Positions 1 through 64,000 of a stretch of DNA of 64,000 nt are shown here, one piece after another. A program made the translations under genes and the position numbers. Location of the stretch: NCBI RefSeq assembly GCF_003852715.1, contig NZ_RIAV01000005.1, positions 124,001 to 188,000 of the forward strand, read 5' to 3'. This DNA comes from Ectobacillus antri. Lineage in GTDB: Bacteria; Bacillota; Bacilli; Bacillales; Bacillaceae_G. Numbering within the stretch: the first letter of the stretch is position 1; each line of letters opens with the position of its first letter. The notes under the pieces were generated by a model. It saw only the letters and a list, made by a program, of their open reading frames with translations, was not told the DNA's origin and did not search any database.

Positions 1-47
1 CGCATCACAGAGTGGAAATAATAAAACAAACTAAGGAAGTGGCTACC

Positions 48-341
48 ATGATTATTATTCATGCGACGTTAACAATTGATGCAACAAAAGAAGCGCTGTT
101 TTTACAAGAAATTACACCTTTATTAGAAGCATCTCGTGCTGAAGAAGGAAATATCTCCTATACATTGACGAAAAATGCACAAAAGGAAAATGAGTTTATC
201 ATGGTAGAAGTGTGGAAGGATTTACGTGCTGTGTCTGCGCACAACACGAGCACTCACTTTACTGCTTTCTCCGAGAATGCAAGAGACTTTGTCATTGCGC
301 CAATTGAACTAAAAATGTATGAAGCAAGTACGTTAAAGTAA
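48..341 (+). CDS. Putative quinol monooxygenase (ABM domain)
   Basis: A small protein of 97 residues of the antibiotic-biosynthesis-monooxygenase (ABM) fold, a cofactor-independent ferredoxin-like dimer. Family members oxidise quinols or act as small-molecule monooxygenases; the substrate here is unknown. The features seen are the N-terminal beta strand (IIIHATLTID), a central EEGNISY segment and a FIMVEVW strand, which match the usual ABM pattern. The ATG at 48 is preferred over an upstream in-frame GTG at 12 because an AAGGAAG ribosome site ends eight bases before it. A terminator follows at once, so it is the last or only gene of its unit; the upstream region lies outside the window. Confidence 0.75.
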   Translation: MIIIHATLTIDATKEALFLQEITPLLEASRAEEGNISYTLTKNAQKENEFIMVEVWKDLRAVSAHNTSTHFTAFSENARDFVIAPIELKMYEASTLK

Positions 342-348
342 TATGAAG

Positions 349-382
349 CAGCTTGTAGGGGTAACCTGCAAGCTGTTTTTAT
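349..382 (+). terminator. Rho-independent terminator after the ABM gene
   Basis: The inverted repeat CAGCTTGTAGG/CCTGCAAGCTG has one G-T pair and a short loop, and is followed by a run of five T. Confidence 0.85.
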
Positions 383-387
383 ATATT

Positions 388-805
388 TGACACTCCCACC
401 CCTAAAGAGGCAAGCTGGCTAACGCCAGTGGGATTCTTGTATGACTTTGCGTTCGCAGTCTATTTCTGTTTTGAACAGCCTACAAGATGAGGGTGTGCCA
501 TCACCCTTCCATAGGCAGTGCGTATAGCACCTATGGCGACTATTCTGTTACCAAATAGCCTAGCTTTTGGTTCTCAAATGTGTTGTAGCGTCTTATTCTT
601 GACGACTTAATACATTTTACGGAGTAGAGGAATTTGCTACTCCAACCTCATATGTATTCTGTTTTCAGAGAACATGTCGTTTTAGAGACTTTTGCTTGTC
701 TATGAACCAAGTATAGCATACAAACATATGTTTTTCTATTGAAAAAGCGACACTTTCATCCCACGCCTAAAGGCGGTGCTATTGCACCGTAGTGGGCTTT
801 CCCGT
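388..805 (-). mobile_element. tnpB-less IS200/IS605-like element with possible omega-RNA region
   Basis: A stretch of about 415 bases without a credible gene, bounded by two imperfect hairpins that share the same outer stem. At 394-433 TCCCAC pairs with GTGGGA and encloses CTGGC/GCCAG. At 760-796 CCCAC pairs with GTGGG and encloses GCC/GGC and GGTGC/GCACC arms. Both are followed or preceded by GTGTC or its complement. Subterminal hairpins of this kind, a palindrome AAACATATGTTT at 722-733, and a minus-strand sequence ending in CAAGAATCCCAC...GTGGGAGTGTC resemble the ends of IS605/IS1341-type elements, where the 3' hairpin is the scaffold end of the TnpB guide RNA. Neither tnpA nor tnpB is present. 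I read it as a non-autonomous derivative on the minus strand. The family assignment is from memory of such ends, and the exact boundaries are uncertain. Confidence 0.6.
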
Positions 806-880
806 ATCGCAAATTCTGTAACGAATGCTATAATATAGATATCAGTCATGTTAATTTGTAGAACGTAAGGAGTTTATCTT

Positions 881-1714
881 ATGAGTCATATAGATATTTT
901 AAAACAACCCGAGTGGCGCATTATCGACCAATCAAGTATGGGACCGCAATTTCATGCGCTTCAGTCCTTCGCGATGGACGACACGCTGTGTACGGTGGTC
1001 GGCAGCGGAGATTCACCCGCTACGATGCGCTCTTGGGTGCATCACGAAACAATTGTACTCGGCATCCAAGATACCCGCCTTCCTCACTTACAAGAAGGTA
1101 TTGCCCTGCTAAAGGAGCGTGGCTATCGCGTGATTGTACGCAACTCCGGCGGATTGGCGGTTGTATTGGATGAGGGTGTGCTGAATGTTTCATTAATTTT
1201 GCGCGAGTCTGAGAAAAGCATTGATATTAATTTAGGCTACGATGCCATGTATGGCTTAATTCAGCACATGCTTCGAGATTTTCCGGCTGTGATTGAGGCA
1301 AAAGAAATAGTAGGCTCTTATTGTCCTGGCAGCTATGATTTAAGTATTAATAATCAAAAGTTCGCAGGTATCTCACAGCGCCGCATTCGCGGGGGCATTG
1401 CCGTACAAATTTATCTATGCGCAGACGGTAGCGGCTCGGACCGAGCTCGGACGATTCGTGACTTTTATGATATTGCTCTGCAGAATGAAGAGACCAAATT
1501 TACCTTTCCAACCATCATCCCGGAGACGATGGCATCTCTATCCGAGCTACTTGGGCAGCACATCACCGTTCAGAACTTAATGCTTCGTCTATTTCAGTCC
1601 CTACAAAGCATGGGAGGTCGCTTGCGTGCGGAACCCCTTTCTCCGCAAGAGGCAGAATTGTATGAGCATCATTTGCTGCGTGTCATGGAACGGAATAATA
1701 AAGTGCTTGTATAG
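881..1714 (+). CDS. lipL: Octanoyl-[GcvH]:protein N-octanoyltransferase LipL
   Basis: LipL moves octanoyl groups from the glycine-cleavage H protein to E2 subunits of 2-oxoacid dehydrogenases, the amidotransfer step of lipoate assembly in Bacillus. The protein has 277 residues, the usual LipL length. It shows the lipoyl-ligase/transferase fold with an RNSGGLAV loop (87-94) in place of the RRxxGGG loop of ligases, and Cys148 in [10 protein letters not shown] as the expected acyl-thioester nucleophile. An AAGGAG site eight bases before the ATG supports the start. The gene is monocistronic and convergent with pta, matching the ywfL neighbourhood of B. subtilis. The assignment to LipL rather than LipM or LplJ rests on this context and on the Cys motif. 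Confidence 0.88.
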
Positions 1715-1743
1715 AAAAAGAGACTGCATCGCAGCCTCTTTTT
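1715..1743. terminator. Bidirectional terminator between lipL and pta
   Basis: A stem AAAAAGAGACTGC/GCAGCCTCTTTTT with one mismatch and a three-base loop has A and T runs on both sides. It can end both convergent genes. Confidence 0.85.
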
Positions 1744-1751
1744 CTATACAC

Positions 1752-2723
1752 TTATAAAGCCTGTGCCGCTGTAATTAAAGCAAGCTTGTATACATCTTCC
1801 TCGTTACAGCCACGAGACAAATCATTAACAGGCATGTTCAAGCCTTGTAGGATCGGTCCAATTGCTTCAAAGTTACCCAAGCGCTGTGCAATTTTATAGC
1901 CGATGTTACCAGCTTCTAGGCTCGGGAATACGAATACATTCGCATCACCTTTAATAACAGAACCTGGCGCTTTCTTTTCTGCTACAGATGGTACGAAAGC
2001 CGCGTCAAATTGGAATTCGCCGTCTAGTGTTAACTCAGGCGCCATTTCTTTTGCGATGCGCGTTGCTTCTACCACTTTGTCTGTTTCTGGAGACTTTGCA
2101 GAGCCCTTCGTTGAAAAGCTTAGCATTGCCACGCGCGGCTCAACACCGAATAGATCGGCAGTTTTTGCACTTTCAATTGCAATTTCAGCCAAGTCCTGTG
2201 CATTAGGTGAAATGTTGATTGCACAATCAGCGAACACATATTTTTCGTCTTCACGCACCATGATGAAAACACCAGAAGTTTTTGTTACACCTGGCTTTGT
2301 TTTAATAATCTGCAAAGCAGGACGTACGGTATCAGCTGTAGAGTGTGCCGCACCGCTTACAAGCCCTTGCGCTTTGCCCATGTAAACAAGCATTGTGCCA
2401 AAGTAGTTTTCGTCCTGTAAAATTTTACGTGCATCTTCCTCAGACGCCTTCCCTTTACGACGCTCCACAAAAGAAGCGACCATTTCATCCATTGCTTCAT
2501 ATGTAGACGGATCATAAATGGTAACACCGCTTAGTGTTAAGTTCATACTTTGCGCCTTCGCTTCAATATCGCCTTTAGCGCCGATTAAAATCGGTTTTAC
2601 AAGCTCGTCCTTTGCTAATCTTTCAGCTGCGCCTAAAATGCGCTCATCCGTTCCTTCCGGGAAGACGATTGTCGTGCCTTTTCCGTGTAGCTTATCTTTT
2701 AACACTGCAAATAAATCACTCAT
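1752..2723 (-). CDS. pta: Phosphate acetyltransferase
   Basis: Pta interconverts acetyl-CoA and acetyl phosphate in the Pta-AckA overflow route in the cytosol. The protein is 323 residues, the short single-domain bacterial form. Seen motifs are IVFPEGTDERIL near the N terminus, SGAAHSTADTVRPALQ in the middle and the C-terminal GANVFVFPSLEAGNIGYK-like block (here DANVFVFPSLEAGNIGYK). A longer reading frame starts upstream, but a TGAGGAGGC site just before the ATG at 2723 (MSDLF) fixes the start. It is transcribed divergently from hemQ and ends at a shared terminator with lipL. Confidence 0.96.
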   Translation of the reverse strand: MSDLFAVLKDKLHGKGTTIVFPEGTDERILGAAERLAKDELVKPILIGAKGDIEAKAQSMNLTLSGVTIYDPSTYEAMDEMVASFVERRKGKASEEDARKILQDENYFGTMLVYMGKAQGLVSGAAHSTADTVRPALQIIKTKPGVTKTSGVFIMVREDEKYVFADCAINISPNAQDLAEIAIESAKTADLFGVEPRVAMLSFSTKGSAKSPETDKVVEATRIAKEMAPELTLDGEFQFDAAFVPSVAEKKAPGSVIKGDANVFVFPSLEAGNIGYKIAQRLGNFEAIGPILQGLNMPVNDLSRGCNEEDVYKLALITAAQAL

Positions 2724-2937
2724 TCGTAAAGCCTCCTCAAAAATGTACTCCATCCATTAGGATAAAGCTTTTTGTATATAATTTAAACTTTATCGGCTTA
2801 AAAAATGAGCAAACACAAAATGATTATATATTACAAATTTTCAGGAATAATTGTGTCAGCTTTATATAGGATTTTAGTTTTGCTCTGTTTTTGTGCTATA
2901 GTAAGGATATGACAATCTACATAATGAGGTGACCGTA

Positions 2938-3681
2938 ATGAGTGAAGCAGCACAAACACTGGATGGTTGGTACAGTTTACATGATTTCCGCACAATGGAC
3001 TGGGTTTCTTGGAAGCAACTTCCGAGCGACGAGCGCGAAAAGGCAATTGCAGAATTTTTACATATCGTAAGCAAGTGGAACGATACAGAAGCAGCTAACG
3101 CAGGGAGTCATGCGATTTATTCCATCGTTGGTCAAAAGGCGGACATCATGTTCATGATTTTGCGTCCAACAATGGAAGAATTAAATGAGATTGAAAATGA
3201 ATTCAATAAAACAAAGCTTGCGGAATACATGGTTCCTGCATACTCCTATGTATCTGTAGTCGAGCTAAGCAACTACCTTCCTGCGGGCGAGAACCCGTAT
3301 GAAAATCCACAAATTATGGCGCGCTTAAAGCCAATTCTGCCAAAAATGAACCATGTGTGTTTCTATCCAATGGATAAGCGCCGCAACGGTGAAGACAATT
3401 GGTACATGCTTTCCATGGAAGACCGTAAAGCAATGATGTACAGTCACGGTAAAATTGGTAGACAATATGCAGGAAAAGTACGCCAAATCATCACAGGCTC
3501 TGTTGGTTTTGATGACTATGAGTGGGGCGTAACACTCTTTGCTGATGATGTGCTTCAATTCAAAAAGCTTGTATACGAAATGCGCTTTGATGAAGTAAGC
3601 GCGCGCTTCGGCGAGTTCGGCTCTTTCTTTGTCGGCAATATTCTTCCAGTAGAGAAGGTTGCGAAGTTTTTAGAAATATAA
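2938..3681 (+). CDS. hemQ: Coproheme decarboxylase (HemQ)
   Basis: HemQ carries out the last step of the coproporphyrin-dependent haem pathway of Gram-positives, the oxidative decarboxylation of coproheme to haem b using peroxide. The protein has 247 residues of the chlorite-dismutase-like fold. The conserved block CFYPMDKRR contains the catalytic Tyr, and [13 protein letters not shown] plus [15 protein letters not shown] follows with the His that ligates iron. The ATG at 2938 is chosen over a GTG at 2929 because TGAGGTGA lies in the right place for it. The divergent pta neighbour is usual in Bacillus (ywfI position). Confidence 0.95.
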
Positions 3682-3686
3682 TTCAT

Positions 3687-3714
3687 AAGGTGTCCAAATG
3701 GGCGCCTTTTTTAT
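3687..3714 (+). terminator. Terminator after hemQ
   Basis: The stem AAGGTGTCC/GGGCGCCTT is fully paired if two G-T pairs are allowed. A four-base loop separates the arms and a run of T follows. Confidence 0.75.
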
Positions 3715-3869
3715 TTGTCCAATTCTTAGTCATAAGTTGATTTGTTACCTCATAGTTATGAACTATGTGAGTTCATTTCAGTTTGTATTGCCGTGCATGG
3801 ATTCACTCTGCTTTTTTCTGATAAACATCTAAGAGCGATTTACGCACGTATGAAAAACGGGGTGAAGAT

Positions 3870-4298
3870 ATGGGGGTTATCGCTTACAACGAGGAACAAG
3901 TTAAGCTTTTGGCACGTCTGATGCGAGCAGAAGCAGAGGGTGAAGGACAGCTCGGCATGCTGATGGTTGGCAATGTCGGTGTGAACCGTGTTTTGGCAAA
4001 TTGCTTGGACTTTAAAAAGATTCGTAGCTTACAACAAATGGTCTTCCAAACTCCTGGTGGTTTTGAAGCAACACAAAAGGGTTACTTTTACCAAAGGGCG
4101 CGAGAAAGCGATATTGAGCTGGCTCGCCGTACAATTAGAGGCGACCGCTTCTGGCCAGCGTCCTTCGGTTTATGGTTTTTTAGACCGGCTGGTGCATGTC
4201 CGACGAATTGGTACAATCAAAAGAATTCTGGGCGCTATAAGAAGCACTGCTTCTTCCAGCCATCAGGAAGCGATTGTCCAAAAGTATTCTCTATTTAA
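3870..4298 (+). CDS. cwlJ: Spore cortex-lytic hydrolase CwlJ
   Basis: CwlJ is a coat-localised hydrolase that degrades the spore cortex during Ca-dipicolinate-triggered germination. The protein is 142 residues and consists only of the SleB/CwlJ catalytic domain without a signal peptide, as usual for CwlJ. The RAEAEGEG segment near residue 20 carries the expected catalytic Glu, and GNVGVNRV and the C-terminal FFQPSGSDCPKVF follow the family. It is followed 15 bases later by gerQ, whose product is needed to place CwlJ in the coat, so the two form a sporulation operon. A mother-cell (sigma-E type) promoter is expected but I could not define one. Confidence 0.95.
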   Translation: MGVIAYNEEQVKLLARLMRAEAEGEGQLGMLMVGNVGVNRVLANCLDFKKIRSLQQMVFQTPGGFEATQKGYFYQRARESDIELARRTIRGDRFWPASFGLWFFRPAGACPTNWYNQKNSGRYKKHCFFQPSGSDCPKVFSI

Positions 4299-4313
4299 TA
4301 AGGAGGTTTACGT

Positions 4314-4715
4314 ATGAATCAAGGTCCATATTACGGAAATGGTGGCGGTTTTTATCAAGCTGCAGGTTCTCAGCTGCCACCCGCGCAACCGAGTCCTCAG
4401 CAAGTACAGGCCGCACAGGCACAATATGCAATGTCACAAGGTATGTTGCCACTTGAGCAATCTTACATCGAAAACATCCTACGTTTAAACAAAGGCAAAC
4501 AAGCAACTGTTTATATGACGTATGAACGCGGCAGCTCCCTTGGCACACAGGCCTATAAAGGCATCATTGAAGCTGCAGGCCGCGATCACCTCATTATTAG
4601 CGAACCGGAAAGCGGCAAACGTTACTTGCTATTGATGATTTACCTCGATTACGTTGAGTTTTCAGAAGAAATCGTTTACTTCCCGCAAGGCACTGCCACA
4701 TACGCACCAAGATAA
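4314..4715 (+). CDS. gerQ: Spore coat germination protein GerQ
   Basis: GerQ is a coat protein cross-linked by transglutaminase and required for CwlJ localisation. It has 133 residues with a Tyr/Gly/Pro/Gln-rich N-terminal third (residues 1-45) that is low complexity and can serve as cross-linking substrate, and a conserved C-terminal domain starting at LPLEQSYIENILRLNKGK. AAGGAGG stands seven bases before the ATG. It is co-directional with cwlJ and closed by a strong terminator. Confidence 0.95.
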   Translation: MNQGPYYGNGGGFYQAAGSQLPPAQPSPQQVQAAQAQYAMSQGMLPLEQSYIENILRLNKGKQATVYMTYERGSSLGTQAYKGIIEAAGRDHLIISEPESGKRYLLLMIYLDYVEFSEEIVYFPQGTATYAPR

Positions 4716-4742
4716 AAAGCACGGATTCCCGTGCTTTTTCTT
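4714..4742 (+). terminator. Terminator of the cwlJ-gerQ operon
   Basis: A perfect stem AAAAAGCACGG/CCGTGCTTTTT with a four-base loop begins at the gerQ stop codon. Confidence 0.9.
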
Positions 4743-4794
4743 GTTTAGAACAATACCCCTTTGAACTAGCTCCTTCCTAGTGGTCCATTCTTCT

Positions 4795-5040
4795 CTTCTA
4801 TTATCGGCCGATTTCCTTCTTCTATCGGCCAAATTCCCTCTTCTATCGGCCGAGTTCCTCCTTCTATCGGCCAAACTTCTCTTCTATCGGCCGAACTCTT
4901 CCTTCTATCGGCCAAACTTCTCTTCTATCGGCCGAACTCTTCCTTCTATCGGCCGAAATTCTCTTCTATCGGCCGAAATTCTCTTCTATCGGCCGATTTC
5001 CTTCTTCTATCGGCCAAGTTTCTCTTCTATCGACCGATTT
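4795..5040. repeat. Tandem array of twelve ~20-21-bp CGGCCG-core units
   Basis: Twelve direct units share the core TCTATCGGCC(G/A)A followed by 7-9 variable pyrimidine-rich bases ending in TTCT or CTCT. Unit lengths alternate between 20 and 21 bases. Units 4-9 are almost identical pairs alternating CGGCCAA and CGGCCGA, which points to duplication of a two-unit block. The last unit is degraded (TCGACCGA). The array lies between the gerQ terminator and the terminator of the next gene, so both flanking transcripts should stop before it. Open reading frames across it in both directions give only low-complexity peptides and have no ribosome site, so I do not call them genes. Confidence 0.9.
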
Positions 5041-5050
5041 CAAACCACAT

Positions 5051-5085
5051 AAAAAAGATTGGCGAGTACTCGCCAATCTTTTTAC
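5051..5085 (-). terminator. Terminator after the DUF423 gene
   Basis: A perfect stem GATTGGCGAGT/ACTCGCCAATC is flanked by A and T runs. It can work in both directions but serves the minus-strand gene. Confidence 0.92.
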
Positions 5086-5453
5086 ATCCCTTTCATAACC
5101 GCAATTGCTACTAACACCCATCCAGCTAGGAATGCTAAGCCGCCAATCGGTGTGATTGCCCCTAATACTTTTATACCTGTTAAAGCCATAACATATAGGC
5201 TACCAGAGAAAATAAGAATACCTGCAACCATCAGCCAGCCGGCCGCTGTCAGCATGGATGTTTGGCCAAGTTTACCAATTAAAAAAGCGATAACAAACAA
5301 ACCACCAACATGAAACATTTGGTATGTAACACCTGTTTTCCAGTTTTGTAGCATGCGCTCCGTTACTTTTCCCTCTAATCCATGTGCACCAAACGCACCA
5401 AGCGCTACTGCTAAAAATGCAAATACACTACCCAATACGAAAAAAAGCTTCAT
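5082..5453 (-). CDS. ywdK: DUF423 small membrane protein (YwdK-like)
   Basis: An integral membrane protein of 123 residues with four predicted helices: roughly 1-20, 40-60, 66-88 and 95-120. The motif FGAHGLEGK after the first helix is the signature of the DUF423 family (B. subtilis YwdK). Its function is not established. GTAGGAG stands just before the ATG. It follows the YwdI gene on the same strand with a 21-base gap, so they are probably co-transcribed. Confidence 0.9.
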   Translation of the reverse strand: MKLFFVLGSVFAFLAVALGAFGAHGLEGKVTERMLQNWKTGVTYQMFHVGGLFVIAFLIGKLGQTSMLTAAGWLMVAGILIFSGSLYVMALTGIKVLGAITPIGGLAFLAGWVLVAIAVMKGM

Positions 5454-5474
5454 CTCCTACACCCCTTTTACTCA

Positions 5475-5732
5475 TTAGAAATCCAAAAGAGAACCGCCAT
5501 TTGCATCATTTTCCTGCAAGTACTTCGGCGTCATTGTCTGCGTTACTACAGGGTTGGACTCCGTTAACGGAGCAGAACGCACCTCCTGCATATTCTCTTC
5601 TAATACTAAATCGCATAACGCGCGAACAGCCGTTAAATGCTCTCTTACTTTTTGTGGGTTATGCTTGTGTTGCTCAGTTAACGTCATTTCTTTCATCAAC
5701 TTGTTTACAATTGCATCAATTGCAATTTGCAT
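5475..5732 (-). CDS. ywdI: YwdI-family cytosolic protein
   Basis: An 85-residue soluble protein of unknown function resembling YwdI of Bacillus. It is largely helical in its first 50 residues and has a Thr/Pro-rich linker before the C-terminal GGSLLDF. The ATG at 5732 is favoured over an upstream GTG because AGAGGTG stands six bases before it. It begins five bases after the stop codon of the potassium-channel gene, so it is read with it. Confidence 0.75.
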   Translation of the reverse strand: MQIAIDAIVNKLMKEMTLTEQHKHNPQKVREHLTAVRALCDLVLEENMQEVRSAPLTESNPVVTQTMTPKYLQENDANGGSLLDF

Positions 5733-5737
5733 CCTAT

Positions 5738-6721
5738 TCACCTCTTATTTTGACATGCTGCTTCTAAACTCTTTAGCCTTTCCGACGGTCCAAACACTAT
5801 TATCATATCATGTTCTTGCAAAATTTCATCATCGGCAGGGTTATGAATAACAGATTCTCCTCGTAATATCGCTAATACAGTGACATCAAACCGACCGCGC
5901 ATAGCATTTGCTCGCAGTGTATTCCTCGCTAAAGGAGAGTTTACGCCAATCCGTACTTCCTCAATGCCAAACATTTCTCCCGTCGTTAAAATAGTATCGA
6001 CATAGTTCACGCTCAATGGCTTCATGATATCCATTGCCATGCGCCTTCCTGCAATACTCGAAGGATTGATTACTTTATTCGCACCTGCCCGACGTAATTT
6101 TTCCTCTGATTCTATTCTTTCCGCACGAGCGACGATTTGTACATCATGATTGAGACCGCGCGCCGTTAACGTAATGAAGACATTTTCCGCATCGTTAGGA
6201 AGGGCTGCAACTAAGCCAGCCGCTTTCGTAATGCCGGCCTTGTGAAGAACCTCATCTTCGGTCGCATCTCCCTCAATATAAACCAATTCGGATCCGAACT
6301 CCATTTTTTTATCAATGACGATAAAAGGAATACCTTTGCTTTGTAACTCCTCTGTAATTTGCGCTCCACCCCTGCCATATCCACAAATAATGACATGCTT
6401 CTCTAATGCTGTTATTTTCTTTTCCATCCTTCTCCTCCCAAACATATGAAAAATTTCCCCTTCAATAATTAACGCAGTAGCCGCACCAATCGCGTACGTG
6501 ACAATTCCAATCCCAAGTGGAATAATGGTGAGGGCAAAGGCTTTGCCTGCCGTTGTTTGCGGAATCGCATCACCATATCCTACTGTTAAAACGGTAATCA
6601 TTGTCATCCAAAGTGAATCAAAAAAATTGAGAGGCTCCAGAACCATAAAGCCAATTGTTCCAACTACGATTACTGCAGCCATACAAATTGCTGCGATAAC
6701 CAACTGTTTGTAAGCGTACAT
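5738..6721 (-). CDS. Two-helix potassium channel with RCK domain
   Basis: A 327-residue ligand-gated potassium channel of the MthK/YugO type. It has a helix at about 6-28, a pore loop with the selectivity filter TVGYGD at about 46-51, a second helix (about 58-85), then a cytosolic RCK-N domain starting at HVIICGYGRGG (nucleotide-binding GxGxxG at about 114-119). A C-terminal RCK-C domain with the EVRIGVNSPLA opening completes it. Such channels release K+ under control of bound nucleotide or Ca2+. The second of two near ATGs (6721) is chosen because GGGAG is seven bases before it, whereas the first has no spacing. The ywdI and ywdK genes lie downstream in the same unit. Confidence 0.92.
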   Translation of the reverse strand: MYAYKQLVIAAICMAAVIVVGTIGFMVLEPLNFFDSLWMTMITVLTVGYGDAIPQTTAGKAFALTIIPLGIGIVTYAIGAATALIIEGEIFHMFGRRRMEKKITALEKHVIICGYGRGGAQITEELQSKGIPFIVIDKKMEFGSELVYIEGDATEDEVLHKAGITKAAGLVAALPNDAENVFITLTARGLNHDVQIVARAERIESEEKLRRAGANKVINPSSIAGRRMAMDIMKPLSVNYVDTILTTGEMFGIEEVRIGVNSPLARNTLRANAMRGRFDVTVLAILRGESVIHNPADDEILQEHDMIIVFGPSERLKSLEAACQNKR

Positions 6722-6814
6722 AAACATTCTCCCTTTTTCTTTCCTGTAAATCCCTATATACTAGAATAGGTACAATTTGGAACTCTCCTTTACTACAGAA
6801 AGAGGTTGATACAA

Positions 6815-8080
6815 ATGAAATTGATACTGGTCGCTCTGCAATGGGCTTTCTTTATTTTAGCAGGTAGCCTTGTTGTCCCCATCAGCATCGCCGCTGGATA
6901 CGATTTGGAAGGAGCGGAGGCGCTCGCTTTCGTCCAGCGTACGCTATTTGTACTTGGAATCGCCGGGATCTTGCAGGCATGGCTCGGGCATCGCTTGCCC
7001 ATTCAAGAGGGACCGGCAGGGTTATGGTGGGGCGTGATGTCCCTGTATGCCGGACTTGGCATCGTTTTATTCGGCTCACAAACAGAAACGCTGCGCGTCA
7101 TGCAGTATGCGTTTATGCTAAGCGGTATACTTTGCATATTACTAAGTGTATTTGGCTTAATTGATAAGCTGGTACGATTTTTTACACCTACAGTTATCGG
7201 TACCTATTTATTTTTGCTTGTGGCGCAGCTAAGCGGTTCCTTCTTAAAGGGCATGGCAGGCCTTGGGCAAAATCATGACACGGTACAAGGTGGAATCCTT
7301 GCGCTTTCTCTATGTATTATTCTTGCTTCGTTACTCTTTAAAAAAATACCTGTAATTGGTCAATATTCTGTCTTGTTCAGTATGCTGCTTGGATGGGGCT
7401 TATTTGCATGGTTCGGCTTCGCTGAGCCTCTCCCGTCCATAACACAAATAATATCGTTGCCCCGTATATTTGTGTTTGGACTTCCTCGCATGGAGACTAA
7501 TATGATTGTGACGGTGGTGTTTGTTACATTACTACTGCTTACAAATATGCTAGCGAGCATTCGCGTTGTCCAACAAGTACTTGCAGGACAAGATGTTTCT
7601 TTTGCAGAAAATCGCTTTAAGCAAGCTGGTATTTTCTCAGGAGTTGGTCAGCTCCTTGGCGGTTTGTTCTCAGCTATAGGGCCTGTAGCAATCTCGGGAT
7701 CCGCAGGCTTTATTTCTTCCTCCAAAATCAATACGCGCCTGCCCTTCATTCTCGGCTCGGCGTTAATTGTAATCATGAGCGTATTCCCAGGGGTAACCGC
7801 TTTGTTCGCTGGCATTCCACCAGCAGTCGGCTACGCCGCTCTATTTCCTGTATTCTCAGGAATGCTAGGGCTCGCCTTTAAAGAGTTTGAGAGTGTAACA
7901 GACAAAGAAAGAATGTTTCGGATTGTAGGTTTTTCTTTATTTACAGGCATCGGCGTTATGTTTATCCCGCCTCAAGCCTACACTTCTCTGCCGCCTTTTC
8001 TCGCTTCCTTTTTAAGCAACGGCTTAGTTCTAGGTGCTGTTATGGCAATTGTGTTAGATGCTTGGCAACCGCGCAAATGA
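6815..8080 (+). CDS. ywdJ: NCS2-type purine/pyrimidine permease (YwdJ-like)
   Basis: A 421-residue membrane protein with about twelve to fourteen hydrophobic segments, of the nucleobase:cation symporter-2 group. The LPIQEGPAGLWW and GPVAISGSAGF segments correspond to the conserved loops of uracil/xanthine permeases. Neighbours and length fit YwdJ of B. subtilis, whose substrate is not established, so no specific base is assigned. AAAGAGG nine bases before the ATG at 6815 supports the start. It is transcribed divergently from the potassium channel. Confidence 0.82.
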   Translation: MKLILVALQWAFFILAGSLVVPISIAAGYDLEGAEALAFVQRTLFVLGIAGILQAWLGHRLPIQEGPAGLWWGVMSLYAGLGIVLFGSQTETLRVMQYAFMLSGILCILLSVFGLIDKLVRFFTPTVIGTYLFLLVAQLSGSFLKGMAGLGQNHDTVQGGILALSLCIILASLLFKKIPVIGQYSVLFSMLLGWGLFAWFGFAEPLPSITQIISLPRIFVFGLPRMETNMIVTVVFVTLLLLTNMLASIRVVQQVLAGQDVSFAENRFKQAGIFSGVGQLLGGLFSAIGPVAISGSAGFISSSKINTRLPFILGSALIVIMSVFPGVTALFAGIPPAVGYAALFPVFSGMLGLAFKEFESVTDKERMFRIVGFSLFTGIGVMFIPPQAYTSLPPFLASFLSNGLVLGAVMAIVLDAWQPRK

Positions 8081-8112
8081 GTTGGAAAACTTCTCTCATT
8101 GCGCTCTTTTTT
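8071..8112 (+). terminator. Terminator overlapping the end of the permease gene
   Basis: The arms GCGCAAATGAG and CTCATTGCGC pair with one bulged A and are followed by a T run. The left arm contains the permease stop codon. Confidence 0.75.
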
Positions 8113-8164
8113 GTTTGTTGTTAGGATAAAGCTATGGAATCCATTTCAGAAAGGATTTGTATAT

Positions 8165-8983
8165 ATGACTTATAAAATGATAGTACTAGATTTAGATGAT
8201 ACACTACTTCGTGATGATCATACGATTTCACCTCGTACCAAAGAAGCTTTGATGAAAGCGCAGGAAGCTGGTGTAAAGGTTGTGCTTGCCTCGGGGCGCC
8301 CAACTTATGCGATGCTCGATATCGCCAAGGAGCTTCGTCTAGAAGAGTTCGGCAGCTTTATTCTATCTTTTAATGGCGCTAAAATTATAAACTGCCGCAC
8401 AAACGAGGAGCTTTTTAGCAGCACACTTTCTCCAGAAATGGTAAACCGTCTATATAACATCAGCCGTCGTGAGGACTTATTTATGCATACGTATGTAGGC
8501 GATGCGATTGTAACAGAGGCAAATAATCAGTATACAGAGATTGAAGCGGATATTACAGGCTTACCAATTACCGAGATTTATAGCTTACCAGAAGCTGTTA
8601 CAGAGCCAGTTGTAAAAGTATTAATGATGGAAGACCCGGAGCGTTTGGCGATTGCTGAGAAAAAACTCCAAGAGGAATTGCAAGATGAGCTAAGTGTTAT
8701 GCGCTCCAAGCCTTTTTTCCTCGAATTTACAGAAGCTGGTGTGACAAAAGGAACGAGCTTACATCACTTAATTCAGGAGCTAGGCATCACGCGTGAGGAG
8801 GTCATCGCTATGGGCGATAGCTATAATGATTTGGCGATGATTGAGTTCGCGGGACTTGGCGTTGCGATGGGCAATGCACCGGATGATATTAAAGAAAGAG
8901 CAGATTACGTAACAGATACAAACATGAATGATGGCGTTGCGAAGGTTGTAGAAACATTCGTACTACAGCCAGTACTTGCGTAG
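8165..8983 (+). CDS. Cof-type HAD phosphatase
   Basis: A 272-residue haloacid-dehalogenase hydrolase of the Cof/YkrA group, which dephosphorylates sugar phosphates or cofactors. All four HAD motifs are visible: DLDDTLLRDD near the N terminus, SGRP for motif II, a Lys before the cap return, and GDSYNDLAMI for motif IV. A mobile C2-type cap lies between motifs II and III. The ATG at 8165 is chosen over an upstream TTG because AAAGG precedes it and family members start three to five residues before the first motif. The true substrate cannot be read from sequence. Confidence 0.9.
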   Translation: MTYKMIVLDLDDTLLRDDHTISPRTKEALMKAQEAGVKVVLASGRPTYAMLDIAKELRLEEFGSFILSFNGAKIINCRTNEELFSSTLSPEMVNRLYNISRREDLFMHTYVGDAIVTEANNQYTEIEADITGLPITEIYSLPEAVTEPVVKVLMMEDPERLAIAEKKLQEELQDELSVMRSKPFFLEFTEAGVTKGTSLHHLIQELGITREEVIAMGDSYNDLAMIEFAGLGVAMGNAPDDIKERADYVTDTNMNDGVAKVVETFVLQPVLA

Positions 8984-9011
8984 AAGAAGAGGCAAACCGC
9001 CTCTTCTTTTT
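8984..9011. terminator. Bidirectional terminator between the HAD gene and ung
   Basis: AAGAAGAGGC/GCCTCTTCTT is a perfect stem with a five-base loop and a T run. It serves two convergent genes. Confidence 0.88.
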
Positions 9012-9672
9012 ATATACACCAATCAATTGGCTTTTCTCCAATTCTTACAAGATGTTCATTTATTCTTGAAAAAGGCTTACTTCCAAAAAAGCCTTTATTT
9101 GCGGCAAAAGGGCTTGGATGCGCAGACTCAATAATTGGATGACGTGTGATTAAAGGTATTTTTGCTTGTGCATGTTTGCCCCATAACACAAAAACAACCG
9201 GTTTTTCACGTTCATTCAAAAGCTCAATGATGCGATCGGTAAAAACCTCCCAGCCTTTTCCTTTATGAGAATTTGGCTCTCCTTGCCGCACAGTCAATAC
9301 CGTATTTAAAAGTAGCACACCCTGCTTTGTCCATTTTACTAAGGAACCGTGATTGGGGATAGGGCATCCTATGTCACTATGTAGCTCTTTAAAAATATTT
9401 TTTAATGACGGGGGCTGTTTTATGCCTTCATTTACAGAAAAGCTAAGTCCCTGTGCTTGATTGGGACCATGGTATGGGTCTTGCCCTAAAATAACAACAA
9501 GGGTGTCGCTGTAACTTGTATAATGCAGCGCATTAAAAATATCTTGCGCAGGCGGATATATGGTTTGTGTCGCATACTCTTCTTTTAAGAATTCCCTGAG
9601 CTCCTTATAATACGTTTTTTGAAACTCCTCCTCTAGCAGGTTGTGCCAGTCGTTTTTAAAAATCGGTGCCAT
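9010..9672 (-). CDS. ung: Uracil-DNA glycosylase
   Basis: A family-1 uracil-DNA glycosylase of 220 residues that removes uracil from DNA to start base-excision repair. The catalytic-water motif GQDPYHG is at about 63-69 (Asp65) and the minor-groove intercalation loop HPSPFA is at about 185-190. AGAAGGGATG upstream provides the ribosome site. The gene is single and divergent from the flavin oxidoreductase gene. Confidence 0.97.
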
Positions 9673-9772
9673 CTACATTCATCCCTTCTATGTATTTCTT
9701 CCCACCATCGTACACGTTGTGCTTATGAAAAAGCAATGACTGCATGATACAATAACAATAAAGAAAGGGGCG

Positions 9773-11011
9773 ATGAACGTGACCATAGATGTATTAGCTA
9801 AGCCGCTTACACTTCCCTGCGGCACCGTAATCAAAAACCGCTTTTTTAAATCTGCGATGAGCGAGGGGCTTGCAACCGTAGACCACCGTCCTACTCCGTT
9901 CCTTACCAACCTGTACGGGACATGGGCAGATGGCGGAGCCGGTCTTGTTGTGACAGGCAATGTCATGATAGACGGCCGCGCCTTAGGAGAACCCCGCAAC
10001 GTCGTGCTGGAGCATGAGCATGATTTAGATCGGTACAAACAATGGGCAAAGGCAGGTACAGCGCATAACACACACCTTTGGATGCAACTAAATCATCCCG
10101 GCAAGCAAGCCCTGTCTGTACTAACGAAGGAATCTGTTGCGCCGAGCTCTGTTCCACTTTCTGGTGATATGAAACGCTTTTTTGCGCCTCCACGCGCCCT
10201 TACAATAGAAGAAATTTATGATTTAATCGAACGCTTTGGAAATGCCGCGATTATCGCGAAGCGCGCTGGCTTTACAGGTGTACAAATCCATGCCGCTCAC
10301 GGTTATCTCATTAGCCAGTTCTTGTCGCCTCTTCATAACCAACGGAATGATGAATGGGGGGGATCGCTACAAAATCGAATGAAGTTTTTACTAGAAGTGT
10401 ATTATAACATCCGCTACAAGGTTGGAAAGAGATTTCCAATCGGTGTAAAGCTCAACTCAGCTGATTTTCAGCGCGGTGGCTTTACAGAAGCAGAGTCCAT
10501 GCAAGTTGTAAAAGAACTGGCACAGGCTGGAGTTGACTTACTTGAGATTTCAGGAGGCACGTATGAAAACCCAAGCATGACAGGCAGAAATATGAAGGAA
10601 AGTACAAGAAAACGCGAAGCATATTTTTTAGACTATGCGGAGCGGGTGCGAAAGCTGGTTGAAACGCCGCTTGTAGTCACCGGAGGGTTCCGCACACCCC
10701 AGGGTATGGCTGAGGCCATCGCAAGCGGCGCAACCGATATGATTGGTTTAGCTCGTCCTCTCGCGGTAGAACCGGACTTACCTAAGAAAATACTGGCCGG
10801 CGACATGAAAGTACGGCAACTACCGCCTATCCAAACAGGTGTTAAGTTCATTGATAATGCCGCGATGCTTGAGATGATTTGGTATGAACAACAGCTTGAG
10901 CGCATGGGAAAAGGAAAAGAGCCAAAGCCATCGTATAGTGCTTGGCTATCTCTTGCGCAGACTATCGTGACGCAAGGTAAGAATGTATTTCAGAAACGAA
11001 GAAGTCAATAA
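9773..11011 (+). CDS. NADH:flavin oxidoreductase, old-yellow-enzyme family
   Basis: An FMN-dependent enzyme of about 412 residues with a single TIM barrel, lacking the C-terminal NADH domain of 2,4-dienoyl-CoA reductases. Seen are the MQLNHPGKQ strand, the substrate-binding pair in IHAAHGYLISQFLSP, the GVKLNSADF strand, and the phosphate-binding VVTGGFRTP and DMIGLARPLAVEPD segments. The physiological substrate is unknown. A GTG six bases downstream (9779) has better spacing from the AAAGGGG site than the ATG at 9773, so the true start may be there. It is preceded by ung in the opposite direction. Confidence 0.88.
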   Translation: MNVTIDVLAKPLTLPCGTVIKNRFFKSAMSEGLATVDHRPTPFLTNLYGTWADGGAGLVVTGNVMIDGRALGEPRNVVLEHEHDLDRYKQWAKAGTAHNTHLWMQLNHPGKQALSVLTKESVAPSSVPLSGDMKRFFAPPRALTIEEIYDLIERFGNAAIIAKRAGFTGVQIHAAHGYLISQFLSPLHNQRNDEWGGSLQNRMKFLLEVYYNIRYKVGKRFPIGVKLNSADFQRGGFTEAESMQVVKELAQAGVDLLEISGGTYENPSMTGRNMKESTRKREAYFLDYAERVRKLVETPLVVTGGFRTPQGMAEAIASGATDMIGLARPLAVEPDLPKKILAGDMKVRQLPPIQTGVKFIDNAAMLEMIWYEQQLERMGKGKEPKPSYSAWLSLAQTIVTQGKNVFQKRRSQ

Positions 11012-11091
11012 TTCACATTTTCATTTTCTGATTCACATATGCCATATTCTTATTTGCTAATATAAAAGGTTGTGCCGCAAGGGAGATTCTT

Positions 11092-11289
11092 ATGCGGCCA
11101 AACTTACAGCAACCACAGATATCTATACGCAAAAAACGTTCTTTCAAAAAGCGTTGGGTGTTGTTACCTCTACTCGCAACTTATATCGCAACAATTGTTT
11201 GGTATACAAACAAGCCATTACCAAAAGGCGTCTCCTATGAAGGCGAGGTACACCGCGTACAAAACGTCGACTTTTTATTTTTCTTGTAA
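11092..11289 (+). pseudogene. N-terminal remnant, possibly of a phospholipase-D-like membrane protein
   Basis: A 65-residue frame with a good GGGA ribosome site: basic N terminus, one membrane helix (about 22-40), then KPLPKGVSYEGEVHRVQNVDFLF and a stop. The end runs into a long terminator hairpin. The extracellular start recalls the N terminus of Bacillus phospholipase-D/cardiolipin-synthase-like proteins, in which a similar KPLP...YEG...V.FL segment leads into the catalytic domain. If so, everything after residue 63 has been deleted. It could also be a genuine small membrane protein. The resemblance is from memory and is the weak point. Confidence 0.45.
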
Positions 11290-11340
11290 AAAAGGAGCTG
11301 ACCTCAAAACGCATTCGCGTTTTCGTTCAACTCCTTTTCT
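11288..11340. terminator. Long bidirectional terminator hairpin
   Basis: The outer arms AAAAGGAGCTGA/TCAACTCCTTTT have one mismatch. The inner arms AAAACGC/GCGTTTT sit within the loop. It separates the small frame from the convergent ABC permease gene. Confidence 0.8.
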
Positions 11341-11343
11341 CAT

Positions 11344-12336
11344 TTAATTCGATATATCCTGCCTTGTAAACACCACAAATGCAATAATGAGAGAAACAAT
11401 GCCCCAAATACTTAAATTCATCAGAGAGAAGCCCATGGACAAGCCTTTTAAGGTTGGAAGCTGTCCAGACAGGTAGTCTGTTAGCTGCATGTTCACACTG
11501 AAGATATACTTAGCGCCTTCCCATGCTGTGGCAAATCCGCTTAAAATTCCCCCGGCAATAAGCGCCGCCAGCATCACACCCATGCCAGCTGGTGTATTGC
11601 GAATCAGTACCGAAACCATAAAGGAGATGGTACCGACAACAATCGCAACGAACCAGGCAAGACCATATGCCATTAAAATATACTTCCACTGTGGGATGAG
11701 ATGCACATAACTTGTATTTAGACTGCCGTTTTCTACCACAAATCCTGTTAAAATTGGTAAATGCCAACCGCCATAACCAAATACAATCCCAGATAAAGCA
11801 TAAGCAATGATACCGACAAGCAGAACGATGAAGGAAACGAATAGAAGCATCGTCACATACTTACTAAGCAGAATCTTCCACCTTCTTATCGGCCGTGTCA
11901 ATAGCATTTTAATCGTACCATCACTGCGGTCACCCGAGACAAGGTCGATGGCAACAATCATTACCAAAAGTGGAATAAACAGTGTAATACCTTGCTCGAT
12001 AAATACACGAACAAATGTAGGAGCACCTGGTGCATTCGGGTTGATATCATTATCAAGATAGTATTGCTGTTGCTGTACACTTACTTGGAGCCACTGCTTC
12101 CACTCTTCTGGCAAACGAGAATTGTTGAGTCTATTTTGCGTATCAACAATCTGCTGCTGCAGCGCTACCTTCCAATCTGATGTTCCAAGACGCTTTATCG
12201 TTGTTTCGACCTGCTTAAGCTGCGCGTATACAAAAATGGGAATGAGCACAACTAAAATTAATGTGATTACAAAAATACGTTTTTTACGATAGATTTTTTC
12301 TGCTTCATTATATACAAGATTAAAAAACTCACGCAT
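11344..12336 (-). CDS. ABC-2 type transporter permease
   Basis: A 330-residue membrane subunit with one N-terminal helix, an extracellular region of about 90 residues (about 40-115) and five further helices, as in ABC-2 permeases with YhgE-like or NatB-like topology. DRSDGTIKMLLTRPIRRWKILLSK is the cytosolic coupling segment typical of this group. Its ATG overlaps the end of the ATPase gene by eight bases, and its GGAGGTGG ribosome site lies within the codons for the Gly-rich C terminus of the ATPase. The substrate is unknown; antibiotic, lipid or peptide export are all possible. Confidence 0.88.
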   Translation of the reverse strand: MREFFNLVYNEAEKIYRKKRIFVITLILVVLIPIFVYAQLKQVETTIKRLGTSDWKVALQQQIVDTQNRLNNSRLPEEWKQWLQVSVQQQQYYLDNDINPNAPGAPTFVRVFIEQGITLFIPLLVMIVAIDLVSGDRSDGTIKMLLTRPIRRWKILLSKYVTMLLFVSFIVLLVGIIAYALSGIVFGYGGWHLPILTGFVVENGSLNTSYVHLIPQWKYILMAYGLAWFVAIVVGTISFMVSVLIRNTPAGMGVMLAALIAGGILSGFATAWEGAKYIFSVNMQLTDYLSGQLPTLKGLSMGFSLMNLSIWGIVSLIIAFVVFTRQDISN

Positions 12337-13246
12337 TGCTTCCACCTCCGGTCAACTGCATGAATAAATCTTCGAGTGTTACCGCTACCTCGCGTACACC
12401 TTGTACCTCCAAGCCTTTTTCAATAAAGGCTTTATTATAGACGCTGATCATATAGGAAGGCATGCGACATACAATAATATTTTCATCCCTTATAACCTCG
12501 CTGATTGCAGGGTCCGCAAGCAACATACTTTCCGCTGTTTCTGTGGGTGTAACAATCCACTCTACTTTATCAGCTGCTTTCTTTATCAAATCGTCAATTG
12601 TAGAAACGGTGATCATTTTACCGTGATTGATAATAGCAACACGGTCGCACATCATTTGCACTTCGCTAAGTAAATGACTTGAAATAAATACGCTAATATT
12701 GCGCTCCTTCACAAGGCTATGAACAAATTCTCGGAGCTCGCGGATACCAGCTGGGTCGAGTCCATTTGTTGGTTCATCTAGGATTAGTAGCTGGGGATCG
12801 CCAAGCAAGGCCTGGGCAATCCCTAGACGCTGCTTCATTCCAAGCGAGTAGGTTTTTACTTTATCGTGAATACGCTGATCTAAATGAACGAGTTTAACAA
12901 TCTCCTGAATTTTTTCGTCCGTTACATCACCGAGCATGCGCGCAAACTGCTTCAGATTTTCCCACCCAGTTAAGTACGTATATAATTCAGGGTTTTCAAC
13001 AATGCTGCCAATTTGCTTCATTGCTTGCCGAAAATCCTGCCTCACATCATAGCCACCGATTGCGATACGTCCTTCTGTCGGCTTAATTAGACCGACTAGC
13101 ATACGGATGGTTGTTGTTTTGCCGGCGCCATTTGGTCCTAAAAAGCCAAATACCTCACCGGACTTTACTTCAAAAGAGATATCTTCAACAATTGTTTTTT
13201 TACCGATTACCTTCTTTAATCTATCTACCGCCAACACTGTACTCAT
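12329..13246 (-). CDS. ABC transporter ATP-binding subunit
   Basis: A 305-residue ATPase with Walker A GPNGAGKTT near residue 40, the signature YSLGMKQRLGIAQAL (LGMKQ instead of LSGGQ, common in the BcrA/NatA group), Walker B LLILDEPTNGLDP and the switch His in SSHLLSE. A C-terminal extension of about 80 residues is usual for BcrA-type subunits. It overlaps the upstream esterase gene by four bases (ATGA) and the downstream permease gene by eight, so the three genes form a tight operon. Confidence 0.93.
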   Translation of the reverse strand: MSTVLAVDRLKKVIGKKTIVEDISFEVKSGEVFGFLGPNGAGKTTTIRMLVGLIKPTEGRIAIGGYDVRQDFRQAMKQIGSIVENPELYTYLTGWENLKQFARMLGDVTDEKIQEIVKLVHLDQRIHDKVKTYSLGMKQRLGIAQALLGDPQLLILDEPTNGLDPAGIRELREFVHSLVKERNISVFISSHLLSEVQMMCDRVAIINHGKMITVSTIDDLIKKAADKVEWIVTPTETAESMLLADPAISEVIRDENIIVCRMPSYMISVYNKAFIEKGLEVQGVREVAVTLEDLFMQLTGGGSNA

Positions 13247-14052
13247 TTTGCACCTCCGTTTTCAGCTACATCTAGTTTTGTTGTCATATTGTGCAAGAGA
13301 CGCTCCGCCATTAATGCATATCCCGCTTCATTCGGATGAAAATGGTCGGAGTATAATAGCTTTGTTCCACTGCTTTGAAATAAATCAAACGTTGGTACTA
13401 CATACACACGTTCATAATCTAGTGCCGTTTTCTCTAAGGAGCTGTTCCAATCGGCCACAATGCGTGATGTTCCCTTTAATTCTGGAATATCCTCAAATGG
13501 GTTATATAAGCCTACCCAAAAGATTGGACTATCTGGGTTTACTTCACGAATTTTCGTCAAAATTGTTTTGGCGTTTGCTTGAAATGTCTCTGTGTCTGGA
13601 CGATATTGCGTAAAGTCTGTATTCGCCAGCGTTTCCCAGCCAGGGAAGAGGTCGTTTCCTCCAATTGTTAATACAATGACATCCGCCTGCCCAATTGTGT
13701 AACGGGCACCCTTGTCAGAAAGCTGCTTAATTAAATCTGGAGCCTTCGCGCCACTTACAGCTAAATTTGTTAAGGTTGTCTTTTGGTCAAATTCCTCTTG
13801 TAAGCCCTCCTTCACACGGCCAATATAACCGGTTCCATTTTTATCTCCTACTCCTCTTGTAAGAGAGTCGCCCAAGCTTACAATTTGGAGGATATCATTT
13901 CCTTTTTTCTTAATCTTTATTTCCGCCTGCTTCGGCATGTTAGAAACGCGCGGCTGTAGTACATCCTGCACCCCTGTCACGAATCCATAGGCAAACAACA
14001 TAAAGGATGCTACTGTCATAGCGAGAAGTACTTTTATCACACCTGATCTCAT
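13243..14052 (-). CDS. Secreted or anchored GDSL/SGNH esterase
   Basis: A 269-residue protein with an N-terminal membrane helix or uncleaved signal (about 6-28) followed by an SGNH-hydrolase domain. The motif blocks are seen in order: SLGDSLTRGVG with the Ser nucleophile, the NLAVSGAK block, IGGNDLF with the Asn, and SDHFHPNEAGY with the Asp-His pair. Such enzymes hydrolyse acyl esters outside the cell. Its four-base overlap with the ABC ATPase gene suggests that the transporter and esterase act on the same envelope-associated lipid or acylated compound; this is inference. No strong ribosome site precedes the ATG. Confidence 0.88.
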   Translation of the reverse strand: MRSGVIKVLLAMTVASFMLFAYGFVTGVQDVLQPRVSNMPKQAEIKIKKKGNDILQIVSLGDSLTRGVGDKNGTGYIGRVKEGLQEEFDQKTTLTNLAVSGAKAPDLIKQLSDKGARYTIGQADVIVLTIGGNDLFPGWETLANTDFTQYRPDTETFQANAKTILTKIREVNPDSPIFWVGLYNPFEDIPELKGTSRIVADWNSSLEKTALDYERVYVVPTFDLFQSSGTKLLYSDHFHPNEAGYALMAERLLHNMTTKLDVAENGGAK

Positions 14053-14112
14053 GCATACACCATCTTTCTGTTAACGTAATTGCACACATTATATCAAAAC
14101 ACTTTCACAAAA

Positions 14113-14148
14113 GAAAAAGTTAGGGTCTTATGAACCCTAACTTTTTTG
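14113..14148 (-). terminator. Terminator of the hom-thrC-thrB operon
   Basis: AAAAAGTTAGGGT pairs with ACCCTAACTTTTTT-side bases over eleven or more pairs with a short loop and T runs. It lies downstream of thrB on the minus strand. Confidence 0.85.
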
Positions 14149-14190
14149 TAAATATGAAAATTCTATAAATAATCTTACAAAACCTTATGT

Positions 14191-15111
14191 TTATAAACTC
14201 CGAATCGTCTCATCATGCGTAATAACCTTGCTTCCTTCATTCACAACTTGTAGCACCTCTACTATACAGCCTGAGAAGTAGGGGGCAAATTCTGCTTGTA
14301 CCGAGGCGGCAGCTCCTTTTCTAACATAACAAAGAACTGCAGGTCCAGCGCCGCTCAAGGCATAACCGTATACATCAGGATGCTCAGGCATGGTGCGCAG
14401 GGCTCTGAGCTCTGGGATGAACGACTCACGATACGGCTGATGAAATAAATCTCGTTTCATCGCTTCTCCTGCCAGAGACCAATCTTCTTTTAACAGAGCG
14501 GCCACTAACAAGTTGCTGACACCGCTGCCTTGGATAGCCTCCGCATAAGAAAGAGTAGGAGGCAGCACGCTTCGGGCATCTGACGTTTTTAGTTCGTATG
14601 ATGGAATGATAGCTACAAGCTCCAATTGATGAATCTGTTGATGAACAAGCATAGCTCTTTGTCCGTCATATGTTCCAACAACCAGACCACCGTAAAGAGA
14701 GGCACCCACATTATCCATATGTCCTTCCATAACAGAACCAATATCTAGCTTCTCTTGCATGGTCATGTGCAAGCCGCAGAGTACATTTGTTAGTTCGATG
14801 CCCGCGATAATGGCGGAGGCACTGCTTCCGAGGCCACGCGCAAGCGGAATATCACTTGTCACCTCTAAGTGGCAATACGGCAACGTTACGCCGTACTCTG
14901 CGGCGACAGCAAGTGCCGTTTGAAACAGCAAATTGCTTTCATCCTGCGGGATTCCCTCTAGCATCGCTGACTTTGCTTCGCAATGCCAGGAATCAGAAGG
15001 ATATACATCTATGTGTAGGTATTTACTGATGGCAAGCCCAATTGAATCAAAGCCCGGCCCTAAGTTAGCTGTACTACCAGGCACTTGTATCGTAAACATG
15101 GGAAATGTCAT
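14191..15111 (-). CDS. thrB: Homoserine kinase
   Basis: ThrB phosphorylates homoserine with ATP, the committed step to threonine. The protein has 306 residues of the GHMP kinase family: [14 protein letters not shown] near the N terminus (motif 1), [12 protein letters not shown] at about 90-101 (ATP phosphate loop, motif 2) and [12 protein letters not shown] near 250-262 (motif 3). Its start overlaps the end of thrC by four bases. A GGGGGCGGTG stretch inside the thrC end supplies the ribosome site. Confidence 0.96.
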
Positions 15112-16169
15112 TGGAGCACCGCCCCCTGAATATGTGCAAATACAACCTTTTCATCATTTGGAAGTACAACTGGTTGTATGTTTTTCACATCGATTGCGGT
15201 ATTTGGGTCCTTTAAGCCATTCCCTGTCAAGACAGCAACGACACGAGAGCCCTTTGGAATTTCGCCGCGTTCAACTTGCTTGCGAACCCCCGCGATGGAC
15301 GCACAGGAGCCTGGCTCGGCAAAAACACCCTCTGCTTGCGCAAGCAACTCATACGCAACAAGGATTTCTTCATCTGTTACTTCATCGATCTTACCTTGTG
15401 AATCAACGGCGGCTTTGACAGCCTTATCCCAGCTTGCTGGATTGCCAATACGAATGGCAGTCGCAATCGTTTCTGGTTCTTCAATTTTATAGCCACGCAC
15501 AATTGGTGCCGCGCCGGATGCCTGAAAGCCGCGCATTTGTGGCAGCCCCGTCCCTTTTTTCTCGTGGTACTCCGTAAACCCCTTCCAGTATGCGCTGATA
15601 TTCCCGGCATTGCCCACAGGGATTGCTAATACATCTGGGGCCTGCCCTAACGCATCGCAAATTTCAAAGGCAGCCGTTTTCTGCCCTTCCAGACGATACG
15701 GGTTAACTGAATTTACAAGTGCTACAGGCGCCTCTTCACTCAGCTTGCGTACCATCTGCAAGGCATGATCAAAGTTGCCATCAATACTGATAATTTCCGC
15801 TCCATACATGACAGCTTGAGCTAGCTTCCCGTACGCAATCTTTCCATTTGGAATCATGACGATACATTTCATACCAGCGCGTGCGGCGTAGGCAGCAGCC
15901 GAAGCAGAGGTATTACCTGTTGAGGCGCAAATAACTGTCTTGCTTCCCGCTTCTTTGGCTTTCGCAACGGCCATGACCATGCCGCGATCTTTAAAGGATC
16001 CGGTTGGATTCGCACCCTCTACTTTTACATATAGCTCTATTTCCCATTCGTTCGAAAGCTTTTCCAGATGAATAAGCGGTGTGTTTCCTTCATGAAGTGT
16101 AAGAAGCGGTGTTTCTGGTGTAATCGGTAAATATTGTTTATATTGCCTTAATAATCCCTTCCATGTCAT
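15108..16169 (-). CDS. thrC: Threonine synthase
   Basis: ThrC converts O-phosphohomoserine to threonine with pyridoxal phosphate. The protein has 353 residues, the short class of threonine synthases. The PLP lysine is Lys60 in [27 protein letters not shown] binds the phosphate of the substrate, and [15 protein letters not shown] binds the cofactor phosphate. It overlaps hom and thrB by four bases at each end, so expression is coupled. Confidence 0.97.
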
Positions 16170-17461
16170 TTGCTTTCACCTTCAATTCGATAGCTTGCCT
16201 TCACACATTTTACGGCATCCAGCTCTTCTAGCTTATGTAAAAGAGTTTGATAGTTTTCAAGCGTTGCGCGATGCGTTACAATGACGATTTCAGCTGTTCC
16301 TTTTTCTTCAAGCGGCATTTGAATAATTTTCTCAAAGCTGGCATCATAAGAAGAAAATAAAGAGGTAATCTTAGCAAATACACCTACTTCATCCTTTACA
16401 TGCAAACGAAGAAAATACTTGGCAAATACCTCGTTATCTTCTTTTAATACCTTTTCATATTGCGGTGACACTGCGCTGTTTCCTGTAACACCTAACCTCA
16501 TATTTTTCATAACTGCTACAAGGTCGGATACGACAGCTGTTGCGGTCGGCAGACTTCCCGCACCTGGACCATAAAACATTGTTTCGCCCACAGCTTCTCC
16601 ATATACGTATACGGCATTAAACTCATTTTGAACAGAAGCCAAAGGATGCTTATTTGGTAATAGTGTCGGTTCTACACTCACCTCAAGCTTATTACCATCA
16701 CGTTTTGCAAGTCCGATCAGCTTCATCGTATAACCAAGATCACGGCTATATGATAAATCCTCTTCCGTAATAGATGTAATTCCCTTAACCTTTACATCCG
16801 TCAGCTCCACATTTGTTGAAAAACCAAGCGTTGCTAGGATTGTCATCTTTCGTGCTGCATCTAGCCCTTCCACATCTGAACTCGGGTCAGCTTCCGCAAA
16901 GCCGAGGTCTTGCGCTTCTTTTAACACATCTTCATATGCTTTTCCTTCATTAGACATCTTTGTTAAAATGAAATTTGTTGTTCCGTTTACAATTCCCATC
17001 ATTTTTGTAATTCGGTCTGATGAAAAACCATCCACAATGCTTCGTAAAATCGGAATGCCTCCAGCAACACTTGCCTCATAAAATAAATCACATTGATGCT
17101 CCTTAGCGATTGCAAGCAGCTCTGTTCCATATAAAGCCATTAAATCTTTATTCGCAGTCACAACATGCTTGCTGTTACGCAGAGCTTGCAATATGTATTG
17201 CCTCGCTTGTTCCACCCCGCCCATTACCTCAATAACGACATCAATTTCTTCATTATTTATAACTTCATCTGCATCCGTTGTTAACAGGGTAGGAGAGATA
17301 GCGACATCTCTTTCTTTTTCCGGATTTTGTACAAGCACCTTTGTGACTTTCACAGGACAACCGATTTGATGAGCTAAGCGATCTTGATGAGATGCAATAA
17401 TTTTGACTACTCCGCTACCAACAGTTCCAAGACCTAGTAGTCCTACTTTAATTTCAACCAT
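16166..17461 (-). CDS. hom: Homoserine dehydrogenase
   Basis: Hom reduces aspartate semialdehyde to homoserine, the branch point shared by methionine and threonine synthesis. The protein has 431 residues: a Rossmann NAD(P) site [10 protein letters not shown] at the N terminus, [11 protein letters not shown], a catalytic region starting [10 protein letters not shown], and a C-terminal ACT domain (about 350-431) that usually mediates threonine feedback inhibition. It is the first gene of hom-thrC-thrB, with GGGGTGGGGAAAG before the ATG. The 196 bases upstream show no recognisable riboswitch or T-box. Confidence 0.97.
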
Positions 17462-17611
17462 CTTTCCCCACCCCTTTGTTTATTTATCTGCAATTATATA
17501 AGCTGCATATTTTAAAAACAATGTTTTTCGAACATTCAGAATATAAAACGATTACTTTACGTATAGTAACCGTTTTCAAATACATCTTATTTAAATGTCG
17601 AAAAAATATAT

Positions 17612-17640
17612 AAAAAGGCAGCATTGACTGCCTTTTTGCA
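17612..17640 (-). terminator. Terminator of the metY-metA operon
   Basis: AAAAAGGCAG/CTGCCTTTTT is a perfect ten-base stem with a six-base loop. Confidence 0.92.
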
Positions 17641-17657
17641 ATCTTATATTCAATTCA

Positions 17658-18563
17658 TCACAGGATATAAGGTGTCGTTTGATACACATAATAATTGAGC
17701 CAGTTTGAAAAAAGCAGATTCCCATGGCTGCGCCAAGCTACAAACGGCTCTTGATTTGGATCATTATGCGGATAGTAATTTTTAGGTACGTTAATAGGTA
17801 TACCTTTCGCAACATCGCGCTCATATTCTTTCTTTAACGTATCTCTAGAATACTCACTGTGCCCCAAAATAAAGATATTTTTACCGGCACGATCTGCCAC
17901 AAGATGGACGCCCGCTTCTTCCGAACGTGCCAACACATGCAGATCAGCAACGCGTTCGATATCTACTGCACGTACCTCTGTATAGCGAGAATGTGGCGCA
18001 AAGAAGCGTTCATCAAATCCTCTAAGCAGCGGCAGATTACGCTCTTTTAATTCATGCTCAAACACACCGAACATTTTTTGTGGTAAGTCATACTTGGGCA
18101 CCCCATAGTGATAATAAAGGCCTGCTTGTGCACCCCAGCAAATATGAAGTGTAGAAGTGACATTCGTTACGGAAAACTCCATAATTTGCTTTAACTCCTC
18201 CCAGTAATCCACTTCCTCAAACGGAAGTGTCTCAACGGGTGCACCGGTAATGACCAAGCCATCAAAACGTTGATTTTTTATATCCCGAAATGTTTTATAA
18301 AAGCTAGTTAAATGCTCCTGCGATACATTTTTAGAGTGGTGAGATTCCATGTGAAGCAAATGTACGTCTACCTGAAGAGGCGTATTTCCAAGAAGGCGCA
18401 ATAGTTGCGCCTCTGTTTCTTGTTTGGTGGGCATTAAATTAAGAATGGCAATTTTTAATTCCCGAATGTCTTGCGTTGTTGCTCGCTCTTTTGTCATCAC
18501 GAAAATATTTTCGCTTTCAAGAATTTGACGAGCTGGCAAATCTTTATCCACGATGATGGGCAT
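17658..18563 (-). CDS. metA: Homoserine O-acetyltransferase, MetA type
   Basis: MetA acylates homoserine for methionine synthesis. The protein has 301 residues of the class-I glutamine-amidotransferase-like fold. The acyl-enzyme nucleophile is Cys142 in [15 protein letters not shown], and a His/Glu pair lies in [16 protein letters not shown]. Residue 111 is Glu ([11 protein letters not shown]); in this family Glu at 111 is linked to acetyl-CoA use and Gly to succinyl-CoA, so this should be an acetyltransferase despite the common annotation as succinyltransferase. It overlaps metY by 20 bases, has AGGAGG before its ATG, and so shares the S-box control of metY. Confidence 0.95.
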
Positions 18564-19845
18564 ATTTCTTACCTCCTGATAATGCTTGATTCAGGTCTGT
18601 AATCAAATCCTCCACATCCTCAATTCCCACAGATAACCGAACTAAGTCCGGTGTCACGCCTGCCAGACGTTGCTGCTCCTCTGTTAACTGGCGATGTGTT
18701 GTACTTGCGGGATGAATAACCGATGTACGCGCATCTGCAACATGTGTAACCAGTGCAGCGAGTTTTACTTGTTCAATAAACTCCTTCGCTGCGGCAGTAC
18801 CTCCTTTTACACCAAAGGTCAACACACCGCTAGCACCTTTTTTTAAATACTTTTCTGCCAAACTATGCTGTGTACTGCTTTCAAGACCTGGATAATGAAC
18901 CCAGCTAATACGCTCATCTTTCTCGAGCCATTTTGCAATCTCCAGCGCATTTTGACTATGACGCTCCATGCGCAGGTGCAACGTCTCTAGACCTATATTG
19001 CTGATATACGCATTGAAGGGGCTCATACAGTTTCCATAATCGCGTAGTAACTGCACACGTGCTTTTACAATGTAAGCGGCAGCACCAAAATCTTTTACAT
19101 ACTGTACACCGTGATATGTAGCATCTGGCTCAACTAATTCTGGATATTTTCCATTATCCCAGTTAAAGTTACCACCATCAATTACAATGCCACCAAGAGA
19201 GCTAGCGTGACCATCGATGTACTTGGTTGTGGAATGAACGACAATGTTGGCTCCATACACAAACGGTTGACATAAATAAGGAGTTGCAAGTGTATTATCA
19301 ATAACCAATGGTACATCAAGTTCTTTTGATGCCTTTGCAAACTCCTCAAAATGTAATACATTCATCGCAGGATTACCAAGTGTTTCTCCATATACAAGTT
19401 TTGTGTTCAACTTGCCAAGCTTCACAATTTCTTCAGCTGGCAGGTTGGGATCAAAGAACGTAACTTCAATCCCAAGTTTACGTAGACTTACCCCGAATAG
19501 ATTAAATGTGCCACCATACACTGTCGATGAGCAAAGCAAATGATCTCCTGCATTACAGATATTTAAAATGGCAAGCATAATCGCAGCCTGACCGGATGCT
19601 GTTGCTACTGCGCCAACCCCACCTTCGAGTTGACTAAGCTTTTGTTCGAATGCATTGATAGTTGGATTACCAATTCTTGTGTAAATGTAACCTTCCGCCT
19701 GCAAATTGAATAACGCTGCTAAATCATCCGGTGTATCGTATTTGTAAGTGGTGCTTTGATATAGCGGTAAAACGCGTGGCTCTCCATTCTTTGGTGTATA
19801 TCCTCCTTGTACGCAAATTGTTCCTTGTTTCCATTGCTCTCCCAT
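18544..19845 (-). CDS. metY: O-acetylhomoserine sulfhydrylase
   Basis: MetY makes homocysteine from O-acetylhomoserine and sulfide with pyridoxal phosphate. The protein has about 433 residues of the Cys/Met-metabolism PLP family; the cofactor Lys is in [18 protein letters not shown], and [10 protein letters not shown] and [11 protein letters not shown] form the phosphate and substrate sites. The ATG at 19845 has an AAAGGG site eight bases before it and is preferred to an upstream GTG. It is the first gene after the S-box leader and overlaps metA. Its acetylated substrate agrees with the Glu111 form of MetA. Confidence 0.94.
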
Positions 19846-19869
19846 TCCCAACACCCTTTCCTATATAAA

Positions 19870-19913
19870 ATAAAAAACTGCTTCTCTCGCCCAAAGGCAA
19901 AAGAAGCAGTCCT
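19870..19913 (-). terminator. Regulatory terminator of the S-box leader
   Basis: On the minus strand GACTGCTTCT pairs with AGAAGCAGTT around a long loop and runs into a T tract. It lies between the SAM aptamer and the metY ribosome site, as in transcriptional S-box switches, where it forms when SAM is bound. Confidence 0.88.
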
Positions 19914-19936
19914 ATTACACGCTCGACCATACTTCT

Positions 19937-20035
19937 CTTATCTTTCAGCATTATTCTGCAGGATGTAGCACAATTCCGTTGTCGGCTGTTGCTAAGGTTT
20001 CGTAGGGCCTGGTCCCTCCACCTATTCTTGATAAG
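19937..20035 (-). promoter_or_regulatory. SAM-I (S-box) riboswitch aptamer
   Basis: The minus strand shows the S-box landmarks in order: CTTATC as the 5' side of P1, AGGTGGAGGGACC, GGCCCTACGAAACC, TTAGCAAC, GTGCTACATCCTGCAG, and CTGAAAGATAAG ending with the GATAAG that closes P1. High SAM is expected to favour the downstream terminator and switch off metY-metA. No other gene in the window shows such a leader, including the MetX-like gene. Confidence 0.95.
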
Positions 20036-20053
20036 ACGTATGAAATTAGCTTG

Positions 20054-20082
20054 ATTTTATATACAAACAACAAAAAAGTCAA
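20054..20082 (-). promoter_or_regulatory. Sigma-A promoter of metY-metA
   Basis: TTGACT, a 17-base spacer and TAAAAT stand upstream of the S-box on the minus strand. This places the start of transcription about ten bases before the aptamer. Confidence 0.75.
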
Positions 20083-20243
20083 ATTATTTTTTGAATTTTT
20101 AAAAATTTTATTTTGAGTACCGAAGATTTTTTCACCACGTTTTACACACATCTTGTAGATTACATACTGTTGTTTTATTGAAGTCACTTTTTTAACATAA
20201 CAATTTTTTACAATCACTCATTCCCTATCTTGAATATAATACG

Positions 20244-21026
20244 ATGACAACAAACAGAATGGACGCATGGCTTATGAGCAATCAATTTAAAGAAATATTC
20301 GGAGCCACGATAGCTGCCATAGGGACTATCACCGCAGCTATCGGTAGTACACCACTTCCTTTTCTAGGAGATGGTTTAAAAAGCAATCTTGATTTGTACG
20401 GCAATGTTCTCCAGGCAACAGGTAACGCACTAGAAGCTGACGGACAAGATGGTATATCTTTAGAAAAGATAGGAAATGAAATACAAGCCACGGGGAATTC
20501 AATTGTTGTTGCCGGTATCCTATTAGATCGGGACGGAGATGCTGGCCAAAGGGCAATTATAACTGGAAATTGGCTACAAGCTCTAGGTGGATTGGCTGCG
20601 CTTGGAGATGAATTTGAAGATCCCTCGGCAGCTGGGCAAAACTTTAATATTACAGGAAACTTACTGCAAGCAATTGGAAATTCTCTACAAGCGATTGGAG
20701 GTATTCGGCAGCTGCGAGAAGAACGACAGGAGCAAAATCAACCGGATAAAGAAGAAACTTCTTCTGATAAGGAAGCTCCATCTGATAAGGATACGAGGGT
20801 AGATATAAAAGAAGAGTCCAAAAAAGAGATTGGACCTAATGGGTTACTGATAATGGATCGTAATGAAACGATTATATTCGTAGGCAGTTGGGTGCAAGCC
20901 GTTGGATCTGTCCTATCTCTAATTGGTCAAATCAAAGAAGAATCGCAAGAAATAAGCGAGAAATCAGATATGAGTCAAAAGGGCAAGAAAGAAACAGAAG
21001 ATGATAAAGAAGAATCATCTGATTGA
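20244..21026 (+). CDS. Repetitive protein of unknown function (DUF6944-like)
   Basis: A 260-residue protein without recognised catalytic motifs. It is built from repeats of the form GNxLQAxGN: residues 53-63, 77-87, 108-117, 138-148 and a weaker GSWVQAVGSVL at 214-224, with related GTITAAIGS at 27-35. The repeats alternate small, polar and hydrophobic residues as in amphipathic helices or hairpins. A charged low-complexity linker rich in Lys, Glu, Asp and Ser lies at 155-200, and a similar acidic tail at 230-260. It resembles a Bacillus family annotated only as repetitive. The start is uncertain: no clear ribosome site is seen, a TATAAT box lies only five bases before the first ATG, and ATGs at 20259 or 20274 are alternatives. 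It converges on the subtilase gene. Confidence 0.7.
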   Translation: MTTNRMDAWLMSNQFKEIFGATIAAIGTITAAIGSTPLPFLGDGLKSNLDLYGNVLQATGNALEADGQDGISLEKIGNEIQATGNSIVVAGILLDRDGDAGQRAIITGNWLQALGGLAALGDEFEDPSAAGQNFNITGNLLQAIGNSLQAIGGIRQLREERQEQNQPDKEETSSDKEAPSDKDTRVDIKEESKKEIGPNGLLIMDRNETIIFVGSWVQAVGSVLSLIGQIKEESQEISEKSDMSQKGKKETEDDKEESSD

Positions 21027-21028
21027 TA

Positions 21029-21063
21029 AGAGAGTGTCTCCATTTGAGGCACTCTCTATTTTC
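21029..21063. terminator. Bidirectional terminator
   Basis: AGAGAGTGTCTC pairs with GAGGCACTCTCT (one G-T pair) around a short loop, followed by a T-rich run. It serves the repetitive-protein gene and the convergent subtilase gene. Confidence 0.82.
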
Positions 21064-22291
21064 ATGATAATAATAGTTTAAAAACTTGTTGCATCAATAG
21101 GTATCCTTCACGTACAGAATTAAAAGACTGTAAGCTTTGCAGCATCGTTAACTTGACCTTCTCTGGTGAAAACGGCGGATATGCCTGCAAAATTAAAGCC
21201 GCCATTCCAGAACAAATTCCCGTAGCCATGGATGTGCCCGATAATGTAATATACGTACCACCTACGACAGCTCCTGGATTCTGCAAACCAAGTGTAGAAT
21301 TGGGTGAATAAGCAGCCGTAATATTATTGCCTGGTACAAATAGATCTGGTTTTAACAAGCCATCTATTGTAGGAGATTTACTTGTGTAAGGAGCTTTTAC
21401 ATCATCAGAAATGTTAGCTGTATTCAAATCATCAATAGCGCCTACAGTTACAACTTTGGGGTGGATGCCAGGGGTATCAATAGAAAGCGCTGCCCCATTG
21501 TTTCCTGCAGAGGCTACAACAAAAATACCTGCATCTACAGCCAATGCAGAAGCGCGCGCAAGAGGATCGTCGGAGTACGTTAATGTTGGGGGGCCTCCTA
21601 GCGATAGATTCATTATTTTGATATTGAATTGTGCTTTATTTTGAATCACATAGTCAATTCCGGCAATAACGGTAGAAGCTGAGCCGCCTCCACTGCTGTC
21701 TAATACTTTTATTCCAATTAATGAAGCATCTGGAGCAACTCCCGTGTATAACCCTCCCGAAATGGATCCATTTCCAGCGGCACAGCCCGCGACATGTGTA
21801 CCGTGCCCATTATCATCATATGGCGCTGTTGCACCGTTAACAAAGTCCTTAAAGTGGACAATGCGATTGATAGGCGTAACAAAATCAGGATGCGGATAAA
21901 TACCTGTATCTACAATTGCAATTCCCACATTCAAACCTGTCAAGCCAAACGTGTTTCTAGTATAAGTCGCACCCGCCGCTGCTGTAGCTATATTTAAATT
22001 CGTACTTACTTTATAATCGCAGTAAACTTTTTCTATATCCTTTAATCTTGCTAATTGTCTTAAGTTTTTAATAGATAGTTGCGCAGCTATCAACTGCAGA
22101 TTAATAATATTTAACCCTTCTTTTTCTTCAGGTGCTAACGTAATTAAATCTTGTAATTTTTTCACAGAAGAATCCTTTTTAATCTGTATAATAACTGGAA
22201 TAATCACAGGCGATGTAGCATCTTTTTTTTCATTTATTTCTCTTATAAGTGTCTTATCAAACTTGTCCTCCAATTCAAAGCTCTCTTTCAT
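21062..22291 (-). CDS. Cytosolic subtilisin-like serine protease (S8, AprX-like)
   Basis: A 409-residue protease with the catalytic triad Asp128 (AIVDTG), His163 (NGHGTHVAG) and Ser354 (SGTSMATG), and the oxyanion Asn264 (AGNNG). An N-terminal region of about 100 residues resembles an I9-type inhibitor prodomain (PVIIQIKKD...LKDIEKVYCDYKV). No signal peptide is visible, so it is probably intracellular or released only on lysis or sporulation, as for AprX. The ATG at 22291 is chosen because AGGGAGGA precedes it. The target proteins are unknown. Confidence 0.9.
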   Translation of the reverse strand: MKESFELEDKFDKTLIREINEKKDATSPVIIPVIIQIKKDSSVKKLQDLITLAPEEKEGLNIINLQLIAAQLSIKNLRQLARLKDIEKVYCDYKVSTNLNIATAAAGATYTRNTFGLTGLNVGIAIVDTGIYPHPDFVTPINRIVHFKDFVNGATAPYDDNGHGTHVAGCAAGNGSISGGLYTGVAPDASLIGIKVLDSSGGGSASTVIAGIDYVIQNKAQFNIKIMNLSLGGPPTLTYSDDPLARASALAVDAGIFVVASAGNNGAALSIDTPGIHPKVVTVGAIDDLNTANISDDVKAPYTSKSPTIDGLLKPDLFVPGNNITAAYSPNSTLGLQNPGAVVGGTYITLSGTSMATGICSGMAALILQAYPPFSPEKVKLTMLQSLQSFNSVREGYLLMQQVFKLLLS

Positions 22292-22391
22292 TAATATCCT
22301 CCCTTGTTCAATCAAATATGTCTTTAGTACAAGGTATGTAAAACAAAGAAAACTGATATGGATATTAGGTTATTTTTTTATATATACAAAG

Positions 22392-22422
22392 AAAGACCCA
22401 TGTTATACACAAGGGCCTAATA
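22392..22422 (-). terminator. Probable terminator of the YjcZ-type gene
   Basis: On the minus strand AGGCCC pairs with GGGTCT over a 13-base loop and is followed by TTCTTTG. The stem is short, hence the modest score. Confidence 0.5.
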
Positions 22423-22426
22423 GTTT

Positions 22427-22546
22427 TTAGCGATCGTAGCCAAGGAAACTTGCACCGATGATAATCAAAAGAATAAACAATACAACCACTAAAGCAAAGC
22501 CGCCATAACCATAGCCGCAGCCACCGTAACCACCGTAACCGTACAT
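22427..22546 (-). CDS. YjcZ-family sporulation peptide
   Basis: A 39-residue frame on the minus strand with a Tyr/Gly-rich start ([16 protein letters not shown]) followed by one membrane helix ([20 protein letters not shown]) ending GYDR. This is the layout of the YjcZ/SscA family, small proteins made in the mother cell and often found in the coat. AAGGAGG stands nine bases before the ATG, which makes translation very likely. It lies between the subtilase and the MetX-like gene, all on the same strand. Confidence 0.9.
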
Positions 22547-22761
22547 AGCTTTGTGCCTCCTTATATATTACTAAGATGTGTGTACAAAGATATAATATGG
22601 TTATATGACGCTTTTGCGCACGTCCGAAATAAAATGGGCATTATATCCTGTGTCTTACGTCTTTCCTCTTTGTTTTACAGTATGTGTATCATTGATATAA
22701 AGCACTCACTATTGCCGGTTCGGGTACAAGCGGCGGTGCCGGAAAAGAAAAAGTTTATAGC

Positions 22762-23841
22762 TCATTTATCTACCAGCCATTCCTCCACTTTCTTTGCAAA
22801 AAGATGCGTATCCAGAATCCCCCCCATATGTCCATATATACTATGAAACCCAAAAAAGCTCGCTTGCTTTCCAAGCATCTGTAGCTGCTTTACAGTTTCC
22901 TCGCTCATATATGCTGGCTGCAAGGTATCTTCATAGCAAGAAATTAATAATACCTTCGCTTGAATACGCTCTAGCGCTTCCTGCATATTTGAAAAACCGT
23001 CTGATATATCTTGCAGCATAGTAGCTCGTGATGTATACAACCAATGATTTGCGTCACAATAAATGATGTTCTCTTTTACTTTTTCATAGATTTCTCTTTC
23101 ATACGCAGCAGCTCGCTCCATACCTTGCACAGCTTGTAATGTTCCTCGGCTACTTTTGAACATATCTTCATACCATTTTGTACTAAATGCATTTGTGTAC
23201 ATCATCTGAGCTGCTAAATGAAGTCCTTCAAAAGGCTCTACTTTTCCGTAATATTGACCTCCATTCCAATTTGGATCTAGCTGAATAGCACGGATGGCGT
23301 GCTGTAGCACATTACATGATGTGGCAACTGGATTTCGCGCATTTGTTATTATACCAATACAACGTTCTACCATATTTGGTTCTTGAACAGTCCAATGAAG
23401 TGCAATCATTCCTCCGGCAGAAGGACCAATCACCGCATGCAGCTTCTGAATACCTAAAGAAGCAAGTAATGCCTTTTGAATTTTAACCATGTCAGCAAAA
23501 GTGAATACAGGAAAATCCATCCCATATGGTTTCCCTGTTGCGATATTTATAGAAGCAGGCCCAGTTGTAATAACATTGGGATTTTTTTGTTGGACATTAC
23601 ATAAATTTTCTGTACAAATTACAAAAAAACGACTCGTATCTATTGCTTTATCCTCTCCAATTAAGTCTCCCCACCAGCTTATTACTTGACTTGTCGCACT
23701 AAAATAATGACAGACAAGAATTACATTGTCTTTTTGTTTATTCAAAGTACCATATGTTTGATAACCGATTTGAATGGGGATTTCTTTTCCACAATTAAAT
23801 CGATAGTTATTTTGCGAAAAAACCGACCTCTTTGCTAGCAA
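22762..23841 (-). CDS. MetX-like alpha/beta hydrolase (homoserine acetyltransferase family)
   Basis: A 359-residue alpha/beta-hydrolase protein with the MetX layout: PIQIGYQTYGTLN near the N terminus, a TENLCNV loop, the nucleophile elbow GPSAGGM (Ser141), CYEDTLQPA with a candidate Asp and YGHMGG with the candidate His. Classical MetX has GGSMGGM and a GHD motif, so this is a divergent member and its acyl acceptor is not certain. The start is probably the TTG at 23841, which has GGGGAG eight bases before it; the longer frame upstream has no ribosome site. With metA and metY in the same region, homoserine acetylation is the simplest guess. Confidence 0.75.
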   Translation of the reverse strand: MLAKRSVFSQNNYRFNCGKEIPIQIGYQTYGTLNKQKDNVILVCHYFSATSQVISWWGDLIGEDKAIDTSRFFVICTENLCNVQQKNPNVITTGPASINIATGKPYGMDFPVFTFADMVKIQKALLASLGIQKLHAVIGPSAGGMIALHWTVQEPNMVERCIGIITNARNPVATSCNVLQHAIRAIQLDPNWNGGQYYGKVEPFEGLHLAAQMMYTNAFSTKWYEDMFKSSRGTLQAVQGMERAAAYEREIYEKVKENIIYCDANHWLYTSRATMLQDISDGFSNMQEALERIQAKVLLISCYEDTLQPAYMSEETVKQLQMLGKQASFFGFHSIYGHMGGILDTHLFAKKVEEWLVDK

Positions 23842-24549
23842 GCTCTCATCTCCCCTCTTGTATCTCAATACGAGGAAAAAATATAATTCCCTTCTTTTAT
23901 ATAAGAACACTATTTTATTGATTGTTTTTCTTATCTTCAGACTCTGTTAAAGTTCTTTGTTGATTGCTGCTGAGCGGTTAGGGGACCGTCTCTACTCTAA
24001 TCCATATCACAAAAGAATAACCTACCAGTTGATCTATATAAGTACAACTAGAAAAACCGACATTCTTTTTTGGGGTGGGAAAGAAGAACGGGCAATGTAT
24101 GGTTGCGGTCAGTGTCTAAGAGATACGCGTGTCAAGTAAGAACATACACACCTGAAGCTGTGAATTTCTTGCTGTTTCTATGTCGAACAAATCATGTAAA
24201 TTTATATATACTGTAAAAGATGTTAGTTGATAGGAGCAGGCAGATAAATTCAAATCATACTGCTCATATAAATAGACGTATGATACAATATAAAAATGGC
24301 AGTACATTAGATTTTATATTATAATTATTTTCATATATTTTTGAGTACATGGAAATTGTTGTTTCATGTCTACTACCTTTTTCTTTCATTTCATTCATTA
24401 AGCACCTTCACTGACATCAATATGTTCGATTTATTACAAAAACTTAATCGTTATATTTTGTTTTTTAAATTTTAAATTAAAATTAACCTTTTATATCACA
24501 TAACCTATAAGAGAAGATTCATATCACTTCAAGATAGGAGGTTTATCAT
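23842..24549. other. 708-base gene-free region
   Basis: The region between the divergent MetX-like and GGDEF/EAL genes. A 60-codon frame at 23957-24139 has no ribosome site and no recognisable product. The minus-strand leader of the MetX-like gene was read for S-box motifs and has only a CTGAAGATAAG tail without the GGAGGGA core. The last 250 bases are very AT-rich. I see no firm RNA element. Confidence 0.6.
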
Positions 24550-27093
24550 ATGAGAACTAGCCAGTATCAATCCTCTTTAAAAAGACATTCGTCTAGACCT
24601 TCATTACAATTTACACTAAATAAAAAAACTGAAATTTTAGACATAAATGAAGATGGACTTGTCCTACTCGGCTGGGAGCTTCATGATATTTTAGGCTCTT
24701 CTTTATTATCTTTTGTACATTCTGAAGATAGAGAATCCGTTGCTTCCTATTTTCAAATGTATGACTCTCATGAATACATTTCATTTCGCATACTAAGTAA
24801 ACAACAAGACTACGTCCTTGTTCAACAATATGCTCGATTAATAGAAGATAGCGAGGGACACCTTCATTTTTTCGCTACCCTCGCTCAATTTCATAGACAG
24901 ACGGAAGATTTATTAAGTGGACAGCAAAAGCTTTTAGAGTTAATTGCAAAAGGAATGGCACTTCCGCTTATTTTAGATGAGATTATCTATACTGCAGAAC
25001 AAATACAGCCTGATATTATAGGATCTATTCTACTGCTTAAAGAAGGTCGCTTATACCATGGCGCCGCACCAAAGTTACCTGATACATACACGCATGCATT
25101 GAATGGGGTGCGATTCGGTCCCGGTATTGGCTCTTGCGGTACTGCTGCCTATCTAAAACAATTAATTATTGTAGAGGATATTTCCACAGACCCTTACTGG
25201 GAACATTATAAAGATTTAGCATTAACTCATGGTCTTAAATCTTGCTGGTCTCTTCCCATTTTCTCATCTAACAATGAAGTACTCGGTACGTTTGCAATCT
25301 ATCATACGTACTGCAAGAAGCCCTCACAAGAAGATATTGAATTTTTTTATACCTTCTCTTATTTAGCCGGATTAGCAATCGAGCAGACTGAGATTAAGCA
25401 AGCACGAGATGAAAGTGAGCAACGATATAAGTCACTTTTTGATCAAAATATTAATGCTGTTATTTCACTAGATTTGGAAGGGCGCTGTTTAGATGTGAAC
25501 GAAGCAGCTCTCGCTTTAGGTGATTTTACACGAAAGCAGTTCATCAATACGTATTTTACAGATTGGATTGTCAAAGAAGACCTTGCATCTACGTTGGAAT
25601 TGTTTGAAAAAACTAAGGACGGCGCATCTCAATCTGCATTTTTAAGGCTATTAAAGGCTGATAAGCAAATTGTTCACCTCAATGTGACTTTTATTCCTAT
25701 CCTTGTAGATCACAAGGTAACTGGTATATATGTGATGGCTGCCGATATTACAGAACGTATGAAACAAGAAGAAACTATTCGACATATGGCTTACTATGAC
25801 GCACTCACCTCATTACCTAATCGCAGATTATTTTATAAGCGTATAGAAGAGGCTGTTCTTGCAAATAAACCGTTCTCTATACTGTATATGGATGTAGATC
25901 GTTTTAAGTACATCAATGATTCTTTAGGCCATAATATCGGTGACAAATTGCTCGTGCATGTAGGAGATCGTTTACAACAAAGCATCGGTAAAGATGGGAA
26001 TGTATTTCGATTAGGAGGAGATGAGTTCACAATATTTACAATTGAATCCAATCATCATGATTCTGCCATTTATTTAGCAAAAAAATTGCTGCAAGCGTTT
26101 GAACCGGCTTTTGTAGTGGATGACTTTACTCTTCATGTAACCCCTAGCATTGGGATATCACGTTATCCACAGGATGGAACAGATGTAGAAACCTTGCTTA
26201 AACATGCTGATATTGCTATGTATAATGCCAAAAAAAGTGGGAAAAATCAATATCGTACGTATCAACCAAGTACACAGTTGCCTGCTCCTAGTCCCTTTTT
26301 ATTACATGATTTGTATGAAGCAATTAATCATGATAGTTTAACTGTTTTATACCAACCTATCATGAATATCACGACAAATACGGTAACCGCTGCAGAAGCA
26401 TTAGTGCGCTGGAAGCATCCTAAATTAGGGCTGATTTCCCCTAATTTATTTATACCCCTTGCCGAAGAAATGGGGATGATTACAACCATTGATATTTGGA
26501 TGATTCGACAAGCTTGTAAACAAATTGACAGGTTGATGAGACTCAAGCTTGCATCTATCCGTATTTCAGTCAATATATCTGTTAAAAGCTTGTATAAGCC
26601 CAACTTTGCAAAATGCGTGATAGCTATATTAGAAGAATTTTCGTTACCACCACATTCACTAGTGTTAGAAATTAGAGAAGGCGTATTCATGCAAAAAGAA
26701 AGCGTTGTTATATCCAACTTGCAAGAATTACAAGGATATGGCATATCTTTTTCGATTGACGATTTTGGAACAGGCTATTCTTCTCTCGCTTCCTTAGAAC
26801 GAATTCCAGCACAAACGATAAAAATTGCAAAATCGTTTATTGACTGCCTACCAAGCCCTGGATATGGTACAATTATCACTTCAACTTTGCTTTCATTGGC
26901 ACAACAATTAAACATGACAGTCATTGCTGAAGGAGTTGAGTCCGTCGATCAGCTTACTTATTTAAAAGAACACGCATGTCAGTATGCACAGGGATTTTTA
27001 ATTAGTCCACCTGTTATTGCATCACATTTAGAACAAATGCTATCGTATCAATTGCAAAAGACAGACTTTATACTTCCTACAAATACAACATAA
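24550..27093 (+). CDS. PAS-GAF-PAS-GGDEF-EAL cyclic-di-GMP protein
   Basis: An 847-residue cytosolic protein with no membrane segment. Domains in order: PAS (about 15-110), GAF (about 115-285, with SCGTAAYL and DPYWEHYKDLA), PAS (about 290-410), GGDEF (about 420-580) and EAL (about 590-840). The diguanylate-cyclase motif LGGDEF (about 487-492) is intact, with DALTSLPNRR before it. In the EAL domain the EALVRW motif (616-621) and DDFGTGYSS are present. However, the KIDKSF motif reads KIAKSF with Ala760 in place of Asp, and LEITES reads LEIREG. It is therefore probably a synthase whose phosphodiesterase half is weak or sensory. AGGAGG precedes the ATG. Confidence 0.93.
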   Translation: MRTSQYQSSLKRHSSRPSLQFTLNKKTEILDINEDGLVLLGWELHDILGSSLLSFVHSEDRESVASYFQMYDSHEYISFRILSKQQDYVLVQQYARLIEDSEGHLHFFATLAQFHRQTEDLLSGQQKLLELIAKGMALPLILDEIIYTAEQIQPDIIGSILLLKEGRLYHGAAPKLPDTYTHALNGVRFGPGIGSCGTAAYLKQLIIVEDISTDPYWEHYKDLALTHGLKSCWSLPIFSSNNEVLGTFAIYHTYCKKPSQEDIEFFYTFSYLAGLAIEQTEIKQARDESEQRYKSLFDQNINAVISLDLEGRCLDVNEAALALGDFTRKQFINTYFTDWIVKEDLASTLELFEKTKDGASQSAFLRLLKADKQIVHLNVTFIPILVDHKVTGIYVMAADITERMKQEETIRHMAYYDALTSLPNRRLFYKRIEEAVLANKPFSILYMDVDRFKYINDSLGHNIGDKLLVHVGDRLQQSIGKDGNVFRLGGDEFTIFTIESNHHDSAIYLAKKLLQAFEPAFVVDDFTLHVTPSIGISRYPQDGTDVETLLKHADIAMYNAKKSGKNQYRTYQPSTQLPAPSPFLLHDLYEAINHDSLTVLYQPIMNITTNTVTAAEALVRWKHPKLGLISPNLFIPLAEEMGMITTIDIWMIRQACKQIDRLMRLKLASIRISVNISVKSLYKPNFAKCVIAILEEFSLPPHSLVLEIREGVFMQKESVVISNLQELQGYGISFSIDDFGTGYSSLASLERIPAQTIKIAKSFIDCLPSPGYGTIITSTLLSLAQQLNMTVIAEGVESVDQLTYLKEHACQYAQGFLISPPVIASHLEQMLSYQLQKTDFILPTNTT

Positions 27094-27115
27094 TCAATAC
27101 GTTATCGACTAAACT

Positions 27116-27156
27116 GGAAAAGCTCAGAGCGCTTTACTCTGAGCTTTTCCGTTTTA
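27116..27156. terminator. Bidirectional terminator
   Basis: A perfect 14-base stem GGAAAAGCTCAGAG/CTCTGAGCTTTTCC with a seven-base loop lies between the convergent GGDEF/EAL and ybdD genes. Confidence 0.93.
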
Positions 27157-27169
27157 TTAAAATTATCGT

Positions 27170-27361
27170 TTAACAACAGCGAGAAACATTCCCTGCTTTT
27201 GTTTCAAACTTAGCTTTTTGAACATCTGCGAAGAAGGCTTTACGTGATAAGATTGGCTGTGAGGGCTGCTTTTCTTTCATGTATGCTACATACTTTTCAT
27301 AGCTTGGAACACCAACTAATAAGCTAATAAACTCACGCCATTGTACCATTAACTTACGCAT
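27170..27361 (-). CDS. YbdD/YjiX-family CstA accessory peptide
   Basis: A 63-residue protein of the YbdD/YjiX (DUF466) family, which is found directly after cstA-type genes in many bacteria. Seen are LLVGVPSYEKYVAYMKEKQPSQP and the C-terminal Cys pair SRCC, typical of the family. Its role is thought to be linked to CstA transport; no mechanism can be read. Its ATG overlaps the cstA stop region by eight bases and an AAGGGA site lies within the end of cstA. Confidence 0.85.
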   Translation of the reverse strand: MRKLMVQWREFISLLVGVPSYEKYVAYMKEKQPSQPILSRKAFFADVQKAKFETKAGNVSRCC

Positions 27362-29429
27362 AATTTCTAGTCCCTTCCTCGTTTCGCGCAACATATGGCG
27401 ATTCTTTCATTTCTACTACCTGATTGCGAAGTACCTTAACCCAAATGCGAGCGGCAGACAGTAACACTGCCAATACAACGATCATAAAGAAGGCACATAA
27501 CGCGGCATCTACATAATCATTGGTAATAATCTGCTTCATCTGTGCTATATTTTTTGCTGGTGCCAATACCTTTCCTTCGTCCAAAGCAGTTTGGAATACG
27601 TTAGCATGAGATAAGAAGCCAATCTTAGGATTTTCATGAAACAACTTTTGATAACCCGCTGTCATCGTTACAATCAGAATCCAGGTTGTCGGAACGAGCG
27701 TCACCCATACATAGGCCTTCTTACCCATTTTAAATAGAATCGTTGTACCCACAAGCAGAGCAATACCCGCCAGCATTTGGTTTGCGATTCCAAATAACGG
27801 CCATAATGTGTTAATCCCACCAAGTGGATCAATAACACCTTGATAAAGGAAGTAACCCCACCCAAATACACATAGCGCCGTAGCAATAATATTTGATAAG
27901 GTTGAATCTGTGCGACCAAGCGGCTTGTATACATTTCCCATAATATCTTGAATCATAAAACGTCCGACACGGGTTCCTGCATCAATTGTTGTTAAAATAA
28001 ACAACGCTTCAAATAGAATCGCAAAGTGGTACCAGAATGCCATTAAAGCTTTCCCACCAATCACTTTAGAGAAAATAAGTGCCATACCAATCGCTAAGGT
28101 TGGTGCACCTCCTGTACGAGAAAGAATGGTTTCTTCTCCTACATCCTTGGCGAGATTTGTTAGATCATCCGGTGTGATTGTAAAGCCCCATGACGTTACT
28201 GTTTTTGCAGCTTGTGTCACATCTGTACCAATCAAAGCTGGAGCGCTGTTAATTGCAAAATATGTACCAGGTGTTAGTACACATGCAGCAATGAGAGCCA
28301 TAATCGCCACGAAAGACTCCATCAACATCGCACCGTATCCAATTGGGCGAGCATGTGATTCACGTTCCATCATCTTCGGTGTTGTACCAGAGGAAACTAG
28401 TGCATGGAAACCTGAAACAGCGCCACAGGCAATTGTAATGAACAAGAACGGAAACAAGTTGCCAGCAAATACAGGACCTGTTCCATCAATAAACTTGGAT
28501 ACGGCTGGCATTTCCAAGTTTGGTGCAACAACTAAAATGCCAATTGCTAAACCAACAATGGTACCAATTTTTAAAAAGGTGCTTAAGTAATCACGTGGTG
28601 CCAAAAGGAGCCAAACAGGTAAAGCAGATGCGATGAATCCATATGCGATCAGCATAAGTGCAATAGTTTCACCTTTAAATGTAAACAACTTTGCAAGCTC
28701 AGGTGTTTCCGCAACGTATTGCCCACCTACAATAGACAACAAAAGCAAGATAACACCAATTATAGAGCCTTCCCCAACGCGTCCTGGTCTCATATAACGC
28801 ATATAAACTCCCATAAAGAACGCGATAGGAATCGTGGCAGCGATTGTAAACATTCCCCAAGGACTTCCCACCAACGCTTTTACAACGACCAATGCCAGTA
28901 CCGCTAATAAAATAATCATGATTCCTAAAATACCTATCATTGCAATCAAGCCGGTCACAGGACCAATTTCTTCTTTAATCATTTCCCCAAGAGACTTTCC
29001 GTTTCGCCTTGTAGACGCAAAGAGAATAATAAAATCTTGTACAGCACCTGCCAATACCACTCCGACAACAATCCAAAGTGTGCCAGGTAAATAGCCCATC
29101 TGCGCTGCCAAAATTGGGCCTACAAGCGGCCCAGCTCCAGCGATTGCTGCAAAGTGATGACCAAACAATACCCATTTATTTGTGGGAACATAATCTTTCC
29201 CATCATTCATTAGTTCAGCTGGTGTTGTTCTGTTGTCATCTAATTGAAAAACTTTCTGCGCGATAAACTTACTATAAAAACGGTAGGCAACTGCATAAAC
29301 AGATACAGCTGCAACAAGTAACCAAATGGCATTAATACTTTCGCCGCGGTTCAGTGCCAATACCGCAAATCCTGCGGCACCAAGTGCAGAAATGAATCCC
29401 CATAACACAATAGACTTTATACTTTTCAA
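27354..29429 (-). CDS. cstA: Carbon starvation protein CstA (peptide/pyruvate transporter)
   Basis: A 691-residue polytopic membrane protein with about 16-18 helices. It matches the CstA family: the N-terminal GESINAIWLLVAAVSVYAVAYRFYSK region, the block VPTNKWVLFGHHFAAIAGAGPLVGP and GFHALVSSGTTPKM. CstA and its relative BtsT take up peptides or pyruvate during carbon limitation. The start codon appears to be TTG at 29429, with a strong AAGGGGGG site before it. Gene order on this strand is LytTR regulator, then cstA, then ybdD. Confidence 0.93.
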   Translation of the reverse strand: MKSIKSIVLWGFISALGAAGFAVLALNRGESINAIWLLVAAVSVYAVAYRFYSKFIAQKVFQLDDNRTTPAELMNDGKDYVPTNKWVLFGHHFAAIAGAGPLVGPILAAQMGYLPGTLWIVVGVVLAGAVQDFIILFASTRRNGKSLGEMIKEEIGPVTGLIAMIGILGIMIILLAVLALVVVKALVGSPWGMFTIAATIPIAFFMGVYMRYMRPGRVGEGSIIGVILLLLSIVGGQYVAETPELAKLFTFKGETIALMLIAYGFIASALPVWLLLAPRDYLSTFLKIGTIVGLAIGILVVAPNLEMPAVSKFIDGTGPVFAGNLFPFLFITIACGAVSGFHALVSSGTTPKMMERESHARPIGYGAMLMESFVAIMALIAACVLTPGTYFAINSAPALIGTDVTQAAKTVTSWGFTITPDDLTNLAKDVGEETILSRTGGAPTLAIGMALIFSKVIGGKALMAFWYHFAILFEALFILTTIDAGTRVGRFMIQDIMGNVYKPLGRTDSTLSNIIATALCVFGWGYFLYQGVIDPLGGINTLWPLFGIANQMLAGIALLVGTTILFKMGKKAYVWVTLVPTTWILIVTMTAGYQKLFHENPKIGFLSHANVFQTALDEGKVLAPAKNIAQMKQIITNDYVDAALCAFFMIVVLAVLLSAARIWVKVLRNQVVEMKESPYVARNEEGTRNYA

Positions 29430-29549
29430 ATAAATCCCCCCTTGTTACGCCTTCAGAAGGATTATACTAAATTTTCAGAATAATAAAATAAAACATACCT
29501 TATAATGAAAATATAGTGAGATAAGATGTCAAAAATTGCCGATAACTTG

Positions 29550-30263
29550 TTATATCTCTAGTTTATTTCTTAAAATGCGCACATAATTGCGACTGACCGG
29601 AATAGGTTCACTACAATATTCCGTATATAAATTGTATGTTCCGTTATAGTAAGGCTTTAACGCCTTTATATAGGGCAAGTTAACTAAATAGCTTTTATGC
29701 ACCCGCAGAAACTGATGTACATGAAGTTTTTCTTCCAACTCCTGTAGCGTATAAGTAGAAGTAAAATGACCATCTTTTGTATAAATAGAAACTGTCTTAT
29801 TTTCTTTATTTTTACTTACATAAATGATATTTTGCGGTGATATATAAGCGATGCCATCCTGCTCTTCAATTGGTAGCTTATGACTGAGAGAACGACACCA
29901 ACGAAGATGTTCTTTACGCATTAAATATACTAGATACTCTAAATCATCATCATGAAATGGTTGCAGCAAATAATAAAATGCCCGAAGTCGAAATGCTTCT
30001 ATTGCATAATCTACTTTATTGCCCATTAAAATAATATTTGCCTGTAAATTGAGTTGGTGCAGCAACTCAGCAATTTCAAGACCACTTTCATCTGAAACAT
30101 GGACATCTAAAAAGAGGAAATCAGGTTCATAACGCTTTGCTGCTTTAATAGCTTCTATACCTACTTTCGCCTCCACAAAGCTTGCCTTTACCTCACCGCG
30201 TTGAAATGCACGTTCAATCTCCAGCTTATGTTCAGGTACTTCACTCACAACCAAAACTTTCAT
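29550..30263 (-). CDS. Orphan LytTR response regulator with degenerate receiver
   Basis: A 237-residue protein: a receiver domain (about 1-118) and a LytTR DNA-binding domain (about 135-237, with VHKSYLVNLPYIKAL and VPVSRNY-like PVSRNYVRILRNKL). The phospho-acceptor Asp53 is present (FLFLDVHV). However, the acidic pair after strand 1 reads Ser7-Glu8, the strand-4 Thr/Ser is replaced (ILMGNK), and the conserved Lys of strand 5 is Gln (YYLLQPF). No histidine kinase gene is next to it. It lies 120 bases upstream of cstA on the same strand, which recalls the LytTR-type BtsR control of the CstA relative BtsT in E. coli. It probably controls cstA, perhaps without phosphorylation. Confidence 0.85.
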   Translation of the reverse strand: MKVLVVSEVPEHKLEIERAFQRGEVKASFVEAKVGIEAIKAAKRYEPDFLFLDVHVSDESGLEIAELLHQLNLQANIILMGNKVDYAIEAFRLRAFYYLLQPFHDDDLEYLVYLMRKEHLRWCRSLSHKLPIEEQDGIAYISPQNIIYVSKNKENKTVSIYTKDGHFTSTYTLQELEEKLHVHQFLRVHKSYLVNLPYIKALKPYYNGTYNLYTEYCSEPIPVSRNYVRILRNKLEI

Positions 30264-30403
30264 CCGTCATCCGCCCCTCTTTGCTGTCTCTATAACTACC
30301 TTCTGTAAACCGCATTAATTACTTTAGATGTTTCTTGTTATAAATATAATACTTATCTACCTGCTTCTATTCGTCCCAAAATGACAAATTCCTCCCCTAA
30401 CAT

Positions 30404-30443
30404 ACAAAAATTCCGCTTTTTATATAAAAAGCGGAATTTTATA
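30404..30443 (-). terminator. Terminator after the MFS gene
   Basis: A perfect long palindrome AAAATTCCGCTTTTT/AAAAAGCGGAATTTT with a short loop lies just downstream of the transporter gene. Confidence 0.85.
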
Positions 30444-30454
30444 GACCTTCTTTT

Positions 30455-31651
30455 TTATACGAGCTCTTGTTGTTTTGTTTCCTTCCCTAAAAACAAAACA
30501 GATAGTACTCCGATTAAAATCGCGATACAGAAGATCGTAAAGATAAAGGTAATTGATGCGTTTTGGGCAACTAAATAACCGATTAAAAGTGGTCCCAATA
30601 TTCCACCGATCCGGCCAAACGAAGCCGCCATACCTGCCCCTGTCCCGCGCACAGCTGTAGGATACTGCTCTGGTGTATACGCATATAAAGCGCCCCATGC
30701 ACCTAAGTTAAAGAAGGACAAAAATACTCCTGCTGTGATAAGCATAGTTAGTGATTCCGCAGCACCGAAAAAATAAGCACTCGCAGCTGTACCCAATAAA
30801 TAAGAAACTAGTACAAATTTACGACCAGCACGCTCAATGAGCCAAGCGGCCGTAAAATAACCAGGAAGTTGCGCAAGTGTCATAATTAAGACATACTCAA
30901 AGCTCTTAATTAAGCTAAATCCTTTTAGTACCATAACACTCGGGAGCCACAAAAACATGCCATAGTAAGAAAACACTACACAAAACCATAAAATCCAAAG
31001 CATAATTGTTGGTCTTACATATGTAGATGACCAAACAATTTGTATCTTTTCCCAGGCAGATTGCTTCTGAACTGCACCTTCAAAGCGCGGAGAGTCCGGC
31101 AGGTTCAGCCTTAAATATAATGCATAGAAGGCTGGCAACGCACTGATGAGCATAGCTACTTTCCACCCGTAATGTGGAATAATAAAATAAGCAATCAATG
31201 CAGCCACTAACCAACCGCCCGCCCAAAAGCTTTCCAAAAGCACTACCACTCTCCCGCGCTCACTTGCTGGTACACTTTCCGAAACCAGTGTAGATGCAAC
31301 CGGTAATTCTCCGCCGAGTCCCATCCCGATTAGAAATCTTAGCACAAGGAAGACAGATAGTGTTGGCGCTAGTGCTGATAAGCCGCTTCCCAATGAAAAA
31401 AGCAACAAGGTAATAATAAAGACCCATTTGCGGCCAATTTTATCTGCCAATAGTCCAAAGATAAGTGCACCAACAGCCATTCCAATTGAATTGATACTCC
31501 CAATCCAACCCATCTGTTGCACACTTAAGTCCCACTCCTTTTGCAAAGCCGCAATAACAAAGGAAAGCAGCCCCACATCCATCGCATCAAATAACCAACC
31601 GAGCCCTGCTACACCAAGTAGCTTATGCTTGGAAATTTCTATTTGTTTCAT
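30455..31651 (-). CDS. MFS transporter, NiaP-like
   Basis: A 398-residue major-facilitator protein with twelve predicted helices. The loop 2-3 motif GLLADKIGRKWVF and the loop 4-5 region FLIGMGLGGELPVASTLVSE follow the sugar-porter/organic-acid group, and the AYTPEQYPTAVRGTGAGMA block near helix 9-10 recalls NiaP (YceI), a nicotinate importer. Aromatic-acid transporters have similar motifs, so the substrate is not certain. The GntR gene upstream on the same strand may control it. AAGGAG precedes the ATG. Confidence 0.8.
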   Translation of the reverse strand: MKQIEISKHKLLGVAGLGWLFDAMDVGLLSFVIAALQKEWDLSVQQMGWIGSINSIGMAVGALIFGLLADKIGRKWVFIITLLLFSLGSGLSALAPTLSVFLVLRFLIGMGLGGELPVASTLVSESVPASERGRVVVLLESFWAGGWLVAALIAYFIIPHYGWKVAMLISALPAFYALYLRLNLPDSPRFEGAVQKQSAWEKIQIVWSSTYVRPTIMLWILWFCVVFSYYGMFLWLPSVMVLKGFSLIKSFEYVLIMTLAQLPGYFTAAWLIERAGRKFVLVSYLLGTAASAYFFGAAESLTMLITAGVFLSFFNLGAWGALYAYTPEQYPTAVRGTGAGMAASFGRIGGILGPLLIGYLVAQNASITFIFTIFCIAILIGVLSVLFLGKETKQQELV

Positions 31652-31811
31652 TATGTATTCTCCTTATTCATCTAAGTCCAAGTATCTGTTTTACCAGAAC
31701 AGTAAAAGAGCAAATCTCTTTATATTTATACATGCGTTCTTCTTAAATACCGAACGCAACCACTCTTTATTCCCGGTTCAAAAGAAGCGCTCATTGCGCT
31801 CATACGTTTTC

Positions 31812-32489
31812 CTATAAAACGTCCTCTAAAGCCTTATATTGCAGTTTATTAATTTCGAGCTCGTGCAAACTTGTTTGCAGGTGCTTACGTATTAAATATT
31901 GCAGGGCTTCTCCCTCTTTTTGTTCAATAAACGCAACCATTCTTTCATGATCCTGTAAGTTGGTAACCTCATCTAAGCTTACATAGTTAAATACACCATA
32001 CAAGATGAGATATATATTTATTTTTCTAAGCAATGTATCTAATGTCTCAATGAGAAACTTATTTCCCGTTCTTTTTGCAAGAAACAAATGAAATGCTTTA
32101 TTGATTTTAATATACGTTAGAATGTCCTTTTCTTTATAAGCTTCTCTTTCTCCTATCATCATTTCCTGTAACTCTACAATATCCTGCTTTGTTACATGTT
32201 GCAGGGCAAGCGGTACTGCCATACACTCTAGCTCCGTTCGAAATTCAAACGCTTGCATAATCTCTGCGCGTGTAGGCTGCATAACAAAAGCTCCTCGATT
32301 TGGAACCATCGTCACAAGCCCTTCCTCCTGCAGCTTTTTGATTGCATTCCGAATCGGTGTTCGACTTACTTTTAATTTATCGGAAATTGTATTCTCAACC
32401 AGTTGTGTACCAGGCGCTATCTCTCGGGCTAAGATGGCCATTTTAATCCTTTCATATACTACTTGCTCCATGGACTTTCGCTTATTCAT
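31812..32489 (-). CDS. GntR-family regulator, FadR/FCD subgroup
   Basis: A 225-residue regulator with an N-terminal winged helix (about 8-70; LKVSRTPIRNAIKKLQEEGLV is the recognition region) and a C-terminal all-helical FCD domain (about 80-215) with metal or carboxylate ligands of the type EFRTELE, His and Asp/His in NKAFHLFL. FCD regulators usually bind organic acids. It is 160 bases upstream of the MFS gene on the same strand and probably regulates it and itself. Confidence 0.85.
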   Translation of the reverse strand: MNKRKSMEQVVYERIKMAILAREIAPGTQLVENTISDKLKVSRTPIRNAIKKLQEEGLVTMVPNRGAFVMQPTRAEIMQAFEFRTELECMAVPLALQHVTKQDIVELQEMMIGEREAYKEKDILTYIKINKAFHLFLAKRTGNKFLIETLDTLLRKINIYLILYGVFNYVSLDEVTNLQDHERMVAFIEQKEGEALQYLIRKHLQTSLHELEINKLQYKALEDVL

Positions 32490-32609
32490 ATTATGTCACG
32501 GCACCCCTTCGCACATACTTATTTGTACTATGATATCATAAAGAATTGTTATATCATAAAAATTTACTTTGCCGTACTAATATATCTTTGAAAAAGAATC
32601 CTTTAAAGT

Positions 32610-32642
32610 CTAAAAAAAGAACTGACGCTATGGTCAGTTCTT
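32610..32642 (-). terminator. Terminator of the rml operon
   Basis: AAGAACTGAC/GTCAGTTCTT pairs perfectly with a six-base loop and a T run on the minus strand. Its upstream arm overlaps the rmlD stop codon. Confidence 0.9.
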
Positions 32643-33485
32643 CTGTGCTGCTTCTTCTAAATAAGCAGCAAGCGCTTGTTGCCATTCTCTAAACGGCGTA
32701 AAGCCTTCTTTTGTGATACGTTTCTTGCTGAGCACAGAATATTTCGGACGCTGCGCAGGGCGCGGAAATTGCTCCGTAGTAAGCGCAGATACCTTCACAT
32801 CCATACCTGCCTGTCTAAAGATTTCTTTTGCAAACTCGTACCAAGAACACACGCCTTCATTCGTTGCATGGTAAATACCATAAGCTTCAGATTGCATAAG
32901 TTCAATCATAAAGCGTGCTAAATCAACTGTATATGTGGGAGATCCAACCTGGTCATGAACAACACCTATCTCACCGCGTTCTTTACCTAAGCGGATCATC
33001 GTTTTCACAAAGTTATTTCCTTTTGTACCAAATACCCATGCAGTACGTACGATAAAATGCTTGTCCGTAATTTGCTGTACAAAGTTTTCACCGGCAAGCT
33101 TGGTTTCACCATATACACCAAGCGGTGCTGTAGGTTCATCTACTTCATATGGCACCGTTGCTGTACCGTTAAAAACATAGTCCGTACTTACATATAGTAT
33201 TTTAGCATCATGTCTTTTCGCTGCTTCAGCTAAATATTTCGCGCCCAAAGCATTTACACGATACGCGTTCTCTTGATCGCTCTCAGCTTGATCCACATTT
33301 GTATACGCGGCACAGTGTAGAATTACATCAGGCTTCACGTCATCTATATACGTTTGCACAGCCTGTTCGTCTGTAATATCAAGAGACTCACGGTCTAATG
33401 CATAAATTGTATAATTCCCTTGTTGCAACTGCTCGACTACATCTTGACCGAGTTGACCTTTTGCTCCCGTTACAACTACTCTCAT
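32634..33485 (-). CDS. rmlD: dTDP-4-dehydrorhamnose reductase
   Basis: RmlD carries out the last step of dTDP-L-rhamnose synthesis. The protein has 283 residues of the extended SDR fold with the VTGAKGQLGQDV nucleotide site at the N terminus, YVSTDYVFNG, and the catalytic YGETKLAGE (YxxxK). It overlaps rmlB by one base (TAATG). It is the last gene of the rmlA-rmlC-rmlB-rmlD operon. Confidence 0.96.
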   Translation of the reverse strand: MRVVVTGAKGQLGQDVVEQLQQGNYTIYALDRESLDITDEQAVQTYIDDVKPDVILHCAAYTNVDQAESDQENAYRVNALGAKYLAEAAKRHDAKILYVSTDYVFNGTATVPYEVDEPTAPLGVYGETKLAGENFVQQITDKHFIVRTAWVFGTKGNNFVKTMIRLGKERGEIGVVHDQVGSPTYTVDLARFMIELMQSEAYGIYHATNEGVCSWYEFAKEIFRQAGMDVKVSALTTEQFPRPAQRPKYSVLSKKRITKEGFTPFREWQQALAAYLEEAAQKN

Positions 33486-34507
33486 TACTCAGCCTCTAGC
33501 TTCTTGCCGTATTGTGTTTCAAAATACTCTTGATACTCACCGGAGATAATCTTTTCCCACCAGTCTTTATTCTCTAAGTACCACTGAATTGTTTGCTCGA
33601 TTCCTGTATCAAAGTTGTATTTTGGCTCCCAGCCAAGCTCTGTACGCAATTTTGTTGCATCAATTGCATAGCGACGATCGTGACCAAGACGATCTTCCAC
33701 GAATTTAATAAGAGACTCAGGTTTGTTCAAGTGTGCCAAAATTGTTTTTACAATCTCAATGTTTGTACGCTCATTGTTACCACCTACATTGTATACTTCA
33801 CCGTTGCGGCCTTTGTGAAGAACCAAGTCAATCGCTTGACAATGATCTTCTACATGTAACCAATCGCGAACATTTAAGCCATCTCCGTAAATTGGAAGCT
33901 GCTTGTCATGAAGCGCATTGATAATCATCAACGGAATCAGCTTCTCTGGGAAATGGAACGGACCATAATTGTTAGAGCAACGCGTAATGTTAACCGGCAA
34001 GCCGAATGTTTCATGATACGCACGTACTAACAAATCTGCACCAGCTTTACTCGCGCTGTATGGGCTGTTTGCTGCAAGTGGTGTTTCCTCTGTAAAGTAA
34101 CCTGTTTCACCTAACGTGCCATATACTTCATCAGTAGAAACCTGTAGATATTTCTTTACACCGATATTTTTCGCTGCATCTAACAATACTTGTGTGCCTT
34201 GCACGTTTGTGCGCACGAAAATATCTGGATTTGTAATACTTCTATCTACATGAGATTCTGCTGCAAAGTTTAATACATAATCAAATTTATACTCTTCAAA
34301 CAAAGCGTTGATGAAATCGCGATCTGCGATATCACCTTTAACAAATGTATAGTTTGAAGCATCTTCAATGTCTTTTAAATTCTCTAAGTTACCTGCATAT
34401 GTTAACGCATCTAGGTTCACGATATGATACTGGGGATATTTGTTTACCATATAGCGTACAAAGTTACTGCCGATAAAGCCTGCGCCGCCTGTTACTAATA
34501 ATTTCAT
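33485..34507 (-). CDS. rmlB: dTDP-glucose 4,6-dehydratase
   Basis: RmlB converts dTDP-glucose to the 4-keto-6-deoxy sugar with bound NAD. The protein has 340 residues: GGAGFIGSNFVRY at the N terminus, VSTDEVYGTLG with the catalytic Thr-Asp-Glu, and YSASKAGADLL with YxxxK. AGGAGG precedes the ATG. The order rmlA-rmlC-rmlB-rmlD on one strand is common in Bacillus. Confidence 0.97.
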   Translation of the reverse strand: MKLLVTGGAGFIGSNFVRYMVNKYPQYHIVNLDALTYAGNLENLKDIEDASNYTFVKGDIADRDFINALFEEYKFDYVLNFAAESHVDRSITNPDIFVRTNVQGTQVLLDAAKNIGVKKYLQVSTDEVYGTLGETGYFTEETPLAANSPYSASKAGADLLVRAYHETFGLPVNITRCSNNYGPFHFPEKLIPLMIINALHDKQLPIYGDGLNVRDWLHVEDHCQAIDLVLHKGRNGEVYNVGGNNERTNIEIVKTILAHLNKPESLIKFVEDRLGHDRRYAIDATKLRTELGWEPKYNFDTGIEQTIQWYLENKDWWEKIISGEYQEYFETQYGKKLEAE

Positions 34508-34517
34508 TGTAATCCTC

Positions 34518-35075
34518 CTATTTCTCGTATACGAAGTTAATCTCTGCTTCTGCTAATACAGGATGCTTTGTATCTTTTTCCGATAAAATTGGGTTGCTTG
34601 CTGGCCAATCAATGCCTAGTGCTGGGTCGTTCCAAAGAATACCCGCATCATGCTCAGGAGAGTAGTATTCATCTACTTTGTAGGCAACTGTTGTGTTTGG
34701 TACCAATGTGCAGAAGCCGTGCGCAAAACCTTTTGGTACAACAAGCTGACGCTTGTTATGCTCACTTAAAATTACACCTACCCATTGACCATAAGTAGGA
34801 GAGCCTTTGCGAATATCAACTGCCACATCATAAATCGCTCCCGTTACACAGCGTACTACTTTTGTTTGTGCCTTCGGATTTAACTGAAAATGTAAGCCGC
34901 GTAACGTGCCAACTGGTACAGAAAGGGATTGATTATCTTGGATAAAATCCTGCGTTAGCCCTAATTGTTCAAACAAGTCTTTGTTATAGCTTTCCATAAA
35001 ATAACCGCGATGGTCACCAAAAACTTTGGGTTCTAAAATGACTACGTCCTCAATTTTTGTTTTGACAATATTCAT
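34518..35075 (-). CDS. rmlC: dTDP-4-dehydrorhamnose 3,5-epimerase
   Basis: RmlC epimerises C3 and C5 of the keto sugar. The protein has 185 residues of the cupin fold with the conserved QDNQSLSVPVGTLRGLHFQ block (active-site His in RGLHFQ) and GFAHGFCTL. It lies eight bases after rmlA and ten before rmlB. Confidence 0.97.
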   Translation of the reverse strand: MNIVKTKIEDVVILEPKVFGDHRGYFMESYNKDLFEQLGLTQDFIQDNQSLSVPVGTLRGLHFQLNPKAQTKVVRCVTGAIYDVAVDIRKGSPTYGQWVGVILSEHNKRQLVVPKGFAHGFCTLVPNTTVAYKVDEYYSPEHDAGILWNDPALGIDWPASNPILSEKDTKHPVLAEAEINFVYEK

Positions 35076-35083
35076 ATTTTCAC

Positions 35084-35956
35084 CTATCTCGTTTGATTTG
35101 CAATCTTAATTAAGTATTGACCGTATTGATTTTTCTTTAATGGCTCCGCCAATTCTAGCAATTTTTCTCTAGAGATATAACCCATTTTATATGCGATTTC
35201 TTCTAAGCAAGCAATTTTTAACGTTTGACGCTTTTCAATCGTTTCAATAAATTGAGACGCTTCTAATAAAGATTCATGCGTTCCTGTATCTAACCAAGCA
35301 TAGCCTCGACCTAATAACTCAACATTTAAAGCCCCAAGCTCTAAATATTTTTGGTTAATGTCTGTAATTTCAAGTTCTCCACGTGCTGAAGGCTTAATGC
35401 TTTTTGCAATTTCTACTACGCGATTATCGTAGAAATACAAGCCTGTTACTGCGTAATTTGACTTCGGTTTTTCCGGCTTCTCTTCAATAGAAACAGCTTT
35501 ACCTTCCGCATCAAATTCAACGACACCAAAGCGCTCTGGATCATTTACATAGTAACCGAATACAGTAGCACCTTCTTCACGATGTGCTGCTTTATGCAAT
35601 AATTGCGTCAAGCCATGTCCATAGAAAATATTGTCGCCAAGCACAAGGGCAACACTATCATCCCCAATAAATTCTTCGCCGATTAAGAACGCTTGTGCCA
35701 AACCACCTGGATGCGGCTGTACAGCATATGTAAGTTGAATGCCGAAATCAGAGCCATCACCTAAAATTTGTTCAAAACGCTCAATATCCTGTGGCGTAGA
35801 AATAACAAGAATATCTTTAATGCCTGCTAGCATTAAAACAGAAAGTGGATAGTAAATCATAGGTTTATCGTATACAGGTAACAACTGTTTAGAAACAACC
35901 TTTGTAAGCGGATAAAGGCGTGTACCGCTACCGCCTGCTAATATAATTCCCTTCAT
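35084..35956 (-). CDS. rmlA: Glucose-1-phosphate thymidylyltransferase
   Basis: RmlA makes dTDP-glucose and is the control point of the pathway. The protein has 290 residues with the nucleotidyltransferase signature [44 protein letters not shown] and the sugar-binding [11 protein letters not shown]. It is the first gene of the operon behind its own promoter. Confidence 0.97.
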
Positions 35957-36003
35957 AATTACATCCCATCTCCTTGCAAATTAATTTACCCTTTTCATGG
36001 ATA

Positions 36004-36060
36004 AGAGGTGCTTTATACACCGCACCTCACATTATAATGAAACCACACAAATACGAACAA
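36004..36060 (-). promoter_or_regulatory. Promoter and leader hairpin of the rml operon
   Basis: On the minus strand TTGTTC (36055-36060), an 18-base spacer and TATAAT (36031-36036) form a good sigma-A promoter. Directly downstream AGGTGC/GCACCT forms a hairpin at 36004-36028 at the 5' end of the message, which may stabilise it. The glycosyltransferase genes upstream therefore have a separate transcript. Confidence 0.75.
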
Positions 36061-36105
36061 CATATATCTTATATTGTAACCATTTAGTAATAATAACTTA
36101 ACTTT

Positions 36106-36813
36106 TTAATGCGTAGCTTTATATTGCATAACTGCTTTAATGGTACCTATCCTTCCTTTGAGCTGTTCATTGAAAGAACGCTTTCGCATACCTGTTACAT
36201 TTCCACCATGGCGAACATATTTCATCAATGGCTTGCGGATATACGCTATTTTACGCTTACTCATCATACAAACCAACGCGATCCATTGGTCATGCATCTC
36301 AATAGACTTTGGAAACGGTATGATGTCGCGAACAATCTCTTTTTTAAAGGCCATGCAACACCCAGTAAAGCTATTTTTCACAATATTACCAATCAAGCCC
36401 TTTTCACGATTGTTATTATGGACATTCCAAGATTCGTGAATAATTTCACCGTCTCCATCGGTTACATATGCGTCATGCACAACAACGGATGCATTTGTAG
36501 CTCTAAATTCATTTACGACTGTTTCTACCTTATTAGCAAGCCACATATCATCTTGATCGCACAAAAAGATAATATCGCCGCGCGATTTTGAGATTGCTTT
36601 TTCAAAGCTTTTAATTACACCAGCATTACGCTCATTCACGTAAACCTCGACTCTATTGCCGTAAGTATCTTTGATTACCTGCACTGTATCATCTTTAGAG
36701 CAATCGTCCACCACTACGACCTGATCTTGCTCGCTAAGCTGCGATAGCACAGAATTTAATTGCCGAACGATGAAGCCAGCTCCGTTATATGTTGCTATAC
36801 ATACTGATATCAT
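36106..36813 (-). CDS. Family-2 glycosyltransferase
   Basis: A 235-residue GT-A transferase: SVCIATYNGAGFIVRQLNS at the N terminus, VVVDDCSKDDT, the metal-binding FLCDQDDMW (DxD-like) and SFTGCCMAFKKE. The small alpha-helical end without a membrane segment is like rhamnosyl- or glucosyltransferases of surface polysaccharides. It follows the next transferase gene by 15 bases. The sugar is not known; with the rml operon beside it, L-rhamnose is a candidate. Confidence 0.88.
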   Translation of the reverse strand: MISVCIATYNGAGFIVRQLNSVLSQLSEQDQVVVVDDCSKDDTVQVIKDTYGNRVEVYVNERNAGVIKSFEKAISKSRGDIIFLCDQDDMWLANKVETVVNEFRATNASVVVHDAYVTDGDGEIIHESWNVHNNNREKGLIGNIVKNSFTGCCMAFKKEIVRDIIPFPKSIEMHDQWIALVCMMSKRKIAYIRKPLMKYVRHGGNVTGMRKRSFNEQLKGRIGTIKAVMQYKATH

Positions 36814-36828
36814 GGACAGAAATCCTTT

Positions 36829-37653
36829 CTATACTTTTAATAATGTGCGCAACGTATGCAGAGCGATTTTTTTGTTTTTCACAAACAATAACTGCTTTCC
36901 TGCTCGCATCATTAATTGCAATCTATATCGTTTTAAAACATGTCGCTTGTATTTTTTATAAAATTTCAGTTCTGAACCTATGATGCTTTTATATCTGTTC
37001 AAGGAAACTGTATCATAGTTCATCACAGACAACTCATGCTCGAGAGTCACAGGAGAGACAAGTACTTTATACCCCTCTTCGTACACCTTATAAAAAAACC
37101 AATGATCTAAAAAATCTAGTGGGAATTCTTGTGTGAAGCCGCCAATTTTACTGAGAAACGCCATATTTACAGCCGTTCCGGAATTAATAGCCATAACCGG
37201 TTGCTCCTGTTTACCTGCAACCGGTTTTTCACCTCGTAAAGGTTGCAACGTATGGCTGAAAACAGGAGAAATCATCGTTCCTTCACACATTACCATCGGT
37301 ACAACAGCGGCTATTTCATCTCGATTTATCTCTAATTGAAAAAATGTATCTACATACTCTGGTGTTAACTCTGTATCATGATCTAATAGCAACAGCCATT
37401 CACTACCATTTTGTTTTGCCTGCTCCCAAGCATACTGATAGGCCTGTGCAATCCCTAGATTTCGTTCATCATGCACATAGGTTATACCTGCGGTAGCAGG
37501 AACTTCCTGCGGCTTTAGACTGTTATCATACACAATCAATTCATATTGCCCAGTAAAGTCTTTGTTATTGAGCAATGTCTGTTCCATTGTGACAAAGGTT
37601 TTGCTTTCCTGTAGCTTTTGATTGTAGAGGACCATTACAATTGTTGTTTTCAT
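36829..37653 (-). CDS. Family-2 glycosyltransferase, rhamnosyltransferase-like
   Basis: A 274-residue GT2 protein with TIVMVLYNQKLQES at the N terminus, YDNS in place of the usual D(N/D)xS block, NLGIAQAYQ, and the metal site LLLDHDTEL. A further acceptor-side block INSGTAVNMAFLSKIGGF is typical of RfbF-type rhamnosyltransferases. A basic C-terminal tail (KKYKRHVLKRYRLQ) may attach it to the membrane. It is read with the polymerase gene upstream (26-base gap). Confidence 0.85.
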   Translation of the reverse strand: MKTTIVMVLYNQKLQESKTFVTMEQTLLNNKDFTGQYELIVYDNSLKPQEVPATAGITYVHDERNLGIAQAYQYAWEQAKQNGSEWLLLLDHDTELTPEYVDTFFQLEINRDEIAAVVPMVMCEGTMISPVFSHTLQPLRGEKPVAGKQEQPVMAINSGTAVNMAFLSKIGGFTQEFPLDFLDHWFFYKVYEEGYKVLVSPVTLEHELSVMNYDTVSLNRYKSIIGSELKFYKKYKRHVLKRYRLQLMMRAGKQLLFVKNKKIALHTLRTLLKV

Positions 37654-37679
37654 ACAAATACCTTCTTTACCTGCATCTA

Positions 37680-39029
37680 TTATGCAGTAGTTTTGATTGA
37701 TTCCGCTTTACGTTTAGATAATACTAATACGATTAACAAAAAGCCGATTCCCAATGGATTATTAATGAACGGATTAATATTTGTTAAAAGTCCTAGCGCT
37801 GCTATACAAGCAAGCAAAGATACATCATTTGTATCAGGAACCCCTTTTTTCACATAATACATATGGTAGTTGTAATATAAAATAAAGCATACGTACAGCC
37901 AGAGTGCTAGTCCAATAATTCCTTGCTCCACTAAAATATCCAAGAAGCTCATTTCTATTCCTGTATCACGACCAGCAATTTCTGTTCCATAGCCACTACC
38001 AACGACAAAAGCAGGTACACTTTTAAAAACAAGATCTTTAGACGCCAAAATAAAATCAAGACGTGCATTCACACTGACATCATTAATCTCTTGCTCCGCT
38101 TTATCGCCTTTCGATGATTCTGTGCCTTCTTCCGTAGGAGCCGCGACATCCTGCCCAAAGCGCTCAATCGTCATGTATTTGTACATAAATGGCACAGCAG
38201 CGACAATCATAAGTGATACAGCGATTTTACGCATCATAACTTTAGATTGTACAACTGTCAAAAACTTATTTTTCAAGCCACGGATTGCATCTGTGAATGT
38301 TTTAACATCAAGGAACACGATGAACATAATGCCAAACATAAGCGCTAATAAAAAGCCCCTTGTCTCTGACCATACAATTGATATCAAACCCAATACAACA
38401 TTTGCGATGTCAAGTTTAGAGTGTTTTCTGCTTAATAATGCATTCAAAGAAAGGAATACACCCATTAACACAAAGAAATGACTTTTATAGAACACACTGT
38501 GACTCGGTCTAAAAAATAAGTCATCATTCATTACATCATTTAAAAAGTAGTAATAAGAAGCAAAGTTGCTACTAAATACAGTCTTTCCTAATAGAGAAAT
38601 AACAATTGTAAAAACAGCAACACCTAAAGAAGAATACTTTAAAATGGTAATAATAGTTTCTTTTTCATACCTATCTTTAGAAATGTAATATGCGAGCGGG
38701 AAGTACAATGCAAAGAATGCAACCCGAAGAAAATCCATTACAATCACTGATAAGGCATTTCCATTAATAGCACCTATCACTGCACTGACTACAAACCATC
38801 CCATTAACATATAGATTGCGATTGCTGTTCTATCAAATAACAAAAATGTATTTACCTTTTTATCAAAAAAGGCTCTGGTTTTTATAATTCTAAACAAGAA
38901 AGTCGCAACAACCAAAAGGAATAATACCTGCCGGATCGATAACACACCAAAGTCAATCAGCCTACCGCCACCGCCGACGAAAAGCTCAATAAAAAACACT
39001 GTTAACAGCCATTTTTCAAACTTATTCAC
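37680..39029 (-). CDS. O-antigen polymerase/ligase-like (Wzy) membrane protein
   Basis: A membrane protein of about 450 residues with ten to twelve helices and one large extracellular loop (about 290-345, with the EEGTESSKGDKAEQEIND low-complexity part and VSVNARLDFI), as in Wzy/WaaL-type proteins. Such enzymes polymerise lipid-linked repeat units. The start is ambiguous: a GTG at 39041 overlaps the AGGAG site, while a GTG at 39029 is well spaced, so the latter is used. Sequence similarity in this group is low; the assignment rests on topology, the loop and neighbours. Confidence 0.78.
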   Translation of the reverse strand: MNKFEKWLLTVFFIELFVGGGGRLIDFGVLSIRQVLFLLVVATFLFRIIKTRAFFDKKVNTFLLFDRTAIAIYMLMGWFVVSAVIGAINGNALSVIVMDFLRVAFFALYFPLAYYISKDRYEKETIITILKYSSLGVAVFTIVISLLGKTVFSSNFASYYYFLNDVMNDDLFFRPSHSVFYKSHFFVLMGVFLSLNALLSRKHSKLDIANVVLGLISIVWSETRGFLLALMFGIMFIVFLDVKTFTDAIRGLKNKFLTVVQSKVMMRKIAVSLMIVAAVPFMYKYMTIERFGQDVAAPTEEGTESSKGDKAEQEINDVSVNARLDFILASKDLVFKSVPAFVVGSGYGTEIAGRDTGIEMSFLDILVEQGIIGLALWLYVCFILYYNYHMYYVKKGVPDTNDVSLLACIAALGLLTNINPFINNPLGIGFLLIVLVLSKRKAESIKTTA

Positions 39030-39077
39030 TAATCCTCTCACTCCTGAAATAAATGTAGCCGAACTTATATTTTATAT

Positions 39078-39860
39078 TTAAAACAGTTTCCAACCCCACT
39101 TATCAAAGAATTTATACATAGATTGCATAAAAATTTTAAATAACTTGGAGTTTTTGTGTGCTCCTCTTTCATAGTAATGAATTACTTCGGAAAACGGAGT
39201 ATACACAACACGCTCGTCTCGCTGTCTAAGTTTTAAGCATAAGTCATAGTCTTCAAAGTACATGAAATAACGATCATCAAAGCCATTTACGCGTTTAAAA
39301 GCTTCTCCCCTAACTAGCATAAAGCAACCTGAACCGATACGAATATCAACATTTCTATCATTAGGTAGGTCTCGGCATTCATATGAATGCAGGCGTTTGC
39401 TGAACATTTTCTTTACAAACTGGAAAGGGATAAATCTAAGCGCATAATCAAAAACAGAAACGCGGTTACGTACTAAATGTTGCGTCGTTCCGTCTGCATT
39501 TAATACCTTAGGTACTAAAAGAGAAATATCACTTTGCTGCTCCATTATTTCCAACATATTTAATAAATCTTGCTTTTTTAAAATAATGTCTGGATTGAAA
39601 ACAAGGAAGTACTTCTCATCTGCATGCATTAAATTATAATTGTGACCAAAACCAAAACCATTATTTTCATGATAAAATGTAAGATCGACGAGGTCCTTAT
39701 AAGTTGCTAAACGCTCTTGATATTCTTTTTCTGAATTATTATCAAAGATAACGAACCGAAAACGTTCGTCACCGCCGAACTCTTCTTTAATATTATCTAA
39801 TACCTTAAAGATATGTTTACTATTGTATGTTACTATACTGACAGCGACCATTGCACCCAT
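39078..39860 (-). CDS. Family-2 glycosyltransferase
   Basis: A 260-residue GT2 protein: VSIVTYNSKHIFKVL at the N terminus, FVIFDNNSEKEY, NNGFGFGHNYNL, and the metal-binding FLVFNPDI, followed by IGSGCFMLVRGEAFKRVNGFDDRYFMYFEDYDLCLKL-like acceptor motifs typical of rhamnosyltransferases. It is the first gene of the transferase/polymerase transcript. AAGGAGA lies eight bases before the ATG. Confidence 0.88.
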   Translation of the reverse strand: MGAMVAVSIVTYNSKHIFKVLDNIKEEFGGDERFRFVIFDNNSEKEYQERLATYKDLVDLTFYHENNGFGFGHNYNLMHADEKYFLVFNPDIILKKQDLLNMLEIMEQQSDISLLVPKVLNADGTTQHLVRNRVSVFDYALRFIPFQFVKKMFSKRLHSYECRDLPNDRNVDIRIGSGCFMLVRGEAFKRVNGFDDRYFMYFEDYDLCLKLRQRDERVVYTPFSEVIHYYERGAHKNSKLFKIFMQSMYKFFDKWGWKLF

Positions 39861-40120
39861 TTTTTCACTCTCCTTATATTGAAGCAGAACCTATGATGCT
39901 CCTTTTCAAATCATATCTCATGTAACTGTAACAAACGATTTAAAACTAAAATCCCTTACTTATCTTGTATATCTTCATACAAATTTATCATCATAACCAC
40001 TATAGAGCAGGCGAGTGTTCACTTTACATCCTACATTATGTGAAATACAAATAGAAAACTGTACCTACCCTTTAACAAATTAACATTATAACACTAACTA
40101 TACCTAATTTGTACACAATA

Positions 40121-40173
40121 TTGACAACTCGCAATTTAGTGTTAGACTTAGTTTTAGGCGGGTGATGACGCCT
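40121..40173 (+). promoter_or_regulatory. Promoter and leader hairpin of the LCP gene
   Basis: TTGACA (40121-40126), a 16-base spacer and TAGACT (40143-40148) form a sigma-A promoter within the 432-base divergent region. The message would start with a hairpin AGGCG/CGCCT (40156-40173) and has a leader of about 140 bases with a T-rich stretch near 40188. The rest of the region (39861-40120) is AT-rich without visible genes. Confidence 0.6.
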
Positions 40174-40292
40174 TATCTGATTCAGAATTTTTTTATTTTT
40201 AAATGTCTAATTTTTCAGAATTAGTATATCGATAGTTTAGTAACTGCTTTTCTAAGTAAGTCATTACAAACAAGCAAAAGGAAGACAATTAT

Positions 40293-41306
40293 ATGAACAT
40301 TTCAAGAGAAAACATAAAGAAAAGTAAAAAGAAAACGATTGCACGTATACTATTATTTACTTTGTTTTTTGTAGGGTTATTAGGAGCAGGGTTTGCATAT
40401 AAGCTATATTTAGACGTTGCAAAAGCTACGGATAAGATGCATAATTCTATATCAAGAACAAAATCCGAAAAGCGTGAAGAAGAACTTGAATTCAAGGAAA
40501 AAGACCCTTTTTCTGTGCTTTTGGTTGGTGTAGATGAACGCGAAGGACAAAATTCAAGAACAGATTCCATTCTTGTATTAACTGTAAATCCTCAAATGAA
40601 ATCAACTAAATTGGTCAGTATCCCAAGAGATACTCGGGCAACCATTGTAGGCATGAATAAAAAGGATAAAATTAACCACGCTTATGCGTATGGCGGCATT
40701 GAAGGATCTATATTGACAATAGAAAACTTCTTAGATATTCCTATTGATTACTATATTAAAGTTAATATGGAAGGGTTTCGTGATATTGTAGACGCGGTAG
40801 GAGGAATTGACGTCAACAACAAGTTTGCATTCGAACTAGATGGCGTGTATGTCCCGGAAGGAGCTGTTCATTTAGACGGTGAACAAGCTTTGCAGTATGC
40901 GAGAATGCGTAAAGAAGACCCTAACGGTGATTTTGGTCGTCAAAAAAGACAGCGTGAAGTCATTCAAAAAATACTAGATAAAGGCGCTAGCTTCTCTTCT
41001 TTAACGAAGTATGACAAAGTTCTTAAGGCTTTAGAGCAAAACATTAAAACAAACTTAACCTTTAAAGAAATGATGGATATCCAATCTCATTATAAATCTG
41101 CCGCCTTCAACGTAGAACAGATTGAAATTCCTGGAGAAGGTAAAATCATGAATGATGAACTTTGGTATTACAACGTGGAAGAAAAAGACCGTAAAGCGTT
41201 ATCTAATAAACTTCTAGAGCATCTGCATCTAAATAAATCTGTAGCAAATCAACAAGAAGTGAATACGGCGCAAAAAGATATCATCACAAATGAAAAACAA
41301 CCATAA
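40293..41306 (+). CDS. LytR-CpsA-Psr (LCP) glycopolymer ligase
   Basis: LCP proteins move lipid-linked polysaccharide or teichoic acid to peptidoglycan on the outside of the membrane. The protein has 337 residues: basic cytosolic N terminus, one helix (about 18-40), then the LCP domain (about 65-230) with SRTDSILVLTVNP-like DSILVLTVNP, SIPRDTRATI (Arg and Asp for the pyrophosphate), INHAYAYGG and the YARMRKEDPNGDFGRQKRQ block. It lies within the polysaccharide locus but faces the other way, so it is the probable ligase for that polymer. Confidence 0.93.
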   Translation: MNISRENIKKSKKKTIARILLFTLFFVGLLGAGFAYKLYLDVAKATDKMHNSISRTKSEKREEELEFKEKDPFSVLLVGVDEREGQNSRTDSILVLTVNPQMKSTKLVSIPRDTRATIVGMNKKDKINHAYAYGGIEGSILTIENFLDIPIDYYIKVNMEGFRDIVDAVGGIDVNNKFAFELDGVYVPEGAVHLDGEQALQYARMRKEDPNGDFGRQKRQREVIQKILDKGASFSSLTKYDKVLKALEQNIKTNLTFKEMMDIQSHYKSAAFNVEQIEIPGEGKIMNDELWYYNVEEKDRKALSNKLLEHLHLNKSVANQQEVNTAQKDIITNEKQP

Positions 41307-41337
41307 AAAGGAATCGGTTGCCCGATTCCTTTTTATT
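41305..41337. terminator. Bidirectional terminator between LCP and flippase genes
   Basis: AAAAAGGAATCGG/CCGATTCCTTTTT is a perfect stem with a short loop between convergent genes. Confidence 0.92.
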
Positions 41338-42586
41338 TTCCTCGCCACTTCCAAACATGAATTCCTTTTTTCCATAAGAAAATTGCCATTAAACTTGTCG
41401 CAAACGCCTCTGTCAAAACAGCGGTCCATGCAGTTCCATATTGTTTGAACTGAGGAATTAACAGGAACATTAATACAACACTGAAAATACTCGCTGCAAT
41501 ATAAATACGAGATAGCTCTTTTTTGTAATCAAAATTGATCATTGTTAAAATAGCAAATACATTGGCCCAGCCCAATATGAGTGGGAACGCTGATAAAATT
41601 TGCAAGATGGGTATAATTTCCTCATATTTAAATACAAGCTCAACAATTTGTGCTGCAAATACACCAACAAACAAGGATAATGTAGCCATAAGTACTGTAA
41701 CAAGCCAGAATACTTTACGTAACAACGCAATAGCGGCTGTCCTAGATTCTTGTAGTGCTCGACTTAAATGCGGATATACCGTTTGAACAAGGGGAGTGAT
41801 AATACTCAAAACAGCTTTGACCACTTTTTCCGCACTAGAATAATATCCGACGATGGTATTGCTTGCGAAGAAACCTAATATAAATACGTTGCTTGTCGTA
41901 TATAAGCTTGTCATGATGTTTGATACAAAAATATGCCAACCTGATTTTAACTGATACATAATATCTTCTTTAGAAGGTTTTACAAAACGAACACCGTGGT
42001 GTGATGTAATTACATAAATAGCAATGATGCCAATTGCAATATACCCTAACGAGTTAAAGATAGGTACGTACATAAACTTTGATTCGTCTGTCACAAATAC
42101 AAAGATACCTAGAGTGAAAATAACCTTAGAAATTGCATTTAAAATTGAGATTGTTTTCATTTTTTCTATCCCTTGAAAAAACCAAATTGGGAACAGAACA
42201 TTTCCTAACACCATACCGAAAGTTAATATATAAATCATACTGTCCGCTTTGAACTTAGGTACAGTGTAAAGTAACACGATTAATACAATAAAACTGAGCA
42301 TCATCAATAGCGTTCGCACTAGCATGACTGTAGAAAAGATAACGGAAAGCTTCTTATTATCTTCTCTCGCTAAGGAGATATCTCTTGTTGCTACAAATAT
42401 GAAGCCATAATCAGTAAATAAGATAAAGTATTGAATAAAAGCTTGGGCAAAATTAATTAACCCCACCCTATCAGGCCCTAATACATGAAGTAAATACGGA
42501 ATGGTAATAAGAGGTAAAATAAAGTTCAGCCCTTGTACACTTGCTAGGGAAACAAAGTTGGTAACCAATTTCTTTTTAACTGACAT
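41333..42586 (-). CDS. Wzx-like polysaccharide flippase
   Basis: A 417-residue membrane protein with twelve or more helices of the MATE/MOP (polysaccharide-synthesis) family. The N-terminal LVTNFVSLASVQGLNFILPLITIPYLLHVLGPDRVGLINFAQAFIQYF region is characteristic, with the LGPDRVG loop between helices 1 and 2. It should move the undecaprenyl-linked repeat unit to the outer face for the Wzy-like polymerase. GGGAG precedes the ATG. It has its own transcript, separate from the transferases. Confidence 0.9.
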   Translation of the reverse strand: MSVKKKLVTNFVSLASVQGLNFILPLITIPYLLHVLGPDRVGLINFAQAFIQYFILFTDYGFIFVATRDISLAREDNKKLSVIFSTVMLVRTLLMMLSFIVLIVLLYTVPKFKADSMIYILTFGMVLGNVLFPIWFFQGIEKMKTISILNAISKVIFTLGIFVFVTDESKFMYVPIFNSLGYIAIGIIAIYVITSHHGVRFVKPSKEDIMYQLKSGWHIFVSNIMTSLYTTSNVFILGFFASNTIVGYYSSAEKVVKAVLSIITPLVQTVYPHLSRALQESRTAAIALLRKVFWLVTVLMATLSLFVGVFAAQIVELVFKYEEIIPILQILSAFPLILGWANVFAILTMINFDYKKELSRIYIAASIFSVVLMFLLIPQFKQYGTAWTAVLTEAFATSLMAIFLWKKGIHVWKWRGK

Positions 42587-43012
42587 TTACTAAACTCCCA
42601 TATGTAGTTTTGTTACAGGCTATTGTTACGTAATCTAAAAGATAACATATAAAGAATCATTTTCCTAATGGCATGACTTTATTGTGCTATTGATAAAGTT
42701 CTTTATCATTGTATAATACGTGCAATAACAAATGCGATAGAAACTTATTGTCCGCTTGGTAATAGATGATCTCTTATCCTAGTTTAATTCATTTTAAGAC
42801 AATTATCATATTACAACATATTTCAAATTCATATTCTAAAGATTAGAACTTCAGGCTGCAAATCTACTATAATAAACGCTTTCTTATCATCTTTTACACC
42901 ATTTTTTGCATGTCGCAAAACAACGATTGTCATTTGGAATACTTTATTGTATAGTTTCTCTATTCATTAGCAAATCAAGATATAAAGTATGGAATAGAGA
43001 GGGTTACAAGAA
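42587..43012. other. 426-base intergenic region
   Basis: The divergent region between the flippase gene and the TRIC gene is AT-rich. No reading frame with a ribosome site, no strong hairpin and no recognisable RNA element is seen. The AGAGAGGG site for the TRIC gene is at its right end. Confidence 0.6.
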
Positions 43013-43651
43013 ATGCTTTTAATTAATATTTTCGTCTTTATCGGCATCATAGCTGCTGCAGTTTCTGGGTCATTGGTAGGAATGAAGAAACGACTAGACT
43101 GGTTTGGAGTGATTTGCTTAGCAGTAGCTACAGCTTTAGGCGGTGGTATCATCCGCGATGTAATGATTGGTCATCTCCCTCCTGTCGCATTTATTAAACC
43201 GATTTACTTTTTTGTTAGTGTAGGGACGGCTCTTATCACTTGTATTTTTTATGAAAGAATTACGAAATTACAAAATGTTATCATGCTTTCAGATGCAGTA
43301 GGTCTTGGTGTGTTCACAGCAGTAGGCGCTAACGCCGCTGTTATGAATCATGTACATGAGCCATTTTTGGTCGTTTCAATGGGCTTAATTACAGGTATTG
43401 GTGGCGGTATCTTGCGGGATATTTTCGCAAAAGATATTCCTTATGTATTTCGCAAAGAAGTATATGCAATTGCTTCAATCTTAGGTGCAGTAAGCTTTCT
43501 CTTAACATATAATAGTGTATCGCATATATTTGCTCTCTATATATGCTTATTTATCACATTTGTTGTCAGAGTGGTTTCTTTTTATTATAACGTCCATTTT
43601 CCTGTACTAAAATCAGACTCTGCTATAGGTGAAGAGGTTAAACATTCGTAG
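43013..43651 (+). CDS. TRIC-type cation channel (UPF0126)
   Basis: A 212-residue membrane protein with seven hydrophobic segments arranged as two repeats of three plus one. The paired glycine motifs GGGIIRDVMIGHLPP (about residue 42) and GIGGGILRDIFAKDIPYVF (about residue 128) are the hallmark of the family, which forms trimeric K+-permeable channels. The physiological role in bacteria is not settled. It is monocistronic. Confidence 0.93.
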   Translation: MLLINIFVFIGIIAAAVSGSLVGMKKRLDWFGVICLAVATALGGGIIRDVMIGHLPPVAFIKPIYFFVSVGTALITCIFYERITKLQNVIMLSDAVGLGVFTAVGANAAVMNHVHEPFLVVSMGLITGIGGGILRDIFAKDIPYVFRKEVYAIASILGAVSFLLTYNSVSHIFALYICLFITFVVRVVSFYYNVHFPVLKSDSAIGEEVKHS

Positions 43652-44058
43652 GAACGTGGTGTTGGAGGATACCTTTCTTATTCCATTAACTAAAAAATAA
43701 TATACACAGTAAAAAATAACGATACTAATCAATTTGATAAATTGAGATCTAAAACTGATTTTTGGAATGTAACCATTGGAAATATTTTAGTATACACATT
43801 ACTGATTAATTACATCATCCATGTAAATTGAAAATAGCTTAAAACAAAAGAAAATATCCTATCTTTAAAGATAGGATATTTCCTTTTGTTTAATAAAATC
43901 TAAAAAAATAAGCGTTTCCTCTTGATTTATGAAAGCCCTTTTATTAGAATAAGATAGTGCAAGCGATTGCACTTATTTGCACAAAAACTTCACGCTATTA
44001 TTCTAGTTTTTTATTTTTTCTGCATTATGAGAACGTTACCATAAAAGGAGGAACACAT
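43652..44058. other. 407-base intergenic region with hairpin
   Basis: It holds a perfect hairpin AAATATCCTATCTTT/AAAGATAGGATATTT at 43852-43881 followed by a T-rich stretch, probably a terminator for upstream transcription, then the promoter of the PTS gene. The frame ending near 43831 encodes about 48 residues with one hydrophobic stretch and no start; it may be a decayed gene end but is too short to call. Confidence 0.6.
43957..44004 (+). promoter_or_regulatory. PTS gene promoter with cre-like/LacI-type operator
   Basis: The 16-base near-palindrome GTGCAAGCGATTGCAC at 43957-43972 has a central CG and fits the CcpA cre consensus WTGNAANCGNWNNCW except at the first base. It would equally suit a LacI-family repressor specific for the sugar. 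It stands directly upstream of TTGCAC (43977-43982), 16 bases, TATTCT (43999-44004). Being just upstream of the -35 box it could activate or repress. Confidence 0.6.
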
Positions 44059-45708
44059 ATGTCAAAAATGAAACAATTGATTTCATTCGACTTTTGGCAA
44101 AAGTTCGGTAAAGCACTGCTTGTTGTAGTCGCTGTTATGCCAGCTGCCGGTCTAATGATTTCTATCGGTAAATTAATTGGAATGTCCGCAGGAGACATTG
44201 GTTTTGTACAAACGATTGCACGTATTATGGAGGATATCGGTTGGGGTATTATTGTTAACTTGCATATCCTTTTTGCAGTTGCGATCGGTGGTTCTTGGGC
44301 AAAAGATCGTGCGGGCGGTGCATTCGCTGCACTTATCGCATTTGTCTTAACAAACCGTATTACAGGCGCAATTTTCGGTGTATCTGGTGATATGCTAACA
44401 AAAGAAGGTGCGACGGTTAAATCTTTATTTGGAACAGAGCTTGTTGTTAAAGATTACTTCACTTCTGTTCTAGGTGCACCTGCTTTAAACATGGGTGTAT
44501 TCGTTGGTATTATCTCCGGTTTCTTGGGAGCTTCTCTTTATAATAAGTATTACAACTATAGTAAATTACCTAATTCTCTTGCATTCTTTAACGGTAAGCG
44601 TTTCGTACCTTTTGTTGTTATCGTAGGTTCTGTTGCGGCAGCACTTATTTTGGCTACTGTATGGCCATTTGTACAAGGTCTATTAAACTCTTTTGGTCGT
44701 TGGATCGCAACATCAAAAGATACAGCACCAATTGTCGCACCGTTCGTATATGGAACATTAGAGCGTATTTTACTTCCGTTCGGCTTACACCACATGTTAA
44801 CGGTACCAATGAACTATACTGAACTTGGTGGTACTTATAAAATTCTAACAGGTGCAAAAGCAGGTCAAATCGTTGCGGGTCAAGACCCACTTTGGTTGGC
44901 ATGGATTACAGATTTGAACAACCTACTAGATGCAGGTAAAACAGCTGCATACGAGGCTTTGCTTGGCGATGTCCACCCTGCACGTTTTAAAGCGGGACAA
45001 GTTATCGGTTCTACTGCAGCACTAATCGGTGCAGCTCTTGCGATGTACATGAACGTTGATAAAGAAAAACGTCACAAATATAAGCCAATGTTCCTTTCTG
45101 CAGGTCTTGCCGTATTCTTAACAGGTGTTACAGAGCCAATCGAATTTATGTTCATGTTCGTAGCGCCAGTTCTGTACGTGGTATACGCAATTACAACAGG
45201 TTTAGCATTCGCACTTGCCGATATCATTAACCTTCGCGTTCACGCATTCGGTTTCATTGAGTTACTAACAAGAACACCGATGATGGTAAAAGCAGGATTG
45301 ACAAAAGACTTAATTAACTTTGTCTTCGCATCACTTGCATTCTTTGCATTAAATTTTGGTGTATTCAGCCTATTAATTAAAAAGTTCAATCTTCCTACAC
45401 CTGGACGTAATGGCAACTACATTGAAGATGAAGCACCTGCTGCATCTGGCAGCAATAATGTAAATGATGGCTCTCTTGCAGCTGACTTAATTCAGTTACT
45501 TGGCGGCGCAGACAACATTGAAGATGTAGATGCATGTATGACACGCCTTCGTGTAACCGTAAAAGATCCAAGCGCTGTTGGGTCTGAGAAGGAATGGAAA
45601 GATAAAGGCGCATTAGGCCTAATTCTAAAAGACAAAGGTGTACAAGCAATCTACGGTCCAAAAGCAGATGTATTGAAATCTGATATTCAAGACCTTTTAG
45701 GAGCATAA
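44059..45708 (+). CDS. PTS transporter EIICB, glucose/maltose family
   Basis: A 549-residue fused permease of the phosphotransferase system. The EIIC part (about 1-440) has about ten helices and the family motif GVTEPIEFMFMFVAP; the EIIB domain (about 470-549) has the phosphorylation site Cys493 in VDACMTRLRV. There is no EIIA domain, so phosphate must come from an EIIA encoded elsewhere. The sugar cannot be fixed; alpha-glucosides, glucose and GlcNAc permeases all belong here. The ATG at 44059 is set by AAGGAGGAA; the longer upstream frame would run through the promoter. It is followed four bases later by a phosphoesterase gene. Confidence 0.9.
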   Translation: MSKMKQLISFDFWQKFGKALLVVVAVMPAAGLMISIGKLIGMSAGDIGFVQTIARIMEDIGWGIIVNLHILFAVAIGGSWAKDRAGGAFAALIAFVLTNRITGAIFGVSGDMLTKEGATVKSLFGTELVVKDYFTSVLGAPALNMGVFVGIISGFLGASLYNKYYNYSKLPNSLAFFNGKRFVPFVVIVGSVAAALILATVWPFVQGLLNSFGRWIATSKDTAPIVAPFVYGTLERILLPFGLHHMLTVPMNYTELGGTYKILTGAKAGQIVAGQDPLWLAWITDLNNLLDAGKTAAYEALLGDVHPARFKAGQVIGSTAALIGAALAMYMNVDKEKRHKYKPMFLSAGLAVFLTGVTEPIEFMFMFVAPVLYVVYAITTGLAFALADIINLRVHAFGFIELLTRTPMMVKAGLTKDLINFVFASLAFFALNFGVFSLLIKKFNLPTPGRNGNYIEDEAPAASGSNNVNDGSLAADLIQLLGGADNIEDVDACMTRLRVTVKDPSAVGSEKEWKDKGALGLILKDKGVQAIYGPKADVLKSDIQDLLGA

Positions 45709-45712
45709 AGCG

Positions 45713-46489
45713 ATGAAGCTTTTAACGCTGAATTGTCACTCCTGGCAGGAAGACAAGCAATGGGAAAAGATTCGTGACATTGCGAAAGCAATACATGAAA
45801 ATCAATACGATGTGATTGCCTTACAAGAAGTAAGTCAATCCATCGACCCTAACATCGAAGCGAAAAATTTCGCTTCGGTTTTGCTTGAAGAATTGCAGCA
45901 GCTCGGTACTTCAGAATACGAGTATGTATGGGACTTTGCTCATATCGGCTATGATGTATACGAAGAAGGATTAGCGATTTTAACAAAGCATCCTATCATT
46001 GATCAATCTTCTTTCTTTGTTTCAAGAAGCGAAGATACATCCTATTGGAAAACACGTAAGATTGTAGGAGTCACCATCGAATATAAGGGAAAACCGATTT
46101 CATTTTATAGCTGCCACCTCGGTTGGTGGGAGGATGAAGAAGAACCTTTCATGTATCAGGCAGACCGTTTGCTTGCACACGTGCAGCAAAACGGAATCTT
46201 CTACTTGATGGGCGATTTTAATAACAATGCCTTTATCCGCAGTGAAGGGTACGACTATTTACTCGAAAAAGGCTTATATGATACATTTGCCCTCGCAAAG
46301 GAAAAAGACAGCGGGATTACCGTAAAAGGCAAAATTGCCGGCTGGGATGAAAACAAAGCGGACCTTCGCTTGGATTTAATTCTTACAAACAAACCGGTCG
46401 CAGTCGAACGTTCAACGGTTATTTTCAATGGGAACAATCGTCCGATTGTGTCAGACCATTACGGAGTTGAAGTGGTCATTACAGATTAA
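45713..46489 (+). CDS. Endonuclease/exonuclease/phosphatase-fold phosphoesterase
   Basis: A 258-residue cytosolic EEP-family enzyme. Catalytic motifs in order: TLNCHSW (Asn for metal), IALQEVSQ (Glu), SCHLGWW (His), MGDFNNNAF (Asp, Asn), DLRLDLILTN (Asp) and SDHYG (Asp-His). No signal peptide is present, unlike sphingomyelinases. It starts four bases after the EIICB stop codon and shares its message, so its substrate may be the sugar phosphate imported or a phosphodiester linked to it. That functional link is inference. Confidence 0.87.
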   Translation: MKLLTLNCHSWQEDKQWEKIRDIAKAIHENQYDVIALQEVSQSIDPNIEAKNFASVLLEELQQLGTSEYEYVWDFAHIGYDVYEEGLAILTKHPIIDQSSFFVSRSEDTSYWKTRKIVGVTIEYKGKPISFYSCHLGWWEDEEEPFMYQADRLLAHVQQNGIFYLMGDFNNNAFIRSEGYDYLLEKGLYDTFALAKEKDSGITVKGKIAGWDENKADLRLDLILTNKPVAVERSTVIFNGNNRPIVSDHYGVEVVITD

Positions 46490-46525
46490 AAGGCGCTGTG
46501 CACATTACATGCACAACGCCTTTTT
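46487..46525. terminator. Bidirectional terminator between the phosphoesterase gene and topB
   Basis: AAAAGGCGCTGTGCA/TGCACAACGCCTTTTT has one bulge or mismatch and a seven-base loop. Confidence 0.88.
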
Positions 46526-46526
46526 C

Positions 46527-48707
46527 TTATTTATTAAATTTCAACTTTGCTAATGCATCTGCTAATGCTGTGTTTACTGGTTCATTATCCTGCTGTTTCA
46601 AGTACTTAGCTATGTCTTTCTTTGATACGTTCCCTTGCTTAGCTTTATTGCGACGCTCCTGAAATGCACTCATTTTTTCACGATGACCGCAGCTGCAGAC
46701 AAAGATTTGTCCGTCACCTTGACCACGAAGCTCCATTTTCTTATGACAGTTTGGACATCTTGCGTTGGTCAGCTTAGCAATATTTTTACGGTGACCGCAT
46801 TCACGATCCTGACACACAAGCATACGACCTTTTTTACCATTTACCTCAAGCATCGGTTTCCCGCAATCTGGACATCTTGTTGCTGTTACATTGTCGTGCT
46901 TAAATTTTTGGTCACTATTTTTCACTTCGTGTACGGCCGTTTTTGTATATTCACGAATCTCTTTTAAGAAGGTATCCTTTTTTAAGTTCCCCTTCGCAAT
47001 TGCCTCAAGCTTTTGTTCCCACTCTGCAGTTAGCGCCGGTGATTTTAAATCATCCGGAACAAGCTCAAGCAACTGTTTGCCTTTAGAAGTAATATGAATA
47101 TACTTGCCTTTTTTCTCAAGTGAAAAACTGTTGAACAGCTTCTCAATAATATCTGCACGTGTCGCGACAGTACCAAGGCCGCCTGTTTTTCCAATCGTCT
47201 GAATTAAATCCTTGCTTTCACCGGACATATATTTTGCCGGGTTTTCCATCGCGGACAAAAGCGTCCCTTCCGTAAAACGCTCTGGTGGTTTTGTTTCACC
47301 TTTTGTTTGCAGGACATTTAGAATTTCAATTTCTTCTCCTTGCTCGATAGAAGGAAGAACCTGATCAGATACATCCTCACGTTCCTCATCTTCAAAGTCA
47401 TTATCATATACTTCCTTCCAGCCCTGCGAAAGAATTGTTTTTCCCTTCGCTACAAAGGATTCTTTTCCGATTGTGGCACGAATCGTTACTTGCTCAAACT
47501 CAAAGGCTGGTGATAGTACCGCTAAAAAGCGCTTTACAACAAGATCATAAATCTTTCTCTCTTTGTCACTCAAGGAACTAAGCAATACGGATTCTTCTGT
47601 CGGGATTATTGCATGGTGATCGGAAACCTTGCTGTTGTCGACAAAGGATTTACTTACCTTGATAGGCTTTTGCAATAATCTTGAGGCAATTTTTGCATAC
47701 GGCTTTACATTACAAGCTGCAATGCGGTCCTTCAGTGTATCTACCATATCTGTTGAAAGATAACGGGAATCCGTACGCGGATATGTGACCACCTTATGCT
47801 GTTCGTAAAGCTTTTGCATAATGGACAGCGTTTCTTTAGCAGAGTAGCCGAAAATACGGTTCGCATCGCGCTGCAATTCCGTCAAATCATACAACTGTGG
47901 TGCGTACGTCTTTTTTAAGGTTTTCTGCACTTCCGTAACCTTCGCCTTTTGATTGCGTACCGCTTTTATAACGGCATCTCCTGTTTCTTTAGAAAATGTT
48001 CTTGTTTCCTTCGTCTTCCCATCCTGCCAAACAAACTTTATGCTCTTACCAATCGCAGTTACACCATAAAACGGTTTTGGTTGGAAATTTTTAATCTCTT
48101 CTTCACGCTTTGCGATAATTGCGAGCGTTGGTGTTTGCACACGACCACAGGATAGCTGGGCATTATGCTTACATGTTAAAGCGCGCGTCGCATTAATACC
48201 AACGAACCAATCTGCTTCAGCGCGTGCGACCGCAGACGCGTATAAATTTTCATACTCTTTACCGTCACGCAACTTACGAAAACCTTCCTGAATTGCTTTA
48301 TCTGTAACAGATGAAATCCAAAGGCGTTTGATTGGCTTTTTCACCTGCACCTTTTCTAAAATCCAACGTGCAACTAGCTCGCCCTCGCGTCCCGCATCTG
48401 TTGCAATCACAATGTCTTTTACATCCTTACGAAGCAACTGCGATTTTACAGCCTGAAACTGCTTACCCGTTTGTTTAATAACAACCAGCTTTAAATGAGC
48501 TGGAAGCATTGGCAGATCTTCTATTTTCCATGACTTATATTTATCATCATAAGCCTCAGGATCGGCAAGTGTCACCAAATGACCAAGCGCCCATGTTACG
48601 ATATATTGCTCTCCTTCTAAATAACCGTTCCCCTTCTTACCGCACTTTAATACACGGGCCAAATCACGGGCAACAGACGGCTTCTCAGCCAATACAACTG
48701 TTTTCAT
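46527..48707 (-). CDS. topB: DNA topoisomerase III
   Basis: A type IA topoisomerase of 726 residues, which decatenates DNA and resolves recombination intermediates. Domains: Toprim (about 1-140, KTVVLAEKPSVARDLA and DAGREGELVARWI), the gate domain with the active Tyr in TYPRTDSRYLS, and a C-terminal part with two four-Cys zinc clusters (CPDCGKPM...CQDRECGH and CPNCHKKM...CSCGHR). The ATG at 48707 is chosen over an upstream frame because GGAAAGGATG precedes it and topB proteins begin with this segment. Confidence 0.96.
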   Translation of the reverse strand: MKTVVLAEKPSVARDLARVLKCGKKGNGYLEGEQYIVTWALGHLVTLADPEAYDDKYKSWKIEDLPMLPAHLKLVVIKQTGKQFQAVKSQLLRKDVKDIVIATDAGREGELVARWILEKVQVKKPIKRLWISSVTDKAIQEGFRKLRDGKEYENLYASAVARAEADWFVGINATRALTCKHNAQLSCGRVQTPTLAIIAKREEEIKNFQPKPFYGVTAIGKSIKFVWQDGKTKETRTFSKETGDAVIKAVRNQKAKVTEVQKTLKKTYAPQLYDLTELQRDANRIFGYSAKETLSIMQKLYEQHKVVTYPRTDSRYLSTDMVDTLKDRIAACNVKPYAKIASRLLQKPIKVSKSFVDNSKVSDHHAIIPTEESVLLSSLSDKERKIYDLVVKRFLAVLSPAFEFEQVTIRATIGKESFVAKGKTILSQGWKEVYDNDFEDEEREDVSDQVLPSIEQGEEIEILNVLQTKGETKPPERFTEGTLLSAMENPAKYMSGESKDLIQTIGKTGGLGTVATRADIIEKLFNSFSLEKKGKYIHITSKGKQLLELVPDDLKSPALTAEWEQKLEAIAKGNLKKDTFLKEIREYTKTAVHEVKNSDQKFKHDNVTATRCPDCGKPMLEVNGKKGRMLVCQDRECGHRKNIAKLTNARCPNCHKKMELRGQGDGQIFVCSCGHREKMSAFQERRNKAKQGNVSKKDIAKYLKQQDNEPVNTALADALAKLKFNK

Positions 48708-48880
48708 ACAAACATCCTTTCCGGTTTCTTCTATTCTATATCTTAGACGTTTTACACATAAATGAAAAGCATCCCGGTATTTCATCATTCGTCAGCGCAA
48801 GACATAAACTGTGTGACAATACATTCCGGATTCCCTATAGCCATTTATACGCCTCCTTGCCATTACCTAGGAAATAGAAT

Positions 48881-48912
48881 AAAGGAAGAGTGATCATTAC
48901 TCTTCCTTTTCT
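48881..48912 (-). terminator. Terminator after the ATP-binding protein gene
   Basis: AAAGGAAGAGT pairs with ACTCTTCCTTT around a short loop, with T runs on the minus strand. Confidence 0.88.
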
Positions 48913-48944
48913 TCTGTCTCTAGGTTTTAATATTATTCTTAAAT

Positions 48945-50366
48945 CTATCGGTCAGTCCGCTGTTTTATCATGTATGCTTGCTTCGGATGATTCACCTGAT
49001 TTGGATATTTCAGCTTAATTTTACCTTTATCTAAAAGCTTCGCTAAATAATTGTTTCTCAGACCATCCGGTGTTCGCTCTAGCAGATAAGCAAACTCCTT
49101 AAGTCTCAATGGACGCTTGGCACAAAGCTGCAAAATAATATCTTCCATCACAACAGGAGACAGACGTTTTTTCTTCCTGGCTAGCTCTGCTATTTGCCAT
49201 AGCTCTGCTTCTATATCATCCTCTAGCACTTCTTCGTGTATATCTTCAATACTAGGCATTTCGACAGAATCGGTCATTCCGTTATTTACGGACCTCATTA
49301 ACTCACTGTTTCCGACAATATGCTTATTAAAGGAGTTGGTGTTTTTATTATCGGAGTCAATATCTTTATTATAGAAGTCTAACTCTTTATTCAATGAGTT
49401 TTCTTCTTTATTAAAGGAGTTTAGAATGTTATTACCGGAGTTATCATCCTTATTAAAGGAGTTGTAATCATTATTACTGGAGTTAACTTCACTATTATAG
49501 GAGTCGTCGTTTTTCAGCCACTCTGACGAAAGTGCCTCTTCTATTGGTACGATCATAGGATATATGTTCAAGGTAAGATTCGTTTTATTGCTTTCCGGAT
49601 CAGATGTAAACCTCATGATCCAATTGAGCTGTTTTGCCGCTATATCCATATTTCGTATACCTGAGCCAGCTCTTTTACATAAATCAATCATAATAAACAT
49701 TTTAAATAGATTAGGATTTCTTAAATTGCTAATGCCGCCCTCAAGAGCTTTTTCCGTCGTAACACGTGAATAACCAGTGTTGGTGAATATATATGCATCT
49801 TGTGTTTTCTCGATGACAATACCGCCTTCTGCATAATAATCTCCATGTACAATCGCATTTATAATCGCTTCATGAAAAATAGTAGCTTGTTCAATTCCAA
49901 GATCACCGGACATACTATTCTTCATAGTGTCTAATGTTCGGAAATAGAAGTCATATATATTTCCGGACCATGTTCCGTCTTGTGAAGTAAATCGATGGGA
50001 CCAAGACAAGTTTTCATTATTTCCCAAACTTTCACGATACTCAAGAAAGTATTGCGGCAAAACTTCTGTAATCATTCGCTCTTCACTAAACATTAATAGA
50101 CCGGCCAAAGTCAGTCCTTCTTTATTTGTGTTACGAATCTTTCCCCAAGCACCAATTTTATAAAGAAACTCTTTTAGCTCCAGCGCATTCCACGGATGAT
50201 CTGGCTTTACCGTCGCAAAGCGCTGGCGATAGCTTTTTACCGATTCGAAATTTAGTTCATTTAGTCCATAGTGCTCTAAAATCAAACTATCGGAGGCCTG
50301 GCCGGTATGATCTATTGTGTAACTCAATGCATTTCCTCCTCCCATATCCGTTCTTTCACGCAGCAT
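48945..50366 (-). CDS. Schlafen/AlbA_2-type ATP-binding protein lacking its N-terminal domain
   Basis: A 473-residue protein. Residues 1-60 (MLRERTD...LNELNFESVKSYRQRF) correspond to the linker that normally follows an AlbA_2/Schlafen DNA-binding domain, which is missing. A GHKL-like ATPase half follows (about 160-265; HEAIINAIVHGDY, RAGSGIRNM). Residues 295-350 are eight perfect-length 7-residue repeats of type NSFNKxx, and the C-terminal 395-470 part forms a winged helix (LRLKEFAYLLERTPDGLRNNYLAKLL). AAAGGAG nine bases before the ATG shows that the short form is translated. In full-length relatives the protein is often called a transcriptional regulator or RecG-like. Its role is unknown; it could be a truncated but expressed remnant or a specialised regulator. 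Confidence 0.72.
   Translation of the reverse strand: MLRERTDMGGGNALSYTIDHTGQASDSLILEHYGLNELNFESVKSYRQRFATVKPDHPWNALELKEFLYKIGAWGKIRNTNKEGLTLAGLLMFSEERMITEVLPQYFLEYRESLGNNENLSWSHRFTSQDGTWSGNIYDFYFRTLDTMKNSMSGDLGIEQATIFHEAIINAIVHGDYYAEGGIVIEKTQDAYIFTNTGYSRVTTEKALEGGISNLRNPNLFKMFIMIDLCKRAGSGIRNMDIAAKQLNWIMRFTSDPESNKTNLTLNIYPMIVPIEEALSSEWLKNDDSYNSEVNSSNNDYNSFNKDDNSGNNILNSFNKEENSLNKELDFYNKDIDSDNKNTNSFNKHIVGNSELMRSVNNGMTDSVEMPSIEDIHEEVLEDDIEAELWQIAELARKKKRLSPVVMEDIILQLCAKRPLRLKEFAYLLERTPDGLRNNYLAKLLDKGKIKLKYPNQVNHPKQAYMIKQRTDR
49317..49484 (-). repeat. Eight in-frame 21-bp repeats within the ATP-binding protein gene
   Basis: The repeats encode 7-residue units starting at residues 295, 302, 309, 316, 323, 330, 337 and 344, each with Asn or Asp first, Ser usually second and Asn fourth. 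They join the ATPase domain to the C-terminal winged helix as a flexible Asn-rich linker. Tandem 21-bp units can vary in number without a frameshift. Confidence 0.88.
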
Positions 50367-50425
50367 ATGATAAAGTCTCCTTTGACTGCTTCATAAAGTT
50401 CATTTCTTTATTTTAACACTTTTTA

Positions 50426-50437
50426 ACGATATATCGT
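50426..50437. promoter_or_regulatory. Perfect 12-bp palindrome upstream of the ATP-binding protein gene
   Basis: ACGATATATCGT lies about 60 bases before the ATG and just upstream of a TAAAAA/TAAAAT box on the minus strand, with TTGCAG further up. The position is that of an operator inside or next to the promoter. Which regulator binds it is unknown; autoregulation by the winged-helix protein downstream is possible. Confidence 0.4.
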
Positions 50438-50503
50438 GTGACTGCAAAGAAAATATATAACAAAGACCTTCGGGAAATAATGGTACATATATTCATAATT
50501 ATT

Positions 50504-50641
50504 GGCTGTTTTCGCAAACTTTGTTGCTATGTAACAAATAGTGGGGAGTGGTTGATTCCCGCAGGAGTCTCGCACCTTCCGCTCCAACCAACCTGAAACA
50601 AAGAAACCTATTTAAAAACAACAATCTTTTAGAAAAGAGCC
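50504..50641 (+). mobile_element. MITE copy A (138 bp) with 8-bp target duplication
   Basis: The element begins GGCTGTTTTC and ends GAAAAGAGCC (imperfect terminal inverted repeats) and is flanked on both sides by TAATTATT, a perfect 8-bp direct repeat. It is the inverted partner of copy B at 52988-53131, matching over its whole length apart from point changes and a six-base gap in the middle. It encodes nothing. An 8-bp duplication with GGCTCTTTT-type ends suggests mobilisation by an ISL3-like transposase, but no such gene is in the window. Confidence 0.88.
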
Positions 50642-50846
50642 TAATTATTATATAAATATACAAAAATTGAAGAGAAGTATATACATATAGTCTGCCGCTT
50701 CTTCGTACCTCTCATAAATAAACTGTATGATATAGTTTGTGTTATCTGTACTACATAATTTGCCCTCTTTAATCCTCTCTGCAACTTCGTTATAATCAAT
50801 AGAGAAGTTTTAACTACGTCACTATAAAGAAAAGGTGTATGCATAG

Positions 50847-52403
50847 ATGAGTATTTTATCAGTAAGCAATTTAAGTCATGGCTTTGGAGACCGCGCTATC
50901 TTTAATAATGTCTCCTTCCGCCTGTTAAAAGGTGAGCATATTGGACTCGTCGGCGCTAACGGAGAAGGTAAGTCTACCTTTATGAATATTGTTACGGGCA
51001 AGCTCCAGCCAGATGAAGGGAAAGTTGAATGGTCTAAGCATATGCGCGTAGGCTATTTGGATCAGCATGCTGTTTTGTCACAAGGAATGACAATTCGTGA
51101 TGTCTTAAAAACTGCTTTTCAATATCTATTTGATATGGAAGCTGAGATGAACGGGCTGTATGAGAAAATGGGAGAAGCAACTCCTGAAGAGCTGGAGAAA
51201 ATGCTTGAAGATGTTGGGATTATTCAAGATACTTTAACGAACAATGATTTCTATATTATTGACTCTAAAGTAGAAGAAGTAGCGCGTGGACTTGGTTTAG
51301 ATGATGTCGGCCTAGATCGTGATGTACACGACCTGAGCGGCGGACAGCGCACAAAGGTTCTGCTTGCGAAGCTATTGCTTGAGAAGCCAGATATCTTATT
51401 GCTAGATGAGCCTACCAACTACCTAGATGAAAAGCATATTGAGTGGCTGAAACGCTACCTGCAGGAATATGAGAACGCATTTATTTTGATATCCCATGAT
51501 ATTCCGTTCTTAAATAGTGTAGTTAATCTAATCTACCATATGGAAAACCAAGAATTGAATCGCTATGTGGGTGATTATGATAACTTCCTAAAGATTTATG
51601 AAGTGAAAAAACAACAACTGGAGTCTGCTTATAAGCGTCAGCAGCAAGAAATTTCCGAGCTAAAAGACTTTGTTGCCCGCAATAAAGCGCGCGTTTCCAC
51701 GCGCAATATGGCTATGTCCCGTCAGAAAAAGCTTGATAAAATGGAAGTGATTGAGCTAGCGAAGGAAAAACCGAAGCCGGAGTTCCACTTTAAGGAAGGT
51801 CGTACATCCGGCAAGCTGATTTTCGAAACGAAGGATCTTGTTATCGGTTATGATAGCCCACTTTCTAGACCTTTAAACTTGAAAATGGAGCGCGGTCAAA
51901 AAATTGCCTTAATGGGTGCGAATGGTATTGGTAAAACAACACTTCTAAAGAGTATTTTAGGCGAAATTAAGCCGATTTCCGGCAGCGTTCAGCGCGGTGA
52001 TTACTTACAAATCGGCTACTTCGAACAAGAAATTAAAACATCCAACTACAATACTTGTATTGAAGAGGTTTGGAACGCGTTCCCTTCCTTTACGCAATAT
52101 GAAGTGCGCGCTGCATTGGCAAAATGCGGTCTTACAACAAAGCATATTGAAAGCAAGGTAGAAGTCCTGAGCGGGGGAGAAAAGGCGAAGGTACGTCTTT
52201 GTAAGCTCGTAAATAGCGAGACAAATCTGCTTGTACTGGACGAGCCTACTAACCACTTGGATGTAGATGCGAAGGAAGAGTTAAAGCGCGCTTTAAAAGC
52301 ATACAAAGGCAGCATCCTACTTATTAGCCATGAGCCAGAATTCTATCGTGAGGTTGCGACTGAAGTATGGAATTGTGAGAGCTGGACGACGAAGTTGTTC
52401 TAA
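50847..52403 (+). CDS. ABC-F family ATPase
   Basis: A 518-residue soluble protein with two ABC domains in tandem and no membrane segment. First domain: Walker A GANGEGKST, signature LSGGQRTK, Walker B LLLDEPTNYLD. Linker of about 80 charged residues (ESAYKRQQQEISELKDFVARNKARVSTRN). Second domain: GANGIGKTT, LSGGEKAK, LVLDEPTNHLD. ABC-F proteins act on the ribosome, in translation control or antibiotic protection. It is close to the YkpA/YbiT group, so a housekeeping role is more likely than resistance. GGTG precedes the ATG. Confidence 0.92.
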   Translation: MSILSVSNLSHGFGDRAIFNNVSFRLLKGEHIGLVGANGEGKSTFMNIVTGKLQPDEGKVEWSKHMRVGYLDQHAVLSQGMTIRDVLKTAFQYLFDMEAEMNGLYEKMGEATPEELEKMLEDVGIIQDTLTNNDFYIIDSKVEEVARGLGLDDVGLDRDVHDLSGGQRTKVLLAKLLLEKPDILLLDEPTNYLDEKHIEWLKRYLQEYENAFILISHDIPFLNSVVNLIYHMENQELNRYVGDYDNFLKIYEVKKQQLESAYKRQQQEISELKDFVARNKARVSTRNMAMSRQKKLDKMEVIELAKEKPKPEFHFKEGRTSGKLIFETKDLVIGYDSPLSRPLNLKMERGQKIALMGANGIGKTTLLKSILGEIKPISGSVQRGDYLQIGYFEQEIKTSNYNTCIEEVWNAFPSFTQYEVRAALAKCGLTTKHIESKVEVLSGGEKAKVRLCKLVNSETNLLVLDEPTNHLDVDAKEELKRALKAYKGSILLISHEPEFYREVATEVWNCESWTTKLF

Positions 52404-52429
52404 CCAACTATAAACACATGATAAACCGT

Positions 52430-52468
52430 TCAGCCTCCTCTTACTGATAAAGGGGAGGCTGGCTTTTT
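52430..52468 (+). terminator. Terminator after the ABC-F gene
   Basis: CAGCCTCC/GGAGGCTG forms an eight-base GC-rich stem with a longer loop, followed by a T run. Confidence 0.85.
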
Positions 52469-52523
52469 GTTTGCTTTTGCTCTTATGCTATAATAAGTAC
52501 TCATCATATACTTTGGAGGCATT

Positions 52524-52988
52524 ATGCTAACTTTTGAAGAAAAACTTGCGATTGTATCATCTTTTTCAGAATTAGAGCGAAAAAACGTGTCGTTAGGACG
52601 CGTGAATTTCCATTTTGAAGGCAGCGTGAAGGAAAAAAAAGTGGTTGTTTATCACCTGCATCCGAACGGCAATGGCTTTGTATACGGGGAATACCTGAAT
52701 GGTTATGAAATGAATGACAAGGGTATGGTCAATATCCGTGATTTCTCAGCGGATGCGCTTCGTACAATCATTGAACAGTCCATTTTGTCTCTATCAGAAA
52801 AAGAGGTCGAGGTTTCTGATAAGCCTGCTTTTGAAGAAGAGTGGATTAATGAAGAAGGACATACTCTTATGCTTGTGGAAGAAGACGATTTGTGGAATGT
52901 GTATGCTGGTTTAAACCTTGATGGTACATTCAACTCCTATCGAGAAGCGGCTCAATATCTGGATGAGGAAGGTTTCTCTATTAAATAG
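52524..52988 (+). CDS. Conserved-looking hypothetical protein
   Basis: A 154-residue soluble acidic protein I do not recognise. It begins LTFEEKLAIVSSFSELERKNVSLGRVNFHFEGS and continues with alternating beta strands (KKVVVYHLHPNGNGFVYGEYL), a helix with DALRTIIEQSILSLS, and a C-terminal DLWNVYAGLNLDGTFNSYREAAQYLDEEGF. TTTGGAGG before the ATG shows translation. Its stop codon is completed by the first base of MITE copy B: the codons ATT AAA TA end the target duplication and the G comes from the element. The pre-insertion site would read ATT AAA TAA, so the protein end is unchanged. Confidence 0.82.
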   Translation: MLTFEEKLAIVSSFSELERKNVSLGRVNFHFEGSVKEKKVVVYHLHPNGNGFVYGEYLNGYEMNDKGMVNIRDFSADALRTIIEQSILSLSEKEVEVSDKPAFEEEWINEEGHTLMLVEEDDLWNVYAGLNLDGTFNSYREAAQYLDEEGFSIK

Positions 52989-53131
52989 GCTCTTTTCTAA
53001 AAAAATTGTTATTTTTAGATAACTTTCTTTGTTTCAGATTGGTTGGAGCAGAAGGTGCGGGACTCCTGCGGGAGTGGTTGGTTTCCACTCCCCACTATTG
53101 TTACATAGCAATAAAGTTTGCGAAAACAGCC
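52988..53131 (-). mobile_element. MITE copy B (144 bp) with 8-bp target duplication
   Basis: It is flanked on both sides by ATTAAATA and is in inverted orientation to copy A. It starts GGCTCTTTTC on the plus strand and ends GAAAACAGCC. It has inserted exactly at the stop codon of the 52524 gene, between that gene and its terminator at 53139-53166, so the message now reads through the element before ending. Confidence 0.88.
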
Positions 53132-53138
53132 ATTAAAT

Positions 53139-53166
53139 AAAAGCCCTTGCATCGCAAAGGCTTTAA
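53139..53166. terminator. Bidirectional terminator displaced by MITE copy B
   Basis: AAAGCCCTTGC pairs with GCAAAGGCTTT with one mismatch and a three-base loop, and T/A runs on the sides. Confidence 0.75.
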
Positions 53167-53393
53167 TCTTCATCCTTAATATCAATATCCTCGGGAAGTG
53201 GCTCGCTGTTCCATTCAGCAAGTTGCTTTTTTGCTTTTTCTACTTGCTTCATATGATCGGAAAATTGGTCTTTGTAAATAAGATACTGCTCGCCATCATG
53301 AACGGTTCTAATTTTCCCTTGCCCAACTAATGCACGAATTGTTGTTTCTGGCAGAGATAAATACTCCGCCGCTTCTGCGATTGTTATGTACAT
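53163..53393 (-). CDS. Excisionase-like helix-turn-helix protein
   Basis: A 76-residue MerR-like/HTH_17 DNA-binding protein: YITIAEAAEYLSLPETTIRALVGQGKIRTV is the winged-helix part and YLIYKDQF closes the wing, followed by a charged helical tail (KQVEKAKKQLAEWN). Such proteins are called excisionase-like, but no integrase or prophage is near, so a small regulator is more likely. The ATG at 53393 fits the GAGAGGGTG site better than an upstream GTG. Confidence 0.85.
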   Translation of the reverse strand: MYITIAEAAEYLSLPETTIRALVGQGKIRTVHDGEQYLIYKDQFSDHMKQVEKAKKQLAEWNSEPLPEDIDIKDED

Positions 53394-53623
53394 TACTTTC
53401 ACCCTCTCAGCATTTTCTCCATATTCATTTTATCACTTTTATGACGCTTAATACGAAATAATGTAGCAAGAAATTGATAACTATTATAAAAAGGGTTATA
53501 CTTTTTAAGATGATTACGGCTATTATGAAGTGTTTTGGGACATAGGAGATTCCTTTATTCGGGATTATGTTATTGTTTTGTGGAATAATATTTCTTATAA
53601 ATTAATAAAGGTGAGGGTTTGTC

Positions 53624-55123
53624 ATGAACAATCATACATATTGCTCCATGGTTATTTTTGGGGCAACAGGCGACTTAGCGAAACGGAAGCTTTTCCCATC
53701 TATATACAATCTGTACAAAAAAGGTACATTAGATAAGAACTTTGCTGTAGTAGGTGTGGCACGTAGAGAGTGGAGCGATGAAGTATTTCGTGAAAATGTC
53801 ACTGCTTCTTTGCAGGATTCCAATATTTCTATTGAAGGTGACCTAACAGAATTTCTCTCTCATTTCCGTTATCTTGCGTTTGATGTTACCAATGCAGCTT
53901 CTTATCAAGATTTACATGAGCTATTAAACAGCTTAGAACAAGAATTTTCTATCCCTGGCAACCGCATGTTTTACATGGCAATGGCACCGGAGTTCTTTGG
54001 CACTATCGCTTCTTACTTAAAGTCTGAAGGTGTAACCAATGAACAGGGCTGGAATCGCCTTATTATTGAAAAACCATTCGGTCATGATTTTGCTTCCGCA
54101 CAGAAGCTGAATGAAGATTTAAGACAAGCGTTTGCGGAGGATGAAATCTATCGTATTGACCATTATCTAGGCAAAGAAATGGTTCAAAATATTGGTGTCA
54201 TCCGCTTTGCCAATGCGATTTTCGAATCGTTATGGAACAATCGCCACATCTCTAATATTCAAATCACCTCCAGCGAGTCGCTCGGTGTAGAAGACCGCGG
54301 TGGTTATTATGATACGTCAGGCGCCTTGCGCGACATGGTACAAAACCATATGATTCAAATGGTAGCTTTGCTTGCGATGGAGCCACCAATTCGCTTAACA
54401 ACAGAAGAAATACGCAGTGAAAAGATTAAAGCATTACGTGCGCTGCGTCCAATGACAAAGGATGAGGTAAAGCAATATTTCGTTCGCAGTCAGTATGGTC
54501 CGGGCTCCATGAATGGAAAAGAAGTGCCTGGCTACCGCAGTGAGCCTAAGGTAAACCCAGAATCTCGCACAGAGACATTTGTCGCAGGTAAGCTGATGAT
54601 TGACAACTTCCGCTGGGCAGGTGTACCGATTTATATCCGTACAGGCAAGCGTATGCAAGAAAAATCTACAAAGATTGTAGTTGAATTTAAAGAATTGCCA
54701 ATGAATCTGTACTCTAAATCAGAAAATAACGTTCATCCAAATCTTCTTATTATCCATATCCAGCCAGATGAAGGTATCTCCCTGATTTTAAATGGTAAAA
54801 AGATTGGGATGACTGATAAAACAACACCGGCTAAGCTGGATTATTGCAATCATTGCATCGATGGTATTAATACACCGGAAGCATATGAGAAGCTTCTTAA
54901 CGATGCAATTCATGGTGATGCAACAAACTTTACACACTGGGACGAGGTTGCATTATCTTGGAAGTTTGTTGATGTGATCTCTGAAGCGTGGAAAGAAGAT
55001 ACAAGCAGTGAATTTGAGCTATATCCTGCTGGTTCTATGGGACCTAAGGCCGCTGACGAACTACTTGCACAAGATGGCTTCCACTGGTGGCCAATTGGGG
55101 ATGACAGCGACTATTCTATATAA
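53624..55123 (+). CDS. zwf: Glucose-6-phosphate 1-dehydrogenase
   Basis: Zwf oxidises glucose-6-phosphate to 6-phosphogluconolactone with NADP, opening the oxidative pentose-phosphate pathway. The protein has 499 residues: the dinucleotide site IFGATGDLAKRKLFPSIY at the N terminus, EKPFGHD, and the active-site RIDHYLGKE. AAGGTGAGGG precedes the ATG. It converges on gndA, which encodes the third enzyme of the same pathway, across a shared terminator; lactonase is not in the window. Confidence 0.97.
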   Translation: MNNHTYCSMVIFGATGDLAKRKLFPSIYNLYKKGTLDKNFAVVGVARREWSDEVFRENVTASLQDSNISIEGDLTEFLSHFRYLAFDVTNAASYQDLHELLNSLEQEFSIPGNRMFYMAMAPEFFGTIASYLKSEGVTNEQGWNRLIIEKPFGHDFASAQKLNEDLRQAFAEDEIYRIDHYLGKEMVQNIGVIRFANAIFESLWNNRHISNIQITSSESLGVEDRGGYYDTSGALRDMVQNHMIQMVALLAMEPPIRLTTEEIRSEKIKALRALRPMTKDEVKQYFVRSQYGPGSMNGKEVPGYRSEPKVNPESRTETFVAGKLMIDNFRWAGVPIYIRTGKRMQEKSTKIVVEFKELPMNLYSKSENNVHPNLLIIHIQPDEGISLILNGKKIGMTDKTTPAKLDYCNHCIDGINTPEAYEKLLNDAIHGDATNFTHWDEVALSWKFVDVISEAWKEDTSSEFELYPAGSMGPKAADELLAQDGFHWWPIGDDSDYSI

Positions 55124-55154
55124 AAAAAACCGAGCTGAGGCTCGGTTTTTTTTA
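55120..55154. terminator. Bidirectional terminator between zwf and gndA
   Basis: AAAAAAACCGAGC/GCTCGGTTTTTTT is a perfect stem with a four-base loop. Confidence 0.95.
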
Positions 55155-55184
55155 GCTTTAGCGGCTAAGCCGCATATGCTGTTT

Positions 55185-56591
55185 TTACTTCCATTGTGTA
55201 TGGAATGTTCCTTCTTTATCAATACGCTTATACGTATGCGCACCGAAGTAATCGCGTTGTGCCTGTAGTAGGTTTGCAGGCAACGTTGCTGTGCGGTAGC
55301 TGTCATAGTAAGAAACAGCTGCCGAGAACGCTGGTACCGGAATTCCTTGTTGTACCGCAGCTGCAATAATTGTACGTAAACCGCCTTGATAAGCTTCTAC
55401 GATTTCTTTAAAGTATGGGTCAAGAAGTAGATTTGGCAGGTCTGCTTGACGCTCGTAAGCTTCTTTAATGTTTTGTAAGAATGCTGCACGAATAATGCAG
55501 CCGCCTCTCCAAAGCATAGAAATACTTCCGAAATCAAGGTTCCATCCGTACTCTTCAGACGCAGCCTTCAATTGTGTGAAGCCTTGTGCATAGGAACAAA
55601 TCTTACTCATGTATAACGCTTGACGAACAGCCTCAATCAATTCTTCTTTGCTTAAGCCCAGTGGTAACTTTTCAGGTCCTGCCAATACTGTGCTTGCGTG
55701 AACACGCTCTTCTTTTAAAGCGGAGATGCAGCGAGCAAATACAGACTCTGTGATAATTGGTAAGGAAACGCCTAAATCAAGCGCACTTTGACTTGTCCAT
55801 TTTCCTGTACCTTTTTGACCAGCTTTATCTAAAATCATGTCAACAAGCGGCTTTCCTGTTTCGTCATCAATCTTTGTAAAGATATCTGCTGTAATTTCAA
55901 TTAAGTAGCTGTTTAACTCACCCTTGTTCCACTCTGCAAAAATCTCATGAAACTCTTGTGCACTCAGGTTAAGTGTTTGTTTTAGGAAAAAATACGCCTC
56001 ACAGATGAGCTGCATATCACCATATTCAATACCGTTATGCACCATTTTCACATAATGTCCTGCTCCGTCTGGACCAATATAGGAACAGCAAGCCTCGCCA
56101 TTTACCTTCGCTGCAATGTTCTCCAGCATATCTTTTACTTTTTCATATGCTTCCTTTTGACCACCAGGCATGATGGAAGGACCTTTTAAAGCGCCCTCTT
56201 CACCGCCGGATACACCAGCACCGATGAAATTAATACCTTTTTCCGCAAGCTTTTTATTGCGACGAACCGTGTCTTCAAAGTACGTATTACCACCGTCAAT
56301 AAGAATATCACCAGCATCTAAGTAAGGAAGTAAAGAATCAATTGCTTTATCTGTAATTTCACCTGCATTTACCATCAATAAAATCTTGCGTGGCAATTCT
56401 AAAGAATCAATAAAAGCCTGAACTTCACTTGTACCTATCAAATTTTTTCCACTATTTTCAGCGATAATCGCGTCAACTTTCTCTTTTGAGATATCATAAA
56501 GGGCTACGGAATAACCTTTGCTTTCAAAGTTAAGGGCTAGGCTTTTTCCCATAACACCTACACCGACAACTCCAATTTGTTGTTTTGGCAT
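55185..56591 (-). CDS. gndA: 6-phosphogluconate dehydrogenase, decarboxylating
   Basis: Gnd converts 6-phosphogluconate to ribulose-5-phosphate with release of CO2 and reduction of NAD(P). The protein has 468 residues: [15 protein letters not shown] at the N terminus, [22 protein letters not shown] for substrate binding, [13 protein letters not shown] with the catalytic Lys just before, and the C-terminal tail [16 protein letters not shown]. The second ATG (56591) has correct spacing to AGGAAGGA and gives the standard length. Confidence 0.97.
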
Positions 56592-56695
56592 AATATTCAT
56601 TCCTTCCTATGTATGTGTCCCTTATATATTATAGTACCATATAGACTAAAGTGAAATTTAAACTTCGCCACTTACACATTTTCTTCATTTCTTTA

Positions 56696-58924
56696 TTATG
56701 TTCTTTCCAATACTTCCTTATCTTGCGATAAAAACTTTTTCATTTCTTTAGAATGTAAAGGCGGACTAAAAAAGTAGCCCTGTCCCATGATACATCCATA
56801 TTCCATTAAAAACTGAACCTGTTCTTCTTTTTCAATTCCTTCTGCAATGACTTTAAATTGAAGATTGTGTCCCATATCAATAATCGTTTTAACAATTGCC
56901 CCTTGATTTTCATGATGGATAATATCATCAACAAATGATTTATCAATCTTAATTTTATCAATTGGAAGGTGCTTGAGATAGTTCAAAGAAGAATAGCCTG
57001 TACCAAAATCATCAATAGAGAGCTTAACCCCAAGGTCTTTGAGCTTATGTAAAATAACGGTGGAATTTTCAATATCCTGCACCATACTCTCCGTGATTTC
57101 TAAATCTAAAAACTGAGGTTTCAGCTCCGTTTCATGCAGTACTCGTATTATCATATCAATGAAATTTTCTTCCTGCATTTGACGAGCAGATAAGTTAACC
57201 GCAACAGGAATACATGCCATTCCCTCTTCCTGCCATTGTTTGTTTTGCTGACATGCTCGCCTTAACACCCATTCGCCTAATGGAACGATTAAACCCGTTT
57301 CTTCTGCAATCGGAATAAACTCTAAAGGAGATATGAAGCCATATTTCTCATGTGGCCAACGTAAAAGCGCCTCCATCCCTATGACTACTCCGGTTTGCAA
57401 ATCGATCTGTGGTTGATAGTATACCTGTAACTCTTGTTTTATCAGAGCTTTACGCAAATCATTTTCTAACTCCATTTTACGTGCAGAGCGCTCCATTAAA
57501 TGCGCTGTATAGAATTGATATGTATTTTTACCTCTTTCTTTCGCTGCATACATCGCAGTATCCGCATTCTTAATAAGCGTTTCTACATTATCTCCATCCT
57601 GCGGGTACATACTAATACCGATGCTAGGAGTGATATAGTATTGTTCATCCTCAACATCAATAGGATGTGCAAATGCATGTAAAATGTCTCCTGCTACTCG
57701 CTTTGCTTCTTTTTCATCTGCATATTCTAACAGAACGATAAATTCATCTCCACCTTGTCTTGAAACGATACCGTTTCCGGTAATAGACATATGCAATCGA
57801 TCTGCCACGCGCTGCAGGAGCTTATCGCCGATAGTATGTCCCTTCGTATCATTGATGATTTTAAAACGATCTAAATCTAAAAACATAATCACAAAGCTTT
57901 CTGTTTTATGATCCCGTAACAATTCCCCTAGATACTTTCGAAATTTATAACGATTAGGCAGACCCGTTAAGGAATCATAATATGCTAACATTTCCATAGA
58001 TTTTTCGGACTGTTTACGATCCGTTATATCTCTACCGATTACTTGTACGGCAGGGCGCCCTTCATAAAACAAATCACTCATAGACATTTCCATTTGAATT
58101 TCTTGTCCCTTGAGATTATGCATCACAAACTCTAAACGGTTGACTGGTTCACCTTTTGCACGACGCTCTCTGATTTGTTGTAAGGTTGCTTTATCAAGAA
58201 ACGCTCCTATTGGAATGCGTCTTAAATCATGCTGCGTTTTGGCTCCGAGCAGCTGACAACCCGCCTCATTCACATAGTCAATTCGTCCACCACTCACGAC
58301 TGCAATACTATCAGGTGACATTTCTACTAAACTTTGATATAAACTTTCACTTTCTTTTCTGTCTGTGATATCCATCAGTACACTTGTGAAGTGTACCAAA
58401 TCCCCTTTAGCATCTAATGTCGGAAAGCCCTTATCTTGAATCCAGCGTACCTCACCGTCCGCACGGCGAATACGATATATACTTGTTACCGCATTCCCCT
58501 TGAGAAGCTCTTTTTGGCGTTCTAACAAAAGGTGTATATCTTCTTGTATAATAACCTTCTTCCATAGGTTTTTATCTCGGTAAAATTGTTGCAGCGAATA
58601 ACCATATAATGTTTCTATTTTCGATGTAATTAATAACGCATCTTCCACTAGATCATGTGACCAAACCGCTATATCCAGTGCTTGAAATATGTTACTCATT
58701 TTTTCACGTGATTCTTCTAACTCTCGGGCGTAGTCTTGTAGATCCTTATGCATAAAATAAAATGTCAATAGCACTAAAATTAGAATCGTCAAGCCTATAG
58801 CAATATCAAAAAATGTACCTATTTGTGTTTCAATACCTTGTAATTTTAAAAACGCTTTTAAAACAATCAGTATTGCTAATAAACAAAACGTATTTGACTT
58901 ACGTAATTGCGTGAAAATTTTCAT
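56696..58924 (-). CDS. Membrane PAS-PAS-GGDEF-EAL cyclic-di-GMP protein
   Basis: A 742-residue protein with two N-terminal helices (about 12-29 and 38-60), two PAS domains (about 80-200 with a PAC-like WIQDKGFPTLDAKG, and about 205-320), GGDEF (about 325-485; RQGGDEF intact, DSLTGLPNRYKFRKY) and EAL (about 500-740). The EAL motifs MEALLRW, DLEITES, DDFGTGYSSL, KIDKSFVDD and EGIEKEEQ are all intact, in contrast to the other EAL protein of the window, so it may be bifunctional or a phosphodiesterase. The ATG at 58924 is set by GGGAGA nine bases before. It lies downstream of ahpC's divergent promoter region, not co-transcribed with gndA. Confidence 0.92.
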   Translation of the reverse strand: MKIFTQLRKSNTFCLLAILIVLKAFLKLQGIETQIGTFFDIAIGLTILILVLLTFYFMHKDLQDYARELEESREKMSNIFQALDIAVWSHDLVEDALLITSKIETLYGYSLQQFYRDKNLWKKVIIQEDIHLLLERQKELLKGNAVTSIYRIRRADGEVRWIQDKGFPTLDAKGDLVHFTSVLMDITDRKESESLYQSLVEMSPDSIAVVSGGRIDYVNEAGCQLLGAKTQHDLRRIPIGAFLDKATLQQIRERRAKGEPVNRLEFVMHNLKGQEIQMEMSMSDLFYEGRPAVQVIGRDITDRKQSEKSMEMLAYYDSLTGLPNRYKFRKYLGELLRDHKTESFVIMFLDLDRFKIINDTKGHTIGDKLLQRVADRLHMSITGNGIVSRQGGDEFIVLLEYADEKEAKRVAGDILHAFAHPIDVEDEQYYITPSIGISMYPQDGDNVETLIKNADTAMYAAKERGKNTYQFYTAHLMERSARKMELENDLRKALIKQELQVYYQPQIDLQTGVVIGMEALLRWPHEKYGFISPLEFIPIAEETGLIVPLGEWVLRRACQQNKQWQEEGMACIPVAVNLSARQMQEENFIDMIIRVLHETELKPQFLDLEITESMVQDIENSTVILHKLKDLGVKLSIDDFGTGYSSLNYLKHLPIDKIKIDKSFVDDIIHHENQGAIVKTIIDMGHNLQFKVIAEGIEKEEQVQFLMEYGCIMGQGYFFSPPLHSKEMKKFLSQDKEVLERT

Positions 58925-59210
58925 ATATCTTTCTCCCATTTTTAGAAAATGATATCGTATTTTAAATATTATAATGTAAACAATATCCAAAAAACAGAAT
59001 ATTTTTTTATACTTCTTATTTCCATGAATTAAAAGTAGTAGATAGGTAAAAATTTAAGTGGTAGATATAGAAATACAAGTAGCCAATTGAATTTTTAGAT
59101 GGTAGAGATGAACAAGGATGTTTGTTTACATTCAGCTTACAGGGTCTTATATACCCAGCGTATAATTTTTCTTAGGTTCAACAATTTTAAAAAAAATATA
59201 TGCTTTTCCT

Positions 59211-59265
59211 TTGACAAAGTAATAGGATTTATATAATAATTAATATCGAATTAGAATTATTACAA
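59211..59265 (+). promoter_or_regulatory. ahpCF promoter with PerR-like box
   Basis: TTGACA (59211-59216) and TATAAT (59232-59237) are separated by only 15 bases. TTAGAATTATTACAA at 59251-59265 differs from the PerR consensus TTATAATNATTATAA at two positions and lies about 15 bases after the expected start of transcription, where repressor binding blocks elongation. Peroxide induction through PerR is therefore expected. The rest of 58925-59210 is AT-rich without a gene. Confidence 0.7.
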
Positions 59266-59308
59266 AGTGCTATTGCACTAAAACTTTTTATTTTAGGAGG
59301 ATTTTCAA

Positions 59309-59872
59309 ATGGCATTAATCGGTAAAGAAGTAGCACCATTTTCAGCAATGGCTTTTCACAAAGGTGAGTTTATCAATGTTACAGAAGCAAACTTTAAAGG
59401 TCAATGGAGCGTTGTTTGCTTCTATCCTGCAGACTTCACGTTTGTATGCCCTACAGAGCTAGAAGACCTTCAAAACCAATATGCAACTCTTAAAGAACTT
59501 GGCGTAGAAGTATACTCTGTTTCTACAGATACTCACTTCACGCACAAAGCATGGCACGATACTTCTGAAACAATCGGCAAAATTGAGTATATTATGATTG
59601 GTGATCCTTCCCATGTAATTTCTCGTAACTTCGACGTATTAAACGAAGAAGACGGCTTAGCAGAGCGCGGAACATTCATCATTGATCCAGATGGCGTTAT
59701 TCAAACAGTTGAAATCAACGCAGGTGGTATTGGTCGCGATGCAAGCACACTTGTAAACAAAATTAAAGCAGCACAATACGTGCGCAACAACCCAGGCGAA
59801 GTTTGCCCTGCTAAATGGCAAGAGGGTGGCGCTACACTTAAGCCAAGCCTTGACCTTGTAGGTAAAATCTAA
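59309..59872 (+). CDS. ahpC: Alkyl hydroperoxide reductase subunit C (peroxiredoxin)
   Basis: AhpC reduces hydrogen peroxide, organic peroxides and peroxynitrite. The protein has 187 residues, a typical 2-Cys peroxiredoxin: the peroxidatic Cys47 in [11 protein letters not shown] and the resolving Cys near 166 in [14 protein letters not shown] precedes the ATG. It is the first gene of ahpC-ahpF, 14 bases before its reductase. Confidence 0.98.
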
Positions 59873-59886
59873 GGAGTTTGATACAA

Positions 59887-61416
59887 ATGTTACTAGATGC
59901 AGATATAAAGGCACAGTTGGCCCAGTACCTCCAATTATTAGAGAGCGATATACTGCTTAAAGTCAGCGCGGGAACGGATGAAGTATCCCGCGACATGCTG
60001 ACTCTAGTGGACGAACTGGCCACTATGTCACCTAAAATTAAAGTAGAGCACGCAGAACTATCGCGTACACCAAGTTTTAGCGTTAATCGTATTGGAGAAG
60101 ATACGGGCGTAACATTTGCCGGTATCCCTCTAGGACATGAGTTTACTTCTCTTATTTTGGCTTTGCTGCAGGTTAGCGGCAGAGCCCCAAAAGTAGAGCA
60201 AAGGCTGATTGATCAGATTAAGAATATAAAAGGTGAATACCACTTTGAGTCTTACATTAGCTTAAGCTGCCACAATTGTCCTGATGTGGTACAAGCACTT
60301 AATCTAATGAGCATTTTAAATGAAGGCATCACTCATACCATGATTGACGGTGCAGCTTTCAAGCAAGAGGTCGAAAGCAAGGATATCATGGCAGTCCCGA
60401 CTGTTTTCGTAAACGGTGAATCTTTCGGTAGCGGTCGAATGACGCTTGAAGAAATTCTAGCGAAAATCGGCAATGGCCCAGATGCTTCCGAATTTGCAGA
60501 TAAAGAGCCTTACGATGTATTGATTATTGGTGGTGGCCCAGCAGGCTCCAGTGCGGCAATCTATGCGGCACGTAAGGGTATTCGTACAGGTCTTGTTGCA
60601 GAGCGCTTCGGCGGTCAGGTGATGGACACGATGGCGATTGAAAACTTTATCAGTGTAAAACAAACAGAAGGTCCTAAGCTTGTCGCTGGTCTTGAGGAGC
60701 ATGTGAAAGAGTATGGCGTTGATGTCATGAACTTACAACGTGCAAAACGCTTGGAAAAGAAAGATCTTATTGAAGTTGAACTTGAGAACGGTGCTGTTCT
60801 AAAAAGTAAAACTGTTATTCTGTCTACAGGTGCACGTTGGCGCAATGTTGGCGTTCCTGGCGAAGCAGAATTCAAAAACAAAGGCGTCGCATATTGTCCA
60901 CACTGCGATGGTCCTCTATTTGAAGGCAAGCGCGTGGCTGTTATCGGTGGTGGTAACTCTGGTATCGAAGCTGCGATTGATCTTGCAGGTATTGTAAAGC
61001 ATGTAACAGTTCTTGAGTTTATGCCAGAGTTAAAGGCAGATGCAGTACTACAAGAGCGTCTATATAGTCTTCCTAACGTAACAGTACTGAAAAATGTGCA
61101 AACAAAAGAAATTACAGGTACTGATAAAGTGAACGGTATTAGCTATATGGATCGCGACACAGAGGAAGTGCACCACATCGAACTGGAAGGCGTATTCGTT
61201 CAAATTGGCCTGGTACCAAACACAGAATGGTTAGGCGATACGATTGAACGCACCCGCTTCGGTGAAATCATTGTGGACAAGCACGGTGCTACAAGTATTC
61301 CAGGCGTATTCGCAGCCGGTGATTGTACGGACAGCGTCTATAAACAAATTATTATCTCCATGGGTTCAGGTGCCACTGCAGCACTAGGTGCCTTTGACTA
61401 CCTAATTCGTAATTAA
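59887..61416 (+). CDS. ahpF: Alkyl hydroperoxide reductase subunit F
   Basis: AhpF passes electrons from NADH to AhpC. The protein has 509 residues: an N-terminal double thioredoxin-like domain with the redox pair SCHNCPDV, an FAD site [19 protein letters not shown], the second redox pair [12 protein letters not shown], an NAD site [17 protein letters not shown] and the C-terminal [14 protein letters not shown]. The ATG at 59887 is set by AAGGAG nine bases before, and the start fits the family length. Confidence 0.98.
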
Positions 61417-61442
61417 TATTCTCTTTAATAGAGAATCATATA

Positions 61443-61480
61443 AATAAAGAGCTCCCAAATCATTGGGAGCTCTTTATTTA
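61443..61480. terminator. Bidirectional terminator between ahpF and licC
   Basis: AAAGAGCTCCCAA/TTGGGAGCTCTTT is a perfect stem with a short loop and flanking A/T runs. Confidence 0.93.
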
Positions 61481-61503
61481 TAGATAAGTGACATCCATTG
61501 TTT

Positions 61504-62202
61504 TTATTTTGTATCCTGTAGCTTTAAAATTTCCTGCATTTTTCTCAAATCCTCCAAAGAATCAATTTCAAAGCTATCATCGCTTTGAATACGATGTAGA
61601 TGTACTTGTAAGGAGGACAAATTCTGCTTCACCACATCATCCCAATATAAATCTGTGAAATTCCCTGCTGCAATGATTTGTTCTAAACTTGCTTGTATCT
61701 TTTCTGCGTCTTGTTTCGACCAATAGGAAATACCACAAAGAATATAATCATCATTTCCATCTCGTACTTCAATGTCGTAAATACGATCATTTTCATCGTA
61801 TCGTAAAACCCATTCGTTTTTAAAATCAGGTTTTTTTGAGCTAAAATATAATGATGTCTGCGGGTTTTTCAGTAAAAAGTTTCGATGTAAGTATACATCC
61901 GCATCAATTACATAAGAATCCGTTAAATACTCTCTGACTAAATACATCGTGTAAATATTGTTATACTGATTATATTTATCGTTATGAACGAGTGTAACAC
62001 CATATTTCTCTGTTAAATAGTTAAACTTCTCATGCAAATAGCCTGTCACCACGATGATTTCTTGTACACCTTTTTCACGAAGAAATTCGATTTGCTTTTC
62101 TAGCATCGGTTTCCCGTTTACTTCAACTAACGATTTTGGTGTAGTCAATGTTAACGGTCGTAATCTTGTTCCCATTCCTGCTGCTAGTAATATCGCTCTC
62201 AT
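61504..62202 (-). CDS. licC: CTP:phosphocholine cytidylyltransferase, LicC type
   Basis: LicC makes CDP-choline, the donor for phosphocholine decoration of surface polymers. The protein has 232 residues with the nucleotidyltransferase site ILLAAGMGTRLRPLT, TPKSLVEVNGKPMLEKQIEFL, the NNIYTMYLVRE segment, SYVIDADVYL (metal Asp) and the C-terminal DLYWDDVVKQNL and FEIDSLEDLRKM. These follow S. pneumoniae LicC closely as I recall it. It overlaps licB by four bases, forming the end of a lic operon. Confidence 0.88.
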   Translation of the reverse strand: MRAILLAAGMGTRLRPLTLTTPKSLVEVNGKPMLEKQIEFLREKGVQEIIVVTGYLHEKFNYLTEKYGVTLVHNDKYNQYNNIYTMYLVREYLTDSYVIDADVYLHRNFLLKNPQTSLYFSSKKPDFKNEWVLRYDENDRIYDIEVRDGNDDYILCGISYWSKQDAEKIQASLEQIIAAGNFTDLYWDDVVKQNLSSLQVHLHRIQSDDSFEIDSLEDLRKMQEILKLQDTK

Positions 62203-63182
62203 GCTGTTTTCTTTTCTCCATTTCTAAAACTAATACCAATTACCTCTTTTGGGCTTGCTACTGTTAAAATTGAGCCAACAATAATTCCAATACTGCAAAG
62301 CAATAGCTTTGGCGAGAAGGCTGTTCCTAGTACAATCATACCAATAATAACTGTCCATGCCGCATATGTGATATTGAGTGCCATTGCCTTTGTAGGTCCG
62401 ATATGATTGATTGCTTTATAGTAAAATACATAAGATGCTGTACCTGCTAAAGCAATGACTGCAATTAGAGGAAACTCTTTACTCATCAAAACATCCACTG
62501 TTAAGAAATGACCGCCAAACACTGGAATAATGATGGCCGCAAAAGTAAGGGCTGATGTAAGCTGTCTGATTTGTAACGCTTGTTCTGGACTTACTTCATC
62601 ATCCTTCATACCATATGCAATAATAACACACTCTAACCCCCAACCAACAACACACATTGCTGCAAAGAAAAATCCAAGCAAATAACTTTCAGTTGCTATT
62701 CCTTCATTAGAGTATCCCAAGAAAAAGATAAAGCCGATACTAATCAACAAACCAAACCAACTTCTAAGACCTAATTTATCTTTTAGGAAGATAAACGCAA
62801 ACAATGCACCAATAGCTGGGTAAACTGCTGAGATAGAAGCTGTATAAGAGGCGCCGATATATTTTACCGCTAACACATAACCAGTCATACCTACTGGCCC
62901 CCCCATTAATGCTGCTAATACAACAAACAGTCCACTTTTCGTTCTTAGCTTAGAAAGTGTTTGTTTGAGCTCCCCGCGGAACAACATATAAATTGCCATC
63001 CAGATAGCAGACAGCGTATCATGAAGCAATGTACTTACTAACGGTGCCAAAAAAATAACTTGTTCTGTGGATAAAAATACTGCTCTTGATAAAACAATTC
63101 CAATTAATACGGTATCAAGTGCCCACAGTATACCTGAAGATAATCCGAAAAAAATACCTTTTCCTTGCCCCTTGTTCATCAT
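62199..63182 (-). CDS. licB: EamA/DMT-family transporter, LicB-type choline permease
   Basis: A 327-residue membrane protein with ten helices in two EamA repeats (about 10-155 and 165-310). Its place between the LicA and LicC genes makes choline uptake the likely role, as for LicB of the lic1 locus; the sequence alone would only give a drug/metabolite transporter. Two consecutive ATGs follow the AGGGGGAT site; the second (63179) is as likely a start. It overlaps licC by four bases and follows licA by 15. Confidence 0.82.
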   Translation of the reverse strand: MMNKGQGKGIFFGLSSGILWALDTVLIGIVLSRAVFLSTEQVIFLAPLVSTLLHDTLSAIWMAIYMLFRGELKQTLSKLRTKSGLFVVLAALMGGPVGMTGYVLAVKYIGASYTASISAVYPAIGALFAFIFLKDKLGLRSWFGLLISIGFIFFLGYSNEGIATESYLLGFFFAAMCVVGWGLECVIIAYGMKDDEVSPEQALQIRQLTSALTFAAIIIPVFGGHFLTVDVLMSKEFPLIAVIALAGTASYVFYYKAINHIGPTKAMALNITYAAWTVIIGMIVLGTAFSPKLLLCSIGIIVGSILTVASPKEVIGISFRNGEKKTA

Positions 63183-63197
63183 ATATCCCCCTCTGTA

Positions 63198-63995
63198 TTA
63201 AACGCGCTCAAATAATTGCGTTAAGTTTGCCTTCGCTCTGTTATAACGATCGATTCCATACGTACCAAAATCATCGCCCTGTGCTTCTTTGATCTGAGTC
63301 CAGATACTCCATAAAAAGTCTTGAAAAATTTTATTAAGCAATATACGTGTTTTGATTTTCTCTTCTGCCGGCTGACCAAAGTAGAGCTGAAGAAATAATT
63401 CTTCTTCTTCAGGAGAGAAATTACATTCTAATGAATGAGCCGCTACGTCCCACATCGGATCATTCATACCGCTGTATTCCCAATCAATCAAATACATTCT
63501 ACCGCTTCCACTTTTCACAAAGTTTTCAGGTAATGTATCGTTATGACAAGGGGTAAGCGTTACATCTAAAGCTTCATATATATCTTTCATGCGCATAACT
63601 GCTGCACGTGTTTCCTTATAGTCCGAAAAGTTTTCACCGTTTGCCTGTTTTAACAACAGCTCATATTCCTCAATCTTTTCAAATACGTCAAATCTATTCT
63701 TCATCACAGCCTGAGAAGTATGAAGAGTCCGCAACAATTCTGCAGTTAAATGCATATGCTCTTGACGCTTTGCGCTCTTTGCATTTAAGGTTTCCGCATC
63801 CGGAATCATTTCTGCCACCTTCACGCCTGTATGTTCATTAAAATAAAAGATTGGTGTATCAATTCCTAAATCACTTGCGATACGAGCGTTAAACTTTTCT
63901 TCATATCGGTTAATCATGTTTTCTGTACAATTTCCGGGAATACGCAACACATATTCCTTATTACGAAGTGTAACTTTATAATTTTTATTCGTCAT
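63198..63995 (-). CDS. licA: Choline kinase, LicA type
   Basis: A 265-residue kinase of the choline/aminoglycoside-phosphotransferase fold. Brenner-type motif CHNDTLPENFV holds the catalytic Asp and Asn, LIDWEYSGMNDPMWDVA holds the metal-binding Asp and a typical choline-kinase continuation. The N terminus (VTLRNKEYVLRIPG) is the nucleotide strand region. It phosphorylates choline taken up by LicB. The ribosome site and promoter would lie beyond the window edge five bases away, so further genes of the operon may exist upstream. Confidence 0.87.
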   Translation of the reverse strand: MTNKNYKVTLRNKEYVLRIPGNCTENMINRYEEKFNARIASDLGIDTPIFYFNEHTGVKVAEMIPDAETLNAKSAKRQEHMHLTAELLRTLHTSQAVMKNRFDVFEKIEEYELLLKQANGENFSDYKETRAAVMRMKDIYEALDVTLTPCHNDTLPENFVKSGSGRMYLIDWEYSGMNDPMWDVAAHSLECNFSPEEEELFLQLYFGQPAEEKIKTRILLNKIFQDFLWSIWTQIKEAQGDDFGTYGIDRYNRAKANLTQLFERV

Positions 63996-64000
63996 ACCGC

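Follow-up and report, generated by a model that had tools for sequence, protein, structure and literature searches.

Organization of the locus

The window analyzed here, a stretch of 64,000 nucleotides from the genome of Ectobacillus antri (G000), contains two short repeats, copies A and B, located on either side of a putative ABC-F ATPase gene and a gene for a protein of 154 residues (Table 1). The preliminary description had presented the two copies as an inverted pair of MITEs, each with a perfect 8-bp target duplication of its own. Alignment bore out the coordinates, the inverted arrangement, and the MITE-like nature of both copies, and the duplications are indeed perfect and different from one another (TAATTATT versus ATTAAATA). 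Aligned together with some flanking sequence, A and B show 84% identity over 168 columns in opposite orientation, with an E value of about 9e-47 in the 64-kb window. The end sequences of the two copies are GGCTCTTTTC and GGCTGTTTTC; the 223-bp unit to which both were compared has unequal conserved ends, termed L (GGCTCTTTTCTAAAAGATTGTTG) and R (GGCTGTTTTCGCAAACTTTGTTGC). A terminator-like hairpin directly follows the right duplication of copy B.

Table 1. Copies A and B, their target duplications, and the enclosed genes (positions in the window)
Feature	Position	Strand	Remarks
Copy A (138-bp MITE)	50504..50641	-	R end leads on the + strand; positions 85-169 of the 223-bp consensus missing
Copy B (144-bp MITE)	52988..53131	+	L end leads; positions 95-173 of the 223-bp consensus missing
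Copy A, left 8-bp target duplication	50496..50503	.	TAATTATT; identical at the orthologous site of G002
Copy A, right 8-bp target duplication	50642..50649	.	TAATTATT
Copy B, left 8-bp target duplication	52980..52987	.	ATTAAATA
Copy B, right 8-bp target duplication	53132..53139	.	ATTAAATA
ABC-F ATPase gene (putative), 518 aa, between A and B	50847..52403	+	ORF; name from the preliminary description, fits by eye
154-aa gene, between A and B	52524..52988	+	ORF; orthologues in relatives

None of the Pfam families searched matched the 154-residue protein, orthologues of which are encoded in G003 (same genus, at position 3400) and in NZ_AUMR01000042.1 of Ectobacillus panaciterrae. Copy B is inserted in the stop codon of this gene. 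In the sister genome G002, where site B is unoccupied, the end of the orthologous gene reads ATTAAGTAAAGCCC, with TAA as the stop codon. In G000, the order at this site is ATTAAATA, copy B, ATTAAATA, and AAAGCCC, and the TAG stop codon consists of the TA of the target and the first G of copy B (window positions 52980-52988). The insertion of copy B thus changed TAA to TAG and left the end of the 154-residue protein unchanged.

A known RNA family as the identity of the copies was rejected, as the Rfam matches fall off the copies. At gathering score, a SAM riboswitch was the single match in the whole window, with nothing on the copies, and a search of eight loci with copies returned 10 matches up to an E value of 1, none of them on any copy. 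The SAM riboswitch (Rfam RF00162) occupies window positions 19935-20037 on the minus strand.

A multicopy MITE family in Ectobacillus and related genomes

A search of the G000 genome gave 20 matches, which were merged into 15 places. Both ends were recognized at 14 of these (L020, which has no good left end, was left out), and the 14 two-ended copies are flanked by 8-bp duplications that are exact in 10 cases, have one mismatch in 3, and have two mismatches in 1. The copies in G000 and G002 range from 114 to 223 bp, the full form there being 223 bp, and are therefore too short to hold a transposase gene.

The search of the own and related genomes for copies with 8-bp duplications, proposed at the outset as a check, covered 114 loci in 10 genomes, with the ends picked blind to the duplication. 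Six loci gave no profile hit, 78 were two-ended, and 30 had no recognizable end pair of the one type that was sought, some of these possessing ends of another (GTTAAA) type. Exact 8-bp duplications were found at 43 of the 78 two-ended copies and duplications with at most one mismatch at 59 of the 78, a few mis-set copies of the GTTAAA type (e.g., L259) being scored among the mismatches; the control, 6006 pairings of flanks from different copies, gave 0.35% exact matches. When duplication lengths from 5 to 12 were tried, exact duplications were obtained at 8 only. The family thus shows the properties of a MITE, i.e., short elements in multiple copies, without a transposase gene, with terminal inverted repeats and target duplications, and at polymorphic sites.

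MITE matches were absent from the genomes G001 and G005, and no relative was found at an E value of 0.01 in 50,697 phage records. In G028, the loci L269-L271 have MITE-type ends around a different-looking interior and gave 0 hits to the 223-bp profile.

Independent insertions and loss of the core in place

Comparison with G002 confirmed the early proposal that A and B were inserted independently. The orthologue of copy A in G002 has the same TAATTATT duplication and a length of 118 bp, compared with 138 bp in G000, and site B is empty. A and B are therefore independent insertions of different age: A is inferred to be older than the split from G002, and B to have been inserted later or, less likely, to have been cleanly lost in G002. 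A single composite transposition of the whole segment was rejected because A and B have different duplications and only B is missing from G002.

For 8 of the 14 copies in G000, an orthologous element was found in G002 (in the case of L012 via the alignment of the left flank alone), and at the other six (B, L005, L006, L007, L008, and L015) G002 has no element, the flanks also being altered there at the L006 and L015 sites. The reverse test of nine G002 copies against G000 revealed empty sites with both flanks for L164, L165, L169, and L172 and a site without element and with changed flanks for L163, while L166, L173, L179, and L181 were not judgeable. Exact 8-bp overlaps of the flanks at the empty orthologous site were observed for L008 of G000 and for L164, L165, and L172 of G002. 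The MITE flanks common to both genomes are about 91 to 100% identical.

Six of the eight orthologous pairs differ in length, with site, duplication, and ends being the same or nearly so. Specifically, four sites (L010, L012, L179, and L182) show an identical deletion of 105 bp between two GAGCGGAA repeats; at three of them, the orthologue still holds core sequence, and the deletion must therefore have arisen more than once. Other deletions, with 2-bp repeats, are common to L003 and L007 and to L004 and L005, which are G000 copies at different places, and could result from recurrence, copy conversion, or transposition of a deleted form.

Ends shared with IS1595-family elements

A and B very probably derive from a 223-bp non-autonomous MITE of the IS1595 family by separate insertions and internal deletions, an assignment based on the 8-bp target duplications and on ends that are common to IS1595 elements. 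The search for an insertion sequence with the same ends, which had been recommended in the preliminary description, led to IS1595 elements with GGCT(C/G)TTTTC ends and 8-bp duplications. Two of them, reached by a plasmid search with the MITE ends, are located on plasmids of Niallia sp. Man26. Element L309 (positions 2501-4265) has the ends GGCTGTTTTCGCATAGATTGTTGC and GGCTCTTTTCGTAAGAATTGTTGC, with TTTTTAAA on both sides, and contains genes for an IS1595 transposase (DDE_Tnp_IS1595, E = 1.3e-14) and a DinB-family protein; element L313 (2501-4186) has the ends GGCTGTTTTCGCATAGATTGTTAC and GGCTCTTTACGTAAAGTTTGTTGT, with TTATTTAT on both sides, and contains an IS1595 transposase gene (DDE_Tnp_IS1595, E = 1.1e-12) and a small lipoprotein-like gene. 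The L-end query returned 127 plasmid records, and among the 60 matches listed the Niallia match alone was followed; the others listed, nearly all of them from Gram-negative plasmids, matched bases 6-42 at 84% with an E value of 0.6, mostly in a hypothetical gene, and were taken as chance. In another plasmid search with the MITE ends, five of seven records were inspected (H21, H22, H24, H25, and H26), of which H21 was the only one next to an IS1595 gene; an IS4 gene is located close to H24.

On chromosomes, where the end types were counted by reading the ends directly, IS1595 elements with GGCT(C/G)TTTTC ends and an exact 8-bp duplication were found at L324 (G006), L332 (G116), and L334 (G155), and one with such ends and a duplication containing one mismatch at L317 (G023). 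A second IS1595 end type, GGCT(C/G/A)TGTTAAA with close variants, is likewise flanked by exact 8-bp duplications (L316, L319, L322, L333, L336, L343, L344, and L347). Altogether 36 chromosomal IS1595 loci were tested, of which 12 showed a credible end pair plus duplication and 20 showed none, and 4 were judged chance. Profiles of the MITE ends matched 12 of 40 IS1595 loci at an E value of 0.05, 11 of them at or near apparent element ends; at L335, the match lies inside the locus, away from the ends. The best matches were to L334 (E = 2e-6; its transposase frame contains two stops), L325 of G002 (4.6e-5), and L321 of G000 (9.9e-5), the rest being weaker, and the matches of the R profile were mostly weak (E = 0.016-0.017). 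At L339, both end profiles were found (at 152 and 2476), yet no duplication.

L321 (G000:C5:70037-70504) is the only IS1595 hit in G000. It is truncated, without the transposase start and the other end; AAAGATTGTTGTTTTTAGATA is common to its remaining end and the L end of the MITE. L321 and L325 are 99.87% identical over 1556 bp and have different flanks, L321 being without the 5' part; the occurrence of these near-identical copies at different places in two species points to recent movement or transfer. An intact IS1595 partner was not found in G000; a MITE that has outlasted its partner does not require one. In G002, the IS1595 copies L315 and L325 have long open frames; a matching 8-bp duplication was sought for both and was absent. 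Among the 17 genomes with a MITE match, 6 gave an IS1595 hit at an E value of 0.001 and 11 did not; three of the genomes in which an IS1595 hit was absent at this threshold, G012, G016, and G021, contain 14 to 21 MITE matches each. In genomes with MITEs and without an IS1595 hit, the partner was lost, missed, or different. The presence or absence of a transposase gene decides little here; the ends decide more.

According to the mechanism that we propose, an IS1595 transposase acting in trans would bind both ends of the element and would then insert it into 8-bp targets rich in A and T. The hairpin-rich core would often be deleted in place afterwards, with the ends and duplications remaining. 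The core itself, which is widespread in the order and was found within transposon ends of different kinds, would be an old structured module.

Distribution and structure of the core

Within the order Bacillales, the 223-bp unit was matched in 153 of 199 genomes, representing 76 of 97 genera (E = 0.001), as a rule with four candidates scored per genome and with some matches holding part of the core. Many of the matches listed span only about positions 50-174 of 223, at roughly 80 to 90% identity. Judged by these alignments, a core of about 125 bp is recognizable more widely than the ends, contrary to what is expected of a MITE.

The core was found between different ends. In 28 returned loci with core, GGCT(C/G)TTTTC was present on both sides in 7, on one side in 6, and ends of the GTTAAA type on both sides in 1; 14 loci had neither type. 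GTTAAA-type elements of G021 and G035 that are flanked by exact 8-bp duplications (e.g., L241, L253, L259, and L260) likewise contain the core. The core is hence carried within two IS1595 end types; at an E value of 0.001, it was found inside none of 40 autonomous IS1595 loci. From a plasmid search with the core that gave 20 records, four were inspected (H2, H3, H5, and H11). Plasmid pA of Peribacillus sp. R9-11 (L305/L308) contains the core between inverted ends of the GACTGTAG type, directly upstream of an IS1182-annotated gene. This single plasmid, in which the core lies beside the annotated transposase gene and a duplication was not seen, is possibly a third kind of carrier. Pairs of cores in the same orientation, about 80 to 120 bp apart, were observed at L267 (G012) and at G128:C5:23110-23448.

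Covariation was analyzed with 43 cores from 8 genomes and 6 named records, chosen from 83 core hits. In the predicted structure, 18 of 31 pairs show changes on both sides, compared with 9.2 (standard deviation, 1.5) in shuffles, and the number of cells with both-side changes is 100, compared with 24.8 (standard deviation, 5.2) in shuffles and at most 16 with partners slid; the alignment also served to derive the structure, which is thereby favored on the cells paired, and relatedness inflates the contrasts with the shuffles. Both strands of the full-length copy fold better than shuffles, with z values of about -4.2 and -4.1. In a tree of the 83 core hits minus 3 shorter than 118 bases, the grouping, read without branch supports, is mostly by genome and end type, with exceptions such as L214 (G016), which is placed among cores of G021 and G035. 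Exchange of cores between end types within G021 was looked for in this tree and not seen.

It is a strong possibility, if short of a probable one, that the core is hairpin debris without function, the covariation resulting from template-switch correction between the arms of palindromes and the wide distribution from frequent transfer of young MITEs. In palindromes, one arm can be used to correct the other, and such arm-to-arm correction could mimic selection in the covariation of the core. The clustering mostly by genome and end type is what local bursts would give, and cores are frequently lost in place while the ends persist. This reading is at odds with the many core-only matches among those listed across the order, in which the core is visible where the ends are not, and with the presence of the core in two IS1595 end types. 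That the core of about 125 bp is a module of its own, with a selected RNA or DNA structure, which is spread through the order and was acquired by IS1595 ends of two or more kinds and perhaps by ends of IS1182 type, different transposon families thus carrying one and the same folded cargo, is a tentative and rather doubtful proposal.

Improbable proposals: ISL3 as partner and inversion of the segment

Mobilization in trans by an ISL3 transposase, to which the MITEs had originally been attributed, is highly improbable. ISL3-family elements also leave 8-bp duplications, many of them start with GG(C/T)TCT, and ISL3 genes are present in G000, but their ends do not match those of A and B: at an E value of 0.05, the MITE-end profiles gave no match in the 30 ISL3 loci from across the order or in the 3 of G000, compared with the 12 of 40 IS1595 loci described above. 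Where ISL3 ends with a duplication were readable, they were of other types, e.g., GGTTCTATGTCAAATGTTGGGG, most of the 30 loci being without a readable pair; the ISL3 ends in G000 read GGTTCTTTCCAAAG. ISL3 was rejected as partner on these end sequences. Its absence from genomes, with an ISL3 hit in 2 of the 17 genomes with a MITE match and none in the other 15, is a weak counterargument because 11 of the same 17 genomes are without IS1595. Just before the G000 ISL3 copy, positions 780-960 of L031 contain three repeats (GTTACACC.TGTATAGGTGTATGGATTGAAAT), each about 30 bases long and separated by spacers, that look CRISPR-like by eye.

The idea put forward in the preliminary description that the inverted, 84% identical copies could serve as a switch flipping the 2.3-kb ABC-F segment by recombination has next to no likelihood and was dropped, as no sign of inversion was seen: gene order and orientation are the same as in G002, where B is absent, the longest run of identical bases in A and B is 19 bp, which is short for RecA-dependent recombination, and neither duplication is damaged or mixed, as opposed to the swap between A and B that one recombination inside the elements would cause (an argument limited to odd events, since an even number of recombinations would restore the duplications).

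Relation to known elements and significance

The IS1595 elements L309 and L313 and the four chromosomal ones have the same GGCT(C/G)TTTTC kind of end as A and B, which differ from them in being noncoding. ISApl4, a recent example of the IS1595 family, also has AT-rich 8-bp target duplications according to the available text of its description, and its ends (GGGGCTGTACTAGA) differ from those of A and B (PMC12561309). An IS1595-related MITE of Haloquadratum walsbyi assigned to ISHwa6 is listed in the available part of the source with a length of 165 bp, 7 copies, IR 25, and DR 8 (PMC3852290). Like A and B, it is short and noncoding, with an IS1595 partner and 8-bp duplications; unlike them, it is archaeal, and a conserved core is not mentioned in that part of the source (PMC3852290). 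The Bacillus repeats Bcr1, Bant-1, and Bhal-1, given as type I in the tables of their report with lengths of 167, 72, and 74 bp, resemble A and B, in a comparison by description only, as short stem-loop repeats in Bacillus relatives; IS1595 ends, as present in A and B, are not mentioned for them in the accessible text (PMC2267715).

A literature search, with subscription journals mostly outside its coverage, found no description of the Ectobacillus MITE family and none of Ectobacillus insertion sequences, and two stretches of the core searched as letters retrieved no paper. In a review of prokaryotic MITEs, none of six words looked up, Bacillus and IS1595 among them, is present (PMC10969869).

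No claim is made that the elements prefer to insert next to intrinsic terminators. Of 23 unique sites in Ectobacillus, 11 have a terminator-like hairpin at a distance of at most 10 bp, compared with 17% of the intergenic positions of the window, which alone served as control, but in five other genomes this holds for 2 of 35 sites; sites with more than two duplication mismatches and G002 orthologues of G000 sites were dropped from this test.

Overall, A and B very probably represent a new IS1595-family MITE of Ectobacillus, the past mobility of which is well supported. An abundant, seemingly undescribed repeat of Bacillus relatives now has a likely partner, IS1595, and the clean empty sites allow its insertions to be dated. 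The unexpected part is the covarying core that is common to more than one kind of transposon end. If the core is functional, different transposon ends would share a structured cargo; otherwise, the copies would offer a natural series of hairpins deleted in place at known sites.
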